A stretch of 38,515 bases of DNA from Candidatus Poribacteria bacterium (GTDB lineage Bacteria; Poribacteria; WGA-4E; UBA9662). Of this stretch, positions 1 to 38,515 are shown piece by piece (the stretch's first letter is position 1; the number at the start of each line of letters is the position of its first letter). The stretch is from assembly GCA_002709695.1 (NCBI GenBank), contig PAQF01000086.1:1-38515 (forward strand), written 5' to 3'. The position numbers and the translations under genes were made by a program. Under the pieces are notes generated by a model. That model was not told the origin of the DNA. It did not search any database and worked only from the letters and a program-made list of their open reading frames with translations.

Positions 1-102
1 TATATTAGCGATACTGTTGTTGGTGTTGGTGTCTGTATTGAGAAAAAACCATGCGGCAAGCTCAACAATATCCCGAGAATAATGGATCGCCATGTTATCT
101 GA
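1..102. other. possible gene end or gene start at the window edge, strand undecided
   Basis: Two short open frames cover the left edge. On the plus strand, frame 1 is open from base 1 to a TGA at 100-102 (33 codons), which would be the tail of a gene entering from the left. On the minus strand an ATG at 92-90 opens a frame that leaves the window after 30 codons. Neither has a recognisable motif or a clear ribosome-binding site, so I cannot say which, if either, is real. The remaining bases to 361 show no gene. Confidence 0.2.
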
Positions 103-261
103 TTTTCATTTTGTTGTTTCATTGACTTAGCCGTAATGATTTTCAGGTATTTTTATAATTAAATTTCACAATACTTAGGGAATCAGAAACAAATTTACAA
201 CCGAAAGCTTGGGAGGTAAGCACAAGTGAAGATGTGAATATTAGGTTTAAGTATAAACATG

Positions 262-279
262 TTGACCTTTTCTGGTCAA
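262..279. promoter_or_regulatory. short perfect inverted repeat, possible operator
   Basis: TTGACC at 262-267 is matched by GGTCAA at 274-279 across a 6-base spacer. It lies about 100 bases before the DUF6807 gene in an otherwise featureless AT-rich stretch, where a repressor site would be expected. The symmetry is directly visible; an operator role is only inferred, and a 6-base arm can arise by chance. Confidence 0.25.
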
Positions 280-379
280 GTTAGCCTTGGTTGAAATGAT
301 CAAATTTAGCTTGATGTCCAGTTGAACTTTGGCTAGACTTTCTCAATTAGAATTGATAACTATTTAAGGAATGTTTAAT

Positions 380-1216
380 ATGCAACTTAGTTTTGGGCAG
401 GAAACCCCATGTGTGGTTAATGTAAGAGCAGAAGGCGTGGGAACAATTTCACGGTATGTATGGTATTCAGAGTTATATCCTCATGTTACGTGTTTATTGG
501 GACCGGGTAAACGAAACGTGTTGGAAAACCAACCTGCCGATCATCTCCACCATCATGGTGTTTGTTTCTCGCACGGTGTTGTAAATGACCATCTCGATTT
601 TTATCTTTATCGAGAAAAGCATAAGCTGGGTAAAATCAACGTAATAGGTGATGTTCGGATGGAGTCCCACGAAAATGTTGCGACTTTATCACATGATAGT
701 GAATGGGTAACGGCGGAAGGAGACACATTAATGACGGACACACGGTCCTACCGCTGGGAGGTTTTTGAAAATGGAGAGCTCTACTTAGACACAGCGATTA
801 CTTTGCAGCCAGTTGATACTACTGTTACGCTGCATCCAACCAATGAGTCTGGCATGCCGTTGGTTCGTCCAGCTGATTGGCTTGTTGCTAACCATGGGGG
901 TATTCTTTCTGATAGCGAAGGCCGACGTGGTGAGAAGGAAATGTTTGGTAAACCCGCACGTTGGATAGACGAAACTGCTGAGACAGACGGCCAGCTGATT
1001 GGGCTTGCAATCTTAGATCATCCTTCAAATCCTGTGCAGGCACATTGGTTTGCTCGTGATTACGGTCCGCTTTCTCCAAACTACAATTTTTTTACCGGGC
1101 CAATTGAATTAGAAGCAACTAGCCAATTAGCTTTAAAATATCGTATTTTTGTGCATCAAGGCCATGGTAATCCTGATCGTTTAAACGATGAATACAATAA
1201 ATTTTCTTTGAGCTGA
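380..1216 (+). CDS. DUF6807 (PmoA-like) family protein
   Basis: This is a 278-residue protein of the DUF6807 family, often labelled 'methane oxygenase PmoA' although it is not a methane monooxygenase subunit. The family hallmark is the His-rich stretch DHLHHHGVCFSHG around residues 54-66, followed by the conserved end pattern GP...LKYRIFVHQG near the C terminus. Members are common in polysaccharide-degrading Planctomycetes and Poribacteria, usually near sugar oxidoreductases, and their reaction is not established. An ATG at 371 is in frame, but AAGGA at 366-370 directly abuts it and stands 9 bases from the ATG at 380, so 380 is preferred. No signal peptide is seen, so a cytoplasmic location is likely. 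Confidence 0.8.
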   Translation: MQLSFGQETPCVVNVRAEGVGTISRYVWYSELYPHVTCLLGPGKRNVLENQPADHLHHHGVCFSHGVVNDHLDFYLYREKHKLGKINVIGDVRMESHENVATLSHDSEWVTAEGDTLMTDTRSYRWEVFENGELYLDTAITLQPVDTTVTLHPTNESGMPLVRPADWLVANHGGILSDSEGRRGEKEMFGKPARWIDETAETDGQLIGLAILDHPSNPVQAHWFARDYGPLSPNYNFFTGPIELEATSQLALKYRIFVHQGHGNPDRLNDEYNKFSLS

Positions 1217-1528
1217 AATTTATACTTCAGTCTCGATAAAAGGAAGGTGAGCTAGCGAAAATTGGCCTGCATTGTGTACAATTAGCGCTTTAAGGTACAG
1301 TAATCAGGCTTTTCATCTGAGAAAAATCATAATTTGTATGTTATGTAACGGATGGTCAGTTCGGATTTTTTTTGGGCTGTTAATTAATTTGTTGCTTCGT
1401 GGTTTTGATGTCACCTTATTTATAATGTTTCAAGTTGCATTTGAGATTGACAGTGTATAGTTACTGAGGGCATATTTTGCTTCAGTTTTTTTAGTAAAAT
1501 TTTAGGTGATTTAGGAAATGAGGGTTTT
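1217..1528 (+). promoter_or_regulatory. intergenic region with a candidate promoter for the paralog pair
   Basis: No convincing gene lies here; a 62-codon frame at 1272-1460 has no ribosome site and hydrophobic low-complexity content. A candidate promoter is TTGACA at 1447-1452, then 18 bases, then CATATT at 1471-1476. The -35 box is perfect and the -10 box matches 4 of 6. It would drive the two secreted paralogs that follow, with a leader of about 45 bases. Confidence 0.35.
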
Positions 1529-2350
1529 GTGAGGGCAGTTTTAGCATTATTACTATTTAGTTTAGCTATTATGTGTTTTAATCTGGCTCAGTCCGCTTCA
1601 AAGATGGGAGAAATTGGAATTTTTACGGAAGCAACAAGTTGGATGGACGTTGCTTCCGCAAATAGTGCGGCACAGATTATAAAGAAAAAGACAAAACTTA
1701 TAAAGAAAATCGAAGTTTATAATGACAAAGATATTGGTAAATTTGCTGAAAAGAGAATTGACAATGATGCATTAGACATTATCATAACCTTTGGCTATTT
1801 CCCTGTTAGTCTTTACAAACCAGGAAATGCGGAGAAAGAGGATTCTATTGCCGAAAAGTTCTTGGAAGGCGGGAACATGTTTATTAATACTGCTGATTAC
1901 ATATTTTATGTTACGCAGGGTGGTGGCGCTAATGGTGCTGACGGACTAAAAACTATTACCGATAGTACCTTTGACATGTGGGGGGATGGTAATTCTTCTA
2001 AACCCACAGCGGACGGAAAGAAATACACTCCCAGTTTAAAACCAGCTCCAGCAGTGCGACCATTCAAGATTGATCAAATAAAAGCAGACAAAAATTGGGA
2101 AATCGAGGTTGTTTTTGGTGACAATAATGGTGGTGGTGGCAGTATGGCGGATCCTATCATTATTCATAACAAAGGGCACAATGGAAGAGTCTGTATAGCT
2201 TTGCAAACTGGTGGAGCTCATCCAAGAGGTGAAGTTATTCACGAGATCATTGACAATTATGTGAAAAATGAGATTGCTAGTGCCTTTTCCGTTGATGCTA
2301 ACAGTAAGTTACCTGCGACTTGGGGGAAAATTAAAAAACTGTACAATTAG
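1529..2350 (+). CDS. secreted paralog A, conserved protein of unknown function
   Basis: This 273-residue protein begins with a hydrophobic signal peptide (about residues 1-23, cut near AQSAS), so it is exported. The mature part looks like an alpha/beta fold. It has a strand DIIITFGYFP (about 84-93), a loop FLEGGNMFINTADYIFYVTQ (about 110-130), a Gly-rich segment NNGGGGS and a closing GRVCIALQTGGAHPRG. The overall order resembles ThuA or class I amidotransferase-like folds, but I see no catalytic Cys-His-Glu set and do not assign a function. The start is the GTG at 1529, with GAGGG 4-5 bases upstream; the nearby ATG at 1518 stops after four codons. The gene is followed 70 bases later by a close paralog and probably shares its transcript. 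Confidence 0.75.
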   Translation: MRAVLALLLFSLAIMCFNLAQSASKMGEIGIFTEATSWMDVASANSAAQIIKKKTKLIKKIEVYNDKDIGKFAEKRIDNDALDIIITFGYFPVSLYKPGNAEKEDSIAEKFLEGGNMFINTADYIFYVTQGGGANGADGLKTITDSTFDMWGDGNSSKPTADGKKYTPSLKPAPAVRPFKIDQIKADKNWEIEVVFGDNNGGGGSMADPIIIHNKGHNGRVCIALQTGGAHPRGEVIHEIIDNYVKNEIASAFSVDANSKLPATWGKIKKLYN

Positions 2351-3173
2351 GAGGGGACGTCTGAGGTATTATTTGAGTATTGAATGACTAGTTAATTACA
2401 TAATTCAAAAGGAGAGGGATATGTTTTCTCAGGTTTGCAAATTTGTACTAATTTTCGTATTTGTGTTATCAAGTTTAACTGGGGTTTCAAACGCTAAGGT
2501 TGGGACCGCAAGTATACATAAAATTGCTATCTTTAATGAAAAAGCAAGTTGGACAGATGCGGCAGCCGCAAAAAAAGCCACGGATTTTATCATGAAAAAC
2601 GTCGATTCTGTCTCAAGCGAAATTAAAGTATATAGTGATGCCGATATAGCAGGTTTTGCTAAAGAAAATACTGATGATGGAAACTTGGATATTATCATAA
2701 CCTTTGGTTATTTCCCTGTTAGTCTTTACACCCCCGGGAATAAACAAAAAGAGGACTCTCTCGCAGAGCAGTTCCTAGAAGGTGGGGACATGTTTATTAA
2801 TACTGCTGATTACATATTTTATGTCACGCAGGGTGGTGGTGCTAATGGTGCTGACGGACTAAAAACTATTACCGATAGTACCTTTGACATGTGGGGGGAT
2901 GGTAACTCTTCTAAACCTACAGCTGATGGTAAAAAATACACTCCCAGTTTAAAACCGGCTCCAGCAGTGCGACCATTCAAGATTGACCAAATAAAAGCAG
3001 ACAAAAATTGGGAAATCGAGGTTGTTTTTGGTGACAATAATGGTGGTGGCGGCAGTATGGCCGATCCTATCATTATCCGTAATAAAGAACACAATGGAAG
3101 AGTCTGTATAGCTTTGCAAACTGGTGGAGCTCATCCAAGAGGTGAAGTTATACACGAAATCATTGACAATTAT
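1778..3173. repeat. direct repeat: homogenised core of the two paralogs (1778-2260 and 2691-3173)
   Basis: The two copies align without gaps at a constant offset of 913 bases over 483 bases. In the final 370 bases I count about 20 differences (roughly 95% identity). Most are third-position changes; the few amino-acid changes are in the ...IIIHNKGH / ...IIIRNKEH segment. Upstream of the block the genes share only scattered similarity. The sharp change in identity at both edges is what recombination between tandem copies leaves behind. Confidence 0.85.
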
Positions 3174-3257
3174 CTGAAATTGAATGTAATAGCTGTTGAT
3201 CCCACAGCAAAAATTGCTGTAGCTTGGGGAGATATTAAGAGAGGTTCTTTCAAGTAA
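2421..3257 (+). CDS. secreted paralog B, conserved protein of unknown function
   Basis: This 278-residue exported protein has a signal peptide over about residues 1-25 and is the tandem partner of the gene ending at 2350. The start is clear: AGGAGAGGG stands just before the ATG at 2421. Residues from about 115 to 245 are almost identical to paralog A, while the signal peptide, the first 80 mature residues and the last 30 differ clearly. That pattern suggests gene conversion of the core rather than a simple recent duplication. A strong hairpin terminator 30 bases after the stop closes the pair. The function is unknown, and the ThuA-like fold guess is weak. Confidence 0.75.
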   Translation: MFSQVCKFVLIFVFVLSSLTGVSNAKVGTASIHKIAIFNEKASWTDAAAAKKATDFIMKNVDSVSSEIKVYSDADIAGFAKENTDDGNLDIIITFGYFPVSLYTPGNKQKEDSLAEQFLEGGDMFINTADYIFYVTQGGGANGADGLKTITDSTFDMWGDGNSSKPTADGKKYTPSLKPAPAVRPFKIDQIKADKNWEIEVVFGDNNGGGGSMADPIIIRNKEHNGRVCIALQTGGAHPRGEVIHEIIDNYLKLNVIAVDPTAKIAVAWGDIKRGSFK

Positions 3258-3286
3258 TACGTACTTCGCTTGATCATTCGAGCAAC

Positions 3287-3325
3287 AAAAGGGGGCATTT
3301 CATACAGACTGAAATGTCCCCTTTT
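3287..3325 (+). terminator. rho-independent terminator after the paralog pair
   Basis: A 16-base stem (AAAAGGGGGCATTTCA at 3287-3302 with TGAAATGTCCCCTTTT at 3310-3325) encloses a 7-base loop and contains a single G-U pair. A T-run forms the 3' end of the stem and continues to 3326. The A-tract on the 5' side makes it potentially active in both directions. It lies 30 bases after the stop of paralog B. Confidence 0.85.
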
Positions 3326-3556
3326 TCGTTTATATGATCTGGGTTGCCAGTGTCCAAACTCAACAGTTCGTCGTTTCGATTTTACTTGTCTCCAATAATC
3401 CATAATTTGTTTATGCCCTTGCGAGGGGGCTTTCTATATAGTTAATATTTTTATAGGTTTTTTTCTCAAAGTGTGATATCCTTCCGCACGGAGCATGCCG
3501 AAGTGTGTGGTTTATAAAACTGGATTTTTGTTTTTGTTATCCGGAAACTTAACATA

Positions 3557-4261
3557 ATGGACTTTATTGATTTAAGCGATCAGGATTTTACTCAAGCTGA
3601 ATTGTCCAATCTTGATCTGAGTCATACAAACTTGGCTAACAGTAAACTTTGTCGAGCTGGACTTTTTAAGTCGAATCTATACGCTGCCAACTTGAAGGAA
3701 GCTAATTTAAGCCACTCTTATGCAATTGGCTTAAACTTATGTGATGCAAAATTAAACAACGCTGAAGTTTCCTATGCCAACTTGTATCAGGCTAACTTGA
3801 TTGGCACTGATCTTCGAGGAGCAAATTTGCTAGGTGCAAATCTACGAGGAGTGGACTTCGGTGATATGGATATTTTACTCTTATCTGAAGCTAATTTCCA
3901 AGGTGTTCTGTACGATTTAGACACTAACTTTCCTAATGGTTTTGATATTAGTCAGTTTGATGCTCATTTTATTGGCAAGGATACCAATTTGCAGTCGGCT
4001 GATCTTCGCAGTGCCTATCTGCGTAATGCTGATCTGCGCCACGCTAATTTGAACAATGCTGATTTGCGTAATTGTAGCTTGCAACATGCGGATTTGCGGT
4101 ACGCTAATTTGAACAATGCCAATTTTGACAGTTTCGTTGATCTTAGTAATGCTGATCTGCGCCATTGTGATTTCAGTAATACAGACCTTTCACAAGTGTT
4201 AATGGATAACACTAATTTCGATGAATCAACTAAATTTCCTACCGATTATATCCAGCCGTAG
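3557..4261 (+). CDS. pentapeptide-repeat protein
   Basis: This 234-residue protein consists almost wholly of A(D/N)LXX pentapeptide repeats, which form a right-handed quadrilateral beta-helix. Two repeat blocks are seen, residues about 5-105 and 143-220. They are split by a non-repeat insert containing YDLDTNFPNGFD, a loop also typical of cyanobacterial members; a related sequence, FDESTKFPTDY, ends the protein. No signal peptide or enzymatic domain is present, so it is probably a cytoplasmic structural or binding protein. Some relatives (Qnr, MfpA) mimic DNA and protect gyrase, but nothing here singles out that role. The start ATG lacks a strong ribosome site. The repeats create mirrored open frames on the opposite strand that are not genes. 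Confidence 0.85.
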   Translation: MDFIDLSDQDFTQAELSNLDLSHTNLANSKLCRAGLFKSNLYAANLKEANLSHSYAIGLNLCDAKLNNAEVSYANLYQANLIGTDLRGANLLGANLRGVDFGDMDILLLSEANFQGVLYDLDTNFPNGFDISQFDAHFIGKDTNLQSADLRSAYLRNADLRHANLNNADLRNCSLQHADLRYANLNNANFDSFVDLSNADLRHCDFSNTDLSQVLMDNTNFDESTKFPTDYIQP

Positions 4262-4356
4262 CTTTTTTCAGTTTGTCTATTGGTCGAAATGCTGAATTCA
4301 TCTCTTCAATTTTCTTCCCCGTTTAGAATATAATTCTATGTTTTGAGTGCCATTTA

Positions 4357-4386
4357 TTGTTGTTTCGTTGTTGGCTCTGCTATAAT
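4357..4386 (+). promoter_or_regulatory. promoter for the O-methyltransferase gene
   Basis: A perfect TATAAT at 4381-4386 is preceded by TGC, giving an extended -10 element. A TTGTTG -35 stands at 4357-4362 with an 18-base spacer. Transcription would begin near 4393, leaving a leader of about 35 bases before the gene at 4429. Confidence 0.6.
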
Positions 4387-4428
4387 GAGCGGACTTTTGG
4401 ATAAATCTACTATCGAAGAAAACACAAT

Positions 4429-5016
4429 ATGAAAAAGTTTGATGATGTCTTACAATCGGTTGAAGCGAGTTGCCGTGAGCGGCATATTCCAATGCTGGGA
4501 CCGGAAAAAGCTGAATTCCTTAAGCAGGTTGTGCAGAAAGTGCAACCCAATGTTGTGATCGAATGTGGCACCGCTATCGGATACTCGGGCCTATGGATTG
4601 CACAGGAATTACAAACAATTGGTACGGGGAAATTGATAACCATCGAAATTGACCCAGCACGTGCGAGTGAAGCTCAATCTAACTTTACTCAAGCAGGAGT
4701 TGATCACCTAGTAGATTCGAGAATCGGTGATGCCAGGAACGTGCTGAATGATATTGATGTTGCCGTTGACCTCTTGCTTCTAGACAACGATTTCCAAAAC
4801 TATTTTCCCTGTTTTCAGGCAATTGAACCGCAACTTACAAATGGAGCAACGATCGTTGCAGATAATGTAGGTATTGGGGCTGATAGTATGAAAGATTATC
4901 TCGATTATACTAGAGCTCGATACAAGACAGAACTTCATTGGTTCGAAATAGATCTGCCGTGGGTAAATCGTGATGCAATAGAAATTACGATCTACCAAAA
5001 ACCTGCGTCCGTCTGA
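4429..5016 (+). CDS. SAM-dependent O-methyltransferase (YrrM/caffeoyl-CoA type)
   Basis: This 195-residue protein matches the small class I O-methyltransferases of the YrrM/COG4122 group. Motif I, VIECGTAIGYSGLWIA (about residues 43-58), forms the SAM-binding loop, and E73 in ITIEIDP is the acidic residue expected to hold the SAM ribose. The stretch DLLLLDNDFQNYFPCFQAI is the motif IV region, and GATIVADNVG is the conserved strand with the Asp-Asn pair seen in metal-dependent family members. The usual active-site wording 'FIDADK' is altered to LLDNDF, so metal dependence is uncertain. The substrate cannot be told from sequence. The gene has its own promoter and no obvious operon partner. Confidence 0.85.
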   Translation: MKKFDDVLQSVEASCRERHIPMLGPEKAEFLKQVVQKVQPNVVIECGTAIGYSGLWIAQELQTIGTGKLITIEIDPARASEAQSNFTQAGVDHLVDSRIGDARNVLNDIDVAVDLLLLDNDFQNYFPCFQAIEPQLTNGATIVADNVGIGADSMKDYLDYTRARYKTELHWFEIDLPWVNRDAIEITIYQKPASV

Positions 5017-5093
5017 TATAAAGATTCCAAAAGAGTGTAATTTCGTTGTTGGAATGTAGGAGACTAATCAGAATTGAGTGTTAAAGAAGAGAA

Positions 5094-6755
5094 ATGACGC
5101 CAGAAACAATTAAAAAGTGGTGGAAATCAGGTAGGACTCTGCCAGTTGAGGTTGCTGTTCAGTATCCGTTCGAGCCGATTCCGATTATTAATGATACTGG
5201 GGTCAACGTCTTGGTAGACATGTCTCACAAATGTGATTTTTTCCTCCTCTGGAATTTGGGTGAGCAACTGCACCAGCGTGGAATTCGAAGTGCAGGAAGT
5301 CATGCTACACTTGACACACTGCTGGCACCTGGGTCTCTATGTAGGGTTCGAATTCCTGTCGCGCCTAAAGTTCACCCTTTTGCGTGGTGGCCAGCCCCAA
5401 AATGGAATGTTGTATTGAGTGAAGGGGATGTGCTTAATCCCGCCTACATTCCAGAAGAACTTCGAGAGTTGAAAAAGTTCCTCTCTGCTGGAGGAGGTGT
5501 TATCCTTTCAGGAAACTGGATAAAGGAAGGTAGTGCTGAAAATTGGTCTTTTAACCAATTGTTATCCGAGTATGGTGCGGAGCTTTTACCTGGCGAAGAA
5601 CTGTATTGTGAACGCAGGTGGCCGTTGATGAAAGTCACCAATGATTGGGAGGTTGTTTTCAAAGGTGACACAGGAAAGCCCATCTATGCTCGTCGTACCT
5701 GTGGCAGGGGACGATTGGTTCTGTTCGCATCTTCAGAATTGTACCGTTTTGATCAGGAAGACAAAAACGATGTATCGGCGAAATCGGATTTTCTAACAGA
5801 TACAATTTTATGGGCTGCGGCTGATTCAACTCCAGCCGCAGGTGAGCCTCGAATGCCAACTCCTATGTGGGGTGGTGGCGGAATCTATCAAGAATCTGAA
5901 GAGCGACTCGATGGGATCGTCTGCTACTATAGCAAGAACCAGACAGATGAACTCCTGATGACTTTAAGGGAAGATTTTCCAGCAATTACATCAGATCTCT
6001 ACGATTGGTTTCCTTCTCCTAAGCCGGAGGAACCAATGTACCTTGTTCTCTGTAGTGGCGGTGGTGGTGGTTGGGCTGTCAATATCTATTTGCCTAAAGA
6101 GACTGGTACTATTTCCACCAGTTCGGAAGGAATCCGAAGCATTTTTGGTCATGAGCAGGCGCACACTATGCCGGGGCCATGTGGTGCTGTTGCCAACCAC
6201 CCTTTTGGAGGGAACCAAGGGGAAGAGCATGCAGGATGGTTACAGGGGAAGATTGTGGCTAAGTACAACGGAGAACTTGGCCCCAACCGTGGATGTCAGG
6301 AGGTTTTTCATGAATTATATGACGGTACACAAAAGATCCCCGAGGAAATCTTCAAAAAGACGCATTTGGATAATTGGCGTGATGGATGGGATCGGTTGAT
6401 GATTTGGTATGTTTGGCAGAAACTAGATGATCATTATGGCCCAACATGGTATCCACGTTGGCGTTGGGTACAATCTAAACGATGGATCCAAGATCCCAAT
6501 CGAAAATTAACGTGGCAAGAATCAATAGAGGATATGTCAATAGCCGTGGGTGAAGATTTGTTTCCATTCTTTATTTCTACTGGGAAAGAATTGGAAAAAT
6601 CTCGTTTTGCTGACGCTACTTTCCTTGACCAGATTATTCATCTTCCAGTTGCCTCCATTGAAGCTACACCACCTGGAAACGTAAGATTGGATGCCATCAA
6701 TGATTACACCAAGCCGTTGGCTCCTAGCTCATTGGAGGGCTGGCCTCCTAATTAG
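5094..6755 (+). CDS. large protein with N-terminal amidotransferase-like and C-terminal M60-like peptidase domains
   Basis: This 553-residue protein appears to have two parts. Residues about 30-240 resemble a class I amidotransferase-like fold as found in ThuA and glycosidase trimerisation domains: strands such as VNVLVDMSH and GGGVILSGNW, then GKPIYARRTCGRGRLVLFAS. Residues about 260-540 carry a zinc-peptidase signature: H353-E-Q-A-H357, then E377/E378 in GGNQGEEHAGW. This fits HExxH followed by Glu after 8-28 residues, as in M60/enhancin peptidases. A Gly-rich strand, YLVLCSGGGGGWAVNIYLP, precedes it, also an M60 feature. No signal peptide is visible, which is odd for an M60 enzyme, since these usually attack mucin-like glycoproteins outside the cell. 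The domain calls rest on motifs alone. Confidence 0.6.
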   Translation: MTPETIKKWWKSGRTLPVEVAVQYPFEPIPIINDTGVNVLVDMSHKCDFFLLWNLGEQLHQRGIRSAGSHATLDTLLAPGSLCRVRIPVAPKVHPFAWWPAPKWNVVLSEGDVLNPAYIPEELRELKKFLSAGGGVILSGNWIKEGSAENWSFNQLLSEYGAELLPGEELYCERRWPLMKVTNDWEVVFKGDTGKPIYARRTCGRGRLVLFASSELYRFDQEDKNDVSAKSDFLTDTILWAAADSTPAAGEPRMPTPMWGGGGIYQESEERLDGIVCYYSKNQTDELLMTLREDFPAITSDLYDWFPSPKPEEPMYLVLCSGGGGGWAVNIYLPKETGTISTSSEGIRSIFGHEQAHTMPGPCGAVANHPFGGNQGEEHAGWLQGKIVAKYNGELGPNRGCQEVFHELYDGTQKIPEEIFKKTHLDNWRDGWDRLMIWYVWQKLDDHYGPTWYPRWRWVQSKRWIQDPNRKLTWQESIEDMSIAVGEDLFPFFISTGKELEKSRFADATFLDQIIHLPVASIEATPPGNVRLDAINDYTKPLAPSSLEGWPPN

Positions 6756-6837
6756 TCCGTTTCAAGTAAGATTAAATATCCGGGTAATACCTCTCCCGAA
6801 AATATGCTCGCACTAATTTCAATGATAAACACTTCAA

Positions 6838-7884
6838 TCATTTCATTTCGAAAATGATGCCCAACATCTTGTCGGGTTCTTGAATAATCTCAGTCAGACG
6901 CGATTCTACTTCCACCAGTGGAATCTTGTGTGTGGTTATCGCATCTACATTGAACTTACCTTCAGAGATCAAACGCATACACAATTTAAGATTGGTTTGT
7001 GTTGTCCAACGCATAACAACTGGTGGGTAATCAGTACCAAATTCCCATGTTTCGTCATGATATCCTGGCCCTGTCCGTCCAACACGGCAAATATCCATGT
7101 TGGTGATAGTGCGGGGGAAATCAAACCATGCACCACCAGGGATCATTAATCGTCCCATTAAATGTCCATCAGGAGAACATTTGAAACATTTTTGCAATTG
7201 CTGGACAGCTAGATTGGCGTCTCCACCGAATGCAATCACTGCCGTATCTAATCCTTGGTTATCTGTAAAGGTACGTGTGAGCTCAACTTCATCTTCTTTG
7301 CCGGGTATGGCAACGGCGTCAACTCCCCAGTTTTTGGCTGTTTCTACACGAAATGGAATTGTGTCCCAGCCGATTACTAGGCTTCCAGCTAATTGATGAA
7401 TCATAGCACAGAGTTGGCCTAAGACTCCAAGCCCAACAACGGCAGCAAATTCACCAAAACTTGATTGCCCGCGACGAAAGACATGTACGGCAGTGGCGGC
7501 TAGGTGGCCGTAAGCTCCTTGGGCAAAAGTTACGTTATCTGGCAATGCCACACAAAGATTATGTGGAACCACTGCATAGTTTGAATGGAGTGCGTATCCC
7601 CCTCCCATACAGGCTACGCGATCTCCCGGTTTGAACGTAGTGACACTTTCCCCCACTTCTTCGACAATACCGGCGTTGGCATAGCCAAATGGGCGTAATT
7701 GCGATTCAGATGGTGATGACTGCTGACTATGTAAGTTGCGCCACCCTCCAACTTCACTTCCGGGACTGACCAATGAGTTGTGAACTTCGATCAGTAGACT
7801 TCCTGGCTTGATTTCTGGTATTGTTTCTTCAATTAACGTAACCCGTCCATTTCCGCGAGCTGCGATAATTCGTTTTTTGTTCAT
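6838..7884 (-). CDS. MDR-family dehydrogenase lacking zinc ligands
   Basis: This 348-residue medium-chain dehydrogenase/reductase has a GroES-like N-terminal part with GDRVACMGGGYALH, then a Rossmann domain whose dinucleotide loop is GLGVLG at residues 151-156. The catalytic zinc Cys normally found around residue 40 is replaced by SPGSEVGGW, and the four-Cys structural zinc loop is absent. It therefore belongs with the zinc-independent MDR branch rather than the alcohol dehydrogenases. Related Poribacteria and Planctomycetes proteins sit in sugar or polyol catabolism; the substrate here is unknown. The gene is divergent from the HAD gene, with 53 bases between the starts. Confidence 0.8.
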   Translation of the reverse strand: MNKKRIIAARGNGRVTLIEETIPEIKPGSLLIEVHNSLVSPGSEVGGWRNLHSQQSSPSESQLRPFGYANAGIVEEVGESVTTFKPGDRVACMGGGYALHSNYAVVPHNLCVALPDNVTFAQGAYGHLAATAVHVFRRGQSSFGEFAAVVGLGVLGQLCAMIHQLAGSLVIGWDTIPFRVETAKNWGVDAVAIPGKEDEVELTRTFTDNQGLDTAVIAFGGDANLAVQQLQKCFKCSPDGHLMGRLMIPGGAWFDFPRTITNMDICRVGRTGPGYHDETWEFGTDYPPVVMRWTTQTNLKLCMRLISEGKFNVDAITTHKIPLVEVESRLTEIIQEPDKMLGIIFEMK

Positions 7885-7937
7885 TTCCGTCTCCCAAGTA
7901 CTGTATAATTTCTTAGTATAGCAGAAGGGAAAATGAA
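7885..7937. promoter_or_regulatory. compact divergent promoter region
   Basis: Only 53 bases separate the MDR and HAD start codons. A plus-strand TATAAT at 7904-7909 is suitably placed for the HAD gene. A minus-strand TATACT preceded by TGC (bases 7920-7915) could serve the MDR gene as an extended -10. Neither has a good -35 box. The overlap suggests the two genes are transcribed in competition. Confidence 0.4.
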
Positions 7938-8639
7938 GTGGAAGACTTGTCGAGAGTTAGTGCTTTGACGTTTGATCTATTCGGTACGATATTGGATCTT
8001 GGTGGCAGTTTGGTACCATCTATCAATCGTTTCTTAGATACCCAAGAAGTTCGACTTTCTGGGGATAAATTTTGGGAACAATGGCGTGCCCGTCAACGCA
8101 TCGAGCAATATCAGGATACTATCATGTCACTTGGGCATAGTGGATATTTAGCTACTGTACGCCGTGCATTGGTTTATACTTTACACCTGAACAGTATTGA
8201 ACCGACGGATGAATTGGTATCTAAATTGATGTCGGCATGGCGAGAATTATCGCCGTTTCCTGAAGTGTTGCCAGCGCTGAAGAAACTGGCAAATCAGTAT
8301 AAGCTGGTTGTTTTGTCAAATGGAGATTCAGAATTTTTGGACTATTTGACTGAAAATCGTGTTTCACATGCGTTTGACTATGTATTTTCGGTTGACACTG
8401 TTGGTGCTTTTAAACCACATCCAGGTGTTTATCTGCGTGCTGCTTCGGTGCTTGGCTTGGGTACACATCAGTGTTTAATGGTCTCAGCTAATTCGTTTGA
8501 CGTAATGGGAGCTAGAGCCTGTGGATTCCGAGCCGTTTTCGTGAATCGTTACCAACTTCCCTATGAGGATACAGATTATCAACCTGATTCAATTGTTAGC
8601 AACTTCACTCAATTAACAGAGTTTTTGCTATCAAGCTAA
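7938..8639 (+). CDS. HAD-superfamily hydrolase, haloacid dehalogenase type II group
   Basis: This 233-residue protein has all four HAD motifs: DLFGT with nucleophile D13, VLSNGD (motif II Ser/Asn), KPHPGVY (motif III Lys) and VSANSFDVMGA (motif IV). A helical cap lies between motifs I and II. Motif IV in the form 'SANSFDxxGA' is characteristic of the 2-haloacid dehalogenase type II group, although many members act on other small substrates. The start is a GTG at 7938 with GAAGGGA about 8 bases upstream; the ATG at 7933 is out of frame and soon stops. It is followed 43 bases later by the DUF849 gene and may be cotranscribed with it. Confidence 0.85.
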   Translation: MEDLSRVSALTFDLFGTILDLGGSLVPSINRFLDTQEVRLSGDKFWEQWRARQRIEQYQDTIMSLGHSGYLATVRRALVYTLHLNSIEPTDELVSKLMSAWRELSPFPEVLPALKKLANQYKLVVLSNGDSEFLDYLTENRVSHAFDYVFSVDTVGAFKPHPGVYLRAASVLGLGTHQCLMVSANSFDVMGARACGFRAVFVNRYQLPYEDTDYQPDSIVSNFTQLTEFLLSS

Positions 8640-8682
8640 GGAATAGCGAGGCAGTTTTTGTGATGACTGAGAGGACAAGATC

Positions 8683-9507
8683 ATGAATAAGACGATCATC
8701 ACAGCAGCGGTTACAGGTTCAATGCCAACCAAAGAGATTAACCCTGCAGTACCATATACTCCAAAGGAAATCGCTAGGGAAGCAATAGAATGTTATCAAA
8801 GTGGGGCAGCGATTGCCCATATTCACGTACGTAACCCCATTACGGGAGAACCAGATTCATCAATTGAGTTGTTTCGGGAAGTCGTTGATCGTATTCGCCA
8901 CGAGTGCGATATGATCATCAACTTGACTACGAGTGGACTGAATATCAAGGATACGAACGTTATTGAGAAACGACTTGAACCTATAACGTTACAACCGGAG
9001 ATCTGCTCACTTGATATTGGTTCGGTGAATTTTCCGCATCGCGCGTTTGTTAATTCTCCTGAATGGGGAAGATCAGCAGCTATTCGGATGCGTGAAAGTG
9101 GAGTCAAACCTGAAATCGAGGTTTTTGATACTGGACATACCCGTCAAGCTATACACTGGATTGAAGAAGGGTTAATCGACCATCCGCCGTATTTTCAATT
9201 GTGTATGGGAGTTGGTTGGGGAATTGAAGCGACACCGGAAAATCTGCTGTTTATGAAGAATAAGCTACCATTGGGTATTCCTTGGTCTGTTTTGGGCGTT
9301 GGTCGAACGCAACTCCCAATGATTACACTTGGGATCCTTTTAGGAGGGAACATTCGGGTAGGATTCGAAGACAACGTCTATTTGCGAAAAGGTGTACTCG
9401 CTAAAAGTAACGCTCAGATGGTGGAAATGGCAGTCAGATTGGTTGAAGATCTTCAACGGGCAGTTGCTTCAACCGATGATGCCCGACGACTATTAGGCCT
9501 TGTCTAA
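8683..9507 (+). CDS. DUF849/BKACE-family beta-keto acid cleavage enzyme
   Basis: This 274-residue TIM-barrel protein belongs to the beta-keto acid cleavage enzyme family, whose founder is 3-keto-5-aminohexanoate cleavage enzyme (Kce) of lysine fermentation. Members condense a beta-keto acid with acetyl-CoA and split it, using a zinc ion. Zinc ligands H46 and H48 stand in [10 protein letters not shown], and the third ligand Glu fits RVGFEDN near residue 228. The opening [11 protein letters not shown] and the line [10 protein letters not shown] are family signatures. Substrates vary widely in the family, so kce itself is not assigned. GAGGAC provides a ribosome site before the ATG. Confidence 0.88.
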
Positions 9508-9565
9508 TTGTTTTTTTAAATCTTGTTGTTGAGCAGGCAATCACCGAAAAGAGAAGATAAATTGT

Positions 9566-10837
9566 ATGAATAGATCAAGCAATCCTCCGTTCAGATCTTT
9601 CTTGATAATCATTGGCCCTGGGCTGCTGGTGGCGGCAACTGGAGTTGGGGCTGGAGATCTAAGTACAGCTGCGTTTACCGGAAACAAGCTGGGGGTAACT
9701 ATTCTATGGGTAGTTCTTCTAGGGGCGTTTCTGAAGTTTGTCTTGAATGAAGGACTTGCTCGCTGGCAGCTAGCAACCGGGCAGACACTTCTTGAAGGTG
9801 CCGTAATTCGTTTGGGGCCCGTGGTTTCATTTGTATTTCTACCATATCTGCTACTATGGAGTTTCTTTGTTGGGTCAGCACTGATAAGTGCTTGTGGTGT
9901 GGCTATGCATGCGATCTTTCCTGTTTTCGATCAAGCTTCACAAGGAAAGATTTTCTTTGGTATTATCCACAGTGTGGTTGGTGTTGTGTTGGTGCTTCTT
10001 GGTGGGTTCGTTCTATTTGAAAAAGTTATGAATGTTTGTATTATCTTCATGTTTTTTTGTGCGCTCCTAACGGCGGCGATTGTTTGTGAAAGCTGGGAGG
10101 CTGTTGTCATAGGGTTGTTACTTCCGAGAATACCGCAACTTGGATCAGGTGGTCTTGGATGGACAATGGCACTTATGGGTGGTGTTGGAGGAACATTAAC
10201 TGTTCTCTGCTACGGTTACTGGATGCGTGAGAAAGGAAGAACAGATGTATCAGAATTGCGAACCTGTCGATTAGATCTTGGATTTGCTTATGCGGCAACA
10301 GCCATCTTTGGTGTATCCATGGTTATTATTGGAAGTACAATTCAAGTTGAAGGAACAGGTGCCAGTCTTATTATCGATTTGGCCGACAAGTTGGAGGCAT
10401 CCTTGGGAACTGTCGGGAGATGGTTGTTTCTAATCGGTGCTTGGGGCGCAATATTCAGTAGTCTGCTTGGTGTTTGGCAGTCAGTCCCATATGTTTTTGC
10501 TGATTTCTGGGATTTGATAAAAGCCAAAGATCGAGACCTGACTTATGCTAGGGAAGTAGATACAAGCAGCTTCTCGTATCGTGGGTATCTATTTGCGATT
10601 GCAATTATTCCGATGTTAGGGCTATTTTTTGGTTTTAAACAAGTTCAAAAAATTTATGCTGTCTTTGGATCTATGTTTATGCCATTCTTAGCCATTGTAT
10701 TATTGATTCTTAACAGTCGGTCTGTTTGGGTAGGACGACATCGAAATCGTGTCATCACAGTTGTTGTTCTCATCGTTATCCTAGCTATATTCGTTTTCTT
10801 TGGTTATTTACAGCTTCGTAAGAAACTGGGAATTTGA
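9566..10837 (+). CDS. Nramp-type transporter with atypical metal-site motifs
   Basis: This 423-residue inner-membrane protein has about 11 hydrophobic helices and the overall pattern of the Nramp (SLC11) family, opening with IIGPGLLVAATGVGAGDL. The classical helix 1 metal motif DPGN is replaced by GVGAGDL. The helix 6 MPH(N/S) region is replaced by a Gly-rich segment, GGVGGTLTVLCYGYWM. Those residues coordinate Mn2+ or Fe2+ in true MntH, so this member probably moves another substrate or uses another site; Mg2+-transporting Nramp relatives show that such changes occur. It follows the DUF849 gene by 58 bases and precedes the sulfite-oxidase-family gene, possibly on one transcript. Confidence 0.8.
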   Translation: MNRSSNPPFRSFLIIIGPGLLVAATGVGAGDLSTAAFTGNKLGVTILWVVLLGAFLKFVLNEGLARWQLATGQTLLEGAVIRLGPVVSFVFLPYLLLWSFFVGSALISACGVAMHAIFPVFDQASQGKIFFGIIHSVVGVVLVLLGGFVLFEKVMNVCIIFMFFCALLTAAIVCESWEAVVIGLLLPRIPQLGSGGLGWTMALMGGVGGTLTVLCYGYWMREKGRTDVSELRTCRLDLGFAYAATAIFGVSMVIIGSTIQVEGTGASLIIDLADKLEASLGTVGRWLFLIGAWGAIFSSLLGVWQSVPYVFADFWDLIKAKDRDLTYAREVDTSSFSYRGYLFAIAIIPMLGLFFGFKQVQKIYAVFGSMFMPFLAIVLLILNSRSVWVGRHRNRVITVVVLIVILAIFVFFGYLQLRKKLGI

Positions 10838-10907
10838 GTTGAATGAATGGCAACAGTTTCCCGAATTTTTGTTCAAAGTATAAATTTGACAATCAGATAG
10901 GAAAATA

Positions 10908-11897
10908 ATGAAACGAAGAAAGTTCGTTAAAATTATCGGTGTGACGACTGCTGGTATTGTTATGCCGGTTCGTTATATTAATGCAGAAGGGCTGCCGGAA
11001 TTTGACCTGAACCCGGCTACTATGGTTACAGAAAATGATGACTTTTATATTCTTCAAATCGATAAAGCCCCTGAAATCAAAGTAGATCATTGGCAAATGG
11101 CTGTAACTGGTTTGGTTACTAAGCCGGTTTTTCTAAACTATCAGCAACTCCTGAAAATGGAACCAGTTACTACGCAAAGAACACTAAAATGCATAGGAGA
11201 TCCGATAGGTACAGAACAAATGAACAATGCGGAATGGACAGGTGTTCCATTGCGAGATGTACTCGAGGATTCGGGCATCAAACCAAAAGCGAAAGTCGTT
11301 GTTTTTCGTTGTGCTGATGGTTATCATACCGCTGTGCCGCTTGAACGGGCAATGCGAAAAGAAGTCCTTTTAGCTTATAAGATGAATGGTGAGGATTTGC
11401 CAGTTGAACATGGCTATCCAGTGCGTCTTCTCAATCCAGGGCATTATGGTGTCAAGAATCCAAAATGGATTATGAATGTCATGTTGGCGGAGAAACATGT
11501 TGGTTACTGGGAAGCCCAGGGTTGGGATCCAATCGCACGGGTTAAGCTGGCGACGGTCATCAGGTCTCCGGAGAATGGCACCGAAATTAAAGCTGGATCA
11601 GTTTGTACGGTTAGTGGCGCGGCATTTGATAGTGGAAATCACGGCGGCATCAAATCTGTTGAAGTTAGCGTTGATGGGGGAACTAACTGGGAACCCGCCG
11701 AGATTTGGGCCAAGGATTCACCTTTGACTTGGTATCTCTGGAAATATACTTGGCAAGTAGCTGAACAACCAGGTGAAATCGAGATATGTGCCAGATCAAC
11801 GGCCAACAACGGGACTATTCAAGAAGTAAATGGGTTTGATGCTGAAAATGGTGGAGCGACTGGCTATCATACTATTGATGCTGAAATTCAGACCTAG
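10908..11897 (+). CDS. sulfite-oxidase-family molybdopterin oxidoreductase, exported
   Basis: This 329-residue enzyme has an N-terminal sulfite-oxidase-type molybdopterin domain (about residues 30-215) and a C-terminal Ig-like Mo-co dimerisation domain (about 220-325, with KSVEVSVDGGTNW). The Mo-ligating Cys is C95 in TLKCIGD. The segment PVEHGYPVRLLNPGHYGVKNPKW is the conserved cofactor-binding stretch. The start MKRRKFVK followed by a hydrophobic run is a twin-arginine-like signal, as expected for a protein exported already holding its cofactor. Family members oxidise sulfite (SorA, SoxCD) or act as other oxidoreductases. The rhodanese next door hints at sulfur chemistry, but the substrate is unproven. 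Confidence 0.85.
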   Translation: MKRRKFVKIIGVTTAGIVMPVRYINAEGLPEFDLNPATMVTENDDFYILQIDKAPEIKVDHWQMAVTGLVTKPVFLNYQQLLKMEPVTTQRTLKCIGDPIGTEQMNNAEWTGVPLRDVLEDSGIKPKAKVVVFRCADGYHTAVPLERAMRKEVLLAYKMNGEDLPVEHGYPVRLLNPGHYGVKNPKWIMNVMLAEKHVGYWEAQGWDPIARVKLATVIRSPENGTEIKAGSVCTVSGAAFDSGNHGGIKSVEVSVDGGTNWEPAEIWAKDSPLTWYLWKYTWQVAEQPGEIEICARSTANNGTIQEVNGFDAENGGATGYHTIDAEIQT

Positions 11898-12023
11898 TTT
11901 GTGATTCTAGAGTCTATGGAATCACTGAATGTACCGATTTTAGCTCATTCCTTCTGTGCTTTTTTAGGTTTTTTTCCCACTGGAAGTTATATTTAAGTAT
12001 CAAGTGTTTAATGGAGGATCTCC

Positions 12024-12488
12024 ATGATAAAGAAAAAAACAATTTTTTGTTTGGGTTTGATGTGGGGTTTTACAGTCTGTATTTTTGCTCAAGTTGAACC
12101 TAAACGGATTAGCAATGCAGAAGTAAAGCAGATGCTCGATCAGAAAAAGGTGGTTACAATCGTTGATGTCCGTGGAATTAATGCCTACAAAGCTGGACAT
12201 ATTCCGACTTCAATATCAATGCCATCTGGCGAAATTTCCTCACGGCATAAGGAACTTCCCAAGAATGAACTTATTGTCCTCTACTGTAGCTGACTAGCAG
12301 AAGGTTCAAGTGTCCGTGCGGCACAAATGTTAGCAAAGAATTTTGGTTTCAACATGGAATTATTGAAAGTGCTTAAAGGAGGGTTTCATGCTTGGAGAGA
12401 TGTGGGATACCCAGTTAGCCAAGGGTTGGTTGTTAAACCAAAAGGTAAACTAATTACACTATGGTCAAAAATCAGATCAAAGTACTAG
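12024..12488 (+). CDS. exported rhodanese interrupted by TGA, candidate selenoprotein
   Basis: Reading from the ATG at 12024 (GGAGG upstream) gives a signal peptide, then a rhodanese domain with TIVDVRGINAYKAGHIP. The active loop LYCS (residues 86-89) is followed by TGA at codon 90 (12291-12293). The same frame then stays open for 64 codons to TAG at 12486 and encodes the rest of a normal rhodanese, including EGSSVRAAQML and KGGFHAWRDVGYPV. In related proteins the motif reads YC-x-C-x-x-E, so the TGA replaces a conserved Cys. That is how selenocysteine is usually found, and a fitting hairpin follows. The full product would be 154 residues and periplasmic; without recoding only 89 residues result. 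The alternative is a recent nonsense mutation. No selenocysteine machinery is in this window. Confidence 0.7.
12294..12333 (+). promoter_or_regulatory. SECIS-like hairpin directly after the in-frame TGA
   Basis: The 40 bases after the TGA can form a two-part hairpin. The lower stem pairs CTAGC (12294-12298) with GTTAG (12329-12333). The upper stem pairs GTG-CC (12310-12315) with GGCAC (12320-12324), leaving one bulged U at 12313 and an apical loop GUGC at 12316-12319. In the E. coli fdhF SECIS a bulged U and a loop G-U pair are the SelB contacts, and the loop lies a similar distance from the UGA; here it is 22 bases. The internal loop is large and the stems short, so this is suggestive only. 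Confidence 0.5.
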
Positions 12489-12495
12489 AAACTGA

Positions 12496-13869
12496 TTAGA
12501 TCGGAGATTCTAGGAAGTTTGTATAGACGTCAGCCTTAAGGAAGCGGTCATTCCTTAAAATTTTAGCATGAAGTGGGATTGTTGTATGAATGCCATCAAT
12601 TTCGAATTCGGCCAATGCGCGACGCATGCGTGTAATTGATTCTGACCGATCCTTGCCATAAGCTATCAATTTCCCAATTAATGAGTCATAATAAGGCGGT
12701 ACAACATAACCACTGTAAATGTGTGAGTCTAGGCGAATTCCTATCCCCCCTGGAAACAAACACTGATTGATCTTACCTGGAGACGGAGAAAAGTCGTTAT
12801 CAGGGTTCTCTGCATTAATTCGACATTCAATTGCGTGTCCAGAGAAGGTAATGCTGGATTGACTATAGCCAAGAGGTTCTCCAGCAGCTAAACGGATTTG
12901 CTCTTTCACAAGGTCTCTGCCGGTAACCATTTCACTAATGGTATGTTCCACCTGAATACGAGAGTTCATTTCTAGGAAATAGAATTGGTCTTTTTCATCG
13001 ACGACAAATTCTATGGTCCCAACATTAACATATCCAACTGATTTAGCTGCTTTGACTGCAACTTTTAGCAGTTCTTGTCTGATCTTATCTGAAATTGATG
13101 GGGACGGGGCCTCTTCAACCAATTTTTGACGCTTCCTCTGAATGGAGCACTCCCGTTCTCCAAGGTGTACTAGATTTCCTTGATGGTCACCTAAAATTTG
13201 TACTTCTATGTGTCGTGCATCTTCAATCCATTTTTCAATATAAACATCTCCGTTACCAAAAGATGCTTCTGCTTCTGCTTTAGCTGTGTGAAATAAGTTA
13301 ATTAAACTCATGCTGTTATGCGCGATACGTATCCCACGACCACCACCACCTGCTACCGCTTTGATACCGACTGGATATCCAATTTTCTCGGCTAGTGCAG
13401 ACGCATCTTTATCATTTTCGATAATGCCTTTTTTTCGGCTCCTACGTATTCCTTGTCTTGTGTTTCGACTGCCAGGAACCAGCTTTAAACCAGCTTTAGA
13501 CATTGCTTCGCGTGCTTCGACTTTATCTCCCATAGTCATTAAGTTATCAATTGAGGGGCCGATAAAAGTGATTTTGTGAGCTTCGCATATTTCCGCAAAC
13601 TGAGCATCTTCAGCTAGAAATCCTGCACCGGGATGAATAGCATCTGCGTTTGTCAGTTCGGCAATAGTAATTATATTAGCACGCTTCAGATAACTGTCAC
13701 TTGGTGCGGGATTACCAATACAATAAGACTCATCAGCATATTTGACGTGTAGGGAATCCCTATCGGCTGTTGAGTATACAGCTACCGTTTTTATTCCAAG
13801 ATCTCGGCATGCACGGATGATTCGGAGGGCAATTTCACCTCGGTTGGCGATTAAAACCTTTTTGAACAT
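12496..13869 (-). CDS. accC: biotin carboxylase subunit of acetyl-CoA carboxylase, with unusual residues
   Basis: AccC uses ATP to carboxylate the biotin of AccB, the first step of fatty-acid synthesis. The 457-residue protein opens with [17 protein letters not shown] and has the ATP-grasp glycine loop [19 protein letters not shown] and [13 protein letters not shown] chose the ATG at 13869 because the family begins with this wording; a longer frame to 13974 would run back through accB. Oddities are visible. The family's QRRHQK reads QRKRQK, losing the His equivalent to E. coli H236. EMNTRIQVEHP reads [11 protein letters not shown]. About 11 extra, very basic residues ([12 protein letters not shown]) sit after PGS. 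It is probably still functional, since the frame is intact and the operon is housekeeping. Confidence 0.93.
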
Positions 13870-13870
13870 G

Positions 13871-14323
13871 TCAGCTCCTTCTGATACGGAAAAGGGGCTG
13901 ATCGAACTCAACGGCAGTTGCGTTTTCAACAAGTATTTCGGTAATATCGCAACCAAACTCGGCTTGAACTTCATTAAAGATCTTCATGGCTTCGATTAAG
14001 CAAATAGTATCGTTTTTGGAAACCGAATCCCCAGCCTGTACAAAAGGTGGTTCATCTGGGGATGAGGCGCGATAAAACATGCCAGGCATGGGTGAACGAA
14101 TTAATTCCCCCTGTGGGATTGATTCTGAGGTTTCACCAGCTCCAATGGGTTGTTGTTCTGGTATTGTTGTTGCCATAGTAACCATTGGGCTGACATCAGT
14201 ATTTGCGCGACGCACTTTAACCGAAACTTGCCCTTCGGTCAATTCAACCTCGGCTAGATTCCTTTTGTCCATGATATCGCAAATTTGTTCAATCAATTTT
14301 AGGTTGGACTTTTTGTCTGCCAT
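13871..14323 (-). CDS. accB: biotin carboxyl carrier protein of acetyl-CoA carboxylase
   Basis: This 150-residue carrier has a helical N-terminal part (about 1-40), a flexible linker rich in Thr, Pro, Gln and Gly (about 41-70) and a C-terminal biotinyl domain (about 74-150). Biotin is attached to K114 in [11 protein letters not shown], and the family signature [19 protein letters not shown] is complete. It ends one base before accC and begins three bases after the efp stop, so the three genes are tightly coupled. AccB, AccC and the carboxyltransferase (not in this window) together make malonyl-CoA. Confidence 0.96.
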
Positions 14324-14326
14324 CAG

Positions 14327-14884
14327 CTATAACCTTTCAATATAGTCACCAGTACGAGTATCAATTTTGACAACAGTTTCGTTGTCTACGAAGAGAGGAA
14401 CTTGTATTACCAAGCCTGTCTCTAAAGTCGCTGGTTTGGTGCTTCCACTGACTGTATCTCCTCTGACTCCTGGATCTGTTTCAACTATTTGTAGAGCGAC
14501 AAACGTTGGAAGTTCAATTACAATAGGGATGTCTCCATCGAATCTAATGATAGTATCCAATCCTTCTTTTAAATAGTTAATTGCATCACCCATCAGTTCT
14601 GGTGATACTGCAAGTTCTTCATATGATCCACTATCCATAAAATAGAAAAGATTCCCATCAGTATACATATATTGCATTTCACGATCTTCGAGTCGAACCA
14701 CTTCAATGGTATCATTACTCCGGAACGTCCGTTCAACCACTGCACCGTTGGTTAAACATTTTATTTTTGTGCGGGCAAAAGCTCCACCTTTGCCCGGTTT
14801 CACGTGTTCACAGTTTGTGATTGTATATATAGTGCCATTCAGGCGGATGATCAAGCCATTTCTCAGGTCGTTAAGTGAAGCCAT
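14327..14884 (-). CDS. efp: translation elongation factor P
   Basis: EF-P relieves ribosomes stalled at proline runs. The 185-residue length is normal. The N-terminal KOW-like domain carries the tip KPGKGGAF with K32 at the position that is modified in E. coli, so either lysylation or another lysine-type modification is possible; the modifying enzymes are not in this window. The C terminus has the family ending FVDNETVVKIDTRTGDYIE. The efp-accB-accC order is common in many bacteria. ATG at 14884 is preceded on this strand by GGGAGA. Confidence 0.96.
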   Translation of the reverse strand: MASLNDLRNGLIIRLNGTIYTITNCEHVKPGKGGAFARTKIKCLTNGAVVERTFRSNDTIEVVRLEDREMQYMYTDGNLFYFMDSGSYEELAVSPELMGDAINYLKEGLDTIIRFDGDIPIVIELPTFVALQIVETDPGVRGDTVSGSTKPATLETGLVIQVPLFVDNETVVKIDTRTGDYIERL

Positions 14885-14914
14885 AGATTCTCCCTAGAAG
14901 CTAAAATAATAACA

Positions 14915-15799
14915 TTATATAAGCGAGGCGTTCAAAAGAGCTTTTTTAATAATTTCTTTCTGGTGTTGTTCTGTTTCGGGCATAGGCAAGCGAGGTTTGC
15001 CTGAAGCACGTCCCTGCAGTTGCATCACGTATTTGACATTCGCAGGGAGGTTGTCATCAGAAATTGCATTCCATACTGGAAGCAGCAATTCATGTAAAGA
15101 TTTTGCCGTTTCGTAGTCGCCATTTTCAACCGCTTCCCAAAGCTGGACACAAAGCTTTGGTGCAGCAGTTAGTATAGCTGCGATTGCTCCATGTGCGCCT
15201 AGCAAAAATGATGGATAAAGCAGGGCATCCACTGCTGACATAATGCGACCCTGATTACCAAGTAGAAGCAACAAATCTGCAAGTAACTTCATGTCTCCAG
15301 CACTTTGCTTAACACCAATAACACCTTCCACTTCAGTGATGATACGTGTTAGCAATTGGGGAGATAAATAGGTCCATGGTATGACATTATAAATAATTAC
15401 TGGTAGTCCAGTTTCTTCGGTGATCTTGGCAAAATGCTGAATCATAGCATCATCATTTGGTCTGAAAAGGTAGTGAACCGGGGTAACCTGAAGAGCTTTA
15501 ATCCCTAGTTCAGCAACGGCTTGTCCTCGTTCAATCGCAGACTGTGTACTGTCCGTGATAATTCCCGTGATAACTGGAGTTCGTCCTTTGGATTCATCAA
15601 CAGCGCACGCTGTGATACGATATGTTTCATCAGTTGTCAATGTATGTCCTTCTCCAGTACTTCCGCAAACTGCTAAGCCGTGAACTCCAGCGACTTCAAT
15701 CAGGTAATGTATATCTTCCTTTAATGCAACCTCGTCTACTTGACCCTCTGCTGTGAAAGGTGTTGTTATCGGTGGCACAATTCCATAAATTTCGTTCAT
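14915..15799 (-). CDS. DapA-family aldolase/synthase (DHDPS/NAL superfamily)
   Basis: This 294-residue TIM barrel has the Schiff-base lysine K164 in IGVKQSAGD, the catalytic Tyr Y137 in VIIYNVIPW and the pyruvate-binding GSTGEG at 47-52. The superfamily includes dihydrodipicolinate synthase, N-acetylneuraminate lyase and sugar-acid aldolases. The residues seen do not settle which reaction it performs. Its position between aroQ and efp in a biosynthetic operon favours, but does not prove, lysine synthesis. It lies 16 bases after the aroQ stop and 30 before efp. Confidence 0.85.
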   Translation of the reverse strand: MNEIYGIVPPITTPFTAEGQVDEVALKEDIHYLIEVAGVHGLAVCGSTGEGHTLTTDETYRITACAVDESKGRTPVITGIITDSTQSAIERGQAVAELGIKALQVTPVHYLFRPNDDAMIQHFAKITEETGLPVIIYNVIPWTYLSPQLLTRIITEVEGVIGVKQSAGDMKLLADLLLLLGNQGRIMSAVDALLYPSFLLGAHGAIAAILTAAPKLCVQLWEAVENGDYETAKSLHELLLPVWNAISDDNLPANVKYVMQLQGRASGKPRLPMPETEQHQKEIIKKALLNASLI

Positions 15800-15815
15800 T
15801 TGGTAACCATCCTCT

Positions 15816-16250
15816 CTATTTTTTCAGAGTATTAATCATCGCATTGAGTGCAAGTTCATAGCTGTAGTTTCCGAAGCCACTGATTACACCAACAGCAATT
15901 GGTGACACGTATGAATGATGTCGGAAGTCTTCACGTTCGTATATATTTGAGAGATGAATTTCGATTACGGGAAGGTTTATAGCTGAGAGTGCGTCTCGAA
16001 TGGCTATACTGGTGTGAGTATAAGCCGCAGGGTTAATCAATATTCCATTTGCCCAATCAATGTTATTTCCAATTTCCGATACTATTTTCCCTTCTTGGTT
16101 TGACTGAAAAACCTTGAGTGTAACTCCTTGATTTTGAGCAATTTGAATCAAATCTTGGTTGATATTGTCAAGTGTCTGAGTTCCGTAGATTTCTGGTTGT
16201 CGCTTACCTAATAAATTCAGGTTTGGGCCGTGAATGACTAAAATATTCAT
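15816..16250 (-). CDS. aroQ: type II 3-dehydroquinate dehydratase
   Basis: AroQ dehydrates 3-dehydroquinate to 3-dehydroshikimate, step three of the shikimate pathway. The start [19 protein letters not shown] and the catalytic Tyr in PEIYG are type II hallmarks; [16 protein letters not shown] and [12 protein letters not shown] complete the site. I placed the start at 16250, giving 144 residues, because the family begins at this Met. An in-frame ATG at 16268 lies inside aroB and would add six unconserved residues. The start follows the aroB stop by two bases, so translational coupling is likely. Confidence 0.94.
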
Positions 16251-16252
16251 AT

Positions 16253-17341
16253 CTAATTTGCTGTGCATGTTTCAAGCACTTTCAAGATTTCGTTGTCTGG
16301 TATATCTGTTCGCGTCGTTACTTTCCCTATGCCTTCTATCAAAATGAGTTTTAATTTTCCATGATTTGCTTTTTTGTCAAGATACATTGCCTCAAGAAAT
16401 GTTTGAGGTTGAATTCGAGGGATATGAATCGAAAGACCTGCCTTTTGTAACAGTGTATTTTGCCGATCTAGTTCAGAAGGAGCAAGCATTCCAAGGTTAA
16501 CTGAAAGTTGTGCAGCGCAGTTCATTCCGACAGCAACTGCTTCTCCATGTCGAAAGGTATTATAGTCGGTAAGAACTTCCAGTGCATGGGCAAAAGTGTG
16601 GCCGTAGTTTAAGGTCGATCGAAGCCCGCTTTCTTTCTCATCATTTTCGACTACGTATGCTTTGTTAGCACAAGATTCTGCAATAATCTCAATTACAACT
16701 TCAGGAACGATACGCAGGATTTTCGCTAGATTCTTTTCAATTAAGTTGAACAGGGGTTTGTCCATGATAACACCATGTTTTATTATCTCGACTAAGCCAG
16801 ATACAATGTCACGCTTAGTCAAACTATGCAGGGTATCTACGTCAATCAATACTGAGCTAGGTTGATGAAATGCACCTACCATATTTTTCCCTTTAGGGTG
16901 ATTGATGGCGGTTTTACCTCCTATACTGGCATCAACTTGAGCTAGTAGTGTGGTTGGAACTTGAATCCATGAGATGCCTCGCATAAAGGTTGCGGCGACA
17001 AAACCACTTAAGTCTCCAATCATACCACCGCCGAATGCAATTAAAGTTGAACTTCGATCCATCTGATGGTCGATTAAGGCGTCGTGGATTTTGCTGAACC
17101 AAGTTAGTGATTTGTTTTCCTCACCTGGAGGTACTTGGATCATCCGAACGTCAAACTTAAAGTCTTTGAGACTCTTTAATACAATATCGCCGTATTGTTT
17201 ACTAACAAACTCATCTGTGATAACGGCAATTTTGTTAGACTTTGTTTCAGGCTTGATCCATTGGCCAAGATTGCCTAAAATGTTTTGATCGATAGTAATT
17301 GAATAGCTGTGCTGGTCAAGGTTGAGGTGGACTGCTCGCAC
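16253..17341 (-). CDS. aroB: 3-dehydroquinate synthase
   Basis: AroB makes 3-dehydroquinate from DAHP using NAD+ and a divalent metal. The central run [21 protein letters not shown] binds NAD+. [19 protein letters not shown] and [12 protein letters not shown] carry metal and substrate residues, and [11 protein letters not shown] supplies a further metal His. The frame is open back to 17401, inside aroK. The GTG at 17341 (VRAVHLNL) gives 362 residues, the normal family size, and overlaps aroK by 26 bases, so I prefer it. The exact start remains uncertain among upstream codons. Confidence 0.93.
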
Positions 17342-17840
17342 TTTGATAGATCCCAATAATTTGGTTCGTGACCTCTTCAATCGATGAATTTGTTGTTTCA
17401 ATCTGATGTTCTATACGTTGGTATTGAACTTGGCGTGTTTGAAGAAGCTGTCGGATTTTGTTGGGTGGATTGGGACCTTTCAACAAGGGGCGGTGGCTAT
17501 CGTCTTTGATACGCTCAAAGATCTCTTCTGGCGTTGCTTTCAGACAAAAAAGCAACCCGTTTTCTTGAAGGAGATTTAGGTTCTCAGTACGAAGAACAAC
17601 CCCTCCACCAGTCGAAATGACATGGTTTGTGTATTTGGAAGCCTTGCGTACTGCTGCGTTTTCAAGATTTCGGAAATAATCTTCTCCATATCGATCAAAA
17701 ATTTTTCCAATGATCATTTGGTTGTCAGTTTCCACGATCGTATCAGTGTCAACTATAGACATCTGCAATTTCTCTGAAATTCGCTGGCCAACGGAGGTCT
17801 TCCCCGTCCCCATAAACCCAAGTAAAACAATGTTTAACAT
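17316..17840 (-). CDS. aroK: shikimate kinase
   Basis: This 174-residue kinase phosphorylates shikimate with ATP. The Walker A loop GFMGTGKT covers residues 8-15. DTD near residue 36 binds substrate, and STGGGVVLR is the shikimate-binding Gly-rich loop. KDDSHRPLLKG is the lid with its conserved Arg. It is the first gene of a seven-gene minus-strand run (aroK-aroB-aroQ-dapA-like-efp-accB-accC). A well-formed promoter ends about 20 bases before the ATG. Confidence 0.95.
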   Translation of the reverse strand: MLNIVLLGFMGTGKTSVGQRISEKLQMSIVDTDTIVETDNQMIIGKIFDRYGEDYFRNLENAAVRKASKYTNHVISTGGGVVLRTENLNLLQENGLLFCLKATPEEIFERIKDDSHRPLLKGPNPPNKIRQLLQTRQVQYQRIEHQIETTNSSIEEVTNQIIGIYQSASSPPQP

Positions 17841-17860
17841 GCAATGTTCCTATTGCAAAA

Positions 17861-17889
17861 AGTATACACAGGCGTTCTGAAATTGTAAA
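17861..17889 (-). promoter_or_regulatory. promoter of the aro-efp-acc gene run
   Basis: On the minus strand TTTACA (bases 17889-17884) and TATACT (17866-17861) are separated by exactly 17 bases; each box matches the sigma-70 consensus at 5 of 6 positions. Transcription would start near 17854, leaving a leader of only about 14 bases before aroK. Confidence 0.65.
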
Positions 17890-17960
17890 GCGTTTTAACT
17901 TCACTGCTGTTCCGATATTGCAACTGAGTTTTTTTTGTACCGTAATTTTCAATCAAGAAA

Positions 17961-17966
17961 TATAAT
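17961..17966 (+). promoter_or_regulatory. candidate -10 box for lpxA
   Basis: A perfect TATAAT stands 60 bases before lpxA. The best -35 candidate, TTGTAC at 17935-17940, leaves a 20-base spacer, which is too long, so the promoter is only partly supported. Confidence 0.35.
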
Positions 17967-18025
17967 ATGAATCAAGATATGCTGAAAGACGAAATTCAAA
18001 AACTTGGGAGTTAGGGGAATCTTGG

Positions 18026-18820
18026 ATGGCAAAAATTCATGAAACGGCTCTCGTTTCCCCAGAAGCAGTACTTGGAAACGACATTGAAATCGGTCCCTTT
18101 TCGATTATTGATGAATGTGTTAGGATTGGTGATAGAACCATCATCGGACCTCACGTACAGGTAGATCGTTGGACAACGATTGGGGAGGATTGTCAAGTCT
18201 TTTTCGGAAGCACCATCGGAAACCCGTCAAAAGACTTGAAGTATAAGAAAGGGGACCGAAGTTATGTTACAATAGGGGATCGGAATGTGTTACGGGAATA
18301 TGTTTCAGTTTCGAGGCCGACGGTTGCAGAGGAGTCGACTATTATTGGTGACGATAACCTTTTGATGAACTGGGTTAATATAGCGCACGATTCAGTCGTT
18401 GGCGACCGAACGATTATGGCGAATTTTGCTACGCTGGGAGGGCATGTTACTGTCGAAGATGATGTCCGAGTTGGGGCTCACGCTGCACTTCATCCCTTCA
18501 TTCGTGTTGGCAAGATGGCTATGGCTGGTGCTTGTTCAAAGTTTGTTCAGGATGTTCCTCCATTCACTGTGGCAGATGGTCACCCAGCTGTAGTTCGCGG
18601 GTTAAATATCGTGGGGATTCGTGCTTCAAAAATCAATCCACTGTCTGCGCTTTCAAGTGATACAATCAGCCAGCTTAAAAAGGCGTATCGATTGCTCTTC
18701 CGTTCGAATATGGCTTTAACAAAAGCGATAGAAAAAGTCCGAAGTGAGCTTGATCCTAACGAAGAAGTGCAATATTTGCTTAACTTTATCGAAAAAAGCC
18801 AGCGTGGGGTTGGCGTATAG
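18026..18820 (+). CDS. lpxA: UDP-N-acetylglucosamine acyltransferase, first enzyme of lipid A synthesis
   Basis: LpxA transfers a 3-hydroxyacyl chain from ACP to UDP-GlcNAc. The 264-residue length is standard. The N-terminal two thirds are hexapeptide repeats ([IV]G-D/G-x-x-x-I) forming the left-handed beta-helix. The catalytic His is H121 in WVNIAHDSVVGD, and VPPFTVADGHPAVVRGLNIVG is the substrate-binding end of the helix. The C-terminal third is helical, with YRLLFRSN as in the family. It stands alone here, convergent with the LarA-like gene, and other lpx genes must lie elsewhere. Its presence supports an outer membrane with lipid A. Confidence 0.92.
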   Translation: MAKIHETALVSPEAVLGNDIEIGPFSIIDECVRIGDRTIIGPHVQVDRWTTIGEDCQVFFGSTIGNPSKDLKYKKGDRSYVTIGDRNVLREYVSVSRPTVAEESTIIGDDNLLMNWVNIAHDSVVGDRTIMANFATLGGHVTVEDDVRVGAHAALHPFIRVGKMAMAGACSKFVQDVPPFTVADGHPAVVRGLNIVGIRASKINPLSALSSDTISQLKKAYRLLFRSNMALTKAIEKVRSELDPNEEVQYLLNFIEKSQRGVGV

Positions 18821-18881
18821 AAAAAAACATTCTTCAAGATGTTGATCTGGAAGATGATGTAGTAACGAAAAACAGAAACAT

Positions 18882-18910
18882 CCTACTCTTCTGCCAGCTA
18901 GAGGAGTAGG
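18882..18910 (-). terminator. hairpin terminator, best read for the minus-strand gene
   Basis: A 10-base stem (CCTACTCTTC at 18882-18891 with GAGGAGTAGG at 18901-18910) contains one mismatch or wobble and a 9-base loop. On the minus strand it is followed by a T-rich tail (bases 18880-18865), so it would terminate the LarA-like transcript. On the plus strand no T-run follows. Confidence 0.5.
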
Positions 18911-18986
18911 TCATCCACTTAAGTTCTTGTTTAGCATGCCAGTGTGATATTTCTCAGGATGCGTGAGCCTATAATTCTGAAAGAAG

Positions 18987-20255
18987 TTATGATCCTTTTG
19001 CAATCCAAAGCCCTTGTGCTGGGTTGCTAATAAAGAATAATTCGTTATTAAATCCACCAGTTAATTGCTCAATATTAAATTTGGACATTACCTGGTTAAC
19101 ATCTGCCCATTCGTATCCAACACTTTCAATTTCTTCTCTTGATAGTTCTGAAGTTGCATAGGTTACTCGAAACCGTCCATCGGATGTTCCGTGAATTAGA
19201 TGTGCAGCTGCCGACAGATTAGCCTGTAGATCTTCGTTCTCTAAGACCTGTTGCAATGTTGTTTCTGTACCTGAGTAACCATATTTTCGGATTAAATAAT
19301 CAATCTCCGGATCTTCGCCGAATTCTTTTAGGCCTGGTGCAACGATAATTAACTCACCATTATCTGATATAGCCATACGAGTGCGGTAGATTGCTTTGTT
19401 GCCCAACCATGTGCTCTTAAACTCTATCGGATCGAGATAAACAACAACTTGATTGAGCGGTTTCTCGAGCCAATCGATGTTGACCGTTTGACTAAGCTTA
19501 GCAGCTTTTTCAAATGTTTGGTGGTCGTTACCAGCGAAGAGCCCCCGCATGATCGTTTTACCTGATTTTGAAGTTTCCATAACTGTCATTATATAAATAA
19601 TACCAATCTTTTTTAAGAAATTGTTGTGAGCGTAGTTGAAAATTTGACGGACTGATGTGTTTGTTTGGCCGAGCAATCGTTCAATTCCATCGGCTGCTCC
19701 AAGGAAGTGGGATTTATTGATCATTTCTTGCCCTCCAGTGCCAATCAAAACGTTTTTGAAGCCATTTGCCATACCAGCGACCTCGTGTGGTATAACTTGC
19801 CCAATTGATAATATAAGATCATACCCGCCTTCTATAATTCGTTGATTAACGGCAACAGAAATGTCATAGTCAACTTTTCCATCGGAAACTTCACTAACTA
19901 AATCGGATGGTATTTCGCCTAGTGGAGATAAACCTGTTCGCCAATTGTGATCGTAATAGCTAGCTTGGTTAAGATCACCAAACATTGTTTTAATTTGGCT
20001 CTTTGTCATGGGAGTATGTGTACCAATTGCGGGTAGGATATCAAACTGATTCCCTTTTGTTTCCGACCATATTTGATAAAGAATCTTGGTTAATTCTCCT
20101 GCGTTTGATGGCAAACGTGTGATATCAGGAGGAACTACTAGAATTTTTCCACCGATTCCACTCAATTGATTTAATAGCAGATCATGCAAAAGTTCACATT
20201 TCTTTTCTGTGGTGATTACGGCGTTTGGGTTGCCATAAGCAAGGTATGTTGCCAT
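18987..20255 (-). CDS. LarA-like (DUF2088) protein, nickel-pincer racemase superfamily
   Basis: This 422-residue protein belongs to the LarA superfamily, which includes lactate racemase and other 2-hydroxy-acid racemases or epimerases that use a nickel-pincer nucleotide. VPPDITRLPSNAGELT and IGTHTPMT match the conserved DxTRxxP and GTHxPMT segments, and PHEVAGMANGFKNVLIG aligns with the cofactor-site region. The substrate cannot be inferred; recent work shows this superfamily is diverse. I chose the ATG at 20255, which has AGAAAGGG about 9 bases upstream, over one at 20285 that lies inside the preceding gene. It follows the deoxyhypusine-synthase-like gene by 7 bases. larB, larC and larE, which build the cofactor, are not in this window. 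Confidence 0.85.
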   Translation of the reverse strand: MATYLAYGNPNAVITTEKKCELLHDLLLNQLSGIGGKILVVPPDITRLPSNAGELTKILYQIWSETKGNQFDILPAIGTHTPMTKSQIKTMFGDLNQASYYDHNWRTGLSPLGEIPSDLVSEVSDGKVDYDISVAVNQRIIEGGYDLILSIGQVIPHEVAGMANGFKNVLIGTGGQEMINKSHFLGAADGIERLLGQTNTSVRQIFNYAHNNFLKKIGIIYIMTVMETSKSGKTIMRGLFAGNDHQTFEKAAKLSQTVNIDWLEKPLNQVVVYLDPIEFKSTWLGNKAIYRTRMAISDNGELIIVAPGLKEFGEDPEIDYLIRKYGYSGTETTLQQVLENEDLQANLSAAAHLIHGTSDGRFRVTYATSELSREEIESVGYEWADVNQVMSKFNIEQLTGGFNNELFFISNPAQGLWIAKGS

Positions 20256-20262
20256 AAAGTCA

Positions 20263-21246
20263 CTACCCTTTCTGCAGCGCAGCAATTAGCAAATTATATA
20301 GTTTCGGTATAGTTCGATCAAAGTCACCAGAAACATGATAACTCTCACCGCCGTCCTTGATCGTCCGAACAAGAATCGTCTTTTTCGGACGGTGGTAGTA
20401 ATGTGCTTCTTTAGGACTTCCTTCATCGCGAAAATCGCGAAAATCGATGAGATCGAAATTTGCAGTTAGAAAGTTTCGAATCTCTTCATTTCTTTGATGA
20501 GCAACATTTCGTGCCATAGATAAACTTTTTAGATAAACCTCTGGTCCCATAACAGCGGAACCTAGGTTTAGAAAGACACCGCCTTCTAATTTCGAGACAG
20601 TATGGACAAAACGAAGAAAATCCTGTCCGGTTGTATATCCCATAGCAGCATAATCTGCCGATGGATGCTGATCGATGATATCGTAACCAATTCCTTTATG
20701 AACAGTGATAGGGATATTTAGCCGATATGCGGCGGCGAAGATGCTCAGTTCTCGGTGCATAAACTGGATTTTCTCTTCACCAGTTTGAATAAGTCGTCCA
20801 ACGGATTCGCCGTAACCAATTTTGTCATGGTATCCACGAATAATTGCTTCGTTTAAATACTTCCCAGTTTCTTCCCAATTTCCGAATTTACCATCCCATA
20901 TATAGCGTTCTACGTCCTCTAGAGTGGAACCGATTAGTGCGATCTCAAAATCATGAATGGCTACTGCACCATTAGTTGCAAGGTGGGTGAGCATTCCTTT
21001 TTCCATTAAGTCGATAATGAAACGTGAATTGCCTCGGCGCATGACATGCGCACCCATCATCCATATGATCGGTTTCTGGTTATGATAAGCTTCCAGAATA
21101 GCTGCTACGATAGGATACAAATATTCGTTTTCGTAGGGTGGAACTTCAGAATCTAACTGATAGATATCATCCACACCCATCTTGTGTTCTCGTTCGGCAA
21201 GTGGGCGGATCTCCATCTCAGATCTGTCAAATATAAGATCATTCAC
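20263..21246 (-). CDS. deoxyhypusine-synthase-like protein
   Basis: This 327-residue protein has the deoxyhypusine synthase fold signature: GAHVMRRGNSRFIIDLMEKG (about 65-84), THLATNGAVAIHDFEIALIG (about 87-106), then GKFGNWEETGKYLNEAI and VFLNLGSAVMGPEVYL, segments that bind NAD+ in the eukaryotic enzyme. The catalytic WGK motif that carries the lysine adding the butylamine group to eIF5A is not evident; the matching region reads YYHRPKKTILVR. Bacteria have EF-P, not eIF5A, so the true substrate is another amine or unknown. The spacing of 7 bases to the LarA-like gene argues for a joint role. Confidence 0.8.
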   Translation of the reverse strand: MNDLIFDRSEMEIRPLAEREHKMGVDDIYQLDSEVPPYENEYLYPIVAAILEAYHNQKPIIWMMGAHVMRRGNSRFIIDLMEKGMLTHLATNGAVAIHDFEIALIGSTLEDVERYIWDGKFGNWEETGKYLNEAIIRGYHDKIGYGESVGRLIQTGEEKIQFMHRELSIFAAAYRLNIPITVHKGIGYDIIDQHPSADYAAMGYTTGQDFLRFVHTVSKLEGGVFLNLGSAVMGPEVYLKSLSMARNVAHQRNEEIRNFLTANFDLIDFRDFRDEGSPKEAHYYHRPKKTILVRTIKDGGESYHVSGDFDRTIPKLYNLLIAALQKG

Positions 21247-21273
21247 GTGTGTTTATCTAAACCTCATTTCTCG

Positions 21274-21279
21274 ATTATA
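21274..21279 (-). promoter_or_regulatory. extended -10 promoter of the DHS-like/LarA-like pair
   Basis: On the minus strand TATAAT (bases 21279-21274) is directly preceded by TGA, an extended -10. No strong -35 is seen. The start would lie near 21267, about 20 bases before the ATG at 21246. Confidence 0.5.
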
Positions 21280-21324
21280 TCAGAAAAATACAATATCTTT
21301 TATGAAAACTGAATCTGCATTTTC

Positions 21325-21353
21325 TTGTTTCATTGTAATGCTTTTGGTATAAT
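21325..21353 (+). promoter_or_regulatory. promoter of the DUF1232 gene
   Basis: TTGTTT at 21325-21330 and a perfect TATAAT at 21348-21353 are 17 bases apart, and TGG before the -10 box adds an extended element. It is divergent from the promoter of the DHS-like gene. Confidence 0.6.
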
Positions 21354-21419
21354 CAATTTTACAGGAAAGTACTGGTTTGAACATATATTTATTTGAGTTA
21401 TGAGAAAGGTGCGCTTCCC

Positions 21420-21749
21420 ATGAACTCAGCAAGTAAGATATTTCGTTTTGTCCGGTTTTTGCTTCACTTGCCACGGTTTGTTAAGTTGGCTGTACGTTTG
21501 TTTGTTGATTCACGTGTACCAATCCATCGAAAGGCAATTCTAGTCTTAACGGAGTTGATTGCAGTGATGTTTGCTATTGTTTATTTTGTTTTTCCCTTGG
21601 ATTTTGATTTCTTGCCTGTTATTGGTAAACTAGATGATCTCTTGCTTGCCTTGTTTCTTATATCTGCACCAGGTGTTTGGTTATTCGTAAAATTATGTCC
21701 CCAACCTATTGTTCTGGAACATGTTAGACAATTGGCAAATGAGAGATAG
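21420..21749 (+). CDS. DUF1232 (YkvA-like) small membrane protein
   Basis: This 109-residue protein has the DUF1232 core: DSRVPIHRKAILVLTELIAV, then YFVFPLDFDFLPVIGKLDDL with the conserved P-D...P..G.LDD pattern, and a following hydrophobic helix. Two membrane segments are likely, about residues 38-58 and 68-88. The family's role is unknown. The ATG at 21420 is preceded by AAAGGTG at about 9-10 bases; a TTG at 21393 would add nine residues without support. Confidence 0.75.
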   Translation: MNSASKIFRFVRFLLHLPRFVKLAVRLFVDSRVPIHRKAILVLTELIAVMFAIVYFVFPLDFDFLPVIGKLDDLLLALFLISAPGVWLFVKLCPQPIVLEHVRQLANER

Positions 21750-21945
21750 ATTTTAGTTTGCTCTCATGGCTAGATCTTCAGATTTTGTGATTTTGGTCAG
21801 GAAGCAGTTTATGTTTACATGTTCAATATTCTGTCTCCAACTGGTAAAAAGTAAGGTTGAGATAAATCTATTTCGTTAGTAAGATCACTATGATTCATTG
21901 TTCGATTTTGCAAACTTCAGCTTTGATACGAAAGGAATTTCATAA

Positions 21946-22566
21946 ATGACTTTAACTCCTCCAACCTCAGCATCAATCGTTTTCAACAACAAAGATTTGA
22001 GCAACTGGACACAACGAGATGGAGCCCCTGCTACGTGGGTAGTTGCTGATGGAGTGATGACTGTTGCTAGTGGGGATATTATGACCAAAGAATTATTCAC
22101 TGATTTTCGACTTCATTTGGAGTTTATGGTTCCTGATATGCCAGAAGCCAGTGGGCAAGCCAAGGGGAATAGCGGAGTCTTTCTGCAGGGTCGATACGAA
22201 ATTCAAGTCCTCGATTCATATGGTATCGAGGTACCAGGCAAAGGGGATTGTGGCGCGGTTTATAACCAATTTTCGCCGTTAGTCAATGCATGTAAATCTC
22301 CGCTAGAATGGCAAACATATGATGTTTTTTTTCGGGCGCCACGTTGTAATGAAGATAACCAAGTTATTGATTGTGCAAGGTTGACCGTACTTCAGAATGG
22401 AATTGTTATCCATAATAATGTCCAATTGCCGGGAGTTACTGGTGGTGCTATAGATCAGAATGTATGGGAGCCTGGACCATTATTATTACAAGATCACGGA
22501 GACTTGCTTAAATACCGTAATATATGGATTGAGTCGCTTCCTTTGGCAGGTTCAGATGAATATTAA
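21946..22566 (+). CDS. DUF1080 / 3-keto-disaccharide hydrolase domain protein
   Basis: This 206-residue protein has the DUF1080 jelly-roll: FNNKDLSNWTQRDG at the start, WVVADGVMTVASGDIMTKE, then GNSGVFLQGRYEIQVLDSYG, followed by CGAVYNQFSP and WQTYDVFFRAPR. The family includes 3-keto-disaccharide hydrolases and many glycan-binding proteins in Planctomycetes and Poribacteria. No signal peptide is seen, which is unusual because most are secreted. Two sugar isomerase-like genes follow in the same direction, so a sugar breakdown role is plausible. AGGAA before the ATG supports the start. Confidence 0.85.
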   Translation: MTLTPPTSASIVFNNKDLSNWTQRDGAPATWVVADGVMTVASGDIMTKELFTDFRLHLEFMVPDMPEASGQAKGNSGVFLQGRYEIQVLDSYGIEVPGKGDCGAVYNQFSPLVNACKSPLEWQTYDVFFRAPRCNEDNQVIDCARLTVLQNGIVIHNNVQLPGVTGGAIDQNVWEPGPLLLQDHGDLLKYRNIWIESLPLAGSDEY

Positions 22567-22614
22567 TTGGAAAATGATTTTGCGAAGAATACTGATGAAT
22601 GATGGGGTGAATTT

Positions 22615-23415
22615 ATGATGCGAAAAATTATGTTCACTAAACACTTGGAAGGCCTGGATATTCCACAGGTTATTGATGCTATCAAGTCGGTTGGAATTGA
22701 TGGCGCAGATCTTTGTGTTCGGCCAGGATACCCCGTAAATCCGGAAAATGCCAATACAGCATTGCCAGAAGCTGCTAAGCAGTTTGCTAGCCATGGTTTG
22801 TCAATTCCTCTTATTACTACCCCCGGAGATTTTCTTGATCCTGATCATGATGAAACAAAACGGGTTTATGCTGCTTGCCAAGAAGCAGGGGTTGAAAATA
22901 TCAAGATTGGATACTGGCAATGGAATTTGGATGATGGCGATTATTGGGCTAAGGTTGATCTATGTCGAAAGAAGCTTGAGGCCTTTGAGAAGTTATCAGA
23001 GGTACATCAGGTGCGAACATGCGTTCACAACCATTCTGGTTCGACGATGGGGCTGAATGCCTGTGGAGTAATGAACTTGGTTAAAGGATTTAATCCGGAG
23101 TACGTTGGTGTGTTTGCTGATCCTGGACATTTGTCCATTGTTGGTGAGCCTATTGATATGGCTATTGATATCGTCAAGGATTATCTCGCTGTAGTAGCGT
23201 TTAAAGATTTGATGCGTCGTCCAGGTGATCGTGGTTGCCGAGTCGTTCGAATGGGAACTGGCTTCGTCGATTGGGAAATGACAGTTCGTACCTTAAAGGG
23301 GATCCACTTCAACGGAGCAATCTGTTTCCATAGTGAATACGGGGGAGAACCTGTTGAAAGTGTGATTGATTTGGCTCGAATCGACGTTCGCTACATTCAG
23401 AATTTCCTTGAGTGA
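22615..23415 (+). CDS. sugar phosphate isomerase/epimerase-like TIM barrel protein (first copy)
   Basis: This 266-residue protein belongs to the AP-endonuclease-2/xylose-isomerase-like TIM barrel family (COG1082). Family patterns include IDGADLCVRPGYPV, VRTCVHNHSG (metal His), YVGVFADPGHL (metal Asp and His) and FHSEYGGEPV (metal Glu). Members act on sugars, inositols or keto acids and cannot be told apart by sequence alone. Two adjacent ATG codons (22615, 22618) are possible starts. It is followed 65 bases later by a second member of the family with clearly different sequence, so this is not a recent duplication. Confidence 0.82.
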   Translation: MMRKIMFTKHLEGLDIPQVIDAIKSVGIDGADLCVRPGYPVNPENANTALPEAAKQFASHGLSIPLITTPGDFLDPDHDETKRVYAACQEAGVENIKIGYWQWNLDDGDYWAKVDLCRKKLEAFEKLSEVHQVRTCVHNHSGSTMGLNACGVMNLVKGFNPEYVGVFADPGHLSIVGEPIDMAIDIVKDYLAVVAFKDLMRRPGDRGCRVVRMGTGFVDWEMTVRTLKGIHFNGAICFHSEYGGEPVESVIDLARIDVRYIQNFLE

Positions 23416-23480
23416 GTCAAAAGTCAAAGCTAGTGAGATCAAATCGTTTGTATCGAGCGGCTAAATTAGGAAACTGATTA

Positions 23481-24305
23481 ATGAGGTTGGGAGTTTCTAC
23501 ATATTCATACTGGCATTTTACGCCTGAGCGGGTAGAAGTTGAAACAGTAATCGACAAAGCAGCTGAACTAGATCTTGATGGGGTTGAAATATTGCATCGC
23601 CAGATGGCCTCTGAAGAAAAAAGCTACCTGCAAAATTTAAAACGTCGTGCTTTTATCCAAGGACTTGACCTTTATGCTTTATCCATTCATCAAGGTTTTG
23701 TGTTTCCTAATGCAGGCGAGCGGAATAAAAATGTAGATCATACCATTCATTGTATTGAATTGGCTTATGATCTCGGAATTCCAGCTATTCGCCTAAATTC
23801 AGGGCGGTGGGGTACGATTAAGTCATTCGATGAATTAATGCGACATGGTGGAAATGAGCCTGTCTTGCCTGGTTACACAGAGGATGATGCGTTTGATTGG
23901 ATTATAGAATCGATCGAAAAATGCCTTCCTTTTGCTGAAAAGAATGGTGTAATCCTTGGTCTTGAAAATCACTGGGGATTGACGAATTCTCCAAGGGGAG
24001 TGGATCGTATTGTGTCGGCAATTGATTCTGACTGGTTGATGGTGACCATGGATTGTGGCAATTTTCTTGATGAGCCTTACGAAAAGCTGGAACAGATTTC
24101 CTCTCAAGCTGTTTTAGTACATGCTAAAACCTACTATGGTGGTGGTGAGTGGTACACTCTTGAACTTGATTATGTGCGGATTGCTGATATTCTCAAAGAT
24201 GTTGGTTTTAATGGATATATTTCGCTTGAATTTGAGGGAAAGGCTGATGCTGACGTTGGGGTACCTAAAAGTGTGGCCTTACTTCGTAAAGCTTTTCAAC
24301 TATAA
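23481..24305 (+). CDS. sugar phosphate isomerase/epimerase-like TIM barrel protein (second copy)
   Basis: This 274-residue TIM barrel starts MRLGVSTYSYWHF and has the full metal set of the COG1082 family: Glu in GVILGLENHWG (about 155-165), Asp in LMVTMDCGNF, His in VLVHAKTYYG and Glu in ISLEFEGKAD. Together with the preceding paralog and the DUF1080 gene it forms a likely sugar-modification cluster, typical of oxidation at C3 of a sugar followed by epimerisation or cleavage. An oxidoreductase partner would be expected; the nearest in the window are the MDR gene and the SDR gene, both some distance away. Confidence 0.85.
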   Translation: MRLGVSTYSYWHFTPERVEVETVIDKAAELDLDGVEILHRQMASEEKSYLQNLKRRAFIQGLDLYALSIHQGFVFPNAGERNKNVDHTIHCIELAYDLGIPAIRLNSGRWGTIKSFDELMRHGGNEPVLPGYTEDDAFDWIIESIEKCLPFAEKNGVILGLENHWGLTNSPRGVDRIVSAIDSDWLMVTMDCGNFLDEPYEKLEQISSQAVLVHAKTYYGGGEWYTLELDYVRIADILKDVGFNGYISLEFEGKADADVGVPKSVALLRKAFQL

Positions 24306-24334
24306 TTTGGCCTTTAGGTTTTGGGGATTTGGCC

Positions 24335-26581
24335 GTGAGGAAATCTGTTGGAATTTTCTTAGGTATCATCTTCTTTTCCTTCCTGATTAAGGTTAGCGTT
24401 GCACAATTTTCACATCAACTCCTTTTTGGACATACTAATCGGGTGCTTGCCCTGGCCTATAGTCCTGATGGGAGGTTAGTGGCTTCTGCCGGAGATGACC
24501 GGAAAATCCGGATTTGGTCTGTTGACCAAAATTTGTCCATGGTAGTGCTTAGCGGTCACCAGTCAAAAGTTATTGATTTGGTCTTTTACGGTAACAATCA
24601 GTTAATTTCAGCTTCAGAAGACAAAACTATTCGTATTTGGGATATTGACAAAGGTTTAGAACTTGATCGGTTTGTGCTTAGGTCTGGCCGACTGACCTCT
24701 ATTGATTTCAATCCGAAAAGCGATTCCCTTGTTTCCGGTTCAAGCGACGGAATCGTTAGATTATGGAACCTGAAAACAAAAACCCTTTTTGCTGCTTTCA
24801 ATCAACATCAAGGCATCGTTTGGTCAGTGGAGTTTAGCCCTAGTGGAACCCACATCGTTGCTGGATTCGAAGAGAAAACCGTTCATCTTTGGGAGATCGA
24901 GTCTAAAACCCTAGTTAGTACTTTTACTGGGCATCGCAGCCGCGTTTGGAAAGTTCTTTTCAATTTTGACGGTTCACAGGTAATCTCTGCTGATTGGGAT
25001 GGTGTTGTTTTCCTGTGGGATATATATGAGCCTGAGTCTCGCAATTCGTTAGAAACATACGACCAGCCAGTGTTGTCCATGGCGTACAGCAATAGTAACA
25101 ATATGTTGGCATTAGGTTTGGCTGGTTCACCGACGGATGAAACCCTGAAATTATGGAACCTATCGTCTCGTCGGGAGATTAAATCATTTGACTCCAACTC
25201 ACGGTACGCCATCGCTTTTAGTCCTGATGAAGTCTCCATGGTTGCGGCGGGGGCGGTTGATGGAACAATCTCTATTTGGCAATCTGGCTTTGCAAAACCA
25301 AAGTTTTTGTTGCCAAAAGAGGAAGCATTAATCAATACCTCTGAGGTAGATTTTAGCTGGGAGGTGGTACCTGGAGCAGCCTACTATGAACTGGAAGTGT
25401 CAACTAATCCAGACTTTAATCAACCTCTTGTGGAAGTGTCTTCAACCGAGCAGTTAACAGCACAAATTGGTGAGAATTTTTTCTCTAAATTTTCCAATCA
25501 GTTTGTATTACCGTTGGCAACAACCTATTGGTGGCATGTAAGATCAGGATCTTTTGGCGGGGTTAGTGGATGGTCTCAACAGAAATCGTTTAGTACGCTT
25601 TATATCCCACCACCAAAATGCGTTGTTCGCGTTGCACCTCGTAACCGACGTATAGACTTAAACGATGAGTTTTTGGTTTCGGTTTGGGTCGAATCTGTGA
25701 GAGATCTAGTGGGGTTCCAATTTGATCTCAAATGGACTAACCCAAACTGCATCAGTTTTGTGACAACAACTCGGTTCAATGAAATCCTGCCACACAGCTC
25801 AGGCATCAAACGACTGCCTAAAGAGGCAATTAGAGACCCTTTTTTTCAATTGGATCAGAAAAGCGGTCTTTATAGAAACATCGTCGCTACAAAAGAAGGT
25901 GAAACTGGTGTTGATGGAAGTGGAATACTACTCTCTGTTCTTTTTCGTGCCATTGCAGTTGGGTCCTGCCAAGTTCAATTGGAAAATCTAATTCTGCTTG
26001 ACTCAAACCAAAATGAGATTGAATGTGAAATATATAAAGCAAATGTTTTAGTTGAAAACCCTGCTCGTCCATGGGATGTGAATAATGATAAAGTTGTTAA
26101 TGTTTTTGATCTTAGTTTGGTTGCCCGTTATTTTGGCTTACCTATTCCATTGGATCTTGAAATTAATCCTGACATCAATGGAGATGGTGTAGTTAACATA
26201 TTTGATTTTACGTTTGTTGCTGTGCATTTTGGCGAAGTTTATGAAAAAAACAGTCTACTTGCACCATCTGTGGTTGCTGAAAATCTTTTTCAAGATACTC
26301 TTTTTCCTAACTACCCGAACCCCTTTAATCCTGATACATGGATTCCTTTTCAGCTGTCCAAAAGCACGGATTTAACCATTCAAATCCACGATTTTAATGG
26401 GACTCTTGTTCGCGAGTTTAACTTGGGAGTGTTAATGGCTGGCCAGTATACCAGCCAGCGCAAAGCAGTGTATTGGAATGGTAGAAACAACTTGGGCGAA
26501 AAGGTTCCGAGTGGAACCTATTTTTATTCGATGTTAACCCCAGACTTTCAACAGGCACGAAAAATGATCATCGTCAAGTAA
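24335..26581 (+). CDS. secreted multidomain protein: WD40 propeller, Fn3-like, cohesin-like, dockerin, sorting tail
   Basis: A GTG at 24335 with GGGG 8 bases upstream gives 748 residues. The order is: signal peptide (about 1-23, ending VSVAQ); seven or so WD40 repeats (about 28-320, e.g. IRIWSVDQNL, IRIWDIDKGL, VFLWDIYEPE); an Fn3-like domain (about 340-415, ending TYWWHVRSG); a cohesin-like domain (about 425-570, VSVWVESVRDLVGFQFDLKW); a dockerin with two calcium loops (about 580-635, DVNNDKVVNVFDL and DINGDGVVNIFDF); and a C-terminal FlgD-like tail (about 655-748) with YPNPFNPDTWIPFQL, RAxYWNGRNNLG and SGTYFYS. It probably acts in cell-surface assembly or protein binding. Dockerin and cohesin in one chain could allow self-assembly. 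It lies alone between sugar genes and a convergent PhyH gene. Confidence 0.88.
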   Translation: MRKSVGIFLGIIFFSFLIKVSVAQFSHQLLFGHTNRVLALAYSPDGRLVASAGDDRKIRIWSVDQNLSMVVLSGHQSKVIDLVFYGNNQLISASEDKTIRIWDIDKGLELDRFVLRSGRLTSIDFNPKSDSLVSGSSDGIVRLWNLKTKTLFAAFNQHQGIVWSVEFSPSGTHIVAGFEEKTVHLWEIESKTLVSTFTGHRSRVWKVLFNFDGSQVISADWDGVVFLWDIYEPESRNSLETYDQPVLSMAYSNSNNMLALGLAGSPTDETLKLWNLSSRREIKSFDSNSRYAIAFSPDEVSMVAAGAVDGTISIWQSGFAKPKFLLPKEEALINTSEVDFSWEVVPGAAYYELEVSTNPDFNQPLVEVSSTEQLTAQIGENFFSKFSNQFVLPLATTYWWHVRSGSFGGVSGWSQQKSFSTLYIPPPKCVVRVAPRNRRIDLNDEFLVSVWVESVRDLVGFQFDLKWTNPNCISFVTTTRFNEILPHSSGIKRLPKEAIRDPFFQLDQKSGLYRNIVATKEGETGVDGSGILLSVLFRAIAVGSCQVQLENLILLDSNQNEIECEIYKANVLVENPARPWDVNNDKVVNVFDLSLVARYFGLPIPLDLEINPDINGDGVVNIFDFTFVAVHFGEVYEKNSLLAPSVVAENLFQDTLFPNYPNPFNPDTWIPFQLSKSTDLTIQIHDFNGTLVREFNLGVLMAGQYTSQRKAVYWNGRNNLGEKVPSGTYFYSMLTPDFQQARKMIIVK

Positions 26582-26681
26582 CTTAAATTATCCTTTATAT
26601 GGATGTTAGTTCCTTGAAATTAATTCAACTTTATCTCTATTTATTTTGTTGGTATCTGTGAACGTCGGCGCATGATCCATC

Positions 26682-27566
26682 CTACCAGGATTCAGTACCT
26701 AGTAATTTTTTTCCTAATGATGTTAGTTCAGCGGTTGTTCCATGTTTATGTTCCCATTCCCGAGGATCTCCAGGCCACCCCGATGTAGGTCGTCGTTCCT
26801 GCCAAGCCTGAATTCTTTGATGAAGTGAATCTTGCAATAATGGCGGTAGTACTGCCAAGTTTTCTTCTCTAGCTGGAAACATAGTGATATACTGTGCTAA
26901 TCGAGGTTTTTTCGATCTATTGTATCCATTGCCATGTGGGAGTAATCGATGCCAAATCAATAAGTCTCCAGCCTTTCCCGCAATCGATTGCACTGTCAGT
27001 CCTGTCAAATCAGGGCTATGGAAGTTTCTCTTGGTTGGCTGTGTTTGTGCCCAATTTTGAAATTGTTTATGAAAACCTGGGATGCATTGGAAACCCCCTT
27101 GATTGTCTGCCGTATCAGTTAAGTACAAGACTCCCTGTACACCAAATGCTATTGGTGTTTTTGACGTGTCTACATCCCAGTGAATCATCCCCCGATTATC
27201 CCACTCTGGTTTATCCGGGTGAGTGGGGGGTTTCATGTTTGCTCTATCTAGTGAAACCCAAAGCCTATCCGTTTCCCATATGTCTGAAAATGCTTGATGA
27301 ACCTTTGGGTATTGACGATTCTCCCATAATGCTTGATGCTGATAAATTTCTACCATGCCGGTGTGAGAAATTGGCGAATCATTCCTATTCTCTGTTCTGG
27401 GTTTATGCTTATACCAATCCTCAGGTTTATGAGCATCTGCGTCCAAGAAGTCCCAAATTGCGTTTACAGCAGCTTCCAAATGCTCATCTGGAACCGCGTT
27501 TTGTACCACCACAAATCCGTTCTCTTCCCAGAAGGTAAGATCCTCTTGGCTTAGAACCATTGACAT
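26682..27566 (-). CDS. phytanoyl-CoA dioxygenase (PhyH) family protein 1
   Basis: This 294-residue protein is an Fe(II)/2-oxoglutarate oxygenase of the PhyH family. The iron ligands are H129 and D131 in MIHWDVD and H211 in LLPHGNG; R222 a few residues later should bind 2-oxoglutarate. Members hydroxylate a wide range of small molecules, and Poribacteria carry many. The substrate is unknown. The ATG at 27566 is preceded on this strand by AAGGAG. A 469-base gap separates it from the divergent LamG gene. Confidence 0.88.
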   Translation of the reverse strand: MSMVLSQEDLTFWEENGFVVVQNAVPDEHLEAAVNAIWDFLDADAHKPEDWYKHKPRTENRNDSPISHTGMVEIYQHQALWENRQYPKVHQAFSDIWETDRLWVSLDRANMKPPTHPDKPEWDNRGMIHWDVDTSKTPIAFGVQGVLYLTDTADNQGGFQCIPGFHKQFQNWAQTQPTKRNFHSPDLTGLTVQSIAGKAGDLLIWHRLLPHGNGYNRSKKPRLAQYITMFPAREENLAVLPPLLQDSLHQRIQAWQERRPTSGWPGDPREWEHKHGTTAELTSLGKKLLGTESW

Positions 27567-28035
27567 AACACGCTCCTTCTTTTACCTCAGGTTGAGGTTT
27601 GTTAACAATACTGTATTTTAAAAATGACAATCCCAAACTAGCCTTAAATCAGTAGATTCAATAATATCACATACGAAACCAGAGGCCTACTTTCATAATC
27701 ATAATACAGATAATGTTACTGTATAACGCAAGGGACTTTAGGCGTATATACGGCACCTTTATTTTTCATATTTAATGTTTTGCTAATTACGTGTCAAAAT
27801 CTAATTTCTATTATATGATGAAGATTAACGAAAGCTTAAGGGTTAAGAAGTCCTCAGAAAAAAGTTGGTGGTCAGTACCATTTCGGTCGCCTAATTAACA
27901 AAATATGACTTTTTTGTGAGGTCGACCTTCCTAAAGAAACGGGGCCTGTATGCCATCTTGAACCTTGATACATTTGGCCAGTCTTGCTACAATAGAAAGC
28001 TTAACTAAAGGTTTCACATTAGGAGATTTGCAGAA
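27567..28035. promoter_or_regulatory. divergent intergenic region with a good promoter for the LamG gene
   Basis: No gene is seen in these 469 bases. On the plus strand TTGATA at 27965-27970 and TACAAT at 27988-27993 are separated by exactly 17 bases, a strong promoter for the gene at 28036. A perfect 10-base palindrome, AGGTCGACCT, at 27919-27928 lies about 37 bases before the -35 box and could be an activator or repressor site. No clear promoter was found for the minus-strand PhyH gene. Confidence 0.6.
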
Positions 28036-28812
28036 ATGCTCAGATTAGCTAGGATAGCAGCGATTTTTTATTTTGGCTGCATTTCAGTAGTAAGTTTTTC
28101 GGAGGCCAAAATCGATCCAGAAACGGCTGTAGGCGTTTGGCTTTTCGACGAAGGGGCAGGGAATGATACTAAAGATTCATCTGGTAAAGGCCACGACGGT
28201 CAGATTACCGGCGCCAAGTGGAAAAATGGCAAATTTGGCAAAGGGCTGGAATTCAACGGTGGTCAGTGGGTCGAGATTAAATCAACGCCAGAACTCCAAG
28301 CAGGTAAACAACTAACCATGATGGCATGGTTTTATGCGACTAAAATCGACGACTGGCGCCAACTGATTGCTAAGAGTGACGAATACTTGTTGAGGATTGA
28401 TCCACCAGGAGAAGGTAATAAGATGTCTGCTTTCGTCAAACCCAGTGGGAGTTGGGAGCCACGAGCTAGTACACGAGTTCCTGAAAAAAAGACTTGGATC
28501 CACTTCGCTGCGACTTATGATAGTAAATCGAAAAACGAGCACTTAATTGTATATGTCAATGGTGTTCAAGCTGGCAAGAGCACCCGACCAGGAAAGATCA
28601 CCGCGACGGGAAATTCAGTTGAGATTGGTCGTTGGGGAGGAGGTTCATTCTTCGTTGGTATCATCGATGAAGTAGCTATTTTTAATATTGTACTTGGTGA
28701 AGAGGATCTACAGACAATTATGGATCAAGGGCTAGCGAAAGTGATAGGTGGTGCTCCTGTGTCTCCTATAGGGATGTTGGCGTCCACTTGGAGTAAACTT
28801 AAATATAAGTAA
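28036..28812 (+). CDS. secreted LamG-domain (concanavalin-like) protein
   Basis: This 258-residue protein has a signal peptide (about 1-24, ending SFSEA) and one LamG/concanavalin-A-like jelly-roll: GVWLFDEGAGNDTKDSSGKGHDG, then GLEFNGGQWVEI, MAWFYATKIDDW, WIHFAATYDSK, then VEIGRWGGGSFFVGIIDEVAIFN. These domains bind glycans or proteins outside the cell. No catalytic residues are evident. The promoter at 27965-27993 appears to serve it alone. LamG proteins of this compact type are abundant in Poribacteria. Confidence 0.88.
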   Translation: MLRLARIAAIFYFGCISVVSFSEAKIDPETAVGVWLFDEGAGNDTKDSSGKGHDGQITGAKWKNGKFGKGLEFNGGQWVEIKSTPELQAGKQLTMMAWFYATKIDDWRQLIAKSDEYLLRIDPPGEGNKMSAFVKPSGSWEPRASTRVPEKKTWIHFAATYDSKSKNEHLIVYVNGVQAGKSTRPGKITATGNSVEIGRWGGGSFFVGIIDEVAIFNIVLGEEDLQTIMDQGLAKVIGGAPVSPIGMLASTWSKLKYK

Positions 28813-28866
28813 AACACGCAATATCTATGCAATAATCAGGGTTGTATTCACTCAGGTTAGCATCTC

Positions 28867-29616
28867 TCAAGCTAGATTATCGGGAAGTGCTGTACCACGT
28901 AGTACTTCCCGACATTGTCGAGGGTCATTATTTGTGACATTGTAGGCAAACGTATTAGCACGTCGATGATGGGGGGATTTATTGGCATCCGATCCGTGAA
29001 TGACCAAAGGTCCAAAAAAAATACAATCTCCGGGGTCAACCTCAACTGGTACAGTATCATCGCGTCCCTCAAAAAGACCAGGTAGATATAAACCAAAAGA
29101 ATGGTTGCCACGATTGTGATCAAGTAATCCTTTTTTGTGGCTGCCAGGAACAAACTGAATGCAACCGTTCTCAGTAGTTGCGGCATCCATAAAAAACATG
29201 CAGTTAATCATCAATGGTTGGTTATCTTCTCCTTTCCAGTACGAGTAATCTTGGTGCCATGGTGTAATTGTTCCGTAGTAGGCTGACTTAGGTAGAAGTT
29301 TGCTGTGGTAGAGTGAGATATTTGGTCCCATTAGTGTTTCAATAATGTCAAGAACTTCGTTTGACCTCAGGATTTGGTTGAGTTTATCGTTGATAAGTTC
29401 GCTATGCATCAATTGTCTGATACGCTTCGGGGTTTCTGGATCGTTGTATTCTTCCCAAGAAATACCAATGCCAGATGGTATATTTTCAAGCATCCGCTCG
29501 TGAATTTGATCAGTTTCTTTGGCTACTTTTTTAGTAATTGAAGCAGGAATAAGGTGCTTCTTTAGGAGGTAACCATTTTCACTATAAAATTCCATTTCTT
29601 CGTTCGCAAGTGGCAT
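28867..29616 (-). CDS. phytanoyl-CoA dioxygenase (PhyH) family protein 2
   Basis: This 249-residue PhyH-type Fe(II)/2-oxoglutarate oxygenase has iron ligands H121 and D123 in TPWHQDYSYW and H207 in LVIHGSD, with Arg in HHRRAN (218 or 219) for 2-oxoglutarate. The double His-Tyr context is closer to the EctD/PhyH group than the first copy, and overall the two differ strongly. The substrate is unknown. The gene follows the DUF4861-like lipoprotein gene by 34 bases on the same strand and may be cotranscribed with it. Confidence 0.88.
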   Translation of the reverse strand: MPLANEEMEFYSENGYLLKKHLIPASITKKVAKETDQIHERMLENIPSGIGISWEEYNDPETPKRIRQLMHSELINDKLNQILRSNEVLDIIETLMGPNISLYHSKLLPKSAYYGTITPWHQDYSYWKGEDNQPLMINCMFFMDAATTENGCIQFVPGSHKKGLLDHNRGNHSFGLYLPGLFEGRDDTVPVEVDPGDCIFFGPLVIHGSDANKSPHHRRANTFAYNVTNNDPRQCREVLRGTALPDNLA

Positions 29617-29650
29617 TTCTCAGAATTTTCTCCTTTCTTTCTCCAAATGT

Positions 29651-30859
29651 TTATTCCGTCAATTCCTCTGTTCCAAAAAGCTGCACAACTGGTGGAGTGT
29701 GTAGCTCAACTGCTTTCAATGCCAGGAATTGCTTAAAATCTTCTTTTGTTTTAAATCCTAGATCACCTTTGTCGCAGACACCTACCACGTACCATATCAC
29801 TTCACCATTCTTATCGGGTTTCAGAAATATGTTTGAACCCGATGCTAGTGAATCTGGTTGTTTTGGAGGATAGATAAGGCCAGCACCAATCGTACCTTCA
29901 CCTGATTGATCTAAGTCGGTATCTTGCCAGTATTGGATAAATCCCTTTCCTTTGGTAATCTGGTTGTCTTCTGTTTTCGATTTTGGAATTCCCGTTTCAA
30001 TCTGAATTCCTTCAAAGTCCCCTTGAATTTTGATACGATGTTCTGCAAATCTGCTTTTCGCGTAAATGGAGAGCGTCTCTGTTAATTCAATTTCCTTGTT
30101 TCCAACAGTACAATTTGGAATGATACGTTCTATCGTTGATCGCACAGGACCATCCATAATTACGCGAATGTGTTGATAACGGTTCTGGTTATTGGGATGG
30201 GGAACATATTGCTCACCGTCGTTCCGAAGCACGAATCCACCATAACCTAGCAAATCTTCTGTACGTTTGAGTTTAATTGTGTTTGGTTGTTCATCGTTTA
30301 TTCCTCTTCCCAATTGGTTCAGGTCCAGTTTCTCAGTTTTTTTTGCAAATGCTGAGATAGAGCCATTTGCTTCTAACAAATAGATGTTGAATTCGGACTC
30401 AATAGCTGCTAGGGCTTTCAAATGTGGGAATATCCCAGCCCTAGTCTGTTTGGTGAACCCGAATGTGAGGGGCATTTGATCTTCAGCTTTTTCTGAAACA
30501 TAACGCATAAAAACTGTTTTTGTTCCAGTTGAAGCGAGGTCTATGAGAAAAACCAACTGATCTCTTATTCCATCATAATCCGTGTCATCCACCTGTGTGT
30601 GAATTGGTTTCTCCTGTTGACGTGGGTTCTGTGAATCCGCATTTTCTTCGAATACCATAAAAGCTTTAAAAGAAAAGTCCGGAGCAACCTGTTTAAATTG
30701 ATCAATCGAGATAATAACTGGAACGTTTTCTCGATCGATTGGCAACGTGTTTCGAATAGTTAGCTTAATTTGTGGTGCCTGCCGATTGCCCCCTGGAATA
30801 CAACTGATAACAATAAAGGATAAAAATATCACTAGGAAGTAAGTAATATTTCTATTCAA
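29651..30859 (-). CDS. lipoprotein, probably DUF4861 family
   Basis: This 402-residue protein begins with a lipoprotein signal: a hydrophobic run ending VISC, with the lipobox Cys near residue 20. The following domain opens IKLTIRNTLPIDRENVPVII and contains DTDYDGIRDQLVFLIDL, then WQDTDLDQSGEGTIGAGLIYP. Both acidic stretches, DTDYDG and DTDLDQSGEG, could bind calcium. The wording resembles DUF4861, a family found near glycan-degrading genes, but I hold this only moderately. It would be anchored to the periplasmic or outer membrane face. It is the first gene on this strand before PhyH 2 and is divergent from the SDR. Confidence 0.55.
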   Translation of the reverse strand: MNRNITYFLVIFLSFIVISCIPGGNRQAPQIKLTIRNTLPIDRENVPVIISIDQFKQVAPDFSFKAFMVFEENADSQNPRQQEKPIHTQVDDTDYDGIRDQLVFLIDLASTGTKTVFMRYVSEKAEDQMPLTFGFTKQTRAGIFPHLKALAAIESEFNIYLLEANGSISAFAKKTEKLDLNQLGRGINDEQPNTIKLKRTEDLLGYGGFVLRNDGEQYVPHPNNQNRYQHIRVIMDGPVRSTIERIIPNCTVGNKEIELTETLSIYAKSRFAEHRIKIQGDFEGIQIETGIPKSKTEDNQITKGKGFIQYWQDTDLDQSGEGTIGAGLIYPPKQPDSLASGSNIFLKPDKNGEVIWYVVGVCDKGDLGFKTKEDFKQFLALKAVELHTPPVVQLFGTEELTE

Positions 30860-31100
30860 GCTGGTTTCTCCTTCAAACCTTTTATTCTAGGGGATTCTAT
30901 CATACGTCCAAGGTCTTGCCAACTGAAAACAGTTTGGTATTTACTTATAATGTAGAGTTATCAAAGCGTAAATCCAGAAATGGTTGTTCGATTGAGATGC
31001 CAGTAATATCTGTGAAATTCTAACCTATTGACGTTGTTTAAATGGTATGGTAAACATATCTTATTGAAAAACGCTAGTACAAGAGGTATTAAGGTAAAAT

Positions 31101-31877
31101 ATGATAGATTTAGAGAAAAAAGTTGCTCTCATTACTGGTTCTTCAAGGGGGATTGGGCGGGGTTGTGCGATTGAGCTTGCCAAATGTGGCGCAGATGTAA
31201 TAATTAATTATTATCGCCATGGTGATGAAGCTGAAGAGGTTGCTGAGATTGTCAGAGGACTAGGTAGATCCGCTATCGTAATTGGAGCGGATGTTTCTGA
31301 TGTAAATGCTGTAGAAGAAATGATCAATGAAGCTCTTGATTATTATGGACAGATTGATATTTTAGTGAGTAATGCGGCTATGAGTGTCCGAAAAACGTTT
31401 CTAGAAACGACAGTTGAGGAAGTTTCGAAAACACTCGATGTCTGTATGTGGGGAGTTTTTTATGTCACACAGATAGCGGCCAAACAGATGGTAAAACAAG
31501 GAGCGGGTGGGAAAATTGTGGTGATCAGTTCTATCCATGCACTGCGTCCCTTCCCGAATGCAGTTGCTTATAATATGGCAAAAGGAGCAATTAACAATAT
31601 GGCTTATACTATTGCTGGCGAGCTGGCTGACTACAATATTAATGTGAATGTTATTGAACCAGGTTGGACCGATACACCCGGTGAACGTAATTTTTTCCCG
31701 GAAGAGTTTTTACAGGAAGCATGGAAGAACCTACCTTTAAAATGTGCTGCAACCATAGAAGATATTGGGAAATCTGTAGCATTTTTTTGCTCGTCAGCGG
31801 CAGACCATATTACGGGTTCAAACCTACGTGTTGATGGAGGCGAGTGGATTCCGGTAAGAACCAGCTTCGAATCGTAG
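31101..31877 (+). CDS. short-chain dehydrogenase/reductase
   Basis: This 258-residue classical SDR has the NAD(P) loop TGSSRGIGRG at residues 13-21, the NAAMS motif near 91, the catalytic Ser in VVISSIHAL (143/144) and Y157-x-x-x-K161 in VAYNMAKGA. The C-terminal GSNLRVDGGEW is family-typical. It resembles the glucose-dehydrogenase/3-oxoacyl reductase type, with unknown substrate. Its last 34 bases overlap the thiZ-like gene, so the two are translated together, which is unexpected since SDRs have no standard role in thiamine uptake. Confidence 0.85.
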   Translation: MIDLEKKVALITGSSRGIGRGCAIELAKCGADVIINYYRHGDEAEEVAEIVRGLGRSAIVIGADVSDVNAVEEMINEALDYYGQIDILVSNAAMSVRKTFLETTVEEVSKTLDVCMWGVFYVTQIAAKQMVKQGAGGKIVVISSIHALRPFPNAVAYNMAKGAINNMAYTIAGELADYNINVNVIEPGWTDTPGERNFFPEEFLQEAWKNLPLKCAATIEDIGKSVAFFCSSAADHITGSNLRVDGGEWIPVRTSFES

Positions 31878-32632
31878 ACATCACGAAAGCTTTTCCTTCG
31901 GACCAAGAACAGATAGATGTACTTGATTGTATTAACTTATCAGTGTCATCAGGCGAGTTTGTTTCAATCCTTGGTCCGTCTGGTTGTGGGAAGTCAACTA
32001 TCTTCAACTTAATTGTTGGTCTGATCCAACCAGATTCAGGGACGATTTTACTTGGTGATGTACCAATTCATGGTGTGACAGGTAATTTTGCCTACATGCA
32101 ACAAAATGATTTGCTTCTACCATGGAGGACTGTAATCCAAAATGTAGTGGTTGGCGCAGAAATACAGAGTAAGCAAAAAGCTAATCTAACAGCTAAGGCA
32201 ACCAAGTTGCTTGAATGGGTAGGGTTGAAAGGATTTGAGAAGAGTTATCCTTCACAACTTTCAGGTGGGATGCGACAACGAGTTGCCCTAATTCGAACAC
32301 TTCTGCTGGAGAAGGAAATCCTCCTTTTGGATGAGCCTTTTGGCTCATTGGATGCAATAACGAGATCCTCCATGCACCAATTACTCTTCGAAATTTTTCA
32401 GGAGTGGAAAAAAACTGTTTTATTGATTACTCATGATATTGAAGAAGCACTGTTATTCTCAGATCGAGTTTATGTACTTTCTGATCGTCCGGCAACAGTA
32501 AAAGATGAAGTATATGTTGGTCTAGAAAGACCAAGGTCTGTGACCAATCTGGAATTTATTTCTTATAAACAGCAGTTGCTCGATACTTTGGAAGTTGAAG
32601 TGGCCAAGTGTCGAGGCCTGATTGATTTTTGA
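31844..32632 (+). CDS. thiZ: ABC transporter ATPase for a thiamine precursor (ThiZ-like)
   Basis: This 262-residue ATPase has Walker A GPSGCGKST, a Q-loop reading YMQQNDLLLPWRT, the signature LSGGMRQRVALIRTL, Walker B LLLDEPFG and the H-loop THD. The Q-loop wording is typical of the ThiZ/SsuB/TauB group. With ThiX and ThiY downstream it should import a pyrimidine such as formylaminopyrimidine for thiamine synthesis. The only plausible start is a GTG at 31844, inside the SDR gene; GGAGG lies only 3 bases away, so re-initiation after SDR translation is likely. It is upstream of the TPP riboswitch and so escapes that control. Confidence 0.8.
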   Translation: MDSGKNQLRIVDITKAFPSDQEQIDVLDCINLSVSSGEFVSILGPSGCGKSTIFNLIVGLIQPDSGTILLGDVPIHGVTGNFAYMQQNDLLLPWRTVIQNVVVGAEIQSKQKANLTAKATKLLEWVGLKGFEKSYPSQLSGGMRQRVALIRTLLLEKEILLLDEPFGSLDAITRSSMHQLLFEIFQEWKKTVLLITHDIEEALLFSDRVYVLSDRPATVKDEVYVGLERPRSVTNLEFISYKQQLLDTLEVEVAKCRGLIDF

Positions 32633-32665
32633 TTTGACTTTTTTCTGAAGTTATTATACCTTTCT

Positions 32666-32751
32666 GAATGTTAGGGGTGTCCTATAGGGCTGAGATTAAA
32701 CCCTCTGAACCTGACCTGGATTATACCAGCGTAGGGAAACGACTAATATTC
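32666..32751 (+). promoter_or_regulatory. TPP riboswitch aptamer (THI element)
   Basis: The conserved core is complete: GGGGTG at 32674, GGGCTGAGAT near 32687, ACCCTCTGAACCTGA near 32700, then CTGGATTATACCAGCG and TAGGGAA. An outer P1 stem pairs GAATGTTAG (32666-32674) with CTAATATTC (32743-32751). With TPP bound, GGGAAACG (32734-32741) stays in the aptamer. Unbound, it can pair with CGTTCCC (32768-32774), the first arm of the following terminator, so it acts as an antiterminator. It therefore shuts off thiX onward when TPP is plentiful. Confidence 0.93.
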
Positions 32752-32767
32752 TGTAATTTCCTACTTG

Positions 32768-32799
32768 CGTTCCCCTAAGATCCCGGGGAGCGTTTTTTT
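32768..32799 (+). terminator. riboswitch terminator that also covers the thiX ribosome site
   Basis: CGTTCCCC (32768-32775) pairs with GGGGAGCG (32785-32792) with one G-U pair, and a seven-T run follows (32793-32799). The 3' arm contains GGGGAG, which would serve as the ribosome site for the TTG at 32798. The hairpin can thus end transcription and hide the ribosome site at the same time. Confidence 0.85.
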
Positions 32800-33586
32800 G
32801 TCTGAATTTGAGTTTATCAAATACATGATTTGGGTTTTACAATTGAACCGTAGTGTTTTTCCCTTTTTACTATTATTGTGTGGGTTAAGCTTCTGGGAAC
32901 TTAGCGTCCGATTTTATCAAGTTCCACACTATATTCTTCCTACACCAACCTTGATCTTTACGGAACTTATAAAAAAACATGTGTTGTTATTTACTCATAC
33001 GTTGGTTACTTTGCAGGAAATGCTAATAGGATTTACTCTAGCAATTGCAATTGCAATTCCAATTGCCATTTTGATGTTTCAGTTCCGTGTTCTGGAACAT
33101 GCATTCTACCCTTTTATTATTGGATCTCAATCTGTTCCCGTATTTGCTATTGCGCCTTTATTGATTTTATGGTTTGGTTACGGCATATTTTCAAAGGTAG
33201 TAATGACAACTGTAATTGTCTTCTTCCCAATTACACTGAACACGTTGGATGGGCTAAAATCAGCGGATCCTGATATGATAAATATGTTTCGAATCTTAAA
33301 AGCAAATCGATGGCAAATATTATGGAAGGTTAATTTTCCTGCAGCTTTGCCCTTTATTTTTTCTGGAGCCAAGATTGGTATTTCAATATCAACGATAGGT
33401 GCTGTTATCGGTGAGTGGGTTGGGTCGAAGGCGGGACTTGGTTATTTAATGTTACATTCAAACTCTCAGATGCAGATTGCACTTGTCTTTGCTGCTATAG
33501 TTTGTCTTACTGTTATGGGGCTTGTACTCTTGGCTATAATGACTTTCTTGGAAAAGATAGTTGTGCCTTGGAAAGTTTCAACATAG
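32798..33586 (+). CDS. thiX: ABC transporter permease for a thiamine precursor (ThiX-like)
   Basis: This permease of about 262 residues has six hydrophobic helices and the ABC-permease (EAA) loop LKSADPDMINMFRILKANRW, with FILPTPTLI-like wording near the N terminus, as in the SsuC/TauC/ThiX group. The start is debatable. A TTG at 32798 has GGGGAG at 7 bases spacing in the terminator's 3' arm and is preferred; ATG at 32825 would give 253 residues but has a weak ribosome site. Starts further upstream would place the riboswitch terminator inside the gene and are rejected. It pairs with ThiZ and ThiY for pyrimidine uptake. Confidence 0.82.
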   Translation: MSEFEFIKYMIWVLQLNRSVFPFLLLLCGLSFWELSVRFYQVPHYILPTPTLIFTELIKKHVLLFTHTLVTLQEMLIGFTLAIAIAIPIAILMFQFRVLEHAFYPFIIGSQSVPVFAIAPLLILWFGYGIFSKVVMTTVIVFFPITLNTLDGLKSADPDMINMFRILKANRWQILWKVNFPAALPFIFSGAKIGISISTIGAVIGEWVGSKAGLGYLMLHSNSQMQIALVFAAIVCLTVMGLVLLAIMTFLEKIVVPWKVST

Positions 33587-33709
33587 TTTGTTGTCAAATT
33601 GCCATTTTGATCCTTAGTTTGTAAAGCTTAGAAGATCATATGTGGTAATAAGCTGCTTAGCGAAGGTTTCATTGTTTTTATTATAATTTTTACTATAGAA
33701 GGTTATAGA

Positions 33710-34684
33710 ATGATAAGGACTCGTTTGATTCTATTCATTGTGTGGAGTATAATTTTGGCAGGTAGTTTGGTGAGTGTTCAAGGGGCCGAGTTACAACAGA
33801 TCACCCTTTTGCTCGATTGGTTTCCAAATGCGGATCATGTTCCTATCTATACCGCAAAGGAAAAAGGGATTTTTGCCAAACACGGTCTTGAGATCGAATT
33901 GGTTCCACCAACTGACCCTGCTGACCCAATTAAATTGGTGGCTGCTGGGAAGTTCCCTCTTGCTGTTAGTTATCAACCTAGTGTTACAATTGCCAGAGCG
34001 GCGGGTTTGCCTATAAAATCCATAGGTGTGTTGGTGGATCATCCTCTGAATACGATTAGTTTCTTGGAGAAATCAGAGATTGAAGTTCCGAGTGATTTGA
34101 GAGGAAAAAAGATTGGATATACTGTTGCACCATTAGACGTCATCCTATTTGAAACGATTGCTCAAAAAGCAGGGTTAGTAAAAGATGATTATGAGCTGAT
34201 CAGCATTGGTTTCAATATTTCTCCGTCTCTTCTTTCTGGGAGTGTTGATGCTGTTATTGGTGCATTTTGGAATTATGAAATTAATGAATTGCTTCTTGAA
34301 GGTGTCGACGCCAATTATTTTCCTCTTGAGGAACATGGGGTTCCTGATTACTACGAGTTAGTTTTTATTACGAACGACAAGTATTTGCTTGAAAATCGGG
34401 AGATCATAAGGGAATTTGTACTTGCTATTAAAGAAGCTATCAAAATGACCAAAGAACATCCATATGAAGCGCTAACATCTTATTTTACAGCTAATCCGGA
34501 TGTTAGAAAAGATTTGGATTTACTAGCTTTCGCTGCCACGTTACCTATGTTTGCCAAATCACAGCAGCAATCTAAGGAGAAATGGGAAGAATTCACGTCA
34601 TTTGGATTGCAAAACAAGTTGATTGAAAAAAAAATCAAAGCGACGGATTTGTTCGATAATGTCCTTGTTGGTGGAGGAAATTGA
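33710..34684 (+). CDS. thiY: periplasmic thiamine-precursor-binding protein (NMT1/THI5-like, ThiY)
   Basis: This 324-residue binding protein has a signal peptide (about 1-26, ending VQGAE), then LLLDWFPNADHVPIYTAKEKG, the hallmark opening of the NMT1/THI5/ThiY family. DLRGKKIGYTVAPLD and VDAVIGAFWNYEINELLLEG follow the family pattern. It should capture a pyrimidine such as N-formyl-4-amino-5-aminomethyl-2-methylpyrimidine or HMP for the ThiXZ transporter. It follows thiX after 123 bases with no obvious promoter or terminator, and its stop lies 7 bases before the thiO start. Confidence 0.85.
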   Translation: MIRTRLILFIVWSIILAGSLVSVQGAELQQITLLLDWFPNADHVPIYTAKEKGIFAKHGLEIELVPPTDPADPIKLVAAGKFPLAVSYQPSVTIARAAGLPIKSIGVLVDHPLNTISFLEKSEIEVPSDLRGKKIGYTVAPLDVILFETIAQKAGLVKDDYELISIGFNISPSLLSGSVDAVIGAFWNYEINELLLEGVDANYFPLEEHGVPDYYELVFITNDKYLLENREIIREFVLAIKEAIKMTKEHPYEALTSYFTANPDVRKDLDLLAFAATLPMFAKSQQQSKEKWEEFTSFGLQNKLIEKKIKATDLFDNVLVGGGN

Positions 34685-34691
34685 GCCTAAA

Positions 34692-35810
34692 ATGCCGCTT
34701 AGGAAAAAAGTTGTTATTATTGGTGGAGGTGTAATTGGTCTCAGTATTGGCTGGCAACTTGCTAAGAATAGTTTTGATGTCACAATTTATGATAGAAATT
34801 GGGCTGGGCAAGGAGCAAGTTGGGCAGCAGCAGGTATGCTTTCACCGAGAGCAGAGGTTCATATGCAGGCGAGTGATCTGCTGCAACTTGGATTGGCAAG
34901 TGCGGAATTGTACCCCGAATGGGTTGGTGAACTCGAATCTGACAGCCAGATTTCGGTTGACTATCGCACTCATGGAACGTTGATGGTTTCGCTTGATCGG
35001 GATGATCAGGCTGAATTAGAGCACCATTATTCGATGCAACTTGCGCTTGATCTCCCGGTGGAATGGCTAACAGGCGCAGAGGCTCGGGAAATTGAGCCGT
35101 ATCTTTCCCCTAGAGTCACTAGCGCAGTAAGTTGTAAGAAGGATTTTCAAGTGGATAATCGTCTGATGGTTCAAGCTTTAATACAAGCTTTTGAGAAATT
35201 TGGTGGAAACCTTCTCCAGCAGACCCCAGTTTGTAAAATTGAAATTCAGAATGAGAAGGCAATTGGAATTCGCGTGGAGGAAAAATTTATTGAGGCGGAT
35301 CTCATCGTTCTTTCAGCGGGGTGTTGGTCATCACAAATTGAAGGTTTACCGGATTGGGCTCGTCCACCCGTTCGTCCTGTTAAAGGACAAATGATCGCTG
35401 TGAGGATGGATGTCCCAACGATTTTACAGCATGTGATTTATGCTCCAGATGCTTATCTTGCTCCAAAGAGTGATGGGCGTCTTTTAATTGGAGCTACTTG
35501 TGAAGAGCAAGGGTTTAATACTAATATTACTGCTGGTGGTATGTTTGAACTGTTACGTGGCGCTTGGGAAGTATTGCCCAGCGTTTATGAACTTCCAATC
35601 GATGAAACTTGGGTAGGGCTTAGGCCTGGCAGTCGGGATAATGCTCCGATTCTTGGAAAAACACAGATCAATAATCTGATTATGGCAACAGGTCACTATC
35701 GGCAAGGGATTTTATTAACACCCGTTACGTGCCGTGAGATAAGTTCATTAATTATGACAGATCAACCGTCAAGTTTGATTGCTCCCTTCATGTTGGAGCG
35801 CTTTGTTTAA
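34692..35810 (+). CDS. thiO: glycine oxidase, thiazole branch of thiamine synthesis
   Basis: ThiO oxidises glycine to dehydroglycine for the thiazole moiety. The 372-residue FAD protein opens with VVIIGGGVIGLSIGWQLA, the GxGxxG dinucleotide loop, and DVTIYDRN ends the second strand. GASWAAAGMLSP and ETWVGLRPGSRDNAPILG are glycine oxidase/DAO-family signatures, and ATGHYRQGILLTP carries the C-terminal flavin loop. I chose the ATG at 34692 because upstream Met codons lie in the end of thiY and add unconserved residues; GGAGG is 14 bases away, a little far. It lies in a thiY-thiO-thiS-thiG series. Confidence 0.9.
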   Translation: MPLRKKVVIIGGGVIGLSIGWQLAKNSFDVTIYDRNWAGQGASWAAAGMLSPRAEVHMQASDLLQLGLASAELYPEWVGELESDSQISVDYRTHGTLMVSLDRDDQAELEHHYSMQLALDLPVEWLTGAEAREIEPYLSPRVTSAVSCKKDFQVDNRLMVQALIQAFEKFGGNLLQQTPVCKIEIQNEKAIGIRVEEKFIEADLIVLSAGCWSSQIEGLPDWARPPVRPVKGQMIAVRMDVPTILQHVIYAPDAYLAPKSDGRLLIGATCEEQGFNTNITAGGMFELLRGAWEVLPSVYELPIDETWVGLRPGSRDNAPILGKTQINNLIMATGHYRQGILLTPVTCREISSLIMTDQPSSLIAPFMLERFV

Positions 35811-35868
35811 CAGGTAAATTCGCGATTTTTTTAGTCTCAGAGTTATTTTAGTGGAAAATAAAAATATA

Positions 35869-36072
35869 ATGGTGTCAATTAACGGAAAAAATCAGGAAAT
35901 TAATGGTAATATGGATCTGCTTCAGTTGGTCGAAAGTCTTGGGGTTGATCCAACACAAGCAGGAGTTGCAATTGCTGTTAATTGTGAGGTGATTCCACGA
36001 AAGATGTGGTCAGGAACCTGCATTGATTCCGACAGCGAAATTGAAATCATTCATGCAGTTCAGGGCGGATAA
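35869..36072 (+). CDS. thiS: sulfur carrier protein ThiS
   Basis: ThiS is a ubiquitin-like carrier that receives sulfur as a thiocarboxylate at its C-terminal Gly-Gly and passes it to ThiG. The 67-residue protein ends in the required HAVQGG and contains AVNCEVIPRKMWSG, the family's central turn. A GTG at 35851 would add six residues; the ATG at 35869 matches the usual start, though no clear ribosome site precedes it. It is followed by thiG after 3 bases. Confidence 0.9.
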   Translation: MVSINGKNQEINGNMDLLQLVESLGVDPTQAGVAIAVNCEVIPRKMWSGTCIDSDSEIEIIHAVQGG

Positions 36073-36075
36073 TAT

Positions 36076-36846
36076 ATGGAAGGGCTTAAAATCGGTGACC
36101 GAATCTATAGTTCGCGTTTGCTCATTGGATCGTCGGGTTATCCAAATTTTAATGTTATGCTCAAAGCAATCGAAGTGAGCGAAGCTAATATCGTCACTGT
36201 TGCAGTCCGTCGAGTAAAACTGAATGATCTATCCGGTGAGAATCTCTACAGCATTCTTAAGAGGAAAAATTACACTATTTTGCCAAATACAGCGGGTTGT
36301 TATACTGCTAAGGATGCTGTCTTGACAGCACAACTGGCGCGAGAGGCTTTGGAAACAGACCTAATTAAGCTTGAAGTGATTGGTGATGAGCGGACACTGT
36401 TTCCTGATGTAGAACAATTAATTCCAGCTGCCTCTGAACTTGTTAAAGATGGTTTTACGGTTCTTCCTTATTGCAACGATGATCCGATTACTTGTAAGAA
36501 GTTAGAGGATATCGGATGTGCTGTTGTTATGCCTCTTGGGGCACCAATTGGGTCGGGGGCGGGTATCCGGAACCCATACAATATTCAAATTATCCGCGAT
36601 ATTGTCAAGGTGCCAGTGATTGTGGATGCAGGTGTAGGGACAGCGTCTGATGCCACAGTAGCAATGGAACTAGGGTGTGATGGGATTCTTTTGAATACCG
36701 CAGTAGCTAAAGCACGTGATCCTGTTCTAATGGCCTCTGCTATGCAAAAGGCTGTTGAATCAGGTCGAGAAGCATTTCTCTCTGGGCGAATTCCACAAAA
36801 ACTATACGCGACTGCATCAAGTCCAACTGAAGGTTTAGTCACATAA
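36076..36846 (+). CDS. thiG: thiazole synthase
   Basis: ThiG joins 1-deoxyxylulose 5-phosphate, dehydroglycine and ThiS-bound sulfur to form the thiazole phosphate. The 256-residue TIM barrel carries the Schiff-base lysine K98 in [16 protein letters not shown], preceded by [14 protein letters not shown], and has [13 protein letters not shown] and [11 protein letters not shown] at the phosphate site. The early loop reads IGSSGYPNF rather than the usual TGTGKF, a small change. The gene follows thiS by 3 bases and is the last intact gene of the locus; thiE, thiC and thiD are not in this window. Confidence 0.95.
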
Positions 36847-37090
36847 TCGAAATTTGGGTGGAAGTTGTCCAGACAAATTTTGTGAAAAACACCTACCTTA
36901 GATATATCAAAATGAATTCTACCTTCCTCCAAATGTATTTATGAGTACCCAAAACAACATTAGTGTAGTATTATCATCTAGATATAAGCGGGTGCTCTTT
37001 CTTGTAGATGTGCCTCTTTTAAAGGTAAGGTGTCTATCTCGGAATTTGGTGCAAGTTCAAAACTAGAAGTTGAGAAAACTTGGGTGTGCA

Positions 37091-37309
37091 ATGCCAAAAC
37101 TAAATATTGTTTTGATTGGTGCTAGGCAGGATCGGGAGATGAATATTTCGATTAATGAGTCTGCCCAGCGAAACCGTGAGACAGTCTCTTTTCCAATTAC
37201 TGACCTAATGGAAACATAGGCCAAAGTTCATGAAGATTATGAATGTGAATATGGACATCCAACTGAGGATTTAGAAGTGGGAATCGATATTTTCTTCCCG
37301 CGTCGGTGA
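37091..37309 (+). pseudogene. possible small decayed gene with internal TAG, unknown function
   Basis: An ATG at 37091 opens a frame of 42 codons (MPKLNIVLIGARQDREMN...) that stops at TAG (37217-37219). The same frame then continues for 29 codons to TGA at 37307 with a composition much like a coding sequence. No homology is recognised, and there is no strong ribosome site. It sits between thiG and a clear cupin pseudogene, in a 790-base stretch without intact genes. The preceding bases 36847-37090 show nothing identifiable. Chance open sequence is a real alternative. Confidence 0.3.
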
Positions 37310-37336
37310 AGAATTGTTATTAGGAGGTATATATTG

Positions 37337-37589
37337 ATGGGAGCTGAAATTCGGAAAGATGTCAAAGGAATAGATCGATTTATTCCTTTGAGAACGGACT
37401 AGACAGTAGCGAACTTCATATACGCATCTCCGAAATTGTTTCCGACCAAAGCATGCATGCACCGCATCAACATGAAGGGCAAGAAATTTTCTACTTTCAG
37501 GTAAAGGCAGGGTGCTCTTTGGGGCAATTCTTATCGATTGCCAATTTAGGCATGGTATTCGCAATGTGGGAGATGTGTTGCTAAAGTAG
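37337..37589 (+). pseudogene. cupin-domain protein, broken by two frameshifts
   Basis: A strong ribosome site (AGGAGGT, 37322-37328) precedes the ATG at 37337, but the first frame stops at TAG after 21 codons. The cupin core continues in the +2 frame from about 37396: DSSELHIRISEIVSDQS, then MHAPHQHEGQEIFYFQ, which holds the metal-binding HxH...E motif. From 37506 the +1 frame gives GRVLFGAI, then RHGIRNVGDVLLK to a TAG at 37587. The part between the two cupin motifs is shorter than usual, so some sequence is also lost. This was a small cupin, probably metal-binding, now non-functional. Confidence 0.75.
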
Positions 37590-37637
37590 GTAGTAAAATT
37601 ATTGCCAAATTGTAATTGTAATCAAGAAAGGAAGATT

Positions 37638-38515
37638 ATGGAACTCTTGAAAGAACTCTGTGAAAGTTCGGGAATTCCTGGCAGGGAAGAACGAATACGG
37701 AAAATTGTTCGACGTGAACTTGAACCGATTGTAGATGAGATTACTGTCGATTCGATGGGAAACATGTTATGCATCAAAAAGAACCCGGGAGCAACAAAAC
37801 TGATGATTGCTGCTCATATGGACGAAATCGGTTTTGTTGTTTCGCACATTGAGGAAAAGGGGTGGATTCGGATTGTAGCTCTTGGTGGTCATGATCCACG
37901 GAACATGGTTGCTCAACATGTTAGGGTTTGTGCTGATGAGGGAGATCTGACTGGGATTCTTTACCCTGGTATTAAGCCTCCTCACATTCAGAATCCTGAG
38001 GATCGAAATAAGAAACTAGAGGTCAAGGATTTTATCGTTGACTTGGGATTATCGGGTGATGAAGCTAAGGATAAGATTCAGATTGGGACACCAGTGACTT
38101 TGGAGCGTAATTTCATTGAATTGGGTGAATGTGTATCTTGTAAGGCTATGGATAACCGTGTTGCTGTTTATATTATGATCAAGGCAATGCAGAACGCTGA
38201 AAAATATGGATTTGAGACCTACGCTGTTGCTACTTCGCAAGAAGAAATTGGTTTGCGTGGTGCTACCACGAGTGCTTTTGGCATTAATCCAGATGTAGGT
38301 ATTTGTCTTGACACCACGTTGGCGACGGATACTCCTGGAGTCAGCGACCGTGAAAAAATTACTGAGCTTGGAGCAGGAACAGCAATTAAGATCTTCGATT
38401 CATCTGCTATCCAGCATCCGAAATTGGTTAAGTTCCTACAAGATTTGGCTGACAAGCGTGAAATTTCATGGCAACATGAGATTCTGCCGCGGGGGGGAAC
38501 CGACTCAGCAGCCAT
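37638..38515 (+). CDS. M42-family aminopeptidase, truncated by the window end
   Basis: The first 292 residues of an M42 (glutamyl aminopeptidase/FrvX/'endoglucanase M' type) di-zinc peptidase are present and the gene runs off the right edge. AAHMDEIGF gives the first zinc His, KAMDNR the bridging Asp, TSQEEIGLRGA the catalytic and metal Glu pair, and CLDTT a further metal Asp. The final stretch ILPRGGTDSAA leads to the last zinc region. These enzymes form dodecameric shells that trim peptides in the cytoplasm. GAAAGGAAG precedes the ATG. The gene is intact as far as it can be seen. Confidence 0.93.
   Translation, partial: MELLKELCESSGIPGREERIRKIVRRELEPIVDEITVDSMGNMLCIKKNPGATKLMIAAHMDEIGFVVSHIEEKGWIRIVALGGHDPRNMVAQHVRVCADEGDLTGILYPGIKPPHIQNPEDRNKKLEVKDFIVDLGLSGDEAKDKIQIGTPVTLERNFIELGECVSCKAMDNRVAVYIMIKAMQNAEKYGFETYAVATSQEEIGLRGATTSAFGINPDVGICLDTTLATDTPGVSDREKITELGAGTAIKIFDSSAIQHPKLVKFLQDLADKREISWQHEILPRGGTDSAA

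Follow-up and report, generated by a model that had tools for sequence, protein, structure and literature searches.

A predicted selenoprotein rhodanese of Poribacteria and its orthologs with a Sec-Ser-Sec active site

The rhodanese-fold gene at positions 12024-12488 (forward strand) of the window, the 38,515-nucleotide stretch of Candidatus Poribacteria DNA analysed here, is predicted to encode a selenoprotein, with selenocysteine (Sec) inserted at an in-frame TGA of the active site (probability roughly 0.93). The gene had been proposed as a candidate selenoprotein in a preliminary description of the window; the proposal was supported by a TGA in 14/14 orthologs, by the presence of the Sec machinery, by dN/dS and by a conserved hairpin. 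The call was decided by this evidence from the family and not by the hairpin of the window alone.

The frame reads MIKKKTIFCLGLMWGFTVCIFAQ...LIVLYCS-TGA-LAEGSSVRAA...KY-TAG (beginning MIKKK) and gives a protein of 154 residues with TGA read as Sec. The TGA (12291-12293) is codon 90, directly after ...LIVLY-C88-S89, and is followed by 64 open codons up to the TAG at 12486-12488; taken as a stop, it would leave a product of 89 residues only. The read-through protein was matched by the Pfam Rhodanese model PF00581 over residues 31-125 (E 1.9e-17), a stretch that spans the TGA, and its score of 64 bits against a gathering threshold of 22.2 places it among the rhodaneses. The TGA after LYCS, the 64 open codons and the rhodanese motifs continuing to the end of the frame, all noted in the preliminary description, were confirmed by the reading of the frame and by the Pfam match spanning the TGA. 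An AlphaFold model (mean pLDDT 82.7, core >90) matched PDB rhodaneses, among them single-domain ones such as 3nhv. The active-site motif is YCS-U-xAE. By ungapped alignment to BH2092 of Bacillus halodurans, Cys88 (codon TGT, 12285-12287) falls on the canonical catalytic Cys of rhodaneses and Sec90 two residues beyond it. Signal peptides of the window protein and of its orthologs were called by eye; a signal-peptide-like segment (MIKKKTIFCLGLMWGFTVCIFAQ) is encoded at 12024-12092, and one ortholog (L036) carries a lipoprotein-type signal (SFGC) at its N-terminus. The product is likely an exported single-domain rhodanese, export being read by eye from the N-terminus.

Orthologs were searched for in 85 genomes of the phylum Poribacteria, and each was then read in frame on the proper strand. 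Fourteen genomes, that of the window included, had a TGA inside the rhodanese of the best match; they span several families and classes. The TGA occupied the column of codon 90 in all 14 orthologs. This column had been described as that of a conserved Cys; the TGA was found there throughout, and the canonical catalytic position lies two residues earlier. Four orthologs (the window gene, L024, L025 and L036) read Y-C-S-U, and the other ten (L026-L035) read Y-U-S-U, encoded as TGA-AGC-TGA with the two UGAs six bases apart. This double-Sec (USU) state of most orthologs was absent from the preliminary description. The Cys codon at the first position was TGT in 4/4 Cys orthologs, one base from TGA. 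On a protein tree built with the motif masked, the Cys/Sec label cost two changes, and the order of gain and loss was not fixed by the tree. Residues 87-90 (Tyr-Cys/Sec-Ser-Sec), Glu93 and Ser96 were invariant among the orthologs.

Relatives with a YC-x-C site, expected from the preliminary description, were not encountered: no Cys-only ortholog was found among the 85 Poribacteria genomes. Those Cys rhodaneses of Poribacteria that were read have other loops (YCDGIGC, YCAAGLRS, YCGGETRG and YCRGPYC) and were rejected as Cys-only orthologs. Four plasmid rhodaneses were ordinary ones, and the viral contigs searched held no relative of the window rhodanese. For phyla outside Poribacteria, genome contigs were scanned once with a single sequence, a search sensitive to close relatives only. 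Two further genes were recorded during the reading. A second rhodanese (L098:1365-1694, G017:C33) has two in-frame TGAs (YUGUPGE) and is without a signal peptide; it is 41% identical to the closest family members over about 100 residues. In L035:1354-3336 (G005:C867) a single frame joins the USU rhodanese to a HEAT-repeat-like region and to a domain resembling thioredoxin/peroxiredoxin (DWUGYC); the domains were assigned by eye, and the product is a predicted three-Sec protein.

A SECIS-like hairpin lies at 12310-12324 (forward strand), with the stem GUGUC/GGCAC formed by 12310-12314 and 12320-12324, the loop CGUGC at 12315-12319 and 21 nt between UGA and loop. It was kept in 14/14 orthologs as a 5-bp stem, GUGyC/GGCAC (or GCGCC/GGCGC), with a 5-nt loop NG[G/U]NN at 21 nt from the UGA. 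In 14 distinct sequences 100% of the stem cells were paired, and two pairs were changed on both sides; in L035 and L036 two synonymous changes (AGT to AGC, GCA to GCG) have replaced a U-A pair by C-G. The hairpin of L098 has the same positions and UGA distance, with a flipped C-G pair. The covariation score was reached by 2/500 shuffles, in a set of related sequences that overstate the independence of the counts. Within the gene, synonymous codon identity peaks at codons -1 to +10; it was 0.79 there and 0.46 over the remaining codons. AGC was fixed at -1 (14/14), GAA at +3 (14/14) and GCG at +9 (13/13), whereas three or four codons were in use for conserved Ala and Gly elsewhere in the gene. 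In the USU genes the first UGA lies 27 nt from the loop, so that one hairpin can serve both UGAs.

The bSECIS model requires a stem of 4-16 bp, a loop of 3-9 nt with G in one of its first two positions, a distance of 16-37 nt from the UGA and an MFE of at most -7.5 (PMC13188914). The window hairpin falls within this model (5 bp, CGUGC, 21 nt, -7.6 kcal/mol), with a thin margin in MFE. The hairpin conserved in the 14 orthologs agrees with it in stem length, loop G and distance. The folding check proposed in the preliminary description had a divided outcome: the window hairpin agrees with the model, but by itself it is ordinary (MFE -7.6 for 45 nt, fold z-score -0.16, a single G-U pair), and of all the TGA trinucleotides of the window about 5% fit the same model. 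Its strength (z-score -0.16, about 5% of TGAs) was rejected as evidence, being within chance; the hairpin goes beyond chance because it is conserved across the phylum. A stricter filter of our own (at least four G-C pairs) missed it because of its G-U pair. The structure had been drawn earlier with a bulged U and a GUGC loop. A hairpin 3' of the TGA is present in all orthologs as a 5-bp stem with a pentaloop, but the bulged-U, GUGC-loop form is not conserved: the window sequence allows it, but its last pair is lost in 4/13 distinct orthologous sequences, whereas the plain stem holds in all.

The genome of the window (G000) is a 5.2-Mb draft, 96% complete. All four genes whose search had been proposed were found in it: selA (577 bits), selB (344 bits) and selD (360 bits), each above its curated cut-off, and selC, a tRNA-Sec with anticodon TCA directly after selB. 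SelB and tRNA-Sec were both present in 13/14 ortholog-bearing genomes, the exception (G024) being 80% complete. The presence of SelB was useless as a discriminator, since it was found in 76/85 genomes of the phylum. The selD of G000 (L011, about 2455-1394, minus strand, G000:C48) has its own in-frame TGA (TCGUAAK), with a hairpin AGTCC-GGTC-GGACT (GGUC loop) 3' of the UGA, and G000 therefore holds at least one further recognisable selenoprotein gene.

The same data were weighed against two readings in which no Sec is inserted. A recent nonsense mutation could have turned a Cys codon into a stop, leaving a young pseudogene; a single base separates TGT or TGC from TGA, and the window hairpin alone is within chance. 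This account is nevertheless very improbable, and is in effect refuted by the shared TGA together with the selection data: 14 genomes of several families and classes share the TGA, and a second in-frame TGA occurs in ten orthologs without decay. Between the window gene and its ortholog from the same genus (L024, 80% identical) dN/dS was 0.222 before and 0.214 after the TGA; purifying selection is thus equal in both halves, and a decaying 3' half is excluded. No further disabling mutation was present in any ortholog read. The earlier statement that the downstream half shows no decay agrees with both results. Genome-wide recoding of TGA as an ordinary amino acid is more improbable still. The frame would be open under any code with TGA as a residue; however, TGA is the terminator of 10/36 main genes in the window, and the rhodanese gene itself ends naturally in TGA in L026, L029, L030, L032, L033 and L034, while the internal TGA is sense. 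TGA is not generally reassigned. The in-frame TGAs are moreover confined to active-site positions, in the presence of a full Sec system.

The genes next to the rhodanese were compared across the orthologs. In the window, a molybdopterin oxidoreductase (Oxidored_molyb) with a twin-arginine-like signal is encoded directly upstream (10908-11897, forward strand); it adjoins the rhodanese in the window's genus only, and is a possible partner. In genus g7 (L030, L085, L087 and L088) the gene directly after the Sec rhodanese encodes a FAD protein resembling mercuric reductase/lipoamide dehydrogenase (GDCLWTGCVPSKA). This FAD disulfide oxidoreductase is a possible reductant of the Sec rhodanese, though it looks cytosolic. 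A conserved operon partner was sought and none was found across genera, the FAD protein being limited to g7 and the molybdopterin enzyme to the window's genus. Elsewhere in the window, two adjacent genes (1529-2350 and 2421-3257) encode secreted proteins of near-identical sequence along much of their length, as after a recent tandem duplication, and 3557-4261 encodes a pentapeptide-repeat-like protein with A(D/N)LxxA units.

From the genome comparison we strongly infer that SelB and tRNA-Sec decode the UGA of codon 90 as Sec, steered by the hairpin 21 nt downstream. The mature protein would lie beyond the cytoplasmic membrane, and its active site would read Tyr-Cys88-Ser-Sec90-x-Ala-Glu93. Cys88 would take sulfane sulfur or attack a disulfide-type substrate, and Sec90 would resolve the intermediate through an S-Se bond; the redox pair Cys88/Sec90 (Sec/Sec in relatives) would perhaps free sulfide from a persulfide, and a diselenide may form in the Sec/Sec relatives. 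On motif and fold, we give about even odds to the hypothesis that the window protein is a thiol/selenol redox enzyme or persulfide reductase and not a plain thiosulfate:cyanide sulfurtransferase. It could instead be a selenoprotein that works as a classical rhodanese, moving sulfane sulfur (from thiosulfate or polysulfide) outside the cytoplasm, perhaps together with the molybdopterin oxidoreductase, with Sec90 only tuning Cys88. The rhodanese fold, the canonical place of Cys88 and the adjoining oxidoreductase in the window's genus are in keeping with such a role, which we regard as doubtful: the second position is Sec in all orthologs and the first Cys or Sec, which argues for a redox pair of two residues, the neighbour is conserved only within the genus, and the active-site loop is unlike those of ordinary rhodaneses. 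The scores with the thiosulfate sulfurtransferase models were far below their cut-offs (GlpE 31.8 bits vs 102, PspE 16.2 vs 102).

Selenoproteins of the CxU rhodanese kind are known, namely as NF041203 (rhodanese_LYCAU), 'rhodanese-like domain-containing protein form 3', which is listed in PMC13188914 and, under the name COG0607 form 2, in PMC9312934. NF041203 was the best curated match for 14/14 orthologs and shares with the window protein the rhodanese fold, the single domain and the Tyr-Cys-x-Sec motif, YCSU of the window protein aligning within a match to model positions 8-124 of 126. The window protein, however, reached 74.1 bits where the curated cut-off is 115, and it was therefore not filed as a member; the cut-off was passed by none of the 85 Poribacteria genomes. 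Judged only by its motif, the window gene would count as a new, divergent CxU rhodanese. The group is set apart from that kind by its Sec-x-Sec site, Sec being present at both positions in 10/14 orthologs. A UxU rhodanese is not listed in the 2026 inventory, and 'UxU' occurs in neither PMC13188914 nor PMC9312934; in the other selenocysteine literature searched the term occurs in two papers only, one about SELENOP, a eukaryotic plasma selenoprotein, and the other about gene expression in Salmonella. The two-Sec rhodanese form appears to be undescribed in the mostly open literature that was covered, with UxU sought within Poribacteria.

Other known systems are alike in part. The Prx-like thiol:disulfide oxidoreductases, predicted selenoproteins with UxxC or UxxU (PMC13188914), can carry Sec at both positions of the redox pair, as in the USU rhodaneses, but they have a thioredoxin fold, two residues between the Secs and no rhodanese. 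The TsoB rhodanese/DsbD fusion (NF045694, UxxxxU) combines a rhodanese domain with two Secs, and its profile weakly matched 12/14 members; it is, however, a fusion of about 572 positions with another motif, and the window protein scored 22.6 bits, far below the cut-off of 805. BH2092 (PDB 3nhv) is the closest solved fold (E 9.5e-10), and its catalytic Cys aligns with Cys88, but its active site is YCWGPAC, without Sec and without a CxC pair there.

Taken with some reserve, the comparison makes it fairly probable that Poribacteria possess a family of exported rhodaneses in which Sec-Ser-Sec is the usual site, encoded by two UGAs six bases apart, with a single hairpin downstream for both. Sec-x-Sec would then be seen in a rhodanese for the first time, and the site would probably cycle through a diselenide; the lineage of the window would have Cys for the first Sec, one base away (TGA/TGT). 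A selenoprotein group would thereby be added to a phylum that is named together with selenocysteine in only two papers of the literature searched. The UxU relatives would provide natural Sec/Cys pairs at one site in one family, and one SECIS for two UGAs six bases apart would be a testable case of closely spaced Sec decoding in bacteria. The family would also make testable what Sec-x-Sec can do beyond Cys-x-Sec.
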